Source of the DNA: Chloroflexota bacterium
GTDB taxonomy: Bacteria > Chloroflexota > UBA11872 > VXOZ01
Direction: 5' to 3'
DNA length: 64,000 nucleotides
Assembly: GCA_958295775.1 (NCBI GenBank)
Contig: CATQHC010000002.1
Location: 572,915 to 636,914, forward strand
In this document: positions 1 to 64,000 of the stretch, piece after piece
Layout of the letters: each line of letters begins with the position of its first letter
Position numbering within the stretch: position 1 is the first letter of the stretch
Notes under the pieces: model-generated
The model's input: the letters and a program-made list of their open reading frames with translations, nothing else
Database searches by the model: none
What the model was told of the DNA's origin: nothing
Program-made: the position numbers and the translations under genes

Positions 1-110
1 CATGGCTCAATCAGGCCCACTTGCCGGCGTGCACCGGGGTGCTCCCAGTCCACCCTCCCGCGTATGCCGCTGAACTCCTAGCCCCCTTCTCGCGCCTTTG
101 CTACCATTGC

Positions 111-142
111 CATGTCGGCATGTCGGCATGTCGGCATGTCGG
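111..142. repeat. 8-bp tandem repeat, four copies
   Basis: Four exact head-to-tail copies of CATGTCGG run from 111 to 142 and end in CAAC. They sit about 35 bases before the start of the small membrane-protein gene at 179. A short perfect repeat of this kind can change copy number by replication slippage and so shift promoter spacing. No promoter elements are clear here, so no role is claimed. Confidence 0.9.
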
Positions 143-178
143 CAACGGCGTTCTTAAGACTTAGCGGAGCTGCATAGC

Positions 179-367
179 ATGAACAAGACACTCAAAACCA
201 TCATCCACGTGGTGCTCTTCGTGGCGGCATTCATCGTTTTCTATCTGGGCTTGGGCGTGGGCCTCGCGGTGAACCCCACCGGCGGCACCGTCCTCTGGGC
301 CCTCGCCGCCGCCATCGCAATCGGCAACCTGCTCTGGATCTTCTACCCGCGCTCGCGGAAACAATAG
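179..367 (+). CDS. small two-helix membrane protein, unknown function
   Basis: The product has 62 residues. Two hydrophobic stretches (about residues 8-30 and 37-55) are separated by a short loop with NPTGG, and the basic C-terminus (YPRSRKQ) would stay in the cytoplasm. The ATG at 179 has GGAG nine bases upstream. I recognise no family. It stands alone, with nothing but the 8-bp repeat before it and the restriction-modification gene after it. Small proteins like this are often missed or over-called; the ribosome site and the hydrophobic pattern favour a real gene. Confidence 0.55.
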   Translation: MNKTLKTIIHVVLFVAAFIVFYLGLGVGLAVNPTGGTVLWALAAAIAIGNLLWIFYPRSRKQ

Positions 368-579
368 ACTTGCCCACGCCACAAGCTAGTCGTTTTCCGT
401 TACGCTGGTGTCAGCGCACGTCTCAAACTTGAACGTGGCAGGCTTGCTCACGCAGAGCGACAGCTAGCCGGTTCACCACTGTGCATTGGCGGAGCCATGG
501 GCCAGTTCCACAAACCAACAACCAGACACTGCTGCCGTCCCTTGCATCTCGCGTTCTCAAGAGAGACAGAAACTCTGCC

Positions 580-4854
<4,275 letters not shown>

Positions 4855-4920
4855 CACAGACGCAATCACGCGCCCACGTCTCGGAGCGTCTGATCAAACA
4901 GGAAGTGCTTGCAAGATGTC

Positions 4921-4949
4921 TGTCACTCCGGCGTAAGCCGGAGTCCAGA
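4921..4949 (+). repeat. palindromic repeat, intergenic copy
   Basis: ACTCCGGC-GTAA-GCCGGAGT (4925-4944), bordered by GTC and CCAG, is the same element as the copies inside the upstream gene. It lies between the convergent restriction-modification and FRG-TPR genes and may serve as a bidirectional stem-loop. Confidence 0.8.
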
Positions 4950-4986
4950 GGACACGCTATTGTCGCCAAGTTCCGCCTGGATGCGC

Positions 4987-6507
4987 CTACTCCTCGCCAT
5001 TGGCCGTGAGCATTTCCACAATACTCGCAGGAAGCTTGACCTTGTATCGCTCCTCAAAAGCCGATACGCTACCAAACTCGTCACGAAATGCAGAAACAAC
5101 ATCAACCCCAAGGCTCTTTGCCTTGGACAAGTCAGCTTCAGCCTTTCCCCACATTCTCAAGGCGAGCCAGCACTCACCACGATTGTAGTGGAAACTTCCT
5201 AAGCTCCTGTCTACATTCACTAGTTTGCGGAAATGCTGGGTCTGGCGTTGTTGTTTACTCTCCACAGTGCGCACCAAGCCAGAATTGCTATGAGACTTAG
5301 TTGGGTTGGAATATAACGCTATCGCTCTGTCAAATTCCTGAATTGCGTGCTGGTATTCACTCTTTCTCATGTACGCGATGCCGCGACCGTCGTAGGCTTC
5401 GGCCAAACAAGAATTTAGCTCTATTGCCTTGTCGAAGTCCTGCAATCCCGATTCGAAGTCACCAATTCTCGTGTACACTATGCCGCGATTGACATAAGTC
5501 TCCGCCAAGCAGGGAGCTATTGCAATCGCCTCACCATAGTCCTGGATTGCCTGCTTGGGCTCGCCCTTGGCTGAGAAAGAACGACCACGATTGATAAGGG
5601 CTACAACGAGGCTGGGGTCCATTTCTATTGCTTTGCTGAAGTCCTTGATCGCGTTGTCATAGTCCTCTATAGACAAATAAACTACTCCGCGACCGTAAAA
5701 GGCAACTGCCATTCCCGGATCAATTGCGAGTGCCTTACTGTAATCTTGAATAGCAAGATCATAGTCCTCTTTGGAAAAATGAACATTGCCGCGATTGTTG
5801 TATGCTAGGGTTAGTCGTGGATTCAGCTTAATGACATTGCTGTATCTGTCAATGGCTGCTTCATACTCTCTTTTTCTTGCATGAGCTTCGGCAGCGTAGA
5901 TTTCCAGATAAGCACTCTCATGGCCCTCATGGTATCGGATGAATCCATGGAAATCGTTATAAATGGTCTGGGCTCGGACATTGTGGTGCTTGCCTAAGTG
6001 TTCTAAGATAGGTTCTTTGAGCTCATGTGGAACAGAAATTGTCTTGTCCGGTATGAGAAAGCCCTTTGGCGGCCGCACAAACACGCTCTTTTGTGCGATG
6101 ACGCGATTTGCCGGACTCTTGGGTTCCAGCAACGGGAAACTGCCCTTTTCTAGCAGGATGACCCGTCCGTCTCTTGCAGGTTTACTGTCGCAGGCAAAGA
6201 ACAGCGCGATCAGAAAGTCTGTCGTGAAGTCGATCAGATTGGTGACAGAGCCGAAGTGCTGGAGTTGAGCCAGGAGATCGTCTTCATCCATTTGACCGGC
6301 GAATTCTTGGGCTGACTTCAGCATTTCCGTTTGGGCAATTTCGATGTCTAAACCCTCTACCTTGATTTCTTCGCGTCTGCGGTAGAGGCTCGACGACACG
6401 CGACAGTAATGCCTTGGTTCTCCCCGGTAGAGATAATCACCGTCCGCCGATTTCTCGGCAATCTCCTTGAGAATCTGCAGGACTCTCTCTAGGAAAGGTC
6501 TGAACAA
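4987..6507 (-). CDS. FRG-domain and TPR-repeat protein, 5' end displaced by an insertion sequence
   Basis: The 506-residue frame now opens at a TTG inside the terminal repeat of the adjoining IS element. The N-terminal half is an FRG domain, with LYRGEPR at 26-32, QLQHFG at 81-86 and TNLIDFTTD at 89-97, the family's hallmark blocks. Residues about 207-410 are six consecutive 34-residue TPR units, each with a good A/G-Y-...-A...A-P pattern. FRG domains are of unknown biochemical role; TPRs bind other proteins. The native start is most likely the GTG at 7724 on the far side of the IS, giving 515 residues. It lies next to a restriction-modification gene, so a defence role is possible but only inferred. 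Whether the current TTG is translated is unclear. Confidence 0.75.
   Translation of the reverse strand: MFRPFLERVLQILKEIAEKSADGDYLYRGEPRHYCRVSSSLYRRREEIKVEGLDIEIAQTEMLKSAQEFAGQMDEDDLLAQLQHFGSVTNLIDFTTDFLIALFFACDSKPARDGRVILLEKGSFPLLEPKSPANRVIAQKSVFVRPPKGFLIPDKTISVPHELKEPILEHLGKHHNVRAQTIYNDFHGFIRYHEGHESAYLEIYAAEAHARKREYEAAIDRYSNVIKLNPRLTLAYNNRGNVHFSKEDYDLAIQDYSKALAIDPGMAVAFYGRGVVYLSIEDYDNAIKDFSKAIEMDPSLVVALINRGRSFSAKGEPKQAIQDYGEAIAIAPCLAETYVNRGIVYTRIGDFESGLQDFDKAIELNSCLAEAYDGRGIAYMRKSEYQHAIQEFDRAIALYSNPTKSHSNSGLVRTVESKQQRQTQHFRKLVNVDRSLGSFHYNRGECWLALRMWGKAEADLSKAKSLGVDVVSAFRDEFGSVSAFEERYKVKLPASIVEMLTANGEE
6492..6507 (+). repeat. left terminal inverted repeat of the IS5-family element
   Basis: GGAAAGGTCTGAACAA is the transposase-distal end. 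Read on the minus strand it supplies a TTG codon that opens the remaining FRG-TPR frame. Confidence 0.88.
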
Positions 6508-6659
6508 CTCTGTGTAGGCTTGGTGTTAGTGGTGTGTGCGGGATTATGGGGCGTTTTGGGGTGTGTTTTGGCGTTTCGGTGGGGCTGTTTTGCCCGTGTT
6601 TTGGCGCTGCTGGGAGCGTTTTTCGCTCCCGCTCGTGTTTTGGGCGCACTACTGCCGTG

Positions 6660-7610
6660 TCACGCAGTCACGTAGCGTGCGGCCGTCACCACATTGGTCA
6701 GCCCCAGCAGCAACGCCAGCCGTTGCGTGTTCTTGGACAGACCCCGGTAGCGCACCGTGGCGTAGCCGAAGTGCCGCTTCACCCACAGGAACGGATGTTC
6801 GACCTTGGCTCTGACTGACGCTTTGCGCTGCTCGGCCAGCGCCGCCGCGCTCTCAGGCGCCAGTTGCCGCCGCTGCCCCGGCTTGAGCGCCACCTGCCAC
6901 GCTACCGCGCGCCCCTGATGCTCCAGCCGCTTCTGCACGCCGATGTACCCGGCGTCTCCCCACACCTGCTGCTCCCCACCGTGCAGCAACGCTCCCGCTT
7001 GCGTCACGTCGTGCACGTTGGCCGCTGTGGTGCTGAAGCTGTGCACGAGCCCCGTCTGTGCGTCGGCGCCGATGTGCAGCTTCATTCCAAAGTAATACTG
7101 GTTCCCCTTCTTCACCTGCCGCATCTCCGGGTCCCGCTGCCCTTCGCGGTTCTTGGTCGATGTCGGCGCTGCGATGATGGTCGCGTCCACGACCGTCCCT
7201 GCCCGCAGCCGCAAGCCTTGCCTCGCCAGATGCGCGTTGATCTCCGCCAACAACCCCTCTCCCAACCGATGCTGCTCCAGCAAATGCCGAAAGTGCAGGA
7301 TCGTCGTCTCGTCCGGCAGCGCTGCCGACAGCCGCAGCCCCACGAACCGCCGCACCGGTTCCACCTCGTACAGCATGTCCTCCATCCCAGGATCACTCAG
7401 ATTGTAGAACAACTGCACGCAGTGTACCCGCAGCATTACCGACAAAGGATACGGCCGCCGCCCACGCCCCGCCTTGGGATAGTACGGCGCGATACGCGCC
7501 TCCATCTCCGCCCACGGGAGCAACGCGTCCATGCGCTCCAAGAACTTCTCCCGCCGGGTCTTCCGCTTCTTCTGCGCGTACTCCAACTCGGCAAACGTCG
7601 GCTGCTCCAT
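6660..7610 (-). CDS. IS5-family DDE transposase
   Basis: The protein has 316 residues from the ATG at 7610, which has AGGAG seven bases upstream; a longer frame to 7649 lacks such a site. It opens with an IS5-type helical N-terminal domain (residues about 5-110). The catalytic acid residues are readable as D142 (VVDATI), D219 (WGDAGYIG) and E271 (VEHPFLWVKR), in the spacing of the family. The length is usual for IS5 and no stop or frameshift is seen, so the enzyme is probably active. It cuts and joins the ends of the element that carries it. Confidence 0.93.
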   Translation of the reverse strand: MEQPTFAELEYAQKKRKTRREKFLERMDALLPWAEMEARIAPYYPKAGRGRRPYPLSVMLRVHCVQLFYNLSDPGMEDMLYEVEPVRRFVGLRLSAALPDETTILHFRHLLEQHRLGEGLLAEINAHLARQGLRLRAGTVVDATIIAAPTSTKNREGQRDPEMRQVKKGNQYYFGMKLHIGADAQTGLVHSFSTTAANVHDVTQAGALLHGGEQQVWGDAGYIGVQKRLEHQGRAVAWQVALKPGQRRQLAPESAAALAEQRKASVRAKVEHPFLWVKRHFGYATVRYRGLSKNTQRLALLLGLTNVVTAARYVTA

Positions 7611-7663
7611 TCCCCATCTCCTCGCCATAAGCTGCTTTCTTGCTATCATACTATGCCAAGGGC

Positions 7664-7679
7664 TTGTTCAGAGTTTTCC
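7664..7679 (-). repeat. right terminal inverted repeat of the IS5-family element
   Basis: TTGTTCAGAGTTTTCC is the inverted partner of the left end and adjoins the TA duplication at 7680-7681. Confidence 0.88.
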
Positions 7680-7724
7680 TAGGGAGTTGGTACTCTCAAA
7701 TGGTTCGCGGTCTTGATCGGTCAC
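7680..7724 (-). pseudogene. severed 5' end of the FRG-TPR gene
   Basis: On the minus strand a GTG at 7724 has AAGGA six bases upstream. It opens codons reading MTDQDREPFESTNSL, which join in frame to ERVLQILKEIAEK of the FRG-TPR protein once the IS and one TA are removed. An in-frame TGA lies 16 codons before the GTG, so this is the likely native start. The fragment makes only a stub at present. Confidence 0.75.
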
Positions 7725-7888
7725 AACGGGTCCTTGCGCTCGTGGCTTCTGGCTGTCACGTTCTCAGCGTATCATGTATTTGGCTCTCTCCTCCCTCATC
7801 TTTGTAAGACAAGCATAGCCGGGTGTCCAATCAGGCACGACCACGCTTTTGCTGAAATAGGAAGTTTCCAGAGTCTGGCCAGTAACAA

Positions 7889-8036
7889 ATGGCCTTTGAA
7901 CCCCGCATTTCAATCACGAACGCATTCACTTCGGAGCTCAACGAGACCGAGCGGGTGCATGGCTTTTTGGATGAGGCGGCGCTGACGAAGGTGTGGTTCA
8001 ACGCAATGCGTGCGCAGGCGTTTCTGCTGGATGCTC
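7889..8036 (+). pseudogene. Fic-family N-terminal fragment A
   Basis: The frame starts MAFEPRISITNAFTSEL and runs about 49 recognisable residues to FLLDA, then loses similarity and stops at 8122. It matches the start of fragment B at 9173 in both protein and DNA, including MAF.PR..ITNA and FL..A.LT. The N-terminal Fic domain normally continues to an 'IEG' inhibitory-type motif and a C-terminal HPFxxGNGR site; both are missing. A deletion or insertion ends homology just before the VapBC pair. It is probably not functional. Confidence 0.65.
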
Positions 8037-8136
8037 TTTTCCCTTGCCTGTGGCTTTGTCTCCTCAGCGAAATTGACGCATTTCCGTATTTACGCTATTC
8101 TCACTCTTGGTCACGATTTTGAGGAGTTAAGAGCTT

Positions 8137-8415
8137 ATGCAAACCAAGAAGAAGAGACTCACACTGGACCTCGACCCTCCGGTACAGCGGCGTCTGAAGG
8201 CGGTGGCGGCGCTCAAGGGCATCAGCATGAGACGGTATTGCCTGGCCGCCATCGACAAGGAGCTCGCGCGAGACGAGGCCAACGGCGCGTTCGCCGGCAG
8301 CTTCAACATCGAGAGGCTCGTAGCCCTGCAAGAGGAGGCGTTTGGAGACAAGGTTCTGCCGGCAGACGGGGCTGAGTTGATACGGGAGGCGCGCGAGTCT
8401 AGGAGCATCTCTTGA
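8137..8415 (+). CDS. antitoxin of a VapBC-type pair
   Basis: The product has 92 residues. The N-terminus, KKRLTLDLDPPVQRRLKAVAALKGISMRRY, follows the ribbon-helix-helix plan (a strand followed by two helices) used to bind operator DNA as a dimer. The C-terminal half (FNIERLVALQEEAF) would be the toxin-binding tail. The stop codon overlaps the toxin start by four bases (TTGA), so the two are translated together. Such pairs usually repress their own promoter; the operator is not obvious in the short upstream stretch. GAGGAG lies about 14 bases before the ATG. Confidence 0.78.
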   Translation: MQTKKKRLTLDLDPPVQRRLKAVAALKGISMRRYCLAAIDKELARDEANGAFAGSFNIERLVALQEEAFGDKVLPADGAELIREARESRSIS

Positions 8416-8855
8416 ACGGTTACGTTGTAGTGGACGCGAGCCTGGCGTGCAAGTGGCTGGTCAAGGAGAAACACACCGCCGAGGCCAACGCGCTTGGCCG
8501 CTTGTGGAACAGCCAGAGAATCCGAATCGCGGCGCCGTACCTGATGCCTGTGGAAGTGACCAATGTCCTCCACCAAAGGGTGAGGCGAGGCGAGTTGACA
8601 TTGCAGGCGGCGACACAGCGTATGGAGAGCCTGCTGTCAGCGGGCCTCGAATTATTTCAGCCGCCACGCCTTTACGGCAGGGCCTTGGAGTTGGCAAGCC
8701 AGCTTAGACAAGGCGCGGCCTATGACGCCCACTACCTGGCTCTGGCAGAGGCTCTCGGCTGCGAGCTGTGGACGGCCGATGAGAAGTTCTACCGGGCGGC
8801 GGGTCCTGTTGTTCGGCGTGTCCGTTGGGTGGGAGAGCTCGCCGCCCAGGGTTAG
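8412..8855 (+). CDS. vapC: VapC-type PIN-domain ribonuclease toxin
   Basis: The protein has 147 residues and starts at the TTG at 8412, overlapping the antitoxin stop. Acid residues of the PIN active site are in place: D8 (VVVDAS), E48 (PVEVTNVL), D105 (YDAHYLALA) and D123 (WTADEKF). They bind Mg2+ for RNA cleavage. VapC toxins typically cut tRNA or rRNA when the antitoxin is degraded. Length and order are standard for the family. The pair lies between two truncated Fic genes and beside a tRNA-Leu copy, in a rearranged region. The RNA target cannot be read from the sequence. Confidence 0.88.
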   Translation: MNGYVVVDASLACKWLVKEKHTAEANALGRLWNSQRIRIAAPYLMPVEVTNVLHQRVRRGELTLQAATQRMESLLSAGLELFQPPRLYGRALELASQLRQGAAYDAHYLALAEALGCELWTADEKFYRAAGPVVRRVRWVGELAAQG

Positions 8856-8945
8856 CCAGAAGCCTCTGTACGGCGGAAAAACAACCCCACACCGCCCGGT
8901 GCATCGAGGATTGGGGAGGCGGTGTGCTCTGCACTGCGCGGCTGT

Positions 8946-9030
8946 TGGTGGGGACGGTGGGACTCGAACCCGCACGCCTTGCGGCACATGATCCTAAATC
9001 ATGCTCGTCTTCCAGTTCCGACACACCCCG
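8946..9030 (-). tRNA. degenerate tRNA-Leu(TAG) copy, probable pseudogene or attachment remnant
   Basis: This is nearly identical to the intact tRNA-Leu at 11010-11091 through the D, anticodon (loop TTTAGGA), variable and T arms. It differs where it matters: the 5' acceptor strand reads CGGGGTG, leaving a C1-C72 mismatch and two wobble pairs, and the T stem has a C-A mismatch. Unlike the intact copy, it encodes the 3' CCA. Loss of the correct 5' end with the 3' part retained fits an integration remnant or a tandem-duplication scar. Confidence 0.7.
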
Positions 9031-9172
9031 TTCTTCAATTCTAACAGTGACACGTCAAAGAGCGTAGCATGGTTTCTGATAGGTCTAACCATGTAGCTCC
9101 AGGCGTGCTCAATGCTTTGGGCGACTCCGGCTATGCTGGAGTTAGTTACCCAGAAATTCGGTGAGTTTGCGA

Positions 9173-9480
9173 ATGGCCTTTGCTCCGCGCTTTACTATCA
9201 CGAACGCAATCACCACGGCGCTCACGGAGATCGAGCGGGCGCGGGGGTTTCTGGAGGCGGCTACGCTCACGGATGAGTGGGTAGACGCGATGCGTTCAGA
9301 GGCGTTTCTGCTAGAAGCGCATCACACGACGCACATCGAGGGAACGAGGCTTACGCTGGAGGACGCCGACGATCTGCTAGCGGGCCGTGCGGTGCCGGGA
9401 GCGGACCCGGACGACGCCCGCGAGCTTCTAAACTACCGTGAGGCGTTCGCGATCACAGGCATTTACTTCAACGACGGGCG
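9173..9480 (+). pseudogene. Fic-family N-terminal fragment B
   Basis: From the ATG at 9173 about 100 residues read as a Fic-protein N-terminus: [17 protein letters not shown], then [18 protein letters not shown] with the typical IEG block, then LLNYREAF. After about 9480 the frame stays open to 9844 but turns into low-complexity sequence that includes a 28-bp tandem repeat and runs antisense into the next gene. The catalytic HPFxxGNGR segment is absent. AMPylation activity is therefore not expected. Confidence 0.72.
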
Positions 9481-9631
9481 TGCCTGCAGACAGCTCCGGC
9501 TGAACTTGCGACAAACTTGCGCCACAACTTGCGACAGGCTTGTGACATTGAGACAAGCCACGCGGGTGGCGCACGGGCCGGTGCGAGACGAGAAGTGGGT
9601 GTGCTCGGGGCGCAGCAAGCGTGCGGGTGCA

Positions 9632-9715
9632 GCAAGCTCACTCAAGCATGGCGGGCGCAGCGGGCTCACTCAAGCGTGGTGTGCGCAGCCGGCTCACTCA
9701 AACGTGGCGGGTGCG
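9632..9715. repeat. 28-bp tandem repeat, three copies
   Basis: Units start at 9632, 9660 and 9688, each around a GCTCACTCAA.C.TGG core, with a few mismatches between copies. The array lies between the broken Fic frame and the 3' end of the convergent regulator gene. Confidence 0.85.
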
Positions 9716-10666
9716 CTATGGTCGTGCGCTTTGCGCCGGATCGCCGTTCAGCAGTCCGTGGCGCACGGCCCAGACGACCATTTCCTGAATGGACTTGGCG
9801 CCGATCTTGTCACGGATAACGTAGATGGCGTTGCGGATGGTTAACGGGCGATTGCCTCTGATCTCAGCGATCTCCGCATACGACAGCCCCTGCGCAAAGA
9901 GGGTAAGTATTTCCCGCTCTCGCTCGGTGAGGCCGTCATGCCGCGGTTTCCCATCGCCCGGCGTTGCTGAGCGGATTCTGTCAAATACCCGCCGCGTAAG
10001 GTCGCCCGGAATACTGAATTCGCCAGCAGCAACTTCCTGGATTGTTGAAAGGAGTCTCTCCTTGCCGGACAACTTCTGCAGATACCCGGTAGCGCCGGCG
10101 GCCACCGCTGCCAACACGGCGTCTTCGTCGGTCGAAGCAGTCAAAATGAGCACACGGGTGTCAGGCAGTGCTTCCCTAATCTCCCGGCACGCCTCGATAC
10201 CGTCTTTCTCCGGCATCATCACGTCCATTACGCTCAGCAAGAGGATCAACTGGTGCGTCAATTTTCGATTTGCAAGGATGCGGAAGTGAACGAATCCGTT
10301 TAATGCTGACACCAATACGAGAATACTGCTGTATTCCGCATAACTGACGAAGTCGAAAGCGGGGCGATAGAGCAACAGCGCCACGCAAATGCCAATAAGC
10401 ATCCAGCGGAGCCAGACCGAGATGTTCCCCAAGTACCGCAATTCGTCCGCTTGCGTTACATTGAAGCCCAATCGACGCATCGACAAGACATCGGTAACTA
10501 CACTCAGAAGCCCCTGCGCGCGATTCCAGATGCTCGACGTGCGCGACGGTGACGTTGGGCGGGGACTGTACTCATAGACCTGCAAAGCGAGCCCTGCCTT
10601 TCCAGCCACGCCACTATGTGCCGGGGCAAGACGCGAGTGAGAGGAGCCGGAACTCTTGGGTCTCAT
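9716..10666 (-). CDS. chimeric protein: sensor-kinase-like membrane part fused to a response-regulator tail with LuxR-type HTH
   Basis: The frame has 316 residues. Residues about 84-145 form hydrophobic segments like the membrane input part of a sensor kinase. At about residue 145 the sequence switches into the second half of a receiver domain: [11 protein letters not shown] with the phosphate-accepting D148, then LILTAS and the GATGYLQK lysine block. Residues about 245-305 are a LuxR-type helix-turn-helix ([23 protein letters not shown]). The receiver's first strands and acidic pocket are missing, as are all kinase catalytic boxes. This is what an in-frame deletion across adjacent kinase and regulator genes would give. 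The start is uncertain; M63 is an alternative. A membrane-tied or inactive regulator is likely. Confidence 0.65.
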
Positions 10667-11009
10667 CTATACTCTATCGCGCTCATCAATCCCGTCAAGC
10701 AGCAAGCGTAGGTTACGCGTCCAATCCAGGTAGGAATGCCGATTGAGGCAGAGTTGAGAGACCTAGGCTTTGGATTTGTGCCCTATATCTCCTCGGTCGC
10801 AGAGGCAATGCTGTAGGTAAGGTCGCCACAGTTGGGCAGACAAGCTGCAAATTAGTAAGGGTTTGCGGGCATGCGCGTGACGCCCAAATAGGAGACCTCC
10901 AGCCCAGAGTTGGGCGCGGGCAGCAATGAAACGCCTGGCGGCGTTATGCGTGGATTCCTCGGTGACTAAACGCCCCGCCGCTTGGCGCACTCTCACTGGG
11001 CCGACCGGG
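10667..11009. other. intergenic stretch without a gene
   Basis: No coding frame with a ribosome site or recognisable product is seen between the chimeric regulator and tRNA-Leu. It would contain the 3' flank of the tRNA and, if an island is present, its junction. Confidence 0.5.
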
Positions 11010-11091
11010 TGGGGACGGCGGGACTCGAACCCGCACGCCTTGCGGCACATGATCCTAAATCATGCTCGTCTTCCAGTTCCGACACGTCCCC
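11010..11091 (-). tRNA. tRNA-Leu(TAG)
   Basis: The cloverleaf is complete. The acceptor GGGGACG pairs perfectly with CGTCCCC, the anticodon stem CATGA/TCATG holds loop TTTAGGA (anticodon TAG, reads CUA), the long variable arm is typical of Leu, and T stem GCGGG/CCCGC pairs fully. The 3' CCA is not encoded (CCC follows the discriminator A). Its 3' end faces the accessory region at 480-11000. Confidence 0.95.
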
Positions 11092-11200
11092 GTGGAGTCT
11101 ATTCTAGCAGCGGCAGGCTGGGGCGACTAGATGAGCAAGGCCGATAGGCGGAGCTTGCCGTGCATACTGCGACAGGCTCAGTGCGAGCGGATAACGGACC

Positions 11201-12592
11201 TCATTGCCCGGTTTGGTTCGCGACCTGTTCGGCAATCTCCTCGGCGGGGTAGGTGAGGATTTCCGCCAGGGTTGGATGGTAGTGCGGGATGCGCATGAAG
11301 TCCTGGGCGGTGGCGCGGAAGTGAAGCGCCACAATGCACTCGTGAATCAATTCGCCCCCCTCCGGCCCCAGCACCTGGTAACCGAGAATCTCACCCGTTT
11401 GCGCATGACCGACCATCTTGACAAAGCCGCGGGTCTCACCCAGGCAGAGCGCCTTACCATGGTCGTTGAAAGGGTAAGAAGCCGTGACGATGGGTAACCC
11501 TTTGGAACGGGCCTCCTTTTCAGTCATGCCGACGCGCCCGTACTGCGGCTCGGTGAAGACGACGATGGGCACGATGCGGTAGTCCATGTACTGCGGGGGG
11601 CCGGCGCCAAGCGCGTTGTGGGCCGCTATCTCGCCCTGCTGGATTGCCACGTGCACGATGTCGTAGGAGACGGTGACGTCGCCGACGGCAAAGATGTTCG
11701 GATTCGACGTGCGCATGGCGGTATCTGTGGCAATACCGCGCCCCGTGCTTTCCACACCGGCGGCGCCAAGGTTCAGGCCCTCCAGCGCGGGACTGCGTCC
11801 TGTGGCCACCAGGATTTGGTCAACCTCGATTTCGCTTTCCACGTCGTCCTGCGCGAGGTGGAGGACTTTCTTGCCGTTGCGTTGCTCCACGGCGTTGAGC
11901 CGCGTGGCGCAGCGGATGTCCATGCCGTCTTCCCGCAGGTATTCGCCCAGCGCCGTGCCCACTGCTTCGTCTTCACTGCTCAGCACACAACTGCTCCGCT
12001 GCAGCAGCGTGACGGCAGCGCCAAGCCGTGAATAGAACTGGCCCAACTCAAGGCCGATCGGTCCGCCGCCGAGCACACAAACGGACTCCGGCAACTCTTC
12101 CAATTCCAGCGCCTCGTCGCTCGTGATGTATCCCGCTTCCGCCAGTCCCGGCACTTTCGGCACAAACGGCACCGAACCGGTGGCGATGACGAATTTGGGC
12201 GCGGTGAGAATGCGATCTCCAACCTGTACGCTTTCGGCAGAGAGAAACTGCGCCGCGCCCTCAAAGAGCGCGATATCCGGTGAATTGAGCTGCTCGATGC
12301 GGTAGTCTGCGAATTCCTTCACCAAGCGCCGCTTGCGGGCGATGATGGCAGGCAGGTCGGACGTGACTGAGCCAACGTGGATGCCCATCTCTGCAGCGTG
12401 CTGCGCGTGGTAGAGTCGGCTTGCCGACGCAAGAATTGCCTTGCTCGGCATGCAGCCCCGCAAGATGCAAAGACCGCCCAACGGCCCTTGTTCGGCCACC
12501 GCCACACGGGTGCCCCGCTCGGCGGCCGTGCGCGCCGCGGCATAGCCGGCGCTGCCGCCGCCCAGTACGATCAGGTCAAAACGCTCAGCCAA
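11201..12592 (-). CDS. FAD-dependent dithiol-disulfide oxidoreductase (dihydrolipoamide dehydrogenase / mercuric reductase family)
   Basis: The product has 463 residues. It has an N-terminal FAD fold (VLGGGSAGYAAARTA), the redox pair GGLCILRGCMPSK, a central NAD(P) fold (VCVLGGGPIGLELG), the second FAD motif (IFAVGDV) and the C-terminal dimerisation domain with HYHPTLAEI, whose His-Glu pair acts as the proton donor. This is the full lipoamide-dehydrogenase plan. No 2-oxo-acid dehydrogenase subunits lie nearby, and no heavy-metal cysteines are seen at the ends, so the physiological disulfide is unknown. Translation appears to start at the TTG at 12592, with GGAAGAG just upstream and no close ATG. 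Confidence 0.87.
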   Translation of the reverse strand: MAERFDLIVLGGGSAGYAAARTAAERGTRVAVAEQGPLGGLCILRGCMPSKAILASASRLYHAQHAAEMGIHVGSVTSDLPAIIARKRRLVKEFADYRIEQLNSPDIALFEGAAQFLSAESVQVGDRILTAPKFVIATGSVPFVPKVPGLAEAGYITSDEALELEELPESVCVLGGGPIGLELGQFYSRLGAAVTLLQRSSCVLSSEDEAVGTALGEYLREDGMDIRCATRLNAVEQRNGKKVLHLAQDDVESEIEVDQILVATGRSPALEGLNLGAAGVESTGRGIATDTAMRTSNPNIFAVGDVTVSYDIVHVAIQQGEIAAHNALGAGPPQYMDYRIVPIVVFTEPQYGRVGMTEKEARSKGLPIVTASYPFNDHGKALCLGETRGFVKMVGHAQTGEILGYQVLGPEGGELIHECIVALHFRATAQDFMRIPHYHPTLAEILTYPAEEIAEQVANQTGQ

Positions 12593-12730
12593 GGCTCTTC
12601 CACTCTCCTCATTTCATTGCGATTGCGGCGTGCGCAATCCACGTCAACTCTCGTCTTTATTGCGTAGGTGCGCCAGGGAAAGGTCAATCATCCGCTATGG
12701 GGCGGCAGTTCACCTTCCGGGCGCTGCTGC

Positions 12731-13573
12731 TCACCCGCCTGGCTTTCCCAAGCCGCCAACTGCCGTAATCACCGCCTCACTGTCTTTCAGCCAGGCGTGA
12801 TTCGGGTCGTCCCGGGGTGCCAGCACCCGTTGATTGCCGGCAAGAATCCAGAGGTAATAGAGTTGATAACCTGGACCTGCAACGACGGGATGGTAACCGC
12901 GAGGAATGGCCACCACATCGCCGTCTTCAACCGTGTACGACTCGTTCAATGAGCTGTCGTCGGTATAGACCCGCTGCATGCCAAAGCCCCGCGCCGGCGT
13001 GATGCGGAAGAGATATGCTTCCTCATGTGCAGATTCGTGCGGCGGATCGTCAACCTCATGTTTGTGCGGCGGCGCGCTGCTCCAATATCCGGGCGGATTG
13101 AAAGTCTCGCCCAGGACCATGGTATGGGCCGGAAAGGGCGCATCGATGATGTCGTAGATCAGACGGAACCAGTTGCCTTGCCCGACTCTGCGGACCTTGA
13201 GTTGGTCCGGTGTAATTATGTGCGAAGCCGTACCCGGATTGCCGGGCGTGCTGCAAATCACCAACTGCAGGGTTGCGTGGCCCTGCGCGCGGACTTCCCA
13301 CGTTTGCTCCGGCGCGACGAAGACCGTAGAAGACGGGCCGGCAAAGACGCTTTGACGCTGGCAATGGTGGACAATGCCGTGGGACTCGACAGCGATGGTC
13401 GCTTCGCCTGCTTGCAGCACCAGGGCCGATTCCCAGGCCCCGGTGTCGCCGGAATAGGAATCTCCAGGCGCCAGCCTCAAAACTGAAATGCGAATGCGCT
13501 CCAGGGAAGGATGTCGCTCCGCGACGATCGCATGGTAGCCCAAACCCGAAGGTGCCTTGTGGAGGAGATTCAT
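12731..13573 (-). CDS. iolB: 5-deoxy-glucuronate isomerase
   Basis: The protein has 280 residues from the ATG at 13573, preceded by AAAGGA seven bases upstream; the longer frame to 13612 lacks a site. It follows the IolB double-cupin pattern. The C-terminal cupin carries the metal-binding block PPHKHEV...ESAHEEAYLFR and later YHPVVAGPGYQLYYLWILAG. IolB isomerises 5-deoxy-glucuronate to 2-deoxy-5-keto-gluconate in myo-inositol breakdown. The other iol genes are not in this window, but two TIM-barrel sugar isomerases (29039 and 63485) could belong to related pathways. It is transcribed divergently from the gene at 13900. Confidence 0.9.
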   Translation of the reverse strand: MNLLHKAPSGLGYHAIVAERHPSLERIRISVLRLAPGDSYSGDTGAWESALVLQAGEATIAVESHGIVHHCQRQSVFAGPSSTVFVAPEQTWEVRAQGHATLQLVICSTPGNPGTASHIITPDQLKVRRVGQGNWFRLIYDIIDAPFPAHTMVLGETFNPPGYWSSAPPHKHEVDDPPHESAHEEAYLFRITPARGFGMQRVYTDDSSLNESYTVEDGDVVAIPRGYHPVVAGPGYQLYYLWILAGNQRVLAPRDDPNHAWLKDSEAVITAVGGLGKPGG

Positions 13574-13720
13574 CAATTGATCCTTTCTCGCAACTTTCGA
13601 GCGACTGCGCAAAATGGCAGTCGCAGCAGAATATCTGCCATCTGCATATAGGATTGTGCGGTTTGCTATACGGTACCTAATGCGCCACCACGCTGCAATT
13701 GCTCTATCTCGCCAAATTCC

Positions 13721-13750
13721 TTGACTCTGTGGACTACCGGTTACTATAAT
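13721..13750 (+). promoter_or_regulatory. sigma-70-type promoter for the gene at 13900
   Basis: TTGACT at 13721 and a perfect TATAAT at 13745 are 18 bases apart. Transcription would start near 13757, leaving a leader of about 140 bases that contains the hairpin at 13795-13813. Confidence 0.7.
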
Positions 13751-13794
13751 CGTCTAGATTAGGCAGTTGCGCTCATGCAACCGGCTAAGGGTTG

Positions 13795-13813
13795 CGGAGG
13801 CATTGGGCCTCCG
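13795..13813 (+). terminator. short hairpin in the leader, possible attenuator
   Basis: CGGAGGC and GCCTCCG (loop ATTGG) are followed by ATTTCTCC. It lies about 40 bases after the predicted transcription start and before the gene, so it could end or pause transcription in the leader. The T-run is weak. Confidence 0.35.
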
Positions 13814-13899
13814 ATTTCTCCGTCAGCAGCTAGTTTAAGTCTGTTGCGGCTTAGGGCAAGCGAGCCGACGCTGTACATCAAGAATTCGAGGTTACCAGC

Positions 13900-14649
13900 A
13901 TGCCTCCGCTTACAATCGTCACTGCAATAATCGGCGCCTTCCTGTTAGCTATTGGGCTGATTGGCAGGACCGCAGGTCGCCGCCCTGGAGTATCGTTAGG
14001 CGCTATGGTCGTGGGTGTTGTATTGCTCGTGGTCGCCGTGATATTCATGGTTTCCGGTACTTCAGATACAGAGTCTCCGGAGAACGCTGGCGCAACCATC
14101 AAGGTGAGCAGCACGGCAACCGCGGCGGCGAAAGGTGATGAGGAGTCAGAATCGGCTGCCGATGCGGCCGACCTGCCGCTCATTGAAGCGGCGGCCAGGC
14201 CGGAGAACTTTGGCGAGCTGGAGGTCTTTTACGAAGCCGGCACGTCAGTCGCAAATTTCGATGCCTTCAGATTGATGGAAATGACGGCTTACGGCCCGGC
14301 GGGGCACGGCATTGGAATCGAGAAGTCACCCTTTGAGGTCGGCCAAGAGATTTACATTGAATTTACCGTCCAGAACCTGCGCGTGCCGCCGATCGAGCTA
14401 AACCGAACGTTTGTTGCCGTGAACCATCCCACAGGCGAAGAAATACACTTTGGGCTAGCTCATGAAGGGGTGGAAGTTGTGCGGTACCAGAAGTTTAAGA
14501 CCGGGGTAGTCATACCGCTCGATGTAGCGGGACAGTGGGAAATCTGGCCCTGTTATCAGTTGTTGCTGGATGACGACACGCTCCGAGACCGCTGCACGGC
14601 CAAATGGCAGTTCTTCACGATTGAGGTGAAAGAGAGTAGTCAGTCTTAA
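13900..14649 (+). CDS. membrane-anchored extracytoplasmic protein, unknown function
   Basis: The product has 249 residues. Two hydrophobic helices (about 3-22 and 32-54) are followed by an acidic, Ala/Thr-rich linker (about 55-100) and a soluble domain (about 105-245). That domain reads like an Ig-like or DUF-type beta fold: YIEFTVQNL, a Cys pair near the end (WPCYQ and RDRC), and WQFFTIEV at the close. I recognise no named family. It has its own promoter and precedes a Tat lipoprotein gene. The Cys pair suggests an exported, disulfide-bearing domain. Confidence 0.7.
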   Translation: MPPLTIVTAIIGAFLLAIGLIGRTAGRRPGVSLGAMVVGVVLLVVAVIFMVSGTSDTESPENAGATIKVSSTATAAAKGDEESESAADAADLPLIEAAARPENFGELEVFYEAGTSVANFDAFRLMEMTAYGPAGHGIGIEKSPFEVGQEIYIEFTVQNLRVPPIELNRTFVAVNHPTGEEIHFGLAHEGVEVVRYQKFKTGVVIPLDVAGQWEIWPCYQLLLDDDTLRDRCTAKWQFFTIEVKESSQS

Positions 14650-14828
14650 GCAAGCGCGCATAGGGGTAGAGCGCGGCGTAGAGTTCTCCTTGTGCAAGCT
14701 TCGGTCGCACAGCAAAGCAACGCCGACTTCGTTCACTTGCTAGCATATCTCTAAATCTGGAAACCAAGCCTCGTCTCAGACCTGCCGGTTTGGGCGTGAA
14801 GACCAGGCAGTCGTAAGAGAGTATCTCG

Positions 14829-14867
14829 ATCACTACAGAGGCCGCGGGACGCGGCCTCTGTAGTGAT
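14829..14867. terminator. strong palindrome, likely bidirectional terminator
   Basis: An 18-bp perfect stem (14829-14846 with 14850-14867) closes on a GGA loop. It lies between the membrane-protein gene and the promoter at 14899. The trailing T-run is poor in both directions, so termination strength is uncertain. Confidence 0.55.
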
Positions 14868-14898
14868 TCATGGGAGTCGGTTGTTAGGGTTAGAGTCC

Positions 14899-14927
14899 TT
14901 GACCCACCTTGACGAAACATATATAAT
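14899..14927 (+). promoter_or_regulatory. sigma-70-type promoter for the solute-binding protein gene
   Basis: TTGACC (14899-14904) is followed after 17 bases by TATAAT (14922-14927). The predicted start near 14934 gives a leader of about 140 bases to the ATG at 15075; I see no riboswitch in it. Confidence 0.75.
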
Positions 14928-15074
14928 TTTTCCTAGCCTAGCCAAGTACAGTGCGAATGGCTAATCGGATTTTGTGAGTGGACCTGCAACATGGCTGGGC
15001 GATTTGTGGCCGATAGAGTTGGCCCATTCATTTGCGGGTTATAGCTGGGGAAGAGCCAAAAAGGAGGAGTCCCC

Positions 15075-16451
15075 ATGACGTTGACAAGACGATCGTTGCT
15101 GGGCGCTGGCGCCGCAGCCGGTGGTGCTGCGTTGCTGGCCGCGTGCGGCACGGCGGCGACGACGGGTGCGCCTAAGGATGACATGGCCGAGGCGCCCAAG
15201 GCCGAGGAAAAGACCGAGATGATGGAGACGCCGGTGCTGAAGATCTCTAACTACCACGCGGAAGAAGATCCGCGCTGGAAGGCGCTCTCTGAGACGTTTG
15301 CGGTCGCTGAGGAGTCTCTCGGTATCGAGATCGAGGCGACGCCCGACCGGACGTTTGACGGCGGCGTGTTTGCCAAGCGCAACACCGAGTTTGCCGCCGG
15401 TGAAGCCGGCGTGGACATCACTTACAACCAGGTCAACTGGGCGCTCAAGTGGGGTCTCACCGGTGTTATCGAGGAACTGACGCCCTATTTCGCCAAAGGC
15501 CCGCGCAGCAAAGAGGACTACTTTGCCGGCGAGCTGGTGAATTGGAGCTGGGGCCCGAACCTGTACGGCGTGCCCTTCCAATCGGGTGGCGAGGTATTTC
15601 ACGTAAACAAGGACCTGCTCACCCAGGCCGGTGTTGACATGCCTCCACCGGACTGGACCTATGAAGACTTGCTGGACATGTCCCGCAAGCTCACCAATGA
15701 AGAAGAGAAGAAATGGGCTCTGGTTATTTACCAGAACTACGTCTTCTACATGATGGGCACGTGGATGTATAACTTCGGCGGTCAGATCCTCAACGAGACT
15801 AAGGACAAGGCGCTCTATGGCACCGATCCGCTGTCTCTTGAAGGCGCTCAGTTCAACATCGACTTGGCGCTTAAGCACAGGGTGATCGCGCCGGGTGCAG
15901 ATGAAATTGGCGTCGAGTTTGCCACAGGCACCTACCACATAGAGAACCAGTTCGCGGCGATGGAGAACAACGGTATCTACCGCCACAACGGTATTCGCCC
16001 GCACTTGGGCGAGGCCTTGGACTTCCTACCCCCGCCAAAGGGTCTGGACCAACGCGTAACCGTGCTGGGTAATGCGTACTCCATCCTCAGTCTCTCCGAG
16101 GCCAAGGACTTGGCATGGGACTTCCTCATGTGGTTCCACTCTGACGAGAGCATGCTGGAGACCCCGCACTTCGGTTCCATCGCGTGGCCGCCCGTCATCG
16201 AGTACGCCACGCATCCGGTATGGCTGGAGCCTTTCAAGGGCACCCGCGTAACGGACGTGGTTGACGTGTGGATTTCCGGTGGACACGATGCCATGATCGT
16301 GCCCGAGGGCACCGAGGCTTGGGGTATTGACATCGAGTGGACACGCAAGGCAATTTCCGGTGAGGTCACCGTGCCTGAGGCGTTCCGCTCATCCGCCGAA
16401 GAGATGAACGTGCTCTTCAGCCAGCGGCCCGCCGAGTGGGCGATGTCATAG
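15075..16451 (+). CDS. ABC-type extracellular solute-binding protein, Tat-exported lipoprotein
   Basis: The product has 458 residues. The N-terminus has a twin-arginine motif (TRRSLLG), a hydrophobic run rich in Ala and Gly, and the lipobox LLAAC at about residue 24, so it should cross by Tat (tatC is at 22115) and be lipid-anchored. The rest follows the family 1 (sugar-type) binding-protein plan, with hinge blocks such as WTYEDLLDMSRKLT and ITYNQVNWALKWG. A strong AAGGAGGAG site precedes the ATG. No permease or ATPase genes follow; a terminator and a spondin-domain gene come next. The ligand is unknown, though oligosaccharides are usual for the family. Confidence 0.9.
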   Translation: MTLTRRSLLGAGAAAGGAALLAACGTAATTGAPKDDMAEAPKAEEKTEMMETPVLKISNYHAEEDPRWKALSETFAVAEESLGIEIEATPDRTFDGGVFAKRNTEFAAGEAGVDITYNQVNWALKWGLTGVIEELTPYFAKGPRSKEDYFAGELVNWSWGPNLYGVPFQSGGEVFHVNKDLLTQAGVDMPPPDWTYEDLLDMSRKLTNEEEKKWALVIYQNYVFYMMGTWMYNFGGQILNETKDKALYGTDPLSLEGAQFNIDLALKHRVIAPGADEIGVEFATGTYHIENQFAAMENNGIYRHNGIRPHLGEALDFLPPPKGLDQRVTVLGNAYSILSLSEAKDLAWDFLMWFHSDESMLETPHFGSIAWPPVIEYATHPVWLEPFKGTRVTDVVDVWISGGHDAMIVPEGTEAWGIDIEWTRKAISGEVTVPEAFRSSAEEMNVLFSQRPAEWAMS

Positions 16452-16501
16452 GACTATGAAGACTTGCCTGTTCGCAGGCAAATTCTAGTCAGTCGAGTGA
16501 A

Positions 16502-16528
16502 ACAGGAGGCAGCTATGCTGCCTCCTGT
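16502..16528 (+). terminator. stem-loop terminator after the solute-binding protein gene
   Basis: ACAGGAGGCAGC pairs perfectly with GCTGCCTCCTGT across a TAT loop, then CATTTAAAG follows. The tail is short, so some read-through into the gene at 16565 is possible. Confidence 0.75.
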
Positions 16529-16564
16529 CATTTAAAGAGTGCATTTCCTAAGGAGGACTCAAAG

Positions 16565-17269
16565 GTGAGCAGAAAAACTATCTTGATTGGTTTGGCCGGG
16601 CTACTGGCTTTGGTGGTTCTGTCCGCCGGTATTCTCAACGGCGCCGGCATGCTCAGCGCCGCCGGCAACGATACCGATGAACTGATCGTTGAGGTCACAA
16701 TCACCAACCTGACCCGTGGGCAGACCATGACCACCGTCTTCGTCTCCCGCCACGACCGCAACGCCGCGCCACTCTACACATTAGGAGAGCCTGCTAGCGA
16801 TGGGTTGGCGGCCATGGCGGAGGACGGCAGCGCGAGCGGCCTGCTTGAGGTGTGGGATCCGGATACGAGTAGCAGTATCGCCGAAGCCCGAACAGCGGGC
16901 GGCCTGCTGCGGCCCGGCCAGAGCGTTACCATTACCTTCAATGTCAGTGACGGCAAGCAACTGCTCTCCTTAGCCAGCATGCTGGTGTCCACCAATGACG
17001 GCTTTATCGGCGCAAACAGTCTCGACCTATCCTCTTCCAAGGTTGTCTACTTGAACGTTTACGACGCAGGCAGTGAAGGCAATAGTGAAAGCTGCGATTT
17101 CGTTCCGGGGCCGCCTTGTGGCAGCCACAACGCCAGAGACACTGATTCCGCCGAGGGCTTTGTCCACGTCCACGCGGGCATCCACGGCGATGGTGGACTT
17201 GACCCGGCGCAACACGACTGGCGCAATCCGGCCGCCAGACTGGAGATTAAGTCCTGGAAGCGGGTCTAA
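16565..17269 (+). CDS. secreted spondin-domain protein
   Basis: The product has 234 residues from a GTG at 16565, with AAGGAGGA upstream. An N-terminal signal or anchor helix (about 5-30) leads into a spondin-type domain. ELIVEVTITNLTRGQTMTTV, then VFVSR, PLYTLGEPAS and GLLRPGQSVTITF match the bacterial spondin_N pattern, and a metal-like HVHAGIHG lies near the end. In animals these domains bind matrix; in bacteria the role is unknown, but secretion and adhesion or metal binding are plausible. The gene follows the Tat lipoprotein gene but is partly separated from it by a terminator. Confidence 0.8.
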   Translation: MSRKTILIGLAGLLALVVLSAGILNGAGMLSAAGNDTDELIVEVTITNLTRGQTMTTVFVSRHDRNAAPLYTLGEPASDGLAAMAEDGSASGLLEVWDPDTSSSIAEARTAGGLLRPGQSVTITFNVSDGKQLLSLASMLVSTNDGFIGANSLDLSSSKVVYLNVYDAGSEGNSESCDFVPGPPCGSHNARDTDSAEGFVHVHAGIHGDGGLDPAQHDWRNPAARLEIKSWKRV

Positions 17270-17475
17270 TAAGAGTGGCTGCGCGCTGCATCTAAGCGCT
17301 ACGGCGTGAGTGCTGCGTCTTGGCGACGGGTTTCACAGTGCGTAAACCAGTCTCTATGACTACATTTGACACAACTGTCGCCGCAAGGTGAAGCGTGATA
17401 AACTCGTGAAGAAAGGCGGTGAGCCGGGTAAGCATGGACTGCGTTCGGTGACTATCCATTTCAAAGGAGTGTGCG

Positions 17476-18771
17476 ATGGCAAAGGTGGTTAGCAGAGAAG
17501 CGTTGGCGGTCGAGGGCGGCCCCAAAGCGGTAACTGTGTCGAGCGACGATCAGTGGGAACGTGTTAGTCCTCTGGAAAAGCAATACGTTAATGCCGTGCT
17601 CGATGACTATGGCAGCGCCTATGATGAGATCGAGAAGTTTGAGGCGCAATTCCAGGAATTCGTTGGCACACGTTATGCCCTGGCCCATTGCAACGGCACC
17701 TCGACAATTCACGCGGCGGTTTTTGCTTCCGGAGCGCGTTTGGGCAAAGAGGTGATCGTGCCGTCCGTTACGTGGCACGCCAGTATTACGCCGATTCTCC
17801 ATTGCAATGCCACGCCGGTCTTTTGCGACGTAGATCCGGAAACCTACTGCGCGGACCCAGAGGACGTGCGCCGCAAGATTACGCCCAACACCTGCGCGAT
17901 TATTGTGACTCACGTCTACGGCAATCCAGCGGACATGGACGCCTTCCGCGAGATTGTGGCGGGCACGGATATCACGTTGATTGAAGATGCCTCCCACGCC
18001 CACGGCGCAACTTGGGACGGACAGTCGGTTGGCTCACTCGGTGACATCGGCTGCTTTAGTCTGCAGGGCAGTAAAGCGGTTACCGGCATTGAAGCGGGCG
18101 TTGCCACTACAGATTCCCCGGATCTCTATGACCGCATGCTTGCGCTGGGACACTATGGCCGCACTGAGAGAATGTGGCAGACCGACAAATTCAGGTCGCT
18201 CCACAATATTGGGCTGGGTGTAAAGTACCGGGCGAACCCGCTCGCCATGGCGATGGCCCGCGCGCAGTTGGAGCGGCTGCCGGAACTAAACGAAAAACGC
18301 CTGGCATGGTTCAAAAAACTCGACGATCTGCTAGGGCAAGTCCCAGGAATTCACCCGCAGAAGACCTACCCCTCCGCAGTGCGCGGCGGACTGTTGCTCT
18401 ACGCCGGGGTGATCGATCCTGTAGAGATTGGTGCACCGGTCAATAGTGTGCTCAAGGCACTGGTTGCCGAAGGGGTCAGCACAACGCCGGCGATCACGCC
18501 GTTCGGTTACGGCGTCATGCACCTGGAGCCGCTGCTGACTGACTTCTCTTTCGAGGATCTGGGTGGACCTTGGGGCGATCAGCCGGCAGACGTGCGCCAT
18601 CCTCTTGAGCGCGGCTCATTGCCAGTCAGCGAGCGCGTGCACGATACGAGCTTCTGGCTCTCCACGCCGGTTGACCCTAGCGATGACTGGCTTGAGCAAA
18701 CTGCTGCCGCGTTCCGCAAAGTAGTTGAGCACGGTCCGCGGCTTGTCGAGGCAATTTCGAAAGCCGGCTGA
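17476..18771 (+). CDS. DegT/DnrJ/EryC1/StrS-family PLP aminotransferase
   Basis: The product has 431 residues. It belongs to the sugar aminotransferase family: the PLP-binding lysine is K200 (LQGSKAVTGIEAG), and the ring-holding pair is E170-D171 with ASHAHGA. Upstream is NGTSTIHAA, which holds the phosphate, and PSVTWHAS. Members put an amino group on keto-sugars bound to nucleotides, or on 3-amino-5-hydroxybenzoate precursors. ACAACTGTCG and AAAGGAG lie upstream, and the latter serves as the ribosome site. No sugar-nucleotide enzymes are adjacent, so the substrate is open. A strong terminator follows. Confidence 0.9.
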   Translation: MAKVVSREALAVEGGPKAVTVSSDDQWERVSPLEKQYVNAVLDDYGSAYDEIEKFEAQFQEFVGTRYALAHCNGTSTIHAAVFASGARLGKEVIVPSVTWHASITPILHCNATPVFCDVDPETYCADPEDVRRKITPNTCAIIVTHVYGNPADMDAFREIVAGTDITLIEDASHAHGATWDGQSVGSLGDIGCFSLQGSKAVTGIEAGVATTDSPDLYDRMLALGHYGRTERMWQTDKFRSLHNIGLGVKYRANPLAMAMARAQLERLPELNEKRLAWFKKLDDLLGQVPGIHPQKTYPSAVRGGLLLYAGVIDPVEIGAPVNSVLKALVAEGVSTTPAITPFGYGVMHLEPLLTDFSFEDLGGPWGDQPADVRHPLERGSLPVSERVHDTSFWLSTPVDPSDDWLEQTAAAFRKVVEHGPRLVEAISKAG

Positions 18772-18844
18772 ACGCTTAGGGCATACAAGACGACGCATTG
18801 CTGACAGCCTCGACAACTGGTAAGTTCCTTTGGGGCGAAGCATA

Positions 18845-18880
18845 CGGTCGCCGCTCTTGAATGATCAAGAGCGGCGACCG
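18845..18880 (+). terminator. rho-independent terminator after the aminotransferase
   Basis: A 16-bp perfect stem (CGGTCGCCGCTCTTGA with its complement) closes on ATGA and is followed by TTCTTTATTT. Confidence 0.92.
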
Positions 18881-19063
18881 TTCTTTATTTATCCTGCTTT
18901 GGCGGCTAGACTGAACGCAAGACGAAAACAGAAACAGCACAGAATGTCGAACGAGCACCCAGACTTACGCGTCCCTGCCGGCTGACAGAGGAAGCCGAAT
19001 GCATGAACCGGCGCATCTCACTCATAGCAGCCGTAGGTTGCAGCGGCTGGACCTCACAAGTGA

Positions 19064-21505
19064 TCACTTAGTCGCCTCACGCCACAGGCGGCGCAAGGCG
19101 CGTTGCCAAAGGGGCGGCCGCTCGGACACGTAGTCTCGCCCCACGACATCAACGATGCCGAGTGATACCTTGCGCTCAGCGCCGGCAGAGGGAACGAGAG
19201 CGACTTGCTCGTCCCCTTCTCGTTCTGTTGGTGTGAGCACTCGCAGTTGCAGCGTGTATTCTCCCTCTGGCAGCGTAGGGCTAAGATCAAACAGGTACCA
19301 GTCGCGGACAAAGTCGCTATCAATCCAACGATCGACCCGATACGAATCGTCTCCAATAACCCGCTGCTGTTCCCAGGCGACTGTCCCCGTAGCGTCGAGC
19401 AAGCGGAGTTCTACACGCAACTGAGAGTCAATGTACTTCAGCGCCCGCCACACCAGCAGCACCTGCAAACGGTCTCCCGGCTGAAGCCTTGCATTGGATA
19501 TGCCAAAGCCTTCTAGCGCGATTACCAGATTTTCACTCTCACTGCGCGGATCCACGAATTGAGTATCCGCGACATTGGCGGTAACTGTGGGATCGACTGC
19601 CCTGGGTGTGCTTCGCTGCAGTTCAACCTCACCCAAGATATATTGGTTCTCATTTTGAATTTCGCCACCTACCAATATTGGCAAAGGCGGCTCTGAGTCG
19701 ACATAAAAGATCGCTCCAAGGGAGTATGCGCCTGGCTTGGCGCCGGACGGCGTCGCCAGGCCGACTCGGAAGGTAACCGTGTCGCCTACGTTCCAACTAT
19801 TCGTGGGATTGTGGGGGTGGCCAACGAACACATCCCGTTGCACGTGCTCGCCGCGCTCATCATAGAGCCGGAAAGAGAGCTTGATGACCTTGTCAGTTTC
19901 CTCAAGCAGGCGCAAGCGAAATGTTGTGCGCAGCACGGATCCCGATAGCGGTTGCGCTTCGATTTCGTACCATTCCACAGCCAACACATCACCGACGGTC
20001 ATGTCCACGGGCACAAAGCGGATCATGTCACGGGGCGCCACTGCCCAGAGCGAAAGGACACCGTTTCTGTAGGCGACACGGGAGCCTTGCCACGCGTTCT
20101 CAGTCAGCCAGCGTTCAACAAAATTCGTGGGATCCGCCTGGGCCAACGCAGCTTGTACGAACCAGAGCCGCTTTGGTTTGTGCACGTCGTAAATGAACTG
20201 CATCGCTTCGTTGGTCTCCTGCGGGTCCAGAGCAGGCGGCACAAAGAGCGGGATGCGGTGAATGAAAAGCCCCTTCGTCTCGTAGAAATTCCAGAACCTG
20301 TCTTGCCACGGCCCGGTAAGTATGACCTCATCTCCGTCTACGGCAAGTAATTCAACGCGCTGGGTGATGTGCTGGTAGTCACCGCGCTGGTATTGGAAGT
20401 AGTAGGGAATAAGGGGGAGTGAGGTCACGAGAGCCAGGCCCCCGGCTGCTGCAAGCCACCACCGCCACGCCCGCACTCGCTCCAAGCCAACCGCCAGCAG
20501 CACGAGAAATGGTATGTGCACAATGTGGAGATAGCGAATTTGGAATGGCTTATCAATCGCTATCAGCGAGGCGAGCGCGGCTAAGGTACAGATAAGCAAG
20601 GCGCCAGCGAGCAAACTTTCCCGCCGGCGTACGAAGCGCCCTATTCCCAACAGAGCGAGCAGCCACACAACAACTGCCACTGCAGTAGCCCAACGTGTAC
20701 GCGCGAGGCCCTGCGGCCCGACTATGAAGTCGAACCACGTCTCTTGAACGATGGCGGCAATGTAGCTCCAACTCAAACTGCCGGTTCCCAGTGCAGGTAG
20801 AGTGGCATGGAGCCCCGAAGCTGAGATGAACCAAGGCAGGTGTGCCAACACAACAGCCAGTTGGACCGCCAAGAATCGGACAACGTGGCGAATTCTGCTG
20901 CGCCAGACCCACACGAGGTAGGCATTCTCGGCAAGAATTATCGCTAAGGCCACGTAGTGTGTATAGACCGCCAAGAGCGTCACAACGGCGTAAAGGACCC
21001 ACCACCAGCGCCCGTGGTCGAGCGCACGCAAGAGCAACCACAATGAGAGCACTCCCAGTAACGTTAGTAGTGCGTACATTCTGGCCTCGCGGCTGAAGAA
21101 GACCTCTAGCGGTGAAATGGCTACCAGGAGTGCGGTCAAGCTCGCGGCGCGCGCATTCCACACTAGGCGGCGCGCCAACAGGTATGCGGCGGGTATTGTG
21201 AGCGTACCTAGCACTACAGAAAATAGCCGTACGAACGACTCAGATCGCTCCCAGGGGATGAAAAACCAAAGGTGGAGCAACGCATAGTAGAGTGGGGGAT
21301 GCTCAAATTTGCGATCTGCTACCGTACGCAGCATGCCTATGAGCGGCTGGTCCGCAAATTCGTAACTAACTATCTCGTCAAAGTCGAAGCCGCCGAGGTC
21401 TGCGAGATTGAGGAGACGGAACCCCAATCCTATCAGAGTGATGAGTGCTATCGCGATACCGGTACGCGCAAAATGTGTCTTCGCTTTGACTATGGTGGTC
21501 GCCAT
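19064..21505 (-). CDS. polytopic glycosyltransferase of the family 39 (ArnT/PMT-like) type
   Basis: From the ATG at 21505 the protein has 813 residues; a GTG at 21595 would add 30 more with no better ribosome site. The N-terminal half (to about residue 410) holds roughly ten membrane helices. It contains the acidic first-loop motif FDFDEIVSYE, then HPPLYYALLHLW and SREARMYAL, as in GT-C enzymes that use a polyprenyl-phosphate sugar donor. The C-terminal part (about 420-813) is soluble and beta-rich, probably outside the membrane. It would glycosylate a lipid or protein at the cell surface. It is convergent with the aminotransferase gene and ends close to its terminator. Confidence 0.82.
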   Translation of the reverse strand: MATTIVKAKTHFARTGIAIALITLIGLGFRLLNLADLGGFDFDEIVSYEFADQPLIGMLRTVADRKFEHPPLYYALLHLWFFIPWERSESFVRLFSVVLGTLTIPAAYLLARRLVWNARAASLTALLVAISPLEVFFSREARMYALLTLLGVLSLWLLLRALDHGRWWWVLYAVVTLLAVYTHYVALAIILAENAYLVWVWRSRIRHVVRFLAVQLAVVLAHLPWFISASGLHATLPALGTGSLSWSYIAAIVQETWFDFIVGPQGLARTRWATAVAVVVWLLALLGIGRFVRRRESLLAGALLICTLAALASLIAIDKPFQIRYLHIVHIPFLVLLAVGLERVRAWRWWLAAAGGLALVTSLPLIPYYFQYQRGDYQHITQRVELLAVDGDEVILTGPWQDRFWNFYETKGLFIHRIPLFVPPALDPQETNEAMQFIYDVHKPKRLWFVQAALAQADPTNFVERWLTENAWQGSRVAYRNGVLSLWAVAPRDMIRFVPVDMTVGDVLAVEWYEIEAQPLSGSVLRTTFRLRLLEETDKVIKLSFRLYDERGEHVQRDVFVGHPHNPTNSWNVGDTVTFRVGLATPSGAKPGAYSLGAIFYVDSEPPLPILVGGEIQNENQYILGEVELQRSTPRAVDPTVTANVADTQFVDPRSESENLVIALEGFGISNARLQPGDRLQVLLVWRALKYIDSQLRVELRLLDATGTVAWEQQRVIGDDSYRVDRWIDSDFVRDWYLFDLSPTLPEGEYTLQLRVLTPTEREGDEQVALVPSAGAERKVSLGIVDVVGRDYVSERPPLWQRALRRLWREATK

Positions 21506-21599
21506 TCTGATTGGGAACTGTCGTTGGTCCACGGGATGCAAATACTCGGTATTTAGGTGCTTGTATCTACCGCCAGGGAGCAAGGATTCCCGCACCCGG

Positions 21600-22114
21600 G
21601 CGCCTGCATGGTCAAGTGCGCTACCCGCTCAAGTCCATTATACAAACTGCAATGGAGCCAAGAGTCTGGCTCCGTGATGGGATGAGGCGCAAGGGTCCAC
21701 ACAAGTAAGCGCGACGAGCGTCGCAGCGAGAGTGCTCTCGCTGGGCGCATGCAGCGCTGATAGCCTCGCTGAATTGCCGTCGCGTGATCGCAATCGTGGG
21801 TTTCATACCCTGCACGTGCGCTCATCGTGCGCTATCGAGGCCACTCTGTGCGGGCGCCACCAACCATAAGTCGTCGCCAATGTAGCTTGGATGCGCAGTG
21901 AATTTCATCCGCAAGGCGGTCCGGGTCAAGCACGATGCAGTCAGAGTTCTACAGTGGTAGCATTGGCATACGAATGAGCTACTCAGTGGCGTGGTGCGGC
22001 TAGCCGGCCGCACTGCGGCTTTTCGTGCTCCGAATCGGCCTAACTTGAAGACTCCCATTCACGCGGTGTAGCGTTAACTGGTAAAGCACTCACGGCAAGG
22101 AAGCGAAGTAACGA
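21600..22114. other. intergenic stretch with a hairpin, no gene seen
   Basis: No convincing coding frame lies between the divergent glycosyltransferase and tatC genes. GTGCGGC/GCCGCAC with a six-base loop (21994-22013), followed by TGCGGCTTTTCG, looks like a stem-loop ahead of tatC. The promoters of both genes must lie here but are not clear. Confidence 0.5.
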
Positions 22115-22936
22115 ATGGCAAATGATGAACGGGCGGATTCTGATCAGCCGCAGGAGGAGTTTCCGGATGGGAAGGATCCCGAAGACGTAGCCGATCTCGA
22201 TGTAGAGATGTCGCTTGGGGAGCATCTCTCCGAATTGCGCCGTCGCCTGCTCATAGCCGCGCTGTCAGTGCTCTTCTTTACGATAGTCGGGTTCATCTTC
22301 ATTGACCCAATTATCGTGTTCCTCAGGGGCCCGGCGCCAAGAGACATCCAACTTCACCAATTTTCGCCCACCGAGGGTCTCTTCACCTTCATGCGTGTAG
22401 CCCTGATGGTAGGAGTTGCGGGGGCCATGCCTATGCTCGTCTATCAAATAGGCGCGTACGTTATGCCCGGCCTCACGCGGCGCGAGCGCCGTTACCTCTA
22501 CATGCTCGTGCCGACATCGACATTTGCGTTTATCGTGGGCATGGCCTTCTGTTACTTTGTGGTGCTGCGATTTGCGCTAGGGTTCCTCATTGGGGCCGAG
22601 AGTTTTGTCTCCGATCAGGTAGAGAGCATTATTTCCGTCAGATTCTACGTAGACTTTGTGGCTCGCATGATGCTTGCGCTCGGCCTTGTCTTTCAGACTC
22701 CGATTTTCATATACTTTCTCTCAGCGATTGGGCTTGTGGACACGCGCCGCCTCTCCCGCTGGCGGCCCTTCGTCATCGTCATCTGTGCGATCGTTGCCGC
22801 CGTCATTACGCCGACGCCTGACCCATTCAACCAAGCGCTGGTCGCGATCCCAATGTACCTCCTGTACGAGGTTGGCATCCTCTTGTCACGCATAACCGGA
22901 CCGGTAATGCGCCGCCGTTCGCGCACAGATAGCTGA
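22115..22936 (+). CDS. tatC: twin-arginine translocase subunit TatC
   Basis: The product has 273 residues, with six membrane helices from about residue 42. The N-terminal block LGEHLSELRRRLL is the signature that meets the RR signal peptide, and SPTEGLFTFMRVALMVG, YQIGAYVMPGL.RRERRY and the TPTPDPFNQALVAIPMYLLYE end are all typical. A longer than usual acidic N-terminus (residues 1-30) precedes it. AAGGAAG lies upstream of the ATG. TatA/B is not in the window. At least three proteins here carry RR-type leaders (15075, 39782 and the broken 36746), so an active Tat system fits. Confidence 0.95.
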   Translation: MANDERADSDQPQEEFPDGKDPEDVADLDVEMSLGEHLSELRRRLLIAALSVLFFTIVGFIFIDPIIVFLRGPAPRDIQLHQFSPTEGLFTFMRVALMVGVAGAMPMLVYQIGAYVMPGLTRRERRYLYMLVPTSTFAFIVGMAFCYFVVLRFALGFLIGAESFVSDQVESIISVRFYVDFVARMMLALGLVFQTPIFIYFLSAIGLVDTRRLSRWRPFVIVICAIVAAVITPTPDPFNQALVAIPMYLLYEVGILLSRITGPVMRRRSRTDS

Positions 22937-22941
22937 GCGGG

Positions 22942-23949
22942 TTAGGGATCAGCCGCCAGAGAGAGTAGGTACGCAAGTATGTCCCGAATCTCTTGATCGG
23001 TAACTTGATCTTCTCGGTAGGGCGGCATGAGATCGCTAGGCGTGCGCACAGAGATGAGGAATGCTATGAACTCGATTTCACTACCGACAAGCGACGGTCC
23101 GATCCCCCCTTCCGCCTTAAGGCCGTGGCAGAGAACACACCCGGTGCTGCGATAGAGCGCTTCTCCCTGCGTTATATCCCCAAAGCCAAAGGGGGGCACT
23201 GGTGCTGAAATCGGCACCTGCGCCTCCGGTGGAACAAGATTGAGCTCTTTTGCCAGATCCCCGCCGTTAACCACGACAACTTCCCCTGCGCTCGCCCACG
23301 GCGTCTCAATCTTCCAGTGTTGAAACGCACGCCGTTGCGCGCGAACCACCACCACATCGCCGTAGTCCCGAATTCCCATGGGCAGACCATTGAACGTGAT
23401 GGGGTCGCGGCCTTGCTCCTGTTCGGTATAGTACGCGGCCTTGATTGCCGGATCCTCCTCGAGCAGCATCAGATGGTTTGCTACGATTACCGGCCACGGT
23501 TCACCAGTGTCCTCCTCCCAAGAGCGCGACATTGGTATAAACCGGTGGGTTTCCAGAAACTGGTCCGCCCCCGCGGCGGACAGTTCGTCGAACAGATTCA
23601 TCAGATGCACGCCCTGCATCTGCCCATCCCAAAGCAGAACGACCTTTTGAAAGGCTTGCGCAACAAACCCGTCGTGGCGAAAGCGCTGCGAGACTGGGTA
23701 GCCCAGGGCTTGTACACCGCCGAGCCGCTTGAACCAGGTCCAGAACTCAGCCTCTTCATCATCTAATACCGCGTAGCCAAGCTCATCGTTGCCTTCAACG
23801 CCATTCGTCTGGGTAAAAAAATACCCGCCAGGAATGACCCAATCGCGAATGACTGATTCATCAGCTTCAACTCGCCGTGGTGCCGTAATGGTCGCGAGCG
23901 CGAAGAGCACTGAGAGTAGGAGTAGGAGAAAGGGTCTTCTGGAGGTCAT
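22942..23949 (-). CDS. exported mono-haem cytochrome c with an N-terminal GYP-type module
   Basis: The product has 335 residues. A signal peptide (about 1-29, ending VEA) precedes a module at about 65-115: EFWTWFKRLGG...LGYPVSQRF...DGFVAQAFQ. It resembles the repeats at the end of the amidase at 59739. The C-terminal 80 residues are a cytochrome c domain with haem motif CVLCH (C271, C274, H275) and a likely ligand Met in DLMPPY. It would act outside the membrane as an electron carrier. It converges with tatC, which ends only five bases away. The order of exported domain then haem is uncommon. Confidence 0.85.
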   Translation of the reverse strand: MTSRRPFLLLLLSVLFALATITAPRRVEADESVIRDWVIPGGYFFTQTNGVEGNDELGYAVLDDEEAEFWTWFKRLGGVQALGYPVSQRFRHDGFVAQAFQKVVLLWDGQMQGVHLMNLFDELSAAGADQFLETHRFIPMSRSWEEDTGEPWPVIVANHLMLLEEDPAIKAAYYTEQEQGRDPITFNGLPMGIRDYGDVVVVRAQRRAFQHWKIETPWASAGEVVVVNGGDLAKELNLVPPEAQVPISAPVPPFGFGDITQGEALYRSTGCVLCHGLKAEGGIGPSLVGSEIEFIAFLISVRTPSDLMPPYREDQVTDQEIRDILAYLLSLAADP

Positions 23950-23961
23950 TTAGCTTGGCAA

Positions 23962-24777
23962 CTAGGACTGATTGTGTGGTCGCGCCAGAATGTGCAGATA
24001 GCGGGCTAGGTACTTGTGCGGTGTGCGTGTGATCAACTCCTGCTCCAAGGCAAACGCGCTATTCCAACCCTCACGTTTCTCAAGCAGGTTTTGCGACAAG
24101 AAGTCGCAGGCCACGCGCACACCCCGGACATTGCGGCCTGAAAAGCCGGCCTCATCGAGCATAGCAAGGATTTCGTGCAGAGAATACACACGGCGATAGC
24201 CGCCAAAGAGCGTGGAAGGATGCACCGGTTTATCAACTAACTGAAGCGCAGCATCAGGGTCTTGCTTATTGACGACTGTCCGCAGCGGCTCCGCATCTCG
24301 ATTGGCGACCACGACGGAGACTAAGCCATCGTTGCAGACAAGCTGGCGAATTTTGCTGAGAATCAGTTGCGGCCCCACAGCGTACTCCAGAATGTTATGG
24401 CAGAGCACAATTGAGAACTGCTGTGATAACGACCTCAGGCTAATATCCGTAACGGTGCCCTTTTGCACGCGTAAGTTGTCTCTCGCTTTGCCCGTAAGTT
24501 CGCGCTCTGCTTTCGCTGTCGCCAGGTCTAACATCCCTTGGGCGGGATCGAGCAACAGTACTCGGTGGCCCTGCTGTGCCAACCGCAGAGAAAAGGCCCC
24601 AGTGCCTCCCCCCACGTCCAGCACGTAGTGAGTAGCGCCGTCTTGTCTGAGCACAGGCCCAAGTCCGGACCACACAAGCTCGGTCCGCAGACGTCCGAGC
24701 GGACTCTGCAAGTACTCCTCGAAGTTCAGGGCGTCCCGGTCGAACAATTCGACAACACGGGCGGGCGGAGCCTTCAT
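23962..24777 (-). CDS. SAM-dependent class I methyltransferase (CmoM/SmtA-like)
   Basis: The protein has 271 residues from the ATG at 24777, with GAGG eight bases upstream; the frame extends to 24900 but the extra residues look non-coding. Motif I is VLDVGGGTGAFSLRLA, followed by the acidic end of strand 2 (LLLDPAQGML) and motif IV (SIVLCHNILEYA). The head DRDALNFEEYLQSPLGRLR and the tail GYRRVYSLHEI resemble CmoM, which methylates a modified tRNA wobble uridine. Similar folds methylate many small molecules, so the substrate is provisional. It follows the cytochrome gene by 12 bases on the same strand. Confidence 0.82.
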   Translation of the reverse strand: MKAPPARVVELFDRDALNFEEYLQSPLGRLRTELVWSGLGPVLRQDGATHYVLDVGGGTGAFSLRLAQQGHRVLLLDPAQGMLDLATAKAERELTGKARDNLRVQKGTVTDISLRSLSQQFSIVLCHNILEYAVGPQLILSKIRQLVCNDGLVSVVVANRDAEPLRTVVNKQDPDAALQLVDKPVHPSTLFGGYRRVYSLHEILAMLDEAGFSGRNVRGVRVACDFLSQNLLEKREGWNSAFALEQELITRTPHKYLARYLHILARPHNQS

Positions 24778-25106
24778 ACAATTCGCCTCTATAGCAATAA
24801 TCTTGTCTTTCAGCTTACATAGACCCATTGAATTACGCCAGTGTTTCTTGGTAGCGAACAAGCCCCACACGTGCGGGATTCCAGGAATTGCGCAAGACAA
24901 GGACGCATGCCAAGGAAGAGCCGGTTGCTACCCTCTCATGTACGGTATGCAACGAGAGCGCTGCGCCTGAGATACTGCTGCAGCACTTCTCACATTGATA
25001 CCTTTGAGTAGAGACGTAGAGTTTGCTAGACTGCGGTCAACAAACTCGGCCGATTGATCGACGGACCCGGCATGGGCGCCAGTCTGAGAGAGAGGACAGC
25101 GAGCTG

Positions 25107-26357
25107 ATGGGAGCGCTACAGGCAGTCGTTGGCATTTTGGGACTCATAGCGCTTGCGTGGGCCGTGAGCGAAAACCGGCGCGCGTTCCCTTGGCGAACAG
25201 CCCTGGTGGGTTTGGCCGTGCAATTCGGCCTGGCCCTGCTACTCCTGAAAGTCCCTAGGTCCCAGGTTGTCTTTGTGTGGATTGGCAACGGCGTAGGCGC
25301 CTTGGTACGCGCAACCGAATCCGGCACCTCACTGGTCTTTGGATTTCTCGGCGGCGGCGCGCCACCCTTTGCTGAGACTTTTCCGGGCGCGTCATTCGTC
25401 TTTGCGTTTCGATCGTTGCCGCTGGTCATCGTCATCGGCGCGCTCTCCGCAATTCTGTACCATTATCGGGTTCTGCCCTGGGTAGTGAGGGGCTTTGCCT
25501 GGGTGCTCAGCAAGACGCTTGGTATCGGTGGCGCAACGAGTTTCGCCACCGCCGCGAACATATTCGTGGGCATGGTTGAAGCGCCGTTGCTGGTCCGTCC
25601 CTATCTCCAACGCATGAGCCGCTCCGAGCTCTTCATCGTGATGACTGGCGGCATGGCAACCATCGCCGGCACAGTGTTTGCCCTCTATGTGACTTTTCTG
25701 GAAGGCATTATTCCTGACCCGGCGGGCCATCTGCTCACCGCATCCATCATCAGCGCCCCGGCAGCCATTACGATGGCGCTGATACTCGTGCCGCGAACCG
25801 GCGAGGAACAAGACGACACCAAAGTAGAGTTCAAACGCCTCTATGAGAATGGCGCCGATGCCCTGACCCGCGGCACCTTTGACGGCCTGCGACTCTTTGC
25901 CTACATCATCGGCATGCTGATCGTGCTTGTCGCCCTGGTAGAGCTGGCCAACATCGTGCTCGGCCTCGCGCCCCTCGTCTTGGGCGAACCCTTGACGCTC
26001 CAGCGCATTCTCGGCTGGATTCTCGCCCCGGTAGTTTGGGCGCTGGGCGTGCCGTGGGCAGAGTCCGCGACCGCCGGACAACTGTTGGGGACTAAAGTGA
26101 TATTGAACGAACTGGTAGCGTACGCCCAGATGTCGCAGTTGCCGCCGGGGAGTCTCAGCGAGCGCAGCGCGCTGATCATGGCCTATAGTATCTGCGGCTT
26201 TGCAAACTTTGCCAGCCTGGGCATTATGCTCGGCGGCCTGGGGTCAATCGTCCCCGAGCGGCGGCTGGAAATCGCGAGCATGGGCCTGAAGTCTATCCTG
26301 GCCGGTACGATGGCGACGTGCATGACCGGCGCGATCGCGGGACTTCTCTACTGGTAG
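25107..26357 (+). CDS. concentrative nucleoside transporter (CNT/NupC family)
   Basis: The product has 416 residues from the ATG at 25107, with GAGAGGA upstream; the frame opens earlier at 25023. It has about ten hydrophobic helices and the CNT core motifs: GGGAPPFAETFPGASFVFAF, GATSFATAANIFVGMVEAPL with the E of the nucleoside site, and ATAGQLLGTKVILNELVAY with FANFASLGIMLGGLG. These carriers import nucleosides with H+ or Na+. It stands alone, with a tRNA gene after it. This suggests purine and pyrimidine scavenging. Confidence 0.93.
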   Translation: MGALQAVVGILGLIALAWAVSENRRAFPWRTALVGLAVQFGLALLLLKVPRSQVVFVWIGNGVGALVRATESGTSLVFGFLGGGAPPFAETFPGASFVFAFRSLPLVIVIGALSAILYHYRVLPWVVRGFAWVLSKTLGIGGATSFATAANIFVGMVEAPLLVRPYLQRMSRSELFIVMTGGMATIAGTVFALYVTFLEGIIPDPAGHLLTASIISAPAAITMALILVPRTGEEQDDTKVEFKRLYENGADALTRGTFDGLRLFAYIIGMLIVLVALVELANIVLGLAPLVLGEPLTLQRILGWILAPVVWALGVPWAESATAGQLLGTKVILNELVAYAQMSQLPPGSLSERSALIMAYSICGFANFASLGIMLGGLGSIVPERRLEIASMGLKSILAGTMATCMTGAIAGLLYW

Positions 26358-26487
26358 GATGGACCGGTCGCCTGACCGGCAATTTGCGACCGGCTCCTGC
26401 GAACTACCGGTCAACCGCAAAGATTCATTGCCCCTCAAAGTGCCGCGCATTGAGGTAGGGTGGCAGGATTTGCTAGACTGAGGATAC

Positions 26488-26563
26488 GGCCTGGTAGCTC
26501 AGTTGGTAGAGCACCTGACTTTTAATCAGGGTGTCCTGGGTTCGAGTCCCAGCCGGGTCACCA
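26488..26563 (+). tRNA. tRNA-Lys(TTT)
   Basis: A 76-base cloverleaf with acceptor GGCCTGG/CCGGGTC (two wobble pairs), anticodon loop CTTTTAA (anticodon TTT), T loop TTCGAGT and an encoded CCA. Confidence 0.95.
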
Positions 26564-26585
26564 CACCCAATTCTCGTCGCTGCCC

Positions 26586-28358
26586 TCACCCCCACTGGAT
26601 TTCCCACGCACACTGTTCGCCTGCCGTATAGTCGGCCGGCAAGAGCACTTGCGGTCTGCCCTCCAAAGCGCGTTCCTGTACTGGAACGTGCTCGCCGCTC
26701 ACTTTCGCACTTCGCATCGGCGCGCCGCGGTATACATGTGGCAACACGAGCGAGAGCGCCGGCACAGAGATTTCCGCAGCCAATGTGAACCGCAGCGTTA
26801 GGGTGTCCGGCTGAAACTCATACTCAGTAATTTGTAGCGCGCGCCTGCCGTCGTTGAAATTCACCCAGTCCACGCCGCTGACAAAGTGAAAGCCACGCTC
26901 CCGGCAGTGGCCTAGGACTCCCTCAAGCCAGGGCTGCGATGACGTTGGCCCCGCGCGCGTGCGGATGGGGTGAAAGTACGGATGGTAAACCGTGTGGTAC
27001 TGCTCAATTGCAGCATCCGCCTGCTCCTTGGAGAGCGCGATGCACTCCGCCACGTTCAGAGGCGTTGCGAATAGCTTGTCAGTGGTCCAGCCGTCATCGG
27101 TGGACATCGTCGTCTGCTCATAGAGGTCGATGAGTCTCCCCTCTTCATCCATGAACTTCACGGGCAAGCCACTCCCGTTAACATAGCCGGCATGGTGATA
27201 GCGGCCCGCAGCGAAATTCGTGTCCAGCCGGACTTCGTTCTCGCGTAGGTACTTCGCCATCTCGGTCCAGCCCACCCAAATGACACTGTGCCCCCGATAG
27301 GTAATCGATTCATGGCCGTACCGCGTGCGAAAGGCGTCCATCTCCGCCCGGAGCGTGCTGCGCATTTCCTCCAGGCTAGGCTTGGGGCCGGCAAACGCGT
27401 GTTGGCCGAAGTCGTGCCCCTGCTGTCGCAGCGCACTTTCGTACGCCGGCTCCACCTTCGGATGGTCGTCCATTTTGAGATAGGCGGTATAGGGAATTTG
27501 GTACCGGTCCGCGGTCGCGACTGTCTGCACGAGGTCCGTCAAGGCCATGCTGTCGCCGTCTCCATTAATGAATGCCACGGCGGATGCGGCTTCAGGAAAG
27601 TGCCACAGGCGCGGCAGGGGCTGGCTGAGGGCCGCCATCCACTCAATAATGCGAACCAGAATGTCTTGCTGGAGGTCCGCTTGCGGGAGCGCGCAAAGCG
27701 CGGGATCCAGGTAATCGACAAACAGATCATTGGGCTTGTAGCTCAGGTCGCCATCATAGTCTGGGTACGATCCCGTACTCGCCTGTTCGTGTCGTCCCTG
27801 ATGCAGAAGCACGGTACTCTCGGCGAGATCATACGCAAAGACCGCCCATGTGCCCTGTCCGCGCCTGCCCACGGCAATTGCGGGGTGCTTGGTTACAAAT
27901 TCTGAAGAAGCAGCAAAGTACGCCATTACGTGTGCGGGCTCGCCGTGCCAGAGATAGAGCTCGGCACGGCCGTGGAATTGCAAGGGCGGCAAGTCTACGC
28001 CGTCATTGAGGGCGCAATGCTTGTTGAGCGCGATATAGCGCTCCACAATGTCACCCCTAATGGGATGGAGGCCGAACTCAGACGCGAGTTGCCCCGGCGG
28101 CCGCAGTGCAATGAGCGCGCCGCCCTGATCGACATAATCTAGCAGGATGCTCTGGTTTTCTTTTGCCAAGTCGACGTGAGCGACCACCACCACTGCATAG
28201 CGTGCAAGTTGCTCTCGACTAATGCCAGCGGCGGAAATATCGTGGACCGCAAACCAGTTGTAGCCCTCTACGTGTAATATCTCCGTAATGTAGCCGGAGA
28301 GACGCGCGGTGGTCTGACTATCCCAGACGATCAGGATGGGCGTGACGTTCTGCGACAT
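26586..28358 (-). CDS. polysaccharide-deacetylase-like protein with an N-terminal glutamine-amidotransferase-like domain
   Basis: The product has 590 residues. The N-terminal half (about 5-230) resembles a ThuA or GATase-like flavodoxin fold (ILIVWDSQTTARLSGYITEIL, YAVVVVAHVD, LLDYVDQGGALIALRPPG). The second half (about 260-520) has the deacetylase-like barrel: VAFINGDGDS, then GHDFGQHAF and YRGHSVIW. Aspartates and histidines are suitably placed for a metal site, but the canonical HxxxH is not exact. It might trim cell-surface or host glycans. The start ATG has AAAGG nine bases before it. It converges on tRNA-Lys. The fold call is tentative; the catalytic function is not certain. Confidence 0.62.
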   Translation of the reverse strand: MSQNVTPILIVWDSQTTARLSGYITEILHVEGYNWFAVHDISAAGISREQLARYAVVVVAHVDLAKENQSILLDYVDQGGALIALRPPGQLASEFGLHPIRGDIVERYIALNKHCALNDGVDLPPLQFHGRAELYLWHGEPAHVMAYFAASSEFVTKHPAIAVGRRGQGTWAVFAYDLAESTVLLHQGRHEQASTGSYPDYDGDLSYKPNDLFVDYLDPALCALPQADLQQDILVRIIEWMAALSQPLPRLWHFPEAASAVAFINGDGDSMALTDLVQTVATADRYQIPYTAYLKMDDHPKVEPAYESALRQQGHDFGQHAFAGPKPSLEEMRSTLRAEMDAFRTRYGHESITYRGHSVIWVGWTEMAKYLRENEVRLDTNFAAGRYHHAGYVNGSGLPVKFMDEEGRLIDLYEQTTMSTDDGWTTDKLFATPLNVAECIALSKEQADAAIEQYHTVYHPYFHPIRTRAGPTSSQPWLEGVLGHCRERGFHFVSGVDWVNFNDGRRALQITEYEFQPDTLTLRFTLAAEISVPALSLVLPHVYRGAPMRSAKVSGEHVPVQERALEGRPQVLLPADYTAGEQCAWEIQWG

Positions 28359-28703
28359 CGTGTACTACCTTTGTGACGACTATGGCTGGTAGACTGGCTG
28401 TGCGAAGCCTTGACAGGCTTGGGAATTGGAGATTGGTTGCGTGCGCCTTACCTGCGTACTTTTGCCGTGAAGCCGTCGCGCCCCAGTCCGCTCACTTTGC
28501 GGTTCAGCATACAGTTTCACGGGATTGGCTGTCCACACAAGTCAACACCGTCGCAATCGTTTACGGGTGTCAGCCATCGGAAGTGTCGCGAACAACTGCG
28601 ATGAAAAACCCCTTCTGCAGACCTGGCCGACTCTCTGGATTCGTTGACGACTTACCGGCCTTACAGTAGCATAGAATCACGGCGTTACAGCGCCGATCGG
28701 CAC

Positions 28704-28779
28704 AGGAGCGTAGCTCAGCTGGAAGAGCACTGGTCTCCAAAACCAGCGGTCGGGGGTTCGAATCCCTCCGCTCCTGCCA
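28704..28779 (+). tRNA. tRNA-Trp(CCA)
   Basis: Acceptor AGGAGCG/CGCTCCT, anticodon stem CTGGT/ACCAG with loop CTCCAAA (anticodon CCA), T loop TTCGAAT, discriminator G and an encoded CCA. Confidence 0.95.
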
Positions 28780-28866
28780 AGTAGCGATTAACAGGCGTGT
28801 ATTGTTGATCACGCAGTCTTTCGCGCACGTTCAAGACTTGCCGTGTGCGTGGGTAGTGAGGAGACA

Positions 28867-28913
28867 GGCTGCCTATTCTCCGGTTGAAGCCGGGGATGTT
28901 TCAGGCAGCTTTT
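28867..28913 (+). terminator. two-part stem-loop ahead of the isomerase gene
   Basis: GCTGCCT pairs with AGGCAGC around an inner CCGG/CCGG stem, and CTTTTG follows. It would end transcription leaving tRNA-Trp or act in the leader of the gene at 29039. Confidence 0.6.
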
Positions 28914-29038
28914 GCCATGTCTGGCCCCTTGCGCCTCCCAATTTTCCCTCGATTGACACTCTTATTCCTGTGCAATGACAAGAGTAGTCGCGCGAATTTC
29001 CCGCGAAGACAGCGCGCGCGACCGTGAAGAGGTAAGGT

Positions 29039-29977
29039 ATGAAACTGGCCCTATACGGTGGCGTTGGCTGGCAGCATCCCTTTGGCGTGGCGAAAGTGCT
29101 CGCGTGGGCCGGGAAGTACGGTTACCACGGGATTAGCCTGCGGGGCTACACGCTTGATGTACCGCATCGCCTGGAACGCCACTACAACGCGGTAGGCTAC
29201 GACATGCTAAGCCCACAGTTAGTGAACGAGGCCGGCGCCAATGAGTTCCGCCGCGTTCTCAAGGCCAAGAAGCTCGACATCGCTTGCTTCTCCTGCTACT
29301 GTCCGCTCACGTATCCCCCGGGGGAGATTCGTGACCAGAGCTTGGCGCTCAACAAAGCCTATATCGACCTGGCCGCGAAGCTTGATATGCTGTGGCTGCG
29401 CAGCATTGGCAACGTCCTCAACCCCCTGCCAGACGTCAATCTAACGGCTCAAGAAGCCTTTGACCTGCACGTGGCTGCTCTCAAGGAGTTGCTGCCGTAC
29501 GCCAAGGAGCGTGGTGTAAAGATCATCGTTGAAACCAATGAGAACTCCACGACCGCCAACGCTGATGAACTGCTCGCGGTGCGGGACGCCGTCGGTCCGG
29601 AGCTTGACATTGTAATGGATGGCGCAAATCTCTACATGGAGGGCCAAGACGTGCTGGCGGAGGCGCACAAGCTGGCGCCGCACATCGCCATGCTTCATGT
29701 AAAGAACGTGCGCCGCCGGCCGCCGGGCGAGATAGACTACTTGCCTAAGCATGTCTATGGCTACGAATGGACGGAACTCCCGGATGGAGATATCGACTGG
29801 AAAGAACTGCTGGCTGTGCTGCGGTCCGGAGGTTTTGACGGCTACGTGCTGTACGAGTACGTAAATCCATTCAAGGGCATGCCGCGCGCTTATTGGCATC
29901 TGTTGCCCGACCCGGAGTCTGCTGCAAAGTCCGCAGCCGCATACTTGCGGTCACTCGGGGGATTCTCTCCGAAGTGA
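29039..29977 (+). CDS. TIM-barrel sugar-phosphate isomerase/epimerase (AP endonuclease 2 family)
   Basis: The product has 312 residues. It has the xylose-isomerase-like barrel with metal-ligand positions readable as VETNEN (E), VMDGANL (D), MLHVKN (H) and the closing VLYEYVN (E). Related proteins act in inositol, erythritol or hexulose pathways, so it could work with IolB (12731), but the substrate is not set by the motifs. GAGGTAAGGT lies just before the ATG. It stands alone between a stem-loop and a gene-free stretch. Confidence 0.88.
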   Translation: MKLALYGGVGWQHPFGVAKVLAWAGKYGYHGISLRGYTLDVPHRLERHYNAVGYDMLSPQLVNEAGANEFRRVLKAKKLDIACFSCYCPLTYPPGEIRDQSLALNKAYIDLAAKLDMLWLRSIGNVLNPLPDVNLTAQEAFDLHVAALKELLPYAKERGVKIIVETNENSTTANADELLAVRDAVGPELDIVMDGANLYMEGQDVLAEAHKLAPHIAMLHVKNVRRRPPGEIDYLPKHVYGYEWTELPDGDIDWKELLAVLRSGGFDGYVLYEYVNPFKGMPRAYWHLLPDPESAAKSAAAYLRSLGGFSPK

Positions 29978-30324
29978 GAGAAACTGGTTGCGGAAAGTGC
30001 ACGAACAGTACCGCAAAGTAACCCTAATTTAGCAGCAACTAGCCCTATCGCAAGGTCGTGAGGTAGATTGCTCATTGTCAGATGCCAGCGCTGCACCTTG
30101 CTAAAGCGCCAGTCTTGCCTGCCGCTGGAATGTGCCGGTTCTCACTGCGCAAGACAATTGACCGAGTTGGGAATTTGCAATACGCTAGAGTCGCTGTACC
30201 AAAGTACACTGAGCAAACCCCCTCCTTCTGCAGGGGGCTATCATTTCTCCACAGATGTGACTATGAAGAACTTCATTCTACGCACGGAGAGTGGAGAAAG
30301 AATCAGCGGGGATTCAGCTAGGCA
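29978..30324. other. intergenic stretch with one hairpin
   Basis: A GC-rich hairpin, CCCCCT...AGGGGG near 30218-30237, is followed by CTATCATTTCTCC and may be a terminator. TTGACC at 30158 is followed 17 bases later by only a weak -10. No gene is supported here. Confidence 0.45.
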
Positions 30325-31566
30325 ATGCAGACAAGTTTGCGCCCACGCTGGCGGCCCGGGCGGCTACGTACGCTTCAGGCCGTGGTGGGCATCGGAATTA
30401 GTGCCGTTCTCTTGTGGCTAGCGCTGCGGGGTCTCGACCTGGGCCGGACCTGGCTGGCGCTCAAAGGCGCCAACTTCTGGTATCTGGTCCCGGCAGTTCT
30501 CATCTATTTTCTCGGCGTGGCAATACGTGGCTTGCGCTGGCAGCGCCTCTTGCTGCCAATTGAACGCATTCCTGCGCGGCAAGCAATTGCCCTTCTCATC
30601 GTCAGCTATACGGTAAATAACGTTGTGCCTGCGCGCATGGGCGACGTAATGCGTGTCTTCATGCTCGCGCGCGAGACCGGCATACGCAAGAGCGCATCAT
30701 TGGCAACCGTCGTCCTGGAGCGCCTGCTGGATGTGCTGGCGATTCTTGCCATAATTGTCGCGTGCACGGTGTTCCTTTCCTGGCCGTCGCCGCTGCTTAC
30801 GGCGTTGCGCATTGCCGCGGTGATGGCGATCGTTGCTACCGGCCTGCTGATTCTCATCGCGACACATCGGTCGCGGCGTTCACGCCAGGGCCTCGCGCGG
30901 GGCCGCACCATAGGGCGGGCGCTGGCACTCACCGTGCTTCTCGGAGTCTTGCTAGGAACTGTCTTCACTGAGGTAGGCCAATGGATTCCCAACTCTCTCC
31001 TATGGCCGCTTGCCGGAGCGAGCACGATGTTCCTGGTTGCAGTCTTTGGGACCGCCGTCGTCGCGCGCGACTATCTCATTTCGCTGCCGTTACGCCTATC
31101 GCTCCTGTTACCGGGACGCATTGGAATCCGCTTCGTAGGCATGATGCGGTCATTCGTCGGAGGCCTGCAGAGTCTCCGCTCTCCGCTCAGGCTAGTGGAA
31201 TTGATCGTGTTGAGCCTGGCCTCGTGGATTGTCGAAGGGATTACGTATTATGTGGTTGCACGCAGCATGGGCATGGATGAGTCCGTGCTCATATTTCTCT
31301 TGACCATGGGCGTCATCAACATATTCTCTGCCATTCCATCGTCGCCGGGGTACATTGGACCCTTTGAATTCGCCGGCAAGCTAGTTCTCACCCAGTTCGG
31401 CATTGCGGCGGAAATGGCGGTGGCTTACTTGCTCTTGATGCACGCGCTCCTCTTGCTACCCGTAATCGTCCTCGGCGGAGTACTCGCCTGGCGTCGACGC
31501 GGCCGCTGGTGGCCGACACAGATCCAGGACATGTCGCAGGCATCTGTCGGCCAAGCCTCATCCTAG
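30325..31566 (+). CDS. UPF0104/LPG-synthase-type membrane protein (flippase-like)
   Basis: The product has 413 residues with about eight hydrophobic helices. The family blocks are present: LIVSYTVNNVVPARMGDVMRVFMLAR, RLLDVLAI, and near the end IPSSPGYIGPFEFAGKL with G-Y-I-G. Members include the membrane part of lysyl-phosphatidylglycerol synthase and proteins of lipid or glycolipid transfer; the soluble acyl-transferase domain of MprF is absent. An FAD oxidoreductase follows 19 bases later, so the two are probably one operon. The start ATG has no clear ribosome site. Confidence 0.85.
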   Translation: MQTSLRPRWRPGRLRTLQAVVGIGISAVLLWLALRGLDLGRTWLALKGANFWYLVPAVLIYFLGVAIRGLRWQRLLLPIERIPARQAIALLIVSYTVNNVVPARMGDVMRVFMLARETGIRKSASLATVVLERLLDVLAILAIIVACTVFLSWPSPLLTALRIAAVMAIVATGLLILIATHRSRRSRQGLARGRTIGRALALTVLLGVLLGTVFTEVGQWIPNSLLWPLAGASTMFLVAVFGTAVVARDYLISLPLRLSLLLPGRIGIRFVGMMRSFVGGLQSLRSPLRLVELIVLSLASWIVEGITYYVVARSMGMDESVLIFLLTMGVINIFSAIPSSPGYIGPFEFAGKLVLTQFGIAAEMAVAYLLLMHALLLLPVIVLGGVLAWRRRGRWWPTQIQDMSQASVGQASS

Positions 31567-31585
31567 CTCTCGATTGAAAGTCCAT

Positions 31586-32950
31586 ATGAATCAAGCAGAA
31601 CAGACGCGACGTTCAGAAGTCCCGCTGCGCATCGCCGTGGTAGGCGGAGGATTTAGCGGCATGGCTGCTGCCGAGGCGTTGCTTGAACAAGGCGCCCAGG
31701 TGGATGTCTTTGAGAAGCAGTCGCAGCTTGGCGGCGAGGTAGCCACCCGCGAGATAGGGAGTACTTTCGTTGAGTACTACTATCACCATTGCTTCAGCAG
31801 CGACCATCATCTGCTGGCTGCGGCGGAGCGCCTGGGCGTGTCCGATCGCTTGACCTGGGTTGATTCAACTATGGGTTTCTTCTGGCAGGGCCAATTGCTG
31901 CCCTTCAACGGCCCCGCCGACGTGCTGCGCTTCAAGCCGCTCAATCCACTGCAGCGCTTTCGGCTCGGACTCTCGGTGCTCTACCTGCAGCGCAAGCAGC
32001 AGTGGCAGCCATTTCAGGACATAAGCGCGGCTGATTGGATGCGCAAATTCTGCGGGCAGCGCGTCTTTGACACGATCTGGGGCGGACTGCTAAAAGCAAA
32101 GTTTGGCGAAGACTGGCACCGCGTTAGCATGGCCTGGCTCTGGGCGCGCATCCACGTGCGGGCCTCTTCCCGCTCCAAAGGCATGGCCAAAGAGCAATTG
32201 GGCTACTTCGATAACTCATTTCGCACGTTGGTGGATGCCTTTGGGCGGCGCATCGAGGAGCTAGGGGGCACAATTCACCTGGAAGCGCCCGCAGAGCGCA
32301 TCGTTGTCGAGAACGGTGAGGCACGCGGCATCATGGTGGGCGGAGAACGGCACGACTTCGATCTCGTGCTGGCGGCCGTGCACACGCCGATCTTTCTCCA
32401 CCTCACTCCCGATCTGCCCGCAGACTACCGCGATCGGCTGGGCAGCATCGAGTACAAGGGAGCTTCGTGCCTCCTGCTAGAACTCGATCGGCGCATGTCG
32501 CCATACTATTGGCTCAATATTAGCGCCGAAGAGTTGCCGTTCACGGCACTGGTGGAGCAGACGAATCTAGTGTCACCGGAGGCCTATGGCGGCAGCCACC
32601 TACTTTACGTGGCACGTTACATGGCGCCACGGGACCCGTTAATGCGCATGGAGACCACAGCGCTATTCGAGCACTACTTGCCGTATCTCCAACAAGTGTA
32701 TCCCGACTTCGCTAGAGGAATGGTGAAGAATATGTGGTCGGGCGGCGATCCATTCGCCCAGCCGTTGATTGAGGTTGGGTACCAACGAAAGAAGCCGGAC
32801 CTGCGAACGCCAATTTCCAAACTGTATCTTGCCAACACCACCTTGATTTATCCGGAAGACCGCGGCATCAACTATAGTATCCGTCTAGGACAGGAAGTCG
32901 CTCAGCATATCAAGGCTGATGCTTCACAGCTAGAGCAGGAAGATAGTTGA
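31586..32950 (+). CDS. FAD-dependent amine-oxidase/protoporphyrinogen-oxidase-like enzyme
   Basis: The product has 454 residues from the ATG at 31586; an upstream TTG at 31574 adds four. The N-terminus has the FAD fold (AVVGGGFSGMAAAEALLEQGAQVDVFEK) and GGEVATREIG, and the C-terminus has the flavin-binding closing pattern LYLANTTLIYPEDRGINYSIRLG. Its middle (YYYHHCFSSDHHLL, PFNGPADVLRFKPL) is shared by UDP-galactopyranose-mutase-like and phytoene-desaturase-like enzymes. It is paired with a flippase-like membrane protein, which suggests work on lipid-linked sugars or isoprenoids. The exact reaction is not assignable. Confidence 0.82.
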   Translation: MNQAEQTRRSEVPLRIAVVGGGFSGMAAAEALLEQGAQVDVFEKQSQLGGEVATREIGSTFVEYYYHHCFSSDHHLLAAAERLGVSDRLTWVDSTMGFFWQGQLLPFNGPADVLRFKPLNPLQRFRLGLSVLYLQRKQQWQPFQDISAADWMRKFCGQRVFDTIWGGLLKAKFGEDWHRVSMAWLWARIHVRASSRSKGMAKEQLGYFDNSFRTLVDAFGRRIEELGGTIHLEAPAERIVVENGEARGIMVGGERHDFDLVLAAVHTPIFLHLTPDLPADYRDRLGSIEYKGASCLLLELDRRMSPYYWLNISAEELPFTALVEQTNLVSPEAYGGSHLLYVARYMAPRDPLMRMETTALFEHYLPYLQQVYPDFARGMVKNMWSGGDPFAQPLIEVGYQRKKPDLRTPISKLYLANTTLIYPEDRGINYSIRLGQEVAQHIKADASQLEQEDS

Positions 32951-33062
32951 CATAAGTCCTGCTATTTCTTTCTGGCGGGCAGTACTTGGCCAGTCCTGCG
33001 CTGCTGACTGAGTTAGTCGCTTGACCGCACTTGTCCCAATTCCCTAGAATCATCCTAGACCT

Positions 33063-33148
33063 GCCGAAGTGGCGGAACGGAAGACGCGCTGGTCTCAAAA
33101 ACCAGTGGGGTAACACCCGTGCGGGTTCGAATCCCGCCTTCGGCACCA
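33063..33148 (+). tRNA. tRNA-Leu(CAA)
   Basis: Acceptor GCCGAAG/CTTCGGC, anticodon stem CTGGT/ACCAG with loop CTCAAAA (anticodon CAA, reads UUG), long variable arm, T loop TTCGAAT and an encoded CCA. Confidence 0.95.
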
Positions 33149-33255
33149 TTGCTACTTTTCTCTATGCCGGTGATGCCTGGTTCCAGCCAGATTGCCTGAC
33201 ACCTCCGTGACTGGCGATTTCTCGATAGCTGCGCCCGATTCTAGTGAGTTGAGCT

Positions 33256-33639
33256 ATGGCAAATGTACTGCTTGTGGCTTTGGGCGGCGCCTTTGGCGCA
33301 ACGCTGCGCTATTTGCTGTCCGGGGCGGTCAACCGTTACTTCGAGAGTTCGTTTCCGGCAGGAACACTTGGGGTTAACTTGGTCGGCTGTCTCGCAGTTG
33401 GACTTCTATGGGAGCCGCTTGCCAATACGGCGCTCTCACCCCACGTGCGCACGTTCTTCCTGATCGGCGTGCTCGGCGCGTTCACGACGTTTTCCACGTA
33501 CGGTATCGAAAGCGTCAACCTCATGCGCGCAGGAGAAGTGCGGCTCGCACTACTTAACCTCTTGCTCAGCAACGTGCTCGGCATCGCCTGTGTACTGCTG
33601 GGACTTGGCGTCAGCCGGCTTGTCAGCAGCGCGGCATAG
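33256..33639 (+). CDS. crcB: fluoride channel CrcB/Fluc
   Basis: The product has 127 residues and four membrane helices. The signature blocks are present: GGAFGATLRYLLS near the start, GTLGVNLVGCLAVGLL (with the pore Asn), and GVLGAFTTFSTYGIE (with the phenylalanine and the TTFST Na+ and fluoride track). These form dual-topology dimers that export fluoride. A single gene suggests a homodimer. No convincing fluoride riboswitch is seen upstream, so control is unclear. The ribosome site is weak. Confidence 0.95.
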   Translation: MANVLLVALGGAFGATLRYLLSGAVNRYFESSFPAGTLGVNLVGCLAVGLLWEPLANTALSPHVRTFFLIGVLGAFTTFSTYGIESVNLMRAGEVRLALLNLLLSNVLGIACVLLGLGVSRLVSSAA

Positions 33640-33799
33640 TTGTCTTTCCATGGCGGCAGAGCAAGCAGGCAGTCCTGAGGGCAACCGCTGGATGCGAGCT
33701 TCAGTCGGGCTCTGGGTGGAGCCATGCGCCAGTAGTCTCGCTGGCAACGACGAAACGCGAGACCCAGCGAGCGTGCCAAGAAACGTCGCTCGCACTTGC

Positions 33800-34816
33800 T
33801 TACGCCAGCAGGGTCCAATCGAACAACACGCCCATGGCGTGAGACCGGTCCTCGGTCAGCATGGCATAGGCGTCGGCGGCATTTTGAGGATCATAGCGGT
33901 GTGAAACGAGATCTTCTACGTGCATCTGCCCACGGGTAACATAGGTAAAGAAGAGCTCGGTCATGTGTTTGTGGGTCCAGTGGGCGTAATCGGTCGCGCT
34001 GGGAGGCGGATTGCTACTGTGGGCGCCAATCAGCGTTACGCCGCGCCGGATGATGTCGCCCGTGAGGCGTTGGTCAGCAGGAGTACCGGTGTCACCAAGC
34101 AGGAGCAATTTGCCGAAGCGGCGCGCCAAAGGAAAGGCTGTAGGCAACACGGCGGCATTGCCGGTGATGTCGTATACGACGTCTGCAAGCCTGCCCTGCG
34201 TCAGTGATGCGATGGACTCCTCAGCGTCGCCGGAAAGCATATTCAACGTGTGCGTGGCGCCGTGGGTCTCCGCCAACGCGAGACGCGCCGGTGCAGTGTC
34301 AATGACAATTACTCGATTGGCCCCAAGCAGGCGCGCGTATTGCACGACCAATTGACCGAGAATGCCGGCCCCAATGACAACCACGTCATCGCCAAGCCGG
34401 TGCTCCGCACGGCGGACGGCGTTTTGCGCAATGCACGCCAGGTAGAACCAGGCGGCGGCCGCATCCGGGACCGCTTCCGGTATCTTTACTGCGCGGTTTG
34501 CCGCGGTGACGGCATATTGCGCGTGCCTGGCAGGCAACGCGACGCGGTCGCCAACCTCAAGTAAGGTGACAGCGCTCCCGACCTCTGCTACAACACCAAC
34601 TGCGCTGTAGCCCGGCTGGAAAGGATACTTCACCCACTGGTCCCAATGCGTGCCCGGCGCAAAGTTCCGTTGCAGGCAAATGCACTCCGTGCCGGTGCTG
34701 ATGAGGGAGGACTGCAGTTGGACTAATATCCCGTCAGGGCTGACTTCAGACACAGGATTCCTCTGCACGGCAACCGTGTCCTTCGCCAAGAAGTAAATGT
34801 TTAGTGATGAATCCAT
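33800..34816 (-). CDS. medium-chain (zinc-type) alcohol-dehydrogenase-like oxidoreductase
   Basis: The product has 338 residues. It follows the MDR plan: N-terminal catalytic domain (TGTECICLQRNF, PGYSAVGVVAEVGS, GDRVALPARHAQYAV), then a nucleotide fold with VVVIGAGILGQLVVQYARLLGA. The usual Cys/His zinc ligands of classic alcohol dehydrogenases are not obvious; RHAQYA sits where CG.C..C.G would be. It may thus be a non-zinc or sugar-type dehydrogenase. GGTGG is well upstream of the ATG. It converges with crcB. The substrate is unknown. Confidence 0.85.
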   Translation of the reverse strand: MDSSLNIYFLAKDTVAVQRNPVSEVSPDGILVQLQSSLISTGTECICLQRNFAPGTHWDQWVKYPFQPGYSAVGVVAEVGSAVTLLEVGDRVALPARHAQYAVTAANRAVKIPEAVPDAAAAWFYLACIAQNAVRRAEHRLGDDVVVIGAGILGQLVVQYARLLGANRVIVIDTAPARLALAETHGATHTLNMLSGDAEESIASLTQGRLADVVYDITGNAAVLPTAFPLARRFGKLLLLGDTGTPADQRLTGDIIRRGVTLIGAHSSNPPPSATDYAHWTHKHMTELFFTYVTRGQMHVEDLVSHRYDPQNAADAYAMLTEDRSHAMGVLFDWTLLA

Positions 34817-35150
34817 GGGACGTTTACCACCTCATTCTGCTCTGCAATTCAGCGCTGCGATCAAGAGAGTCCGCCCTTAGCAACCAGCGCAGACAATAAG
34901 TAAAGAGCGGAACCAACTGTCGTCCTCCTGAACACTGAGACCGATTCCATTCCCATTGACAACACAAGTGTAATGATTGGACATTGCGCCACTAGGCGCA
35001 GTTGCAGTGCACTGGTGACATTATGCCAGTCTTGTCCACAATTTGAATGCTTGCTGCGACATGTCATCCGGCGTAGGATGTGATTGAAACACTCCGCTGA
35101 AAACCGTCCCGCAACGAAGGTTATATTTACATAAAGCACAAGGAGCCCTA
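34817..35150. other. intergenic stretch without a gene
   Basis: This divergent promoter region lies between the dehydrogenase and the C45 hydrolase. No coding frame or RNA is supported. AAGGAG lies five bases before the ATG at 35151, and a TATATT at about 35120 may be its -10. Confidence 0.45.
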
Positions 35151-36215
35151 ATGCAGCAAGCTCAAGCGTATCCGTATTTCGAGGTAAACGGCACAACTCA
35201 TGAGGTAGGCCGCAGACATGGGGAGGCGTGCCGCGAGCAGATCAGACTGTTTCTGGAGCGCTCGTATGAGACGATTGGAAGCTCTAAGCACCAGGACCGT
35301 GCAACACTGCGCGCACGAGCAGAGTCATTTGTGCCGTCAATCCAGGGGTTCATTCCCGACGCCATCCCTGAGATTGAAGGGATCGCGGCCGGCGCCAACG
35401 TGTCGTTTGCAGAAATTGTGTTACTCAACGTGCGTACCGAACTCACGTTGGGCGACGCCGGCCTGAGGGACGGCTGCAGTTCCCTTGGCTTCCTCACAAG
35501 CCGGACGGACAATGAGAGCACCATCATCGCGCAGAACCAGGACGTGGGCGACTGGATGAAGGACGTTGGCGTAGTCTTGCGGGTGGCGCCCCACGACAAG
35601 CCTGCGTTTATCATGTTCACGTGGGCGGGCGTCATTGGGTATCCGGGGTTCAATGAGCACGGGGTTGCTTTCGTGCAAAACCAACTCTACACGGAAGGGT
35701 GGCGGGTTGGTGTTTCCCATTACCCGCTCAAACGACGCATCCTGGAGTGTCGCAATCTTGCGGAGGCTCTTGACATAATGGGCGCGACGACGTTCTCGTC
35801 CGCGGGGAATTACCTCATGGTGGACGGGGACAATCGCTTGGTAGATGCCGAGATTGCAGCCCCCCACGGCGTTGGCGTCATCGAGGCCACTGGCGGCACG
35901 CTGGCACACACCAACAACATTCTTTCGCCTGAGCTTGAACGGTTCGACACATTTCAAGCGCAACTGCCCGACTCAGCGCCGCGCTGTGCCCGGGCAAACC
36001 AGCTCGTCTCGTCAGTAGAGCGCGTGTCCGCTGCAGACGTGATGCAGATGATGTCGGACCATGAGGGATTCCCTCACAGCATTTGTAGACATAACGACGG
36101 CACACCCGAAAGCATCGAAACTGTCGCTTCATACGTCATGGAACCGCTGCAGGGCCGGCTCAACGTCAGCTACGGCAATCCGTGTGAGAACGGCTATTCG
36201 GCCTACACGCTGTGA
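35151..36215 (+). CDS. C45-family peptidase / acyl-transferase (penicillin acyltransferase-like Ntn hydrolase)
   Basis: The product has 354 residues. The family is recognised by the self-cleavage site LRDGCSSLGF, where C109 becomes the new N-terminal nucleophile, and by IAQNQDVGDWM and FTWAGVIGYPGFNEHGV. It keeps the GYPG and NQL.T blocks. The enzymes hydrolyse or transfer acyl groups of small amides and lack a signal peptide, as here. Fully cytoplasmic action on acyl-amino acids or lactones is likely. The neighbours do not name a substrate. Confidence 0.88.
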   Translation: MQQAQAYPYFEVNGTTHEVGRRHGEACREQIRLFLERSYETIGSSKHQDRATLRARAESFVPSIQGFIPDAIPEIEGIAAGANVSFAEIVLLNVRTELTLGDAGLRDGCSSLGFLTSRTDNESTIIAQNQDVGDWMKDVGVVLRVAPHDKPAFIMFTWAGVIGYPGFNEHGVAFVQNQLYTEGWRVGVSHYPLKRRILECRNLAEALDIMGATTFSSAGNYLMVDGDNRLVDAEIAAPHGVGVIEATGGTLAHTNNILSPELERFDTFQAQLPDSAPRCARANQLVSSVERVSAADVMQMMSDHEGFPHSICRHNDGTPESIETVASYVMEPLQGRLNVSYGNPCENGYSAYTL

Positions 36216-36701
36216 AGGCACGGAGCACTCGCACGATCACCGCATGAGTTTCAGTCCATGGTGAACGCCGCGTTCTGCTTGGCGTAGACGGGGCCGGTAG
36301 CAGCGTAAGCGGTTGCCGCTAGGACCGGCGGCGTAACGCATCGTGGCGCACCTGCACTCGAAATCCCGGAAAACACAATGCTCGCGTTTTGGCGGGCACT
36401 GGCGCTCGGCGTCGACACTATTGACCTCGACGATCAGATGAGTCGCCTAGAACGAAACAATCTTGCTCGGGGGCGGAAATACCATCTCCACACCCACCGG
36501 CATTTATCGGACTCCGCAGTAGCGCTCAATGTCCAGCGAAGTGCAATCCATACGTGGATCGCAAAGTATTCTGCTGCGATGGATAGAAGACGCACTCTTA
36601 GGATTCCGCGCACTAGTGCCGTCAGCTTAGTTTGGGCAGCGGCGCGGTTCAAAAAGTGAGGGCAGATTCAAAGGACTATGAGGCCCAGTGCCCAGAAACA
36701 G
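36216..36701 (+). other. gene-poor stretch with a possible transposase HTH remnant at 36378-36659
   Basis: A 93-residue frame (36378-36659) contains HLSDSAVALNVQRSAIHTWI, which resembles the N-terminal helix-turn-helix of IS3-type OrfA proteins. It has no ribosome site, no second ORF and no terminal repeats. It may be a decayed insertion sequence, or chance. Confidence 0.3.
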
Positions 36702-36737
36702 AATAAGTTCCGAGAATGTATCTTCTCGGAACTTATT
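36702..36737 (-). terminator. terminator of the solute-binding pseudogene
   Basis: AATAAGTTCCGAGA pairs perfectly over 14 bases with its complement (loop of eight). On the minus strand it ends in TTATTCTGTTTCTG, so it fits a rho-independent terminator nine bases after the pseudogene stop. Confidence 0.85.
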
Positions 36738-36745
36738 ACTGCTGG

Positions 36746-38054
36746 CTATTGCAGCAGGTTGCTTTGCAGCCACTTCCTTCCTTGCTCAATGGCCTGCGCA
36801 ACGCTCACCTCACCTCGTGCCAGCGGCAACGTCACTTGGTGGAATAGGTGATAAGACATGAAAGAGCTGCTTGCCGCATGGGAAGCCTTGGCGTTGGCCA
36901 AGCCTTGGAGCGCCGTATCCTGAATAGGTTTGGGGAATATCAAGTCGAAGTGGTCCGTATCCGCTTGCTGGATGTATTGCCAGCCGGCAGTGACGGCCGG
37001 TAAGACCCGGCGCTCCCCAATCCAGTGCGCCAGAGGAACTAAGGCCCCATACACGCCGTCTCCCGACGCCGCAGCCGGCACGGCCAGCACTTCCTCAAGC
37101 GCAAGCGGTGTGGCTTTCCGGGTACCTTGCGGCATTGGGGTGACGTTTGACCAGCCTTCCCACATGTTCTTGAAGAACGGCGAGAAACCCATCCCACTCT
37201 CCATACGGTTTGTCCAGCCTTGCAGGTCCTCCTGCGAGACACTGGGACCATAGGGCAAGATGCCGTGCTCTCTTCCAAGTTCGTCCCAGACAGTAAGCGC
37301 ACGTATGCTGGCCGGCTCCTCCAATCCTATCTTGCCCGTGTCAAGGTCTATGACCGTGCCACCCTCTTGGAGCAGGAACGGGAGCCAGTCCGGGAAGTGC
37401 CAATTTGCTATGAAACCCCACCGGTCCGGTGCGCCATCGTCGTTAGCATCTGCGGGGCGCATTGTACGACAGCACCCCCGGGGAAATCGCCAAGGGTAAC
37501 CCAATAGTCTGACCGCGCACGCGTACCAAGCGGCGGGCCTCTTCCGCAAGCTCTTCCAGGGGCAACTGACGGTCCGTGTTCAGCCAGCGCTCGAGAGGCG
37601 CAAACAGCTCAGTTTCGAACAAAACAAGAAGGTCCGCAGAGGACTGAAGCCAGAGCACGTCCGATCCTGCGACGCCGCCGGCGGCACGAGAGGAGAGGAA
37701 GTCTATAGCTCCGGCGATTGTCTGAATGACCCCGTTCTTGTCGGTAATGACCGGAATATCAGTAGTCTTCAATTCCGTGCCTTCCGGCTGGCCGGGGATG
37801 CCGCCTTCGGCCCACCGTGATACTACTTCCCGGGCGAGATTGCTGGGCCGGGGAGGATTGAGCCGATTGGGGAACTCCATTAGCGCCAGAGTAACCTGTT
37901 CAGGCTCTCTGACGATCTTGACGTTGTCTCCCGCACTGGGAGCCGATTCTGCTCGTGATGGTGGGGCGTCTGCGTCAGCGTCGCCGCCGCAGCTTGCCAG
38001 CAGCGAAACTGCAGTACCGGACAGCGCGCAACTAAGCCATTCACGTCGTGTCAT
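36746..38054 (-). pseudogene. solute-binding lipoprotein, broken by deletion and frameshift
   Basis: Two frames make up one gene. From the ATG at 38054 the first encodes a leader with TRREWL and the lipobox LLASC, then a binding-protein N-lobe ending PGVLSYNA. The sequence jumps to a second frame at about 37455, reading DANDDGAPDRWGF and on to the end at 36746. In the intact paralogue at 39782, PGVLAHNA is followed by about 28 residues (NRFRIANQ...GKRLT) before the same DRWGF block, so roughly 80 bases are missing. Without a frameshift in translation neither half folds alone. An assembly error is possible but less likely than a real deletion. Confidence 0.82.
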
Positions 38055-38306
38055 GGGCTTCCTCCTGCCACTGAATGCCGCTGGGAGAACTCCAGAATTG
38101 CTCCGCGGTAGGCCAATTGGATGGCAACCAAGTTTACGAAACGCAACTAGTGGGTGTAATTGCGGTGCGCTTGCATTCAGTGCTCGCTTCGGCGGATTCA
38201 ACTATGGGGATAGTGTAGACTTATGTAAATCAGATTGTCAAGCGTAAGGCCGCCTGTCCCCAACTTTTTTTCCATAAAATGTAGCACGCCGCGCAGCCTG
38301 AGCTTG

Positions 38307-38335
38307 TTGACCGTGCGGAATCTGTGTGGGATACT
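38307..38335 (+). promoter_or_regulatory. possible promoter of the pspA operon
   Basis: TTGACC (38307-38312) and GATACT (38330-38335) are 17 bases apart. Start would be near 38342, 54 bases ahead of the ATG. Because pspA genes are often under stress control, other sites may apply. Confidence 0.5.
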
Positions 38336-38395
38336 TGGAATGATGTCAGTAACGGTCAATGGTGTCCGAGCGATCACCGAACCGGAGGAGAGGGA

Positions 38396-39127
38396 ATGGG
38401 TGTCTTTTCGCGGATGGGCGCTGTGCTCAGCGCCAAAATTAACGCGCTGCTAGACCGATCTGAAGACCCGGCTGAGACGCTTGACTATGCCTACGAACGG
38501 CAGCTTGAGCAACTGCACAAGGTCAAACGGGGCATCGTTGAGGTCGTAACATCGAAACGGCGGCTTGAGATGCAAGCTGCCAAACTGGAAAGCAACGAGG
38601 CCAAGCTGGTGGATCAGGCGCAGTGTGCCATTGAAGCGGGTCGCGAAGACCTTGCCCGCATTGCGCTCCAGCGCAAGCAGCTTATTGTAACTCAATCGGA
38701 TAGTCTCAGACAGCAAATACAAGCTTTGGAGCACGACCAAGAACGGCTCGCGCTTACCGAACAGAAGCTGGTTGCAAAAGTGGAGAACTTCCGCACGCGC
38801 AAGGAGGTCATCAAGGCCCAGTACAGCGCAGCAGAAGCCCAGACGCGCATTAGCGAGACTGTGTCGGGCCTATCCGAAGAAATGGCTGACGTTTCATTGC
38901 TCGTTGAGCGGGCCGAAGAGCGCACCGAATCACTGCAGGCGCGGGCATTGGCAATCGACGAGCTTGTGGATACCGGTGTACTTGAAGACTCCACCGGCTC
39001 GCGTTCCGATTTTGTGGATAGAGAGTTAAACAAGCTCAGCGCCGAGGACGGCGTGGATGATGAACTGGAACTGCTGAAACGACAGTTTGAGGGCAAGGAC
39101 AAGAAACAGTTGGAGAACCGCGCATGA
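38396..39127 (+). CDS. pspA: PspA/IM30 (ESCRT-III-like) membrane-stress protein
   Basis: The protein has 243 residues from the ATG at 38396, preceded by GGAGGAGAGG. It opens MGVFSRMGAVLSAKINALLDRSEDPAETLDYAY, the amphipathic first helix and start of the PspA family, and is nearly all long coiled coil, including the QL..V.RGI.EV..SKRRLE stretch. PspA-type proteins form rods and rings on the inner membrane and protect it from proton leak. It overlaps PspAA by four bases, and the pair lies beside an HtrA/two-component series, so a membrane-stress role is consistent. Confidence 0.92.
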   Translation: MGVFSRMGAVLSAKINALLDRSEDPAETLDYAYERQLEQLHKVKRGIVEVVTSKRRLEMQAAKLESNEAKLVDQAQCAIEAGREDLARIALQRKQLIVTQSDSLRQQIQALEHDQERLALTEQKLVAKVENFRTRKEVIKAQYSAAEAQTRISETVSGLSEEMADVSLLVERAEERTESLQARALAIDELVDTGVLEDSTGSRSDFVDRELNKLSAEDGVDDELELLKRQFEGKDKKQLENRA

Positions 39128-39411
39128 TTGTCCGCATCGCGACCGTGGGCCAATACCGCCTCGATGACGACATCATCGGTGATTTGCAGCGGTTCGACGA
39201 CGAGATTGAAGAAGCCGTGAGCGGGTCCGATAGCGAATCGTTCCAGCAATTGCTTCAGAGGATGCACGACTTGGTGACCCAAAAGGGCACCGCGCTCTCG
39301 GATGAAGAGATCGTCCCGTCAGACGTCATTCTGCCGCCGCCCGATGAAACTCTGGAGGAAGCGCAGAAGCTCCTCGGCACTGAGGGGTTCGTGCCGGGAC
39401 GTTCAGACTAG
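39124..39411 (+). CDS. PspAA-domain protein, partner of PspA
   Basis: The product has 95 residues. It reads MIVRIATVGQYRLDDDIIGDLQRFDDEIEEAV and ends with an LLPPP-like block (VILPPPDETLEEAQKLLG), the PspAA pattern. ATGA overlaps the end of pspA, so translation is coupled. The domain occurs almost only beside PspA in actinobacteria, Chloroflexota and archaea, and probably modulates PspA. A terminator follows 77 bases later. Confidence 0.88.
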   Translation: MIVRIATVGQYRLDDDIIGDLQRFDDEIEEAVSGSDSESFQQLLQRMHDLVTQKGTALSDEEIVPSDVILPPPDETLEEAQKLLGTEGFVPGRSD

Positions 39412-39488
39412 GCGCCGACTGTTTGCCGGCGATCCGAATGTTATCGGTGTGTCGAGTGTTAGTGGCATTTTGCTTTCGCAGATAGATG

Positions 39489-39518
39489 AGACGCCTGCCG
39501 CAATTGCGGCAGGCGTCT
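39489..39518 (+). terminator. terminator of the pspA operon
   Basis: AGACGCCTGCCGCAA is followed at once by its exact complement, then TTATGTC. The 15-bp palindrome folds with a small loop and a short T-tail. Confidence 0.85.
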
Positions 39519-39781
39519 TTATGTCAATTACAGGTGTGGCTCTCTTGCGTGTGTGTCGCGACGCTTCGCTTCGAGAAGAGCGACAGGACACGCTGAGACT
39601 CTAGATTATGCGGTCCGGTCGTTTCGCCTCCGAATTCAGCCCAGACGTGTGCCAACAAGCCGTAAACTTCTTGCCACCGGGCAAGAGGTGTCTACTCCAG
39701 CCGTCACCGCCGCCTACTTAGAGAATTGCCACGTTCATTCCAACTGTAGAACTATTGCGCGGACGCGTTCTCAGCAAGAGG
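39519..39781. other. intergenic stretch without a gene
   Basis: It separates convergent genes (pspA operon and solute-binding lipoprotein). I see no coding frame with support, no tRNA and no repeat. Confidence 0.5.
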
Positions 39782-41113
39782 TCATTCGATGAGGTAGTTT
39801 TGCAGCCAGTTTGCAGCCTGCTCAATTGCCTGTTCGATTCCCACTTCGTCCCGCGCCAATCGCCAGGTAATGATGTTGAAGAGCGCCTGTGTCAGAGCTA
39901 GACTACTGGCAACGTGGGAAGCTCTTGCTTCGGTTAACGCTTGCAGCCCCGTGGCCCGGACTGACTCCGGAAAAATCAGGTCAAAGTGTTCGCGATCCGG
40001 CTTTTGCAAGTATTGCCAACCAGCAGTAACGGCGGGCAATGCGCGCCGCTCTCCCAGCCAGTGTGCCAACGGCACAAGCACTTCATATGCCAGTTCTCCA
40101 TCGGCGGGCGCCGGAATTGCCAGCGCTTCCACAAGCACGAGGGGCGTTGTGTTCCGATCCTTCTTCGGGAGAGGGGTCACCATCTGCCATTGATCGGGCA
40201 TGCGCTGCAAAAAGGGGGTGAAGTACATCCCCCTGTGGTTGAGATCATTCCAGCCAAAGAGCTGCGCAACCGTTACATCCGGCCCATAGGGCAGGATGCC
40301 ATGCTCCCTCCCTAGCTCATCCCAGGCACTAAGCGCGCGCAGGCTTGCCGGATCCTCAATCCCAATCTCGCCCGTCTCCAAGTCTGCAATCGTTACGTCT
40401 TCTTGCAGCAGAAATGGCAACCAATCCGGGAAAAAACCGGCCGCGGCGAAACCCCACCGATCGATTGTTCCGTCGCCATTCCTGTCATCGGTTAAGCGCT
40501 TTCCAGTTTCTATGAAGTCTTCCCACGTCCACTCGTGCGTAGGTCCCGCCTGGTTTGCGATTCTGAAGCGGTTGGCATTGTGCGCCAGCACACCGGGTGC
40601 GACTGCGATGGGCATCGCCAGGGTCTGAGAACGAAAACGTACGAGGCGACGGGCCTCACCTGCAAACGCCTCCATCGGTCTACTCTGGTCAAATTGCAGC
40701 CACCGGTCGAGGGTTCCAATCAGTCCAGTCTTGAATAGTGCGGGAATGTCCTCACGGATTGGCAGCCAGATCAGGTCGACGGTAACTCCCCCTGCTTCGC
40801 GCGCGGCAAGAAACTCTCTCGCCCCGACCTGCAATGGTATTTTCGCAAGTTCAAACTGTATCTCATCCGAATTGCTGTCAATGCTACCCTTTGACCACTC
40901 CTGAATGGCATTCTGGGCAGGATGGACCGCAAAGGGAGTATCCAAGGCTGCAAGCGTGAGTTGCCGGCTATCGTTGGTAGACTCCGTTCCGGTTCCCACA
41001 CGAGAATCGGGCGCTGCTGGCGAGGATTGCGCCTCTTCGTCATCGCCGCCACAGCTAAGCAGCAGCGCGTTTGCGCCAACTAATACAGAACTAAGTAGAC
41101 TGCGACGTGTCAT
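39782..41113 (-). CDS. extracellular solute-binding lipoprotein, intact paralogue
   Basis: The product has 443 residues. The leader MTRRSLLSSVLVGANALLLSC has the RR pair of Tat and a lipobox cysteine at residue 21. Binding-protein blocks include WTWEDFIETGKRLTDD, DRWGFAAAGFFPDWLPFLLQ and ALPAVTAGWQYLQ. It is closely related to the broken gene at 36746; pspA/pspAA lie between them. No transporter permease or ATPase is near. Its ligand is unknown. It ends the minus-strand series that begins with the response regulator at 46675. Confidence 0.88.
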   Translation of the reverse strand: MTRRSLLSSVLVGANALLLSCGGDDEEAQSSPAAPDSRVGTGTESTNDSRQLTLAALDTPFAVHPAQNAIQEWSKGSIDSNSDEIQFELAKIPLQVGAREFLAAREAGGVTVDLIWLPIREDIPALFKTGLIGTLDRWLQFDQSRPMEAFAGEARRLVRFRSQTLAMPIAVAPGVLAHNANRFRIANQAGPTHEWTWEDFIETGKRLTDDRNGDGTIDRWGFAAAGFFPDWLPFLLQEDVTIADLETGEIGIEDPASLRALSAWDELGREHGILPYGPDVTVAQLFGWNDLNHRGMYFTPFLQRMPDQWQMVTPLPKKDRNTTPLVLVEALAIPAPADGELAYEVLVPLAHWLGERRALPAVTAGWQYLQKPDREHFDLIFPESVRATGLQALTEARASHVASSLALTQALFNIITWRLARDEVGIEQAIEQAANWLQNYLIE

Positions 41114-41183
41114 ATGCTTTACCAGTTCCCTGGCATCCTGAAGACCAGTGAGTCAGTTTTCACTACTGGGGCAACCTCAGGCT

Positions 41184-42047
41184 CTAACTGTTGGTCGCCA
41201 GGCGCTCTGCCTGCGTGCGGTGGACTCTTGTAACCTCAACTTCGGTCACACCGACCACCCGCCGGCCTATTTCCCGCACGCGGCGCAAGTGGTCGGGCGT
41301 GGCGAATTCACCGCCGATGTGTGCGACGCCGGTTTCCGCATCGATGCGGACCGTATGCAAACGGCAGTCAAAGAGATAGGAGTCATCCTTCAACAGGCGA
41401 AAGAGCGCGGCTTCACGACTCAGCCATTTCATTGGCTCGGTTGCTCTAGACCGCAACATCGGAAACACCAGGGCTTCCCAGGCTCCTTCGTATATAAGCC
41501 CTGCCAGCATCCAGGCGGGCGGAACCATAAAGAAGAACACCGGCGCGATGCTTACCAGAAGCCCACTCGTCACACTCACCGCATGCAGGGCGGCCACTAC
41601 CAGAAAGGGCACCACGACTAGAGCAATAACTGAATGGGGACCCGGATGCGAGGAGAAGTAGTGGCCGACGAGCAACTTCCAATATATACCCCGGCGGACA
41701 CTCCAGCGGCGGACCGCTCCCATCACCGCCCCCAAGACTCCGCTACCGAGGATAACGAGTAAGAAAAAATATAATGTTGACAGCACGCCGGCGCCTGTAG
41801 ATGCAGCAAGGGACCCAACGTCAATTGTGCCGCGGTTGAACATGACCGTGGCAATGAATCCAATCGCGCCAAATAACGCAAGTGGAATGCAAGGCACCAG
41901 CACACCGGCCATAAAGCCGGCCGCAATGACCGTACGCACGTCGATCACTGTGAGCACGACGTCTGCCTCAAGCTCATCCGGCAAGTCGCTCGACGGTTCC
42001 TCTATCGGAGGGGTCCGTTCCATCCGCATAGGGTCCATGTTAACCAC
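41184..42047 (-). CDS. membrane protein with C-terminal BON domain, paralogue 1
   Basis: The product has 287 residues from a GTG at 42047, with AAGGAG nine bases upstream; ATG at 42038 is the alternative. Three or four membrane helices (about 40-175) resemble the neighbour at 42051. The C-terminus (about 205-275) reads LLKDDSYLFDCRLHTVRIDAETGVAHIGGEF...RVREIGRRVVGVTEVEVTRV, the pattern of a BON (OsmY) domain, which binds phospholipid or polymers at the envelope. Only three bases separate it from its paralogue, so they are co-expressed. Its function is unknown. Confidence 0.82.
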   Translation of the reverse strand: MVNMDPMRMERTPPIEEPSSDLPDELEADVVLTVIDVRTVIAAGFMAGVLVPCIPLALFGAIGFIATVMFNRGTIDVGSLAASTGAGVLSTLYFFLLVILGSGVLGAVMGAVRRWSVRRGIYWKLLVGHYFSSHPGPHSVIALVVVPFLVVAALHAVSVTSGLLVSIAPVFFFMVPPAWMLAGLIYEGAWEALVFPMLRSRATEPMKWLSREAALFRLLKDDSYLFDCRLHTVRIDAETGVAHIGGEFATPDHLRRVREIGRRVVGVTEVEVTRVHRTQAERLATNS

Positions 42048-42050
42048 AGT

Positions 42051-43061
42051 CTATCGCTCCTTGGAATCGTGACCGCCGTTTCGGCTGGTACGGATCACTG
42101 TAGTTACCAAGGCCTGCCACAGTATTCGCACAGACTGTAGCGCCCTTTGATGCAGCGGCATGTTTGCCACATCCGATGTTCGCCCTAGATAAAGCCTAGT
42201 GAAGGTTTGTTCTCCATCGATAAAGAGACTGTCTGGAGACTCAGCCATTCTCGCGTGCGCTCTCTCAAGATCGGTGAGACCTTCCGTCGCTACGTCTCGA
42301 ACTCCGATTACGCGCATTCCTATTTCTCGCGCCCGGCGGAATTGGTCGGGCGTGCGAAAGTCGGCGCGAATGTGCGCCACGCCGGTCTCTGTATCGATCC
42401 GGACCGCATGAAGCCGGCAACCAAACAGCTCTGAATCGTCTTTGAGCATCTGTACAAGCGCCGCCTCGCGCCGTAACCACGCCATAGGTTCGCTTGCGGC
42501 CATGCGTAAGATTAGGAAGACAAGCGGCTCCCACACCGCCTCATATATGAAGCCGCTGAGCGACCAGAGCGGAAACATGAAGAATAACACGGGAGCGATG
42601 CTCACGAGGTAGCCAACGTCGAGGCTGATTCTGTGCAGCGCAGCAGCAATGAGCACAGGCGCCGCCAAGACCGCAATGAGCGTGTGTGGACCCGGGTGGG
42701 TCGAAAAGATGTGGCCCACGAGCAACGGCCAGGAAATGTACCGCCGCACGCACCAGCGGCGCACCGTTCCCATGACGGCCCCTAGGACCATGCTGCCAAG
42801 GAGCACCAGCACGTAGACCCTCAACGCAATTAGCAGGTTTGCTGGTGAAATAACGAGCGACATCGTCTGGTAGACGGTGCCGCGATTGAAGAGAAGTGTG
42901 CCAAAGAGACCGGCTGAAACGAGAATTGCCAAGGGGATGAACGGCACAATCGCCCCGGCCGCCAGGCCGGTCACAGCCGCAGTACGTAAGGTGACGACCG
43001 TGAATACCGCGTCCGCGTAGCTGGCGTCCGGCAATTCTTCTGTTGGCGGTGGCACCCGCAT
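42051..43061 (-). CDS. membrane protein with C-terminal BON domain, paralogue 2
   Basis: The product has 336 residues. It shares the layout and many blocks with the protein at 41184: MFNRGT/LFNRGTV, GAVMG.VRRW.VRR, LLVGH.FS.HPGPH, then WL.REAAL...LKDDS.LF.CRLH.VRID.ETGVAHI. It is about 50 residues longer at the C-terminus, with a further stretch ending SRNGGHDSKER. A GGAGGGG site precedes the ATG. The pair arose by duplication and sits downstream of HtrA. A matching pair of BON membrane proteins suggests a hetero-oligomer. Confidence 0.82.
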   Translation of the reverse strand: MRVPPPTEELPDASYADAVFTVVTLRTAAVTGLAAGAIVPFIPLAILVSAGLFGTLLFNRGTVYQTMSLVISPANLLIALRVYVLVLLGSMVLGAVMGTVRRWCVRRYISWPLLVGHIFSTHPGPHTLIAVLAAPVLIAAALHRISLDVGYLVSIAPVLFFMFPLWSLSGFIYEAVWEPLVFLILRMAASEPMAWLRREAALVQMLKDDSELFGCRLHAVRIDTETGVAHIRADFRTPDQFRRAREIGMRVIGVRDVATEGLTDLERAHARMAESPDSLFIDGEQTFTRLYLGRTSDVANMPLHQRALQSVRILWQALVTTVIRTSRNGGHDSKER

Positions 43062-43188
43062 CGCAGCCCCTCCAGAACGACAATAACCGCCCCTCTGCCT
43101 TCAGATTATCTAGATAGTAGGGGACGGTCAAGCCGTTAGGGGCACCCACAGGGCCACGCTAAGTGACAGGGGCCATTAAATCAAGAAT

Positions 43189-44355
43189 CTAATTTTCTGG
43201 CCAAGCTCCAAGCGTTACCTTGATATCCAGTGTCTCACCGTTGCGGTACACCGTAAGCGTGATTGTGTCGCCAACGTCCTTTGTCTGTATGAAAGCGATG
43301 AGGTCGCCAGCGCGCTTCATCTCTACGCCGTCAATCGCCGTAATAATGTCGGCGCGCTGCGAGGAACCGGAGCCGCGCAGCCCGGCTTTCTGTGCGGGGC
43401 CGCCTGGCGTAACCTGCAGAATCTGCACACCCCGTTCAATCCCTAGGTCTCTGTCGCGGGCAATCTGCGGGGTGATGGTTGCCATCCGGATACCCAAGAA
43501 CGTGCGCTGTATATCCTCGCCCCGGATTAACTGCGGCAGCAATCGCTGGACCAAGTTAGAAGGAATGCTCAGACCCACGCCCATAAAACTCCCTGTGCTG
43601 GTTTGAATGGCAGTGGTGATGCCTATCACTTCGCCGCTGGCATTCAGCAGCGGCCCACCGGAATTACCCGGGTTGATGGCTGCATCACTCTGGATTGCAC
43701 CGTTAATTCTGCGGCCTTGATTGACGTACGTTCTACCCACACCGCTGACAATGCCTGCGGAAATACTGTGACCCAGGGCATACGGCGCGCCTATTGCAAA
43801 GACCGGATCACCGGGCCGCACATCTTGAGAATTTCCAAAGCGCGCGACCTGCAGCGCTCCCGGTGGAAACTTGGCGCGAATAACCGCAAGGTCGGTGCCA
43901 GGGTCGCGGCCAATGATTTCCGCAAAGACCGTGCTGCCATCGAGCAATTGCACCATTACCCTATCCACATCGCTGATGACGTGATTGTTGGTGAGAATGT
44001 GGCCTTCTTTGTCCAAGATGATGCCGGCGCCGGTACCTTGCTGGCGTGGTCGGTCGTCATCCCGGACCAAGATGGTAACCACGCTGGAAGCAACCGCCTG
44101 ATACACGGCCGCGGCGCTCGCCTCCGATTCTTGGGTATAGCTAATCAAGGGAGTTTGGGTAGCCACAATGGGCGCGGTCGGATTCTGACGCAAGACAGCC
44201 CAGGCGGCGAGGCCCCCGGCAACCACACCCGTCAGCATTGCGACCACCACGCTCAGTACAATTACCGTACTAAGCCCTGTCCGATGTGGTGTGCCGCCAT
44301 TGCCACCACTTGCGCCATCACCGTCTGATTGAACGGGAATCGACGACATAGTCAC
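43189..44355 (-). CDS. HtrA/DegP-type serine protease with one PDZ domain
   Basis: The product has 388 residues. One membrane helix (about 29-52) anchors the protein. The S1C triad is H125 (NNHVIS), D155 (DPGTDLAVI) and S232 (NPGNSGGPLL). The PDZ domain occupies about 285-380 (FLGIRMATITPQIA...VTPGGPAQKAGLRGSG). It should degrade misfolded extracytoplasmic proteins. It lies behind a histidine kinase and a response regulator on the same strand, which suggests stress-induced expression. Confidence 0.93.
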   Translation of the reverse strand: MTMSSIPVQSDGDGASGGNGGTPHRTGLSTVIVLSVVVAMLTGVVAGGLAAWAVLRQNPTAPIVATQTPLISYTQESEASAAAVYQAVASSVVTILVRDDDRPRQQGTGAGIILDKEGHILTNNHVISDVDRVMVQLLDGSTVFAEIIGRDPGTDLAVIRAKFPPGALQVARFGNSQDVRPGDPVFAIGAPYALGHSISAGIVSGVGRTYVNQGRRINGAIQSDAAINPGNSGGPLLNASGEVIGITTAIQTSTGSFMGVGLSIPSNLVQRLLPQLIRGEDIQRTFLGIRMATITPQIARDRDLGIERGVQILQVTPGGPAQKAGLRGSGSSQRADIITAIDGVEMKRAGDLIAFIQTKDVGDTITLTVYRNGETLDIKVTLGAWPEN

Positions 44356-44464
44356 CGCCGTGCCTCTCTGCTAAGAAACGTCCTCTGGCATAAGTGTACT
44401 GCTGCTAGCTAAGCTCATCCTGAAAAGCGTGCCGCACGTGCCCAACGACTGCAACAAAAAGTGC

Positions 44465-46003
44465 TTAGGAGGTCTGGTCATCGATCTGAGGTGACGCTGG
44501 CTGCGAAGCGCGCGCATTGTTCGCGCCGTTGGTCTCCCCAATGGCCTCAACCGGCTCTTCAGTAGTCGTTGCGCCGGCAGAAGAGTCTCCGCGAACAGAC
44601 ATTGAGGTAGGCAGCGTAACCTTCACCATGGTTCCTCGATCAGGGGCGCTTTTTATGTCAAGATTAGCGCCATGGGCCTCCACTATCCACTTCGCGATGG
44701 ATAGACCGAGCCCAAAGCCGCCGGACCTTCGGGCCTTATCGGCCTGATAGAACCGGTCAAATGCGCTGGCAATGTCAGACTGGCGCATGCCAATGCCCGT
44801 ATCTTGCACAACAAGCTTTACGGCCCGCGCATTGCTCAGCGTGCTCACCGTAACCTTGCCGCCCGCCGGCGTGTACTTTAGCGCATTGTCTACCAAGATT
44901 AGTACCAACTGACGCAGCAGATCAGGATCACCGAGCACTGAAATATCCCCATTGGCCGCATTCATCTCTACGTCGACCAATGCATTGAAGTAGGGCGCTT
45001 GGCGGCACACATCGGCTGCAATCGCACTCAAATTAACCCGTTCACGACGGACAGTTTGGCCGGCATCGGCCCTTGCCAAGGACAGCATGTCGGACACAAG
45101 GCGGCTCATACGTTCCGATTCATAGGCAATGTCGTCAAGCGCGGCCTTTCGTTCTTCCGCAGACAAATCTGGTATATCCCGCACCAAAGCCACGTTGCCC
45201 CGGATGACGGTGAGGGGCGTGCGCAGTTCGTGCGAAGCGTCAGCCACAAGCCGTCGCTGCGCCGCGAGCGCCTCCGCCACCCGCGCATAGCTGCTCTGGA
45301 GACGATCCAACATTGTGTTGAACGTCTTGGCGAGCCGGCCTACTTCATCGTTAGCGCCGGCCTGCGGCACACGTTTGCTGAGGTCTTGCGTTTGACCGAT
45401 CAGTTGGGCAGCTTGCGCCAAGCGTTCTAGCGGAAAGAGACCTGCATGCGCAACAAGATATGCCAAGCCCATCGCGCCGATTATGCTCAGCCCTCCACCA
45501 ACGATTATGATCAGGCGCAACTCACGCAGGCTTGTTTCCACGTCGGTAAGAGAACGTGCGACCTGAAGAATACCCAGCAAGCGTCCCTGTGCCACATACG
45601 GGTGGTGGTAGATGCGCAGCAACGTACCGTGGGTCGATACCGTTTCGAAGAATGGCTTGCCCTGGCGGGCGCGCTCGAGTATCTCGTTGCCGCTGGGAAG
45701 CTGTTCATTTCCAAGGCTGGTGGTACGAGCAATGGGCGTGCCGCCGCTGCCTACAAACTGAACAAAATTGCCGGACTGCGCAAAAACGTTGCTGTACTGC
45801 GGCGGTATCCAAATCTCGATCCCTTTGGGGGAAGGGCGAGTTTGGAGCAAGCTGAATACTTCACCGGCCTGGGCTTCAAGGGCCTGATCGATCTCCCCGT
45901 AGATGGCGCGGGAGATCAGAATGTACGTAAAGACATAGTAGACAACGAGCGTAATCGCAAGTACGCTCCCTGCCAGGAACGTCAGGCGCAGACGCAATGA
46001 CAT
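44465..46003 (-). CDS. membrane sensor histidine kinase
   Basis: The product has 512 residues. Membrane helices lie at about 8-32 and 164-186, with a sensor loop of about 130 residues between them. A HAMP linker follows, then the dimerisation helix with the phospho-accepting H258 (LVADASHELRTPLT) and the ATP domain with VDNALKYT, VQDTGIGM and GGFGLGLSI. All catalytic boxes are present. The C-terminal 50 residues are low-complexity. It lies three bases after the response regulator, so the two form a pair. The signal is unknown, but the linked HtrA suggests envelope damage. Confidence 0.94.
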   Translation of the reverse strand: MSLRLRLTFLAGSVLAITLVVYYVFTYILISRAIYGEIDQALEAQAGEVFSLLQTRPSPKGIEIWIPPQYSNVFAQSGNFVQFVGSGGTPIARTTSLGNEQLPSGNEILERARQGKPFFETVSTHGTLLRIYHHPYVAQGRLLGILQVARSLTDVETSLRELRLIIIVGGGLSIIGAMGLAYLVAHAGLFPLERLAQAAQLIGQTQDLSKRVPQAGANDEVGRLAKTFNTMLDRLQSSYARVAEALAAQRRLVADASHELRTPLTVIRGNVALVRDIPDLSAEERKAALDDIAYESERMSRLVSDMLSLARADAGQTVRRERVNLSAIAADVCRQAPYFNALVDVEMNAANGDISVLGDPDLLRQLVLILVDNALKYTPAGGKVTVSTLSNARAVKLVVQDTGIGMRQSDIASAFDRFYQADKARRSGGFGLGLSIAKWIVEAHGANLDIKSAPDRGTMVKVTLPTSMSVRGDSSAGATTTEEPVEAIGETNGANNARASQPASPQIDDQTS

Positions 46004-46006
46004 GAG

Positions 46007-46675
46007 CTAGGTCTCGCGTAATACGTAACCAACGCCGCGCACGGTAAAAATAATGCGGGAGCCCTCGCTTTCCTCTAGCTTCTGGCGCAGATAGCCGACG
46101 TAGACTTCGAGGACATTCGATTCCCCTTCAAAGTCGTAGCCCCAGACTTTCTCCATGATGTAGTGCCGCGGCAGCACGCGCCGTGGATTCTGCATAAAAA
46201 GAAGGAGAAGTTCATACTCCGTAGCGGTCAGGTCGAAAGTCCGATTGCTGCGCTGCGCGCGCCGGCCCGCTGTATCCAAGGTGAGGTCGGCAAAGTGCAA
46301 TACCTCGTCTTCCGGTGAGGTGCTCCGCCGCAACAGCGCCCGGATGCGCGCGAAGAGCTCTTCGAGCTCGAAGGGTTTTACCAAGTAGTCATCAGCGCCG
46401 CTGTCAAGGCCCACCACCCGGTCGGAGACTTCATCCTTGGCGGTGAGCATGAGAATCGGAACGGTGCTGTCCTGCCGTATGCGCTTACACACACGGAGAC
46501 CGTCCAGTCCCGGCATGAGTATGTCAAGCACGACGAGGTCCGGTTGCTTCTGCGACAGGTGCGAAAGGGCCTGAAACCCGTCATGGGCTACTTGGACCTC
46601 GTAGCCCTGATGGGAAAGCGCGCGATGCAAGAGTGCTGTGATCTTCTGGTCGTCGTCAACGACGAGGATGTGCAT
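46007..46675 (-). CDS. OmpR-family response regulator
   Basis: The product has 222 residues from the ATG at 46675, with AGGAGAG nine bases upstream; the frame runs further to 46798. The receiver has the acidic pocket (VVDDDQ), phospho-accepting D51 (VVLDILMPGLDG) and LMLTAK. The C-terminal winged helix has FDLTATEYELLLLFMQNPRRV and FEGESNVLEVYVGYLRQKLE, the OmpR/PhoB pattern. It heads the series kinase, HtrA, two BON proteins and a solute-binding lipoprotein, and may control all of them. Confidence 0.95.
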   Translation of the reverse strand: MHILVVDDDQKITALLHRALSHQGYEVQVAHDGFQALSHLSQKQPDLVVLDILMPGLDGLRVCKRIRQDSTVPILMLTAKDEVSDRVVGLDSGADDYLVKPFELEELFARIRALLRRSTSPEDEVLHFADLTLDTAGRRAQRSNRTFDLTATEYELLLLFMQNPRRVLPRHYIMEKVWGYDFEGESNVLEVYVGYLRQKLEESEGSRIIFTVRGVGYVLRET

Positions 46676-46914
46676 GCAACATTCTCTCCTCTTTCGCTGA
46701 TGCCGCTGGCGCTGCCATGTCAGCGCCAAATCTATCTCCAATTCTGTATTGTACCGCAGGTAGGACGCTTCAGTCGCTCGCCCGATACGAAATGCCAACA
46801 GCGCATAGCCTTGTGGCGGGAATTACCGGCCACACAGGTTGGATGACATTGGGCAGACCGAACCGTGAGGCAAACTGTCCCCCGACATCATGACGCCAGG
46901 CGACCAAGGACCTA

Positions 46915-47739
46915 TCACCGTGCCGGAACCGCGTGTGTAGTCGTATAGGTGCGAGGTTTCCTGAGCAGATCAAGCAGATCATCGGAAGTCGCGCGCGCGG
47001 TGCGAGCGGGTGTGCCGTTCTCAGGCCGCGATACACTCACGAGCTCATAGGGCGGCTCCAACCAAAACGGCTTGATTTCGTGCCGCTTCGCAAGCGCTCG
47101 CCGCACGCCTTCCTTGATGAGCTGGCGCGCTTTGGTTGGGTGCAAGTGGATGGCAGCGCCGTTGAACTTTCTGTTTTCATCGCCTGACAGACCCGCCGCA
47201 GGTCCACGGCGGAGCCCTGCCTTAACGGCGGCAGTCTCAATGTTCGGAACAAGCGCTTTCGCTTCGTCGGCAGCCGCCTGATCTCCACTCAAGAAAATTG
47301 ACGGGACACCAAAATAGCCAGCAAAAAGGAAATTGCAGCCCATCTCCCCAACGGATACTCCATTAATTGTCAGCTCCTCCACATTGAACGAGCCGGTATG
47401 GGCCAGGTGACCGCCGTCTGTATTCGATTTCGCATGCTGACCGATGCTCAGGGCCGCATCGAAGCTTTCGTCACACCCAAATGGATAACCGATGGGACGG
47501 CCCACGAGGGCCTTGGCTTCAGGGTGAAGCAACACTGGGTCAATTGCTTCGTGGCCGTGTCCGTCCACGACGACAATCTCCGTTGCTCCCGCTTCGAGAC
47601 ATGCTTCAACCGCGGCGTTAGTTTCTAGTGTCGTTAGTTCGCGACCGCGCTCATAGTAACGCGAGCTCTTGTTGCAGTAGTTGTCCGAATCGACAACCCC
47701 GGCAACAGCTTCCATATCCGTCATTATATAAATCTTCAA
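46915..47739 (-). CDS. dppA: M55-family D-aminopeptidase
   Basis: The product has 274 residues from a TTG at 47739. GGAGG lies seven bases upstream, and the next in-frame ATG is inside the first conserved strand, so TTG is favoured over the longer frame. The sequence LKIYIMTDMEAVAGVV, then VVDGHGHE, GPY-like DESFDAALSIGQHA and VGEMGCNFLFAGYFGVP match DppA. Zinc-binding D/E/H positions are in place. DppA cuts D-Ala-D-Ala and similar D-amino peptides from cell-wall turnover, and forms a decamer. Its neighbours do not include a dipeptide transporter. Confidence 0.88.
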   Translation of the reverse strand: MKIYIMTDMEAVAGVVDSDNYCNKSSRYYERGRELTTLETNAAVEACLEAGATEIVVVDGHGHEAIDPVLLHPEAKALVGRPIGYPFGCDESFDAALSIGQHAKSNTDGGHLAHTGSFNVEELTINGVSVGEMGCNFLFAGYFGVPSIFLSGDQAAADEAKALVPNIETAAVKAGLRRGPAAGLSGDENRKFNGAAIHLHPTKARQLIKEGVRRALAKRHEIKPFWLEPPYELVSVSRPENGTPARTARATSDDLLDLLRKPRTYTTTHAVPAR

Positions 47740-47907
47740 GTGTGTGCCTCCGTGTGTCTGCACATACGTTTGCGCCAGAGATCTAAACTCATTTAAAACC
47801 ATACACTTCCGCAGTAAGCCTATCAGAGTAGCAGAACAGAATCCAGAAAAGATCCCGGCCGTCTCGGTCAGCCACAGGCACACGTGTTCCACTCGATTGG
47901 GAAGCCA

Positions 47908-47942
47908 ACAAGCCTCTACGTACAGGTTACGTAGAGGCTTGT
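47908..47942 (-). terminator. strong hairpin after aspS
   Basis: ACAAGCCTCTACGTA pairs exactly with TACGTAGAGGCTTGT around CAGGT. On the minus strand a TTGGCTTCCC follows, so it would end aspS transcription although the T-run is thin. Confidence 0.65.
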
Positions 47943-47970
47943 GTTCACGCCGGCTGCGGCCTTGTCATGA

Positions 47971-49758
47971 CTATTGCTTCTGCGACGGACACAGGGCGAG
48001 ATTGACCTCACTGAGCTGCTCATCCGCAACGGGCGACGGCGCCCGCATCATCAGGTCAATTGCTTGCTGGTTCTTGGGAAACGCAATCGCCTCGCGAATG
48101 TTCTCTTCATCGGCGAAGATGGCAATCGTACGATCAAGTCCCATGGCGATGCCGCCGTGCGGCGGCACACCGTATGTGAATGCCTCCAACATGTGTCCAA
48201 CTTGCTCGTGGATCTGTTCGCTTGAATAGCCCATGGTCTGCCAAATCTGCTCCAGGAGCTCTCGCTTGTGCGCGCGCACGCTGCCGCCGCCAACTTCCCA
48301 GCCGTTACACACGAGATCGTACTGCAAGGAGCGGGCGTTTCCGGGATCGGTAGCAACGAGCGCCTCGTCTTCAGGAAACGGGCCGCAGAAGGGGTTGTGC
48401 ACAAAACTCCAGCGCTCCTCCTCGTCGTCCCATTCGAACAGGGGGAAGTCCACAACCCAGCAGAAGGCAAGAGAATTTTGATCGCGGAGACCGAGCCGAT
48501 CGCCAATTTCAAGGCGAATTCGGGAAAGCACCGTGTTCGTCACATCCGGCTGGTCTGCCGCGACCAGCACAAGGTCGCCCGGTTCCGCTGAGAGCGCCGC
48601 TGCAATGCGTTGCGTTACATCCTCGCCGAGATGTTGCAGCACCGGCGAGCGCAGCCCTCCATCCTCTACCGCGATGGACACTAACCCCTTGCCGCCCAGT
48701 GAACGCGCAAGGGTCGTGAATTCGTCCACCTGTTTGCGCGAGTAGCTTCCGCAACCCGGGGCGCGGACGCCTTTGACTATGCCCCCGTTGGCCAGCACGT
48801 CTTTGAAAACGCGAAAGTCAGAATGTTGCGCAATGTGCGACACATCGACGAGCTCCAAACCAAAGCGCAAGTCGGGGCAGTCCGTGCCGTACTTCGCCAT
48901 CGCCTCCGCAAAGGGAATCCTGGGAATAGGCCGCGCTTGCACAGATTTGCCGCTGAGCGTATCGGCAAGTTCCAAGTACAGTCGCTCGATCACGCCCATT
49001 ACGTCATCACGCTCAACGAAAGCCATCTCTATGTCTAGCTGCGTGAACTCCGGCTGGCGGTCCGCGCGTGGGTCCTCGTCGCGAAAACAGCGGGCAATCT
49101 GAAAGTAGCGATCCATCCCGGAGACCATCAGCAGTTGCTTCAATTGTTGAGGTGATTGCGGCAATGCATAGAATTGCCCAGGGTGGACGCGGCTTGGGAC
49201 AAGATAGTCACGAGCGCCCTCAGGTGTGCTCTTGAGGAGTATCGGCGTCTCGATTTCCCAGAAGCCTTCCGCATCCATGAAGTCGCGAATGGCCTTAATC
49301 AACCGATGCCGCAGCTCCATCTTGCGTTGCATGTCTTCCCGCCGCAAGTCCAGGTAGCGGTAGCGCAGCCGGATCGACTCATCCACTTCCAATGCCGGAT
49401 TGTTCAGGTCGAAAGGAGGCGTCTGCGTTGCCGACAGAATCTGAACTGTCGTCGCATGTACTTCAATGTCGCCGGTCGGCAGGTTGGGATTCCGCGTGCC
49501 GTCGGGACGCGCTTGCACTTCGCCCGTACAACTGAGAACGAATTCATTTCGGATTTGGGCAACCGTAGCCTGCACATCCGCCGAGGCCTGTGGGTCAATG
49601 ACTACCTGCGTGATTCCGTAACGGTCACGCAGGTCGATAAACACCACGCCGCCGTGGTCGCGCCGTCGGTGCACCCAACCGTTTAGCGTAACTGTCTGTG
49701 CCAGTTGGTCCTCGCGTAATTCCCCGCAGGTGTGGGTGCGCTTCCATCGTACACTCAC
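47971..49758 (-). CDS. aspS: aspartyl-tRNA synthetase
   Basis: The product has 595 residues from the GTG at 49758, with AAGGAG eight bases upstream. Earlier in-frame codons lack a site. The N-terminal OB fold ([30 protein letters not shown]) binds the anticodon. Class II motifs follow: motif 2 ([23 protein letters not shown]) and motif 3 (GIAMGLDR). The bacterial GAD insertion is in the middle. Bacterial-type enzymes of this length charge Asp to tRNA-Asp and, in species that lack AsnRS, also tRNA-Asn. It shares a strand with the clpC operon but is 335 bases away. Confidence 0.97.
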
Positions 49759-50092
49759 GAAAGTTTGCTCCTTGAAAGAGGTAAAGTGTTGTCTCATTTG
49801 CAGACAACGGTGGTTTGCTATTGGCTTTGAAATTCTTGCCCTGCCCAATGGCAAGGATGGGGAAACAGGCGCGCCGGGTCGGCTCAGACTCTTGAAAATT
49901 GAATCTGTGAGAACTGGCTAGGTGACACCTATCCTCACATCAAGCCAGGGCGAGCCATTCCCCCCCAGTTAATGAGACGACGGCGTATTACTGTCGCTGC
50001 CCCGGTAGACGGATCTACGGGGCAGTGCCAGAGAGACCTCGCTTTCAAGCGTCATGCGGTTACCATGTTCGTGGTCGCAGGGAGCAGTTCCG
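49759..50092. other. aspS promoter region and clpC 3' flank, no gene
   Basis: No coding frame or tRNA. A T-box or other riboswitch leader is not evident. A hairpin at 49997-50025 follows the end of the clpC operon. Confidence 0.5.
49997..50025 (-). terminator. hairpin after the clpC operon
   Basis: CTGCCCCG-G-TAGA pairs with TCTA-CGGGGCAG around CGGA, a 12-bp stem with one bulged base, 68 bases after the clpC stop. It lacks a T-run, so it may stabilise the mRNA end rather than terminate. Confidence 0.45.
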
Positions 50093-52576
50093 CTACGAAA
50101 CTGCAGCTCCCACTGGGGATTCTAACGTTGTCGAGCCGGGCACTGCTGCAAAGTGAAGTTTCTCATCCTGCAAGTCCACGGCAACCCGATAGCCCTCCGC
50201 AAGCTCGCCGTTGAGTAGCATCTTCGCGAGCGTGTTCTCCATCTCACGTTGCACCAATCTGCGCAAGGGCCGCGCGCCGTAGTCATGATCGTACCCGTTC
50301 TGCACTAACCATGCCTTGGCCGCCGCGCTTACCTCCAGGGTGATGCGCCGTTCGTCCAGGCGCTGCCGGACTTCAGTCAGCATGCGTTCCACAACATCCT
50401 GCAACTGCAGTCTATCCAAGTAGTGGAAGACGATGATTTCATCGATGCGATTGAGAAACTCGGGCCGGAACGTGTTCCGTAGTTCTCTATGCAGCTTAGC
50501 CTTAATCGTGTCAAAGTCTTCTTGCTCTCCGTCCGTACCATTGGGTTGGAAACCGAGCACGCCATCGGTGCGCAGCATTTCCGCACCAACGTTGGATGTC
50601 ATGATAATTACGGTGTTGCGAAAGTCGACCACGTGCCCGTGCCCGTCCGTCAGGCGCCCGTCCTCCATTACTTGCAGCAGTGTATTGAATACGTCAGTGT
50701 GGGCCTTCTCGATTTCGTCGAAAAGAACCACGCGATAGGGCCGCCGCCGCACCGCTTCAGTCAACTGACCGCCCTCTTCGAAGCCGACATAGCCTGGCGG
50801 CGCGCCAATGAGTCGGCTGACAGAATGGCGCTCCCGGTATTCTGACATATCGATACGGACCAAAGCATCTTCGTCGTCAAACATGAACTCGGCAAGCGCT
50901 CGCGCAAGTTCGGTCTTGCCAACGCCGGTGGGGCCCACAAAGAGGAAGCTGCCAATCGGACGCTTGGGATTTGCCAAGCCGGAGCGCGAGCGGCGAATTG
51001 CTTCGGACACCGCCACGACGGCCTCATCTTGGCTTACGAGGCGCGTATGGAGCTCCTCTTCCATATGCAGGAGCTTGTCTGCTTCCTCTTGAAAGAGTTG
51101 GGCAACCGGAATGCCGGTCCACTTGGCCAGCACTTGGGCGACATCGCGCGCGTCAACTTCGTCATCCATCTCATTGCTGCTTAGCCACTCTTCACGAGCT
51201 CGCTCATACTCTTCCTTGAGACGTAGGTGCTCTGTGCGGGAGTTGGCCGCCATCTCATAGTCACGGCGTTGCGAAGCGGCTTCCTCTTCCCGTTGGCACT
51301 GCTTAAGCCGGCTCTCGAGCTCTTTTATGTCGTCCGGCATACTGAAGATCTCCATCCGCACTTTTGCCGCTGCCTCATCGATGAGGTCAATTGCCTTGTC
51401 CGGCAGAAACCGCTCGGTGAGGTAACGATGCGACAGCTTTACCGCAGCGCTTAACGCGTTGTCATTGATCTTCAAGCTGTGATGGGCTTCGTATTTGTCG
51501 CGCAGTCCGTTGAGGATAGCGATAGTATCCGCTACCGATGGTTCCTCCACATAGACCGGCTGGAACCGCCGTTCCAGGGCCGAGTCTTTCTCGATGTGGC
51601 GGCGGTATTCGTCGAGCGTCGTGGCGCCCACGACCTGCAACTCACCCCGCGCCAAGGCAGGTTTGAGGATGTTGGCTGCATCAATTGCGCCTTCGGCTCC
51701 GCCTGCCCCAACTACTGTGTGGAGTTCGTCAATGAACAGAATCACCTCGCGCTTGGCCTTCTGCACCTCATCAACCACGCCCTTGAGACGTTCCTCAAAC
51801 TCGCCGCGAAACTTAGCGCCGGCCAGCAGGGCAGCCATATCCAAGGCTATCACGCGCCTATCGCGCAACTGCTCTGGAACATCACCGTTTACGACGCGCT
51901 GCGCCAGTCCCTCAACGATGGCGGTCTTGCCCACGCCGGGCTCGCCCATAAGGACCGGGTTATTCTTGGTGCGGCGGGAGAGAACTTGCATCACGCGGTG
52001 GACTTCTTCCGCGCGGCCTATGACGGGATCGAGCTTTCCATCCCGCGCAAACTGCGTCAGGTCAAGTCCAAAACGTTCCAGCATGCGGTACTTCGACTCT
52101 GCTTCCGGATCGGTAACTCGATGGGAGCCACGCACCTTCTCCATTGCCTGGTAGATCTTCTCGCGATCGATGCCGGCGTCCTGCAGGACGCGGTGGGAAT
52201 CCCCATCTTCCGCGCCGGAAATTGCGATTAGCAGGTGTTCGGTCCCAATGTACTCATCCTTGAGGCGGGCCGCCTCTTCAGCGGCAAGATCCAGCACACG
52301 CTTGGCGCGCGGCGTCATGTAATATTGCGCTTGTCCGCTCTGACCGAACGACACCTGCGGCCGCGGTCGCAGCGACATCTCCAAGCGCTGCGCAAGCTGC
52401 GAAGGATCAACATTGAGGATTCCGAGCATTTGCGGTACCAGGCCATCGTTCTGATTGAGCAGCGCCAACATGATATGCTCGGTGTCAAGCTGATTATGGT
52501 TATGCGCGAGCATCACCTCTTGGGCTCCAGCTAGAGCTTCTTGCGCTTTTGTCGTGAAACGGTTATTCCACGCCAT
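50093..52576 (-). CDS. clpC: ATP-dependent chaperone/unfoldase ClpC
   Basis: The product has 827 residues. The N domain (about 5-145), two AAA+ modules with Walker A GEPGVGKT and GPTGVGKTE, and a short middle domain of about 50 residues with a UVR-like helix ([25 protein letters not shown]) identify ClpC rather than ClpB, whose middle domain is much longer. A VLGF loop near the end of the second module is the ClpP-docking tripeptide type. It unfolds proteins for ClpP. It ends the operon lon-dnaK-grpE-dnaJ-hspR, a place where actinobacterial HspR regulons usually have clpB. Confidence 0.92.
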
Positions 52577-52702
52577 CTCACATCATCCTTTGCGCTACGC
52601 TTCCAACCTTGGCAGAAAGCGTAGTGGTTAGCTATGGTTCGAATTCATGTCCACCCGACGTTCGAGGGTTCTCTCGAAATCCGGTGGTAACTGGGACTTG
52701 TG

Positions 52703-53065
52703 CTAGTAATTGCGCGTAACGCGCTGCAACAGGCCCTTGAGACGAGCAATCTCAGTTTCGTATTGCTCCCGTTGCGCAGCGAGCCTTTGGTCCATCTCCT
52801 GCTGTAGCTTCTCCATGCGCTCAGTGAGGTTTAGGATCACCTCAACGCCGGCAAGATTCACGCCAAGGTCGTTTACAAGTCGCTGGATTTGCTCCATTCT
52901 CTCCAGGTCGGCATGCGAGTAGAGGCGCACGTTGCCCTTGGAGCGGCGGGGCTTGACCAGACCCAATCGCTCATAATGCCGCAATGTTTGGGGATGCACA
53001 CGCAAGACCTCGGCCACGACACCGATTGCATAGAATGGTCCCTCGCCCTCAAAGCGTATGTTCAT
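52703..53065 (-). CDS. hspR: MerR-family heat-shock repressor HspR
   Basis: The product has 120 residues from the ATG at 53065. The helix-turn-helix reads FYAIGVVAEVLRVHPQTLRHYERLGLVKPRRS.GNVRLYS, the HspR type, and a coiled-coil tail (MEKLQQEMDQRLAAQREQYE) follows. HspR binds HAIR palindromes with DnaK as co-repressor and lets go when DnaK is titrated by misfolded protein. It lies between dnaJ and clpC in its own regulon, so control is autogenous. A candidate operator lies at 59397-59417. Confidence 0.92.
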   Translation of the reverse strand: MNIRFEGEGPFYAIGVVAEVLRVHPQTLRHYERLGLVKPRRSKGNVRLYSHADLERMEQIQRLVNDLGVNLAGVEVILNLTERMEKLQQEMDQRLAAQREQYETEIARLKGLLQRVTRNY

Positions 53066-53118
53066 ACTTTTCCCAAACCTCCCCCGGCGCAATCTCTCGC
53101 AAGTCTCAGTCGCTCGCT

Positions 53119-54135
53119 CTATGCGGTGACCGGGCTGCCCTTGCGCAGTTGTGCCAGTTCAGCAAAGAGCTCCTTTTCGCGCGGCGTCAATCCCTTGGGC
53201 AGGCGCACCTGCACTTTCACGAACAGTCCGCCACGCTCGTCGCCCTTTAGATGGGGCATGCCTTGGCCGGCGAGTCGAAACACCTGACCGTTTTGGGTCT
53301 CGGCGGGAATGCGCATGAGCACACTCTTGCCATTCGGTGTGGGCACCGCTATTTCTGCGCCCAGCACCGCGTCTACCAAGTCAATTTCCACATTCACGTG
53401 CAGATCGTCCGTCTGCAATTCAAAGCGTGAATCAGGCGCAATCTTGACTATCAAGAAGAGATTGCCGCGCTCGCCATTCCTGCCGGGGTGCCCTTCGCCC
53501 GCGACACGTATGCGGGAACCATCCCGCACACCGGCGGGAATCTTCACGTCGAGACGCCGATTCCGCGTTCGGCTGCCGCTGCCTCGGCACGCCATACACA
53601 CCATGCTCTCTGTACGGCCGGACCCAGTACACACGGGACAAGGCCCAGGCACCTGCAGACTGAAAGTGCGAGCGGTTCCGGCATAGGCTTCGGCCAGAGT
53701 GATTTCAATTTCCTGTTCCAGATCGCGGCCTTGCTGGTCGCCCGGCTGGCGTCCGCGGCCGAAGATCGATTCGAAGAAGTCGGAAAAACCGCCGGAGCCC
53801 GCGCTGCCGCGCCCAAACCCCTCGAAATCAATGCCGCCCCCCAATCCACCAAAGTCATACGGAATGCCGCTGCCACCGCCCGCGCGCCCGTGGGTTTGCC
53901 AAGATCGTCCGGACAAGTGCGCGGCCCGCACTTGGTCGTAGCGCGCCCGCTTCTTCCTATCCCGCAATGCTTCATACGCTTCATTTATCTCTTTGAAGCG
54001 TTCTTCTGCACTCGCGTCACCAGGATTGACGTCAGGATGATACTTGCGGGCGAGACGGCGATACGTCTCCTTAATCTCTTTCGGCGGAGACTTAGGCGAT
54101 ACACCCAATACCTTGTAGTAGTCCTTGAACTCCAT
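53119..54135 (-). CDS. dnaJ: J-domain co-chaperone DnaJ, reduced zinc region
   Basis: The product has 338 residues from the ATG at 54135; a TTG at 54156 would add seven. The J domain (about 3-68) has the HPD motif (KYHPDVN), and a Gly-rich stretch follows. Only two of the four CxxCxGxG motifs remain (CPVCTGSG, CMACRGSG), so just one zinc site is likely. The C-terminal substrate domains follow the usual plan, ending FAELAQLRKG. It stimulates DnaK ATP turnover. It lies in the dnaK operon between grpE and hspR. Confidence 0.92.
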   Translation of the reverse strand: MEFKDYYKVLGVSPKSPPKEIKETYRRLARKYHPDVNPGDASAEERFKEINEAYEALRDRKKRARYDQVRAAHLSGRSWQTHGRAGGGSGIPYDFGGLGGGIDFEGFGRGSAGSGGFSDFFESIFGRGRQPGDQQGRDLEQEIEITLAEAYAGTARTFSLQVPGPCPVCTGSGRTESMVCMACRGSGSRTRNRRLDVKIPAGVRDGSRIRVAGEGHPGRNGERGNLFLIVKIAPDSRFELQTDDLHVNVEIDLVDAVLGAEIAVPTPNGKSVLMRIPAETQNGQVFRLAGQGMPHLKGDERGGLFVKVQVRLPKGLTPREKELFAELAQLRKGSPVTA

Positions 54136-54203
54136 AGCGCTCACTTTGCGGCTCAAGGTGTCAACTCACTCTATGGGACTTCGCGATGCCTGGGTAAAAA
54201 AAG

Positions 54204-54842
54204 CTACGCATTTTCCTCCGCGCGGCGGGGCTGGGCCACGCGAACTCTTGCGGGCCGCAATACCGCATCACCGACAAGATAGCCGACCTGCAGTTCCTCA
54301 ACGACGGTGTCCACTGCTACTTCGCCTTCAGCCGCTTGCACCACTTCCACCGCTTCGTGGTACCGCGGATCAAACGGCTCTCCCAGAGCTTCGATGCGTT
54401 TGACTTCTTGACGCTCCAAGGCTTCCTTGAGTTGCCAAAGAGTCATGCGCACTCCCGTGAGCAGGTCTTCAGCGGATTCGGTCTGGTGCTGTTCTTGAAA
54501 GGCGATAGCTCTTTCCAGATTATCGACCACGGGCAGAATCGCCTCGAAGGTCTGTTTCTGGGCATCGCGCACGCCTTCCGCGATGAACTGCAGCGAGCGT
54601 TTGCGATAGTTCTCCAAGTCAGCGCGCGCACGCAAGAAGCGATCCTTGTACATCTCGGATTCTTGCGTGGCGGCAACCAGCCGGTCTTGGAGCGATGCAT
54701 CTAAGTCCGTATCTGGAAGTGAAGAATCAGCTTCCTCCGCAGCGGCCGCGGCAGCGCTCTCTGCTTCTTCTCGCTCCAGTTCGGCTACGAATTCTTCGGT
54801 CTCTCCACCAATAGGCTCTTCAGTTCTCTTTGATCGTGCCAC
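54204..54842 (-). CDS. grpE: nucleotide exchange factor GrpE
   Basis: The product has 212 residues from a GTG at 54842, with GGAGG ten bases before it; an ATG at 54851 has its site only one base away and is less likely. An acidic N-tail (to about residue 55) and a long helix (RFLRARADLENYRKRS) precede the conserved C-terminal wing (GEPFDPRYHEAVEVV, VEELQVGYLVGDAVLRPARVRVAQP), the GrpE signature. It releases ADP from DnaK. It follows dnaK by 48 bases. Confidence 0.93.
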   Translation of the reverse strand: MARSKRTEEPIGGETEEFVAELEREEAESAAAAAAEEADSSLPDTDLDASLQDRLVAATQESEMYKDRFLRARADLENYRKRSLQFIAEGVRDAQKQTFEAILPVVDNLERAIAFQEQHQTESAEDLLTGVRMTLWQLKEALERQEVKRIEALGEPFDPRYHEAVEVVQAAEGEVAVDTVVEELQVGYLVGDAVLRPARVRVAQPRRAEENA

Positions 54843-54890
54843 GTATAACATCCCTCCCACGGTACAGTGGCTGGCCTCGCCCTGCCCGCT

Positions 54891-56858
54891 TTATCGCTTC
54901 TCGCCGTCTGCGGCTGCGCCTTTGTCTTCGGCCTCAGCCTCATCCGTGGCACGAAACTCAGCATCGACGACCGAATCATCGCTACTCTCGGCAGCGTTGC
55001 CCTCTGGACTCGCGGCGGCCCCAACCGGTGTGCCATCGTCGCCCTGTTCGGCCCCGGCACGGGCGTACATGGCCTCGCCGATTTTCATGGACGCCTGCTG
55101 CACCTCCTCTACCGCGGCGTTTATACTCGCAGTGTCTTCTCCCTTCAGTGCCTCGCGCAGCGTCTCCAGCGCAGTTTCGACAGCCGTCCGGTCTTCCTCG
55201 GGTACGTCGTCGCCGAGGTCATTAAGCGAGCGCTCAGTCTGGTACAAGAGAGTGTCTGCGCGGTTGCGCAGTTCTACTTCCTCCGCCCGCGTGCGGTCAT
55301 CTTCGGCATGTTCCTCAGCTTCCTTGACCATCTGATCCACCTGCTCTTTGCTGAGCGTCGTGGACGCATGGATGGTCACGTTCTGCTCTTTGCCGCTGCC
55401 CAAGTCCTTCGCGGTGACGTTGAGGATGCCGTTGGCATCGATATCGAACGTAACGTCGACCTGAGGCACACCCCGCGGCGCGGGCGGGATTCCTTCCAAG
55501 CGGAACTGGCCCAAGAGCATGTTGTCTTTGGCCATCGGACGCTCGCCCTGAAAGACCATGATGTCCACCGCGCTCTGACCGTCCTGAGCGGTAGAGAAAA
55601 TCTCGCTCTTCCGGGTCGGCACCGTGGTGTTACGCTCGATCATCTTCGTGAACACTCCGCCGAGCGTTTCTACACCCAAGCTAAGGGGCGTCACGTCGAG
55701 CAAGACTACGTCTTGGACCTCGCCGCCCAGCACTCCGGCTTGAATGGCCGCGCCAACGGCAACGACCTCATCCGGATTCACGCCCTGATGCGGGTCTTTG
55801 CCGATGAGCTTCTTGACGAGTTCCTGAATCACCGGCATGCGAGTCGCGCCGCCAACGAGTACGACTTCATCGATATCGTTGGGGCTTAGCCCGGCATCAT
55901 TCAGCGCCTGCTGGAACGGCCGTTGCGTACGTTCGGTGAGCGTCGCGGTGAGATCTTCAAACTTGGCCCGCGTCAGGGTCTGCGCAAGGTGCTTTGGACC
56001 GTTCTGGTCGGCGGTAATGTAAGGGAGATTGATCTCAGTCTGGACCATGGTCGAAAGCTCGATCTTGGCCTTCTCCGCGGCCTCGATCAGCCTTTGCAGC
56101 GCCTGCCGGTCCTTGCGGAGATCGATGCCCTCGTCGCTCTGAAACTGCGCGGCGAGATGGCTGACGATCCTGTCGTCATAGTCGTCGCCCCCAAGATGGG
56201 TGTCGCCCGCCGTCGATTTGACCTCGAACACGCCGTCGCCAACTTCAAGTATTGAGACATCGAACGTACCGCCGCCAAGGTCCCAAACCAAAATGGTTTC
56301 GGTGGTCTTCTTATCGAGGCCGTAAGCCAAGGAAGCGGCTGTGGGCTCGTTGATGATGCGCAATACTTCCAATCCGGCTATCTGACCGGCGTTCTTCGTT
56401 GCCTGGCGCTGGCTGTCATTGAAGTACGCCGGTACGGTGATCACCGCCTCCGTGACTTCCTCACCAAGATACTTTTCCGCGTCGCTCTTTAGTTTCTGGA
56501 GAATCATCGCGGAGATTTCTTCCGGGGTGAAGTCCTTGCCCAGGGCGGGGACCGCGACGCGCGCTTCGCCTTTCGGACCTTTGTTAAGGGAATAGGCGAC
56601 CCGTCCGCCTTCATCTTGCACTTCATCCTGGCGATGACCCATGAAACGCTTGATGGAGGACACCGTATTCTCCGGGTTCAGCACGGCCTGCCGCCGGGCC
56701 AATTGACCCACCAAACGCTCTTCGCCCTTGGTAAAGGCCACTACCGAAGGGCAGAGGTCGCCGCCCTCCGACGTAGGGATCACTACGGGGTCGCCACCCT
56801 CCATGACCGCGACCACCGAGTTGGTCGTGCCTAAATCAATGCCAATGATCTTGCCCAT
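54891..56858 (-). CDS. dnaK: Hsp70 chaperone DnaK
   Basis: The product has 655 residues. The start [21 protein letters not shown], then [17 protein letters not shown] and [16 protein letters not shown] are the three classic Hsp70 signatures. The substrate lid ends in an acidic disordered tail ([12 protein letters not shown]). Its ribosome site GAGGAGG overlaps the last codons of lon, whose stop is five bases before the ATG, so translation of the two is coupled. With hspR downstream it serves as both chaperone and probable co-repressor. Confidence 0.97.
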
Positions 56859-56863
56859 ACTTG

Positions 56864-59341
56864 CTATACCTCCTCAGCTAACCCATGACCAATGGGTGTA
56901 ATAACCGGATGACTTTCGGGCGTAGCCGGTGGGACTTGCCGGTTCTTGACCGCGCCTTTCGACTTTCTCTTACCGCCGGTTGCAGCTTTGAGAAGCGCGG
57001 CACTGAGCACGTCGTCCATCGTATCGGCCCAAATTATCTGCAATTGCTCAAGTGCTTCTTTCGGCACATCTTCCAAACTATGCTTGTTCTTACTGGGAAG
57101 AACTACGGAACGCACACCGGCTCGGTGCGCCGCCAGCAGTTTCTCTTTCAGACCGCCTACCGGCAGCACTCGACCGCGCAAGGTGACTTCGCCGGTCATG
57201 GCCACGTCCTTGCTCACCGGCCGCCGCGTAAAGATTGAGACAATCGACGTCGCCAGGGCGACACCGGCAGACGGGCCTTCCTTGGGCACGGCGCCGGCCG
57301 GCACATGGACATGAAGGTCATTTGTTTCGATTACGTCCGCCGCGATATCAAGTGCCCTTGCCTTCGCGCGGGCAAATGAGAGCGCCGTCATGGCGGACTC
57401 CTGCATCACTTCGCCCAGTTGCCCGGTCAAGATCAAGTTGCCCTTGCCCTTCATGAGCGCGGCCTCTACAGTAGTAATCTCGCCACCGGCAGCGGTCCAG
57501 GCCAGTCCGGTCACCACGCCTACCTCGTCCTCGCGTTTGTCATGTTTTGTGTTGACCTTTTCCGGGCCCAGCAAGTCCTGCACGCGACGCGGACCGACCC
57601 GCACCGACTTCTGCTCACCGGCTGCCACAATTCGTGCCACTTTGCGGTCGATGGTGGCGACTTGGCGTTCGAGATTGCGCACGCCGGCTTCTCCGGTATA
57701 GCCGCGAATGACCTTGCGCAGACCTTCATCCGTAATTCTGCACTGCGACTTGGTGAGGCCATGTTGCTTGAGTTGCCGGGGCACGAGGTACCCACGCGCA
57801 ATGTGGAGCTTCTCTTCCTCCGTGTAGCCGGAGATATTGATTACTTCCATGCGATCGAGGAGAGCAGGCGGAATGGTCTCCATGAGATTCCCGGTCGCGA
57901 TGAAGAGCACCTTGGAGAGGTCGTAGGGCACTTCGAGGTAATGGTCGGAGAAGCTGAAGTTCTGCTCCGGGTCGAGCACCTCGAGCATAGCGCTGGAGGG
58001 ATCGCCGCGGAAGTCATAGCCGAGCTTATCGATCTCATCCAACACAAACACCGGATTGACCACCCCGCCCTGCCGCATTCCCTGAATAACTCTGCCCGGC
58101 AATGCGCCAATATACGTGCGGCGGTGACCGCGAATTTCCCCCTCGTCCCGCACTCCTCCCAAACTAATGCGGACGAATTTCCTGTCCAGAGCGCGGGCGA
58201 TCGAACGGCCCAGGGACGTCTTGCCAACCCCGGGAGGGCCGATCAGACACAGAATTGGCGTCCGCGCATGTGTGGCGAGGCTGCGCACGGCAAGATACTC
58301 AAGAATGCGGTCCTTCACCTTGTCCAAACCGTAATGGTCTTGATCGAGAACGACTTTTACTTGATTTATGTCCACTTCTTCAGCGGAACCGTTGGCCCAT
58401 GGCAGGCCAAGCAGCCATTCCAAGTACGTGCGCACGATGCCGACTTCCGGTGAGGCCGACGGCATGTTGCCCAGCCGCCCCGCCTCGTGGCGCGCTTTGT
58501 CTTTTACCTCATCAGGCATTTGCGATTCTTCAATCGCCTTCTTGATTTCCTCGATTTCCGCCAATTGCGGATTGGACTCGCCCAATTCACGATGGATAGC
58601 CTTGAGCTGTTCGCGCAGGTAGTATTCCCGCTGGGCCTTCTCCATGCCTTGCTGGATTTCCCCTTGAATGCGGGCCTTGACTTCAGAAATCTGCAATTGC
58701 CGCGCCATAATTCGGTTTACACGCTGCAAGCGCTCTACCGGATCGGTGATGTTGAGCAACGTGCGGCGCTCACTTAGGCTCAACTCCGGCGCGTAGCCAA
58801 AGAGATCTGCGAGCCGCCCCGGATCGTCCATCCCCCGCGCAACCGCCACCGCGTCTCGCGGTACCTGGGGCTCTTTTTCGACATATGCTTCGATCTGGTT
58901 GATTACATTGCGAACCAGCGCTTCGGTTTCCAGCGTGTTCTCCGCCAGCTCCTCTACGGCCTCAACCTCTGCAATCAAGTGCTTCTTCTTCCAGATCTTG
59001 GCCAGAATTCCGCGCTTCTGTCCTTGGAAGAGCGCCTGATGCTTGCCGTCGGGCAGGCGAATCAGTTGCCCCACCCCGGCGATGGTGCCGACCGTACCTG
59101 CGTGTTCACGCTTGGGACGCTGCAGGTTGAACTCTTTGTCCGGCGTGAGGAGCAAGACCTTGTGGTCATCCTCGATGGCTGCTGCCACCGCCCGGTATGC
59201 GGCGTCATCTTCAAGACGCAGTGGAACCGTCATATACGGAAACACAACGGAGTCCGTAAGCACGACTACCGGCAGGCGCATGCGGCTCTCGTTGGCATCG
59301 TTCTCTTGCGCTTCCGAAACTTGCTCAGGCTGCTTCGCCAT
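56864..59341 (-). CDS. lon: ATP-dependent protease Lon
   Basis: The product has 825 residues. The N-terminal substrate domain ([21 protein letters not shown]...) spans about 20-230, then the AAA+ module with Walker [12 protein letters not shown], and the protease domain with S691 (GPSAGVA) and K734 ([10 protein letters not shown]). A C-terminal extension of about 45 residues is low-complexity. Lon degrades misfolded and regulatory proteins. It is the first gene after the HAIR-like operator at 59397 and shares the operon with dnaK. Confidence 0.97.
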
Positions 59342-59387
59342 GTGAGTGTGACCTCTGAATCCCTTTCAGGATGTTTTCACTAAGACA

Positions 59388-59417
59388 AGTATAAAAGTTG
59401 AGTGCCCCTTTGTCAAC
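59388..59417 (-). promoter_or_regulatory. promoter of lon-dnaK operon with HAIR-like HspR operator
   Basis: On the minus strand TTGACA (59411-59416) and TATACT (59388-59393) are exactly 17 bases apart. Overlapping them is a 21-bp imperfect palindrome (59397-59417), GTTGACA-N7-ACTCAAC. It has the spacing of the HspR target CTTGAGT-N7-ACTCAAG and 10 of its 14 specified bases. A bound HspR would cover the -35 box and spacer. Transcription would start near 59380. Confidence 0.7.
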
Positions 59418-59619
59418 TACATTGTAAAGTAGAGTTATAGTTACATCTTATACGGGTATGGCAACGTGCGCAAGGCTTCTGTGTAATCTGTCGCGCTTGC
59501 CTGAGAATCTCACGGACAATGCGCGAAGAGTGAGTCGGTCTGTGACGTGCTGGGTTACACTATCCCACCAGCCTCTATCTCCAGCAGAGCGCAAAGTCTC
59601 TGTGTGACTGTCCCTTAAA

Positions 59620-59654
59620 ATGACAAGCCGCCCGGGCGACGAGCGGCTTGTCAT
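59620..59654 (-). terminator. rho-independent terminator after the amidase
   Basis: ATGACAAGCCGC pairs exactly with GCGGCTTGTCAT over 12 bases. On the minus strand TTTTAAGGG follows. It lies 84 bases after the amidase stop. Confidence 0.85.
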
Positions 59655-59738
59655 CAGGAAAATGGAGGAAGGATGATACGTATATGCGTGGGACATATAC
59701 GCTTATTCAGGTTTAGAGGGGCTATCTATGCTGGGCAA

Positions 59739-61328
59739 CTAATCGAATAGCAAGCCCCGTTGGCGAAGAATCGTGTCTCCGAGAAGTCCTAGTTGTACCT
59801 CGTATCGTGTGCCGGCGTGTTGCGGGTGGTACTCGAAGCGAGAGCGTTGGAAATATTGCACAATGCGACCGTCTTCAACCACTTCTTGGGTAATGGGATA
59901 GCCAAAGATGTAAATGCCACCATTCTCGCGAAAGTACTTAAGGAAGGCAAAGTGCACGGAGTGGCCTGTCTGTGGAAAGTATTCCTGATGCTCGGTTGGA
60001 GTCAGCGGTTGTACTTGCTCGGCCTCTGGTTCGTCGCTGCGTATCAGATTGCCAAGCAACGTAAGCTGGACCTCATAGGGCGTGCCTGCGTGTTCAGGGT
60101 GATACTCAAAACGCGCCCGCTGGAAGTATTGCACGGTAAGACCGTCTTCAAGCAGTTCTTCGGTGCGCGGGTATCCAAACATGTCGATTCCGCCATTCTC
60201 TAGGAAGAACTTTTGAAAGGCGCCGAAGATGTTGTGCCCCGTCTGTGCGTAATACATCGAATTGGGATCGTCGCTCTGTGGCACAGGGTCGGTTAGGAGC
60301 CGGTCACGAATCCTTATGTTCACCCAAAGATCATCCCCGAGTTGGAGTCCGCCCGGACCCTTCATGGTCCAGACCCCCATGCACTCGCCGCAAACGTTAG
60401 GCGCCTTCAGATCCACGCTCACCGTGCCGACTTCACCGGGCAAGAGGTGGGGAAGGGGTACGCTCTCCGGTCCGCCAAAGCGGTTCCTACCCTTGAAAAC
60501 CAGCCGATAGTCGTCGTTCCACGCCAAGCCACCGGTATTCATGATCTTCCAGGTCTTCGTGAACTCTCTCCCCGCCACTACGGCAGTGCCATCCGGAATC
60601 GTCACGTCTGAAATGAAACGACCGTCAGGGTTAATGAAATACCTGAGGATGCCACTGAAGAGCGAATCTGCGACTCGCTGCTGGTAACTTGGGTCATTGA
60701 GTTTGATTGCTTCCGCATAGTTGGTCAACGTGCCGACCTCTGCGATCACGGCCGGAAGGTTTATCTTGCCCAAGAGATAGTACGGTACGGAGCGAATGCC
60801 GCGGTCATCAGCCTTTGCTACCTCTCGTAGGCTGTCGCGGAGGGTAAGCGCCAGGTTTCTGCTCTGGGCAATCAGTTCAGGCGGGCGCCTGTGGTCATAC
60901 AAGTACCCGCTCTCGGGCCCATAGAACACCACGATACCCGTACGCGAAGCGTCCTCCAACGAATCTGCATGAATGGACACAAACACGTCTCCCTGGGATG
61001 AATTCGCAATCTGGAGGCGAGTCTCCAAATCGGAGCGGCGCCGATTCTCGCTCGTACCTAAGGTCGTATCGTCAACACGCGTAAAGATGGTAGTTGCGCC
61101 AGCCATTTCTAATAGTGTCTTGAGTTTCAGGGATATCTGGAGATTGACGTCTTTTTCCATGAAGCCATTGACCACGGCGCCCGGATCTTCTCCACCATGG
61201 CCGGGATCAATGACGATTGCTTTGCCAGCGAGCGGCCCCCGCGCCTGAACTAGGCCGCTGGGAAGTCCAAATGTGGCAATCGAAAAGACTAAGAGAATCG
61301 AGAGAATCGTGACGCGAGTAGGGTGCAT
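59739..61328 (-). CDS. N-acetylmuramoyl-L-alanine amidase with NBR1-type domain and two GYP repeats
   Basis: The product has 529 residues from the ATG at 61328; the frame opens earlier at 61436. After a signal peptide (about 1-30) the amidase_3 domain (about 35-230) carries IVIDPGHGGEDPGA, later VSIHADS and the second Glu in VIAEVGTLTN, the zinc-site pattern. Next is a beta domain resembling the NBR1 Ig-like fold (TKTWKIMNTGGLAWNDDY). The end is two repeats, each with FGYP..EE/QE, DG..VQYFQR.RFEYHP and GT.YEVQL.LLG. It cleaves the wall peptide from muramic acid, and the repeats may bind the surface. Confidence 0.92.
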   Translation of the reverse strand: MHPTRVTILSILLVFSIATFGLPSGLVQARGPLAGKAIVIDPGHGGEDPGAVVNGFMEKDVNLQISLKLKTLLEMAGATTIFTRVDDTTLGTSENRRRSDLETRLQIANSSQGDVFVSIHADSLEDASRTGIVVFYGPESGYLYDHRRPPELIAQSRNLALTLRDSLREVAKADDRGIRSVPYYLLGKINLPAVIAEVGTLTNYAEAIKLNDPSYQQRVADSLFSGILRYFINPDGRFISDVTIPDGTAVVAGREFTKTWKIMNTGGLAWNDDYRLVFKGRNRFGGPESVPLPHLLPGEVGTVSVDLKAPNVCGECMGVWTMKGPGGLQLGDDLWVNIRIRDRLLTDPVPQSDDPNSMYYAQTGHNIFGAFQKFFLENGGIDMFGYPRTEELLEDGLTVQYFQRARFEYHPEHAGTPYEVQLTLLGNLIRSDEPEAEQVQPLTPTEHQEYFPQTGHSVHFAFLKYFRENGGIYIFGYPITQEVVEDGRIVQYFQRSRFEYHPQHAGTRYEVQLGLLGDTILRQRGLLFD

Positions 61329-61407
61329 ACGTCTTTCGACGAATCGGGAATGCGAAGAAAAAATAGGAAAAAGGGAAAGAACAAAGAAACTGTGGGCTTG
61401 CGAATTC

Positions 61408-61436
61408 ACTATACCATGCCGGCTTAGTGTGTGCAA
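61408..61436 (-). promoter_or_regulatory. promoter of the amidase gene
   Basis: TTGCAC (61431-61436) and TATAGT (61408-61413) are 17 bases apart on the minus strand. Transcription would start near 61401, about 73 bases before the ATG at 61328. Confidence 0.55.
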
Positions 61437-61534
61437 GCGATTCTGTAAGAAATCACCGATTTCAGGGGAAAGAGCGCCAATCGACTCGATGAGGGGCTCC
61501 CAGAGCCCTTCTGCCGTGCCTCTGTCTCTTGCCC

Positions 61535-63151
61535 TTAATTCGGCACTTCCAGTGTACGCGCGCGGCTTGAGAGCGCCACGGTATCGACTTGCTGATAGTT
61601 TGACGTGTCGATCACGTGAATTACGGGGATGCTCTCTTCTGCAATATAGAGGTATTTGCCGTCGCTGGAGAGCGCCATTGCGCGAGGTCGCTGCCCTACG
61701 GGAAAAGTGTCTTTTACTTCAAGGCTTTCCGGGTCTAGCACCTGACAGTAACCCAGTACCCCGTTGACCACAAATAGCTGCTTCTCATTGGGATGCATTG
61801 TGAGCGCAACAGAACCGGCGCTTGTCGCCGCAGCTCGCTCAACCGTGCCTTCGCGAATGTCGACAATTGCCAGAATTCCAGAGTCTATCAGAGTCGTGAA
61901 GAGGCGTTGGCCATCCGGCGCCAGGGTACTTCGCCCCGGATTCTCCTCTACTTCGATCGTGCGCACCACAGCCAGTGGGTTTGTGCTCAGGACGGTGATC
62001 GTTTTGCTCTGATGTCCGACATGAATAAGGCGCGAGCCATCCGGCGTAAGTATGAGTTGCCCGTAGGTTGGAATGCCTGTCACACTCTTCGTGACCCGCA
62101 GGGTCTCCAAGTCTATGGCCACGATGCGATAGACACGCCCATCATTGTCACCCTGAAACCTGAGGAGAGCGTACAACGTCTTTTCATCTAAGGGACGAAG
62201 CGATAGGAAGACGGGCTGCACGTATTCGGTTTCAACGGTCAGTATCTCATCAACCTTACCGGTAACGGCGTCAAAACGGACTAGCGAGCCCCCAAAGCGG
62301 CCACTGTAGAGATAGCGACCATCCACGCTACGAACGAGACTGAACGTAGGCGAAACGTCCTCAAGATGAGCGACAGTTAGATTGCTTGCCGTGTCTATGA
62401 TTGTTAGAGAGTTGTCAATGGTGCCAACAAACAACCGGCCCCCGGAATTCGGCTGCAGTGAGACCGGGACCTCAGTTTCGCGGCGGGTGATGTCCACATT
62501 CACGCGCGCGAGGGCATAGTCAACTTTGCGCACGCTGACCATGTATGAACCGAGAGACACCTCCGGGATCGTCGCCCTGCCATCGTCTTGGGTAAAGGCC
62601 TCAGCAAGCAACTGACCGACGGCGTCGAAGAGGGCGACGTGCGCACCCGAAATCGGCTCGTCGTCTGCCCCACTGGCCGCCACCACGAGCGGCCAGCCCG
62701 TTCGCGTCACCTGCAGGGGGAGCGTGAGTTGAAGCTCGCGCCCTCCAGGAGTCTCCCCGCGCGCTTCAATCAGCAAGTCGTTTTCTCCGAGTAGCGGCAA
62801 GTCTACAGGGAGAACAAACGGAACCCGAAACGTGCCATACTCATCCGCCCATACATGTCCGACAGTGACCGCGGACTCACCGTTGGGATATGTCAATTGC
62901 ATCCGAACAATTGCGCCTTCCGGCCAATGCGCTCCAGTGATGAAGATGGTAGCGCCTAATTCGGCGCGACCCGGCAGCACACTCACCGAGGGTTCGCCGT
63001 CTTCACTCATTTCGAGCACGGGCAGCGCATACTCCGGCACCCCGCGCAGGCGGTCCAACAGCGCACCGGCAAACCCTAAGACCAGGACCAAGCCCACGAC
63101 GGAGAGTAAGCTCACTACCAGAGCTCGTGTACGATTTGCAGATAGCGCCAT
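61535..63151 (-). CDS. membrane-anchored YncE-like beta-propeller protein
   Basis: The product has 538 residues from the ATG at 63151, with AGGAG five bases upstream. One helix near the N-terminus (about 13-33) anchors it. Two beta domains follow (about 50-155, then a carboxypeptidase-regulatory-like piece, PISGAHVALFDAVGQLL, at about 165-225). From about 240 to the end lie repeating propeller blades such as LFVGTIDNSLTIIDTASN, YLYIAEESIPVIHVIDTSN and LILTPDGSRLIHVGH, as in YncE/NHL-type proteins. Such surface propellers bind other molecules; the ligand is not evident. It lies upstream of the amidase, which has its own promoter. Confidence 0.8.
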   Translation of the reverse strand: MALSANRTRALVVSLLSVVGLVLVLGFAGALLDRLRGVPEYALPVLEMSEDGEPSVSVLPGRAELGATIFITGAHWPEGAIVRMQLTYPNGESAVTVGHVWADEYGTFRVPFVLPVDLPLLGENDLLIEARGETPGGRELQLTLPLQVTRTGWPLVVAASGADDEPISGAHVALFDAVGQLLAEAFTQDDGRATIPEVSLGSYMVSVRKVDYALARVNVDITRRETEVPVSLQPNSGGRLFVGTIDNSLTIIDTASNLTVAHLEDVSPTFSLVRSVDGRYLYSGRFGGSLVRFDAVTGKVDEILTVETEYVQPVFLSLRPLDEKTLYALLRFQGDNDGRVYRIVAIDLETLRVTKSVTGIPTYGQLILTPDGSRLIHVGHQSKTITVLSTNPLAVVRTIEVEENPGRSTLAPDGQRLFTTLIDSGILAIVDIREGTVERAAATSAGSVALTMHPNEKQLFVVNGVLGYCQVLDPESLEVKDTFPVGQRPRAMALSSDGKYLYIAEESIPVIHVIDTSNYQQVDTVALSSRARTLEVPN

Positions 63152-63484
63152 CAATGCTCCTAAGTCTGTTTCATGTTATCCTCAATACTACTCCGCACCG
63201 CCGTCCATGGGCAACGTAGCGCTGTTGCGCCAAGGCCGGTTGAAATCGAACAGTTCATTGCACTTCTTTTTGCAAGCAGCAATAAAGAGCAGGTATTTTC
63301 CTTCGCAATACGTGCAGCGCGCTTCTCACGGATGATTTTGTGCTAAGACAATTCAAAAGCGTATAGTCACACTATGCGAATGAATGGCGGAGCGGGGCGA
63401 TGAAAATAGTAGAGGATAAGCGAGGCCCTATTGGAAGCGACTGCCCTGACACGCGCCTGTGACACAGTGAGGACGTGATCGCAT
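63152..63484. other. intergenic stretch without a gene
   Basis: This is the divergent region between the propeller and isomerase genes. TATAGT near 63362 could be a -10 for the plus-strand gene, with a weak TTGTGC 18 bases before it. Nothing else is supported. Confidence 0.45.
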
Positions 63485-64000
63485 ATGAAGTTTATTCTCT
63501 TTTCCAAGCGACTAGAGCATCTGTCCTTTGAGGAGATGGCCGCGACGATCGCCGGTTTGGGTCTTGACGGCATAGAGTTGACGGTGCGCAGTGCAGGTCA
63601 CAACCTGCCGGAAGCGGCAGCCGGCACGGCCGGCCACGTGACTCCGGACAATGTCCGGACCGGTCTACCCCAGGCCGTTGCGGTATGCCGCGCGCATGGG
63701 CTCGAAATCGGCTGGATTGCAACAGACATCACCAGCGCAGATTCCCCCAATGCCCGGGAGGTATTTTCGGTTGCGAGCGCGTGCGGCATTCGCCAACTCA
63801 AGCTCGGTTACTACCACTACCGGGGTTTCGGTCACCTGCGCAAGCAGCTCGACGAGGTGCGGCGCGACTTGGAGAGCGTGCAGCAACTCTGCCTTCAATA
63901 CGGGGTCCAAGCGGGAATACACGTTCATGCCGGGTACTGCTTGTCTGCCGAAGCAATGCTGGTAGATCGTCTCGTGGCCGACTTCGATCCGGCGGCGCTC
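63485..64000 (+). CDS. TIM-barrel sugar-phosphate isomerase/epimerase, 3' end beyond the window
   Basis: The frame opens at the ATG at 63485 and stays open for 172 codons to the edge. The sequence begins MKFILFSKRLEHLSFEEMA, with GLDGIELTVR and GIHVHAGYC, the start of an AP-endonuclease-2-type barrel. GAGGA precedes the ATG at about nine bases. It resembles the protein at 29039 in fold only. The metal-site second half is not visible. Substrate unknown. Confidence 0.85.
   Translation, partial: MKFILFSKRLEHLSFEEMAATIAGLGLDGIELTVRSAGHNLPEAAAGTAGHVTPDNVRTGLPQAVAVCRAHGLEIGWIATDITSADSPNAREVFSVASACGIRQLKLGYYHYRGFGHLRKQLDEVRRDLESVQQLCLQYGVQAGIHVHAGYCLSAEAMLVDRLVADFDPAAL

Follow-up and report, generated by a model that had tools for sequence, protein, structure and literature searches.

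Described relatives and layout of the chimeric gene

Response regulators of the NarL/LiaR/VraR type combine a receiver (Response_reg) with a GerE DNA-binding domain, and the MadS/UhpB/NarX/LiaS-like sensors represent the HisKA_3 membrane kinases. According to a study on NarL, its output domain alone represses frdA constitutively and does not activate narG, and the loop alpha5-alpha6 impairs DNA binding (PMC4549865). A DNA-binding domain is also tied to the membrane in the one-component regulators ToxR and CadC; as described in PMC5936718, members of the ToxR family have an N-terminal winged helix-turn-helix (HTH), one helix and a C-terminal periplasmic sensor.

The gene described here lies in a window of 64,000 nucleotides from a Chloroflexota bacterium, the window being the whole stretch of DNA that was analyzed. 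Its product has the same HTH and the second half of the receiver of NarL/LiaR/VraR-type regulators, but it lacks the first receiver half and the acidic pocket, and is fused to a membrane part. The best solved relatives are DevR (3c3w), VraR (5hev/4gvp) and NarL (1a04), and NarL is also the best NCBIfam match, under its cut-off. At its N terminus, the membrane part shares homology with that of the kinases of the intact pairs presented below; the catalytic parts of those kinases match the MadS, UhpB, NarX and LiaS models below cut-off, and the chimera differs from these kinases in having neither HisKA_3 nor HATPase_c, and only two full transmembrane helices. Compared with the ToxR family, the chimera has two helices first, a C-terminal LuxR-type HTH and no sensor domain, and it departs from the layout of a ToxR-like membrane-integrated regulator in both domain order and HTH type. 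The parts of the gene are:

9716..10666, minus strand: chimeric open reading frame, 316 amino acids plus stop (ORF listing and translation)
10229..10666, minus strand: kinase-derived half, residues 1-146, the N-terminal sensor region of a kinase of the HisKA_3 type, catalytic parts absent
10367..10423, minus strand: transmembrane segment 1, residues 82-100 (Kyte-Doolittle hydropathy)
10271..10327, minus strand: transmembrane segment 2, residues 114-132 (Kyte-Doolittle hydropathy)
10217..10228, minus strand: junction MDVM, codons ATG GAC GTG ATG, where the kinase frame meets the regulator frame
10040..10228, minus strand: second half of the receiver (Pfam Response_reg); first half, with the acidic pair and alpha1-alpha2, absent
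9767..9934, minus strand: LuxR/GerE helix-turn-helix, residues 245-300 (Pfam GerE, 4.2e-9)

Translation placed the ATG start at 10666 and the stop at 9716-9718, which bears out the 316-residue frame of the initial annotation. The annotation had read the protein as a kinase-like membrane part running straight into the second receiver half, with the Asp and the HTH kept, and Pfam, the kinase matches and hydropathy agree on this. Pfam gave no match in the first 143 residues of the chimera; residues 64-151 align at 41% with the kinase of G001, a genome of the same genus, in which both HisKA_3 and HATPase_c were found, while neither was found in the chimera. By comparison with relatives, the chimera also retains the beginning of a third transmembrane segment. 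The match to Response_reg (PF00072) at residues 144-209 (1.2e-14) covers only the final 60% of the domain, model positions 45-110 of 111. The receiver is incomplete: the acidic pair region is gone, and D148, T176 and K198 are retained. D148 is invariant in the alignment, and we take it, by its position in the receiver, to be the phospho-acceptor; T176 and K198 are presumably the receiver Thr/Ser and Lys. The HTH is whole, GerE (PF00196) passing its cut-off with 36.3 versus 23.5 bits.

Intact pairs in relatives and synteny

In relatives, the two halves of the chimera are found in separate genes, residues about 49-151 matching a kinase gene and residues 145-314 matching the next gene, a response regulator (61 genomes, and a class-wide set of 41 that overlaps with the former). 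At E <1e-50, the regulator was detected in 16 genomes of the class-wide set (out of 40 besides the window's own), and 19 loci were fetched for comparison. The full pair with matching ends that the initial annotation had suggested looking for in relatives is therein, including one copy, in G001, at the same chromosomal place as the chimera. The G001 genes and the syntenic anchors in the window are:

L079:10761-12032, minus strand: G001 kinase, with Pfam HisKA_3 and HATPase_c
L079:10091-10759, minus strand: G001 regulator, with full receiver and GerE
11008..11091, minus strand: tRNA-Leu (tag), anchor upstream of the chimera (ARAGORN and alignment)
11201..12592, minus strand: anchor gene that we take to be dihydrolipoamide-dehydrogenase-like

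Window positions 2236-4847 and 11219-14126 align with L079 at 4066-6920 and 13347-16211, respectively, the regulator half with 10097-10588, and the tRNA-Leu region 11008-11138 with 12719-12848. The dehydrogenase-like gene shares amino acid identities of 87% with G001, 91% with G004, 90% with G003 and 80% with G002. In G005 (locus L080), the kinase-regulator pair has as its neighbours the PIN-domain pair and the Fic fragment that are also present in the window.

The same architecture was also searched for in other genomes, as a conserved family of such proteins had been named as what would contradict an origin by deletion. Among the listed matches from 60 other genomes and from 40 others (overlapping sets), no protein spans both the kinase part and the HTH, nor was the chimera found among 41 loci, judged by match ranges; 7 of these 41 loci with a match across the junction were inspected, and all 7 are ordinary full receivers. 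With no supporting relative found among these matches, a conserved family with this architecture was rejected, and we give it next to no credence.

The junction and its likely origin

At the junction, the window reads ATGGACGTGATG, and around it AGC GTA ATG GAC GTG ATG ATG CCG, which is kinase-like upstream (LSV) and regulator-like downstream (MMP); the shared codons at 10217-10228 are where the annotation had located the join. For the intact pairs, 16 of the 19 fetched loci were used: L081 and L089 were excluded from pair counts and trees as more distant paralogues (53-54% identity), and L085, whose kinase lacks its N-terminal half, contributed its regulator alone. In 11 of the 16 pairs, 1114 nt separate the two points that meet in the window, and in the other 5 the distance is 1111 nt, in line with the earlier proposal that the lost kinase and receiver start correspond to what lies between adjacent genes.

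A short direct repeat, likewise anticipated at the breakpoints, is present in the nearest intact relative: in G001, ATGGATGT is found at both breakpoint places, 1114 nt apart, with 8 identical nucleotides, beyond which there is one mismatch and then AT. Among in-frame breakpoint pairs drawn at random in G001, runs of at least 8 have a frequency of 0.00023 (about 2 in 10,000). The runs are of 7 nt in G015b, G035, G031, G023 and G027 and of 2-5 nt in the other 10 pairs; hence, the run is at least 7 nt in 6 of 16 pairs and shorter in 10. Moreover, the kinase and regulator frames differ in G001, and a deletion of 1114 nt unites them in frame. Given the 1114/1111-nt spacing and the G001 repeat, the join is best accounted for by a deletion between short direct repeats; which repeat exactly is a reconstruction, since the parental copy is gone in the window lineage and a run of at least 7 nt occurs in only 6 of the 16 relatives. 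These comparisons fit a deletion of approximately 1.1 kb at a short repeat that by luck preserves the frame.

In the ancestral operon, the gene for a NarL/LiaR-type response regulator would thus have come after that for a membrane histidine kinase of the HisKA_3 type. Some 1.1 kb would have been deleted between short matching stretches, the kinase LS-x-DV codons and the regulator I-MDV-MMP codons, taking what remained of the kinase together with the first receiver half and leaving, as comparison with the intact pairs indicates, a chance in-frame join. The predicted product has two transmembrane helices, a receiver half with neither acidic pocket nor full fold, and an intact HTH. Such a mechanism is ordinary, and its outcome is unusually clean. 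The observation of a chimera is confirmed, and its origin by deletion is supported by the sequence comparisons.

An error of assembly or sequencing, with the genome truly carrying an intact pair, could give the same picture, as there is one genome assembly only and the junction sits on a short repeat. However, the repeat is of about 8-12 nt, assembly words usually being far longer than that, the assembly consists of 9 contigs for 3.4 Mb, and the kinase pieces were not found elsewhere in the genome. We regard such an artefact as very improbable.

Probable loss of phosphorelay and predicted fold

Missing from the chimera are HisKA_3, HATPase_c and the first receiver half with its acidic pair, and a search of the window's own genome with the G001 kinase returned a single match, the chimera itself. 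As HisKA_3, the ATPase and half of the receiver are missing and no other copy of the kinase was found, the phosphorelay appears to be lost, and the chimera would be unable to join its former pathway. In the AlphaFold model, pLDDT is 90-94 for HTH residues 251-290, in the 60s for half-receiver residues 151-210 and 54.8 for the chimera overall; in the intact G001 regulator, residues 11-120 reach 80-96. Overall, the HTH is predicted to be folded, and the half-receiver not. Modelling used alignments A4 (regulator-half rows only) and A3, while A1 and A2, in which the halves were mis-aligned, were left out; the membrane part of the chimera model therefore rests on a single sequence.

Divergence and fate of the locus

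The pair is absent from three of the five other same-genus genomes: in G002, G003 and G004, the regulator was not found at 1e-20, nor the kinase at 0.001, nor any DNA match at the locus. As these genomes do without the pair, even though G003 and G004 are closer to the window than G001 by the dehydrogenase-like gene (90-91% versus 87%), the system seems to be dispensable in the genus. For this reason, the fate of a remnant is favoured. We consider it highly probable that the gene is a chimera born from a deletion, most likely at a locus on its way to loss; the locus is probably decaying, and the remnant would most likely end as in the same-genus genomes that now lack the pair. If the protein is made, it would at most be a signal-blind DNA binder, held at the membrane or freed by proteolysis.

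Against a long-dead gene stand the wholly open frame and a regulator half that is not sped up. In this half, dN is 0.154 between the window and G001, 0.180 between the window and G005, and 0.183 between G001 and G005, and of 65 columns that are otherwise invariant, 2 carry a change private to the window, a number also seen in four intact copies. Its divergence does not exceed that of intact relatives. An open frame with a conserved regulator half may mean either that the deletion is recent or that the HTH half is under selection. Synonymous sites are saturated (pS 0.55-0.81), so no age can be given for the deletion.

In the kinase half, three-taxon arithmetic gives dN branches of about 0.45 for the window, 0.09 for G001 and 0.16 for G005. 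Such a long branch might suggest relaxed selection on this half, but intact kinases, for example those of G020, G025, G015a and G030, have long branches as well. Furthermore, the trees place the window kinase half beside G020 (93/88), and the regulator half with G001 and G005 (99/98). Based on this conflict and on the long branches, the sensor part may already have been divergent when the deletion took place, or may have been replaced by exchange before it.

The HTH half could, alternatively, serve in a working membrane-anchored one-component regulator, in which a two-helix hairpin would tether to the membrane an HTH of the LuxR type that is constitutively free, and in which repression would be the main activity. 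The 316 open codons and an HTH that is both conserved and predicted to be folded are consistent with such a protein, as is the basic RILANRK loop after the second segment, which would put the HTH in the cytoplasm under the presumed topology. When neutral drift was simulated to 0.1 substitutions per site, only 19% of runs left the kinase half open, which also speaks for maintenance, but a recent deletion accounts for the open frame equally well. Moreover, the architecture was found in no second species, same-genus species manage without the pair, and an exposed half-receiver would likely be degraded. The NarL precedent cuts both ways: the isolated output domain does repress frdA constitutively, but it fails to activate narG, and the loop alpha5-alpha6, when kept without the receiver, weakens DNA binding (PMC4549865). 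The analogy with NarL suggests that, if any activity survives, constitutive repression is the likeliest one. On balance, we find a working regulator unlikely. Rather doubtful, too, is the more specific proposal that one deletion turned a two-component system into a one-component, membrane-held LuxR-type regulator maintained by selection, with the HTH half conserved and in frame and the sensor half drifting.

Whichever fate applies, the locus is a clean case, anchored by synteny, of a kinase-regulator operon becoming one open gene in a single step. A working product would show that a two-component system can pass directly into a one-component system; if the product does not work, annotators are warned that a 'membrane-bound LuxR regulator' can be a deletion scar. 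No matching report on membrane-bound LuxR-type regulators or on deletion fusions was found in the open-licence literature searched.

Neighbourhood of the locus and related observations

The chimera is flanked by two copies of tRNA-Leu (tag), at 8946-9030 and 11008-11091, 96% identical over 83 nt, and one copy is found at this place in G001-G004. Directly behind the chimera stop, at 9629-9714, there are three copies of a 28-nt tandem repeat that occurs in one place in the genome. Positions 8046-8889 hold a ParD-like/PIN toxin-antitoxin pair with DNA identities of 92% to G005 and 90% to G003; this pair is likely mobile, because nearby DNA is mostly 75-88% identical. A truncated Fic N-terminal fragment lies at 9161-9475 (Fic_N just under cut-off; DNA identity 84% to G004 and 82% to G002), another broken gene in this variable stretch. 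On the minus strand, at 6660-7649, there is a frame with no match in the aligned G001 DNA; by eye, we take it to resemble an IS5-type transposase.

In G016 (G016:C22, L085 4568-5166 to about 6100), a kinase of the same family is also without its N-terminal half. There, 8.3 copies of a 72-nt repeat enter the kinase at LSALDVALVTGG, which coincides in position with the junction in the window; judged by eye, the repeat presumably belongs to a leucine-rich-repeat gene on the opposite strand. The L085 kinase break looks like a second, independent break at the same spot.
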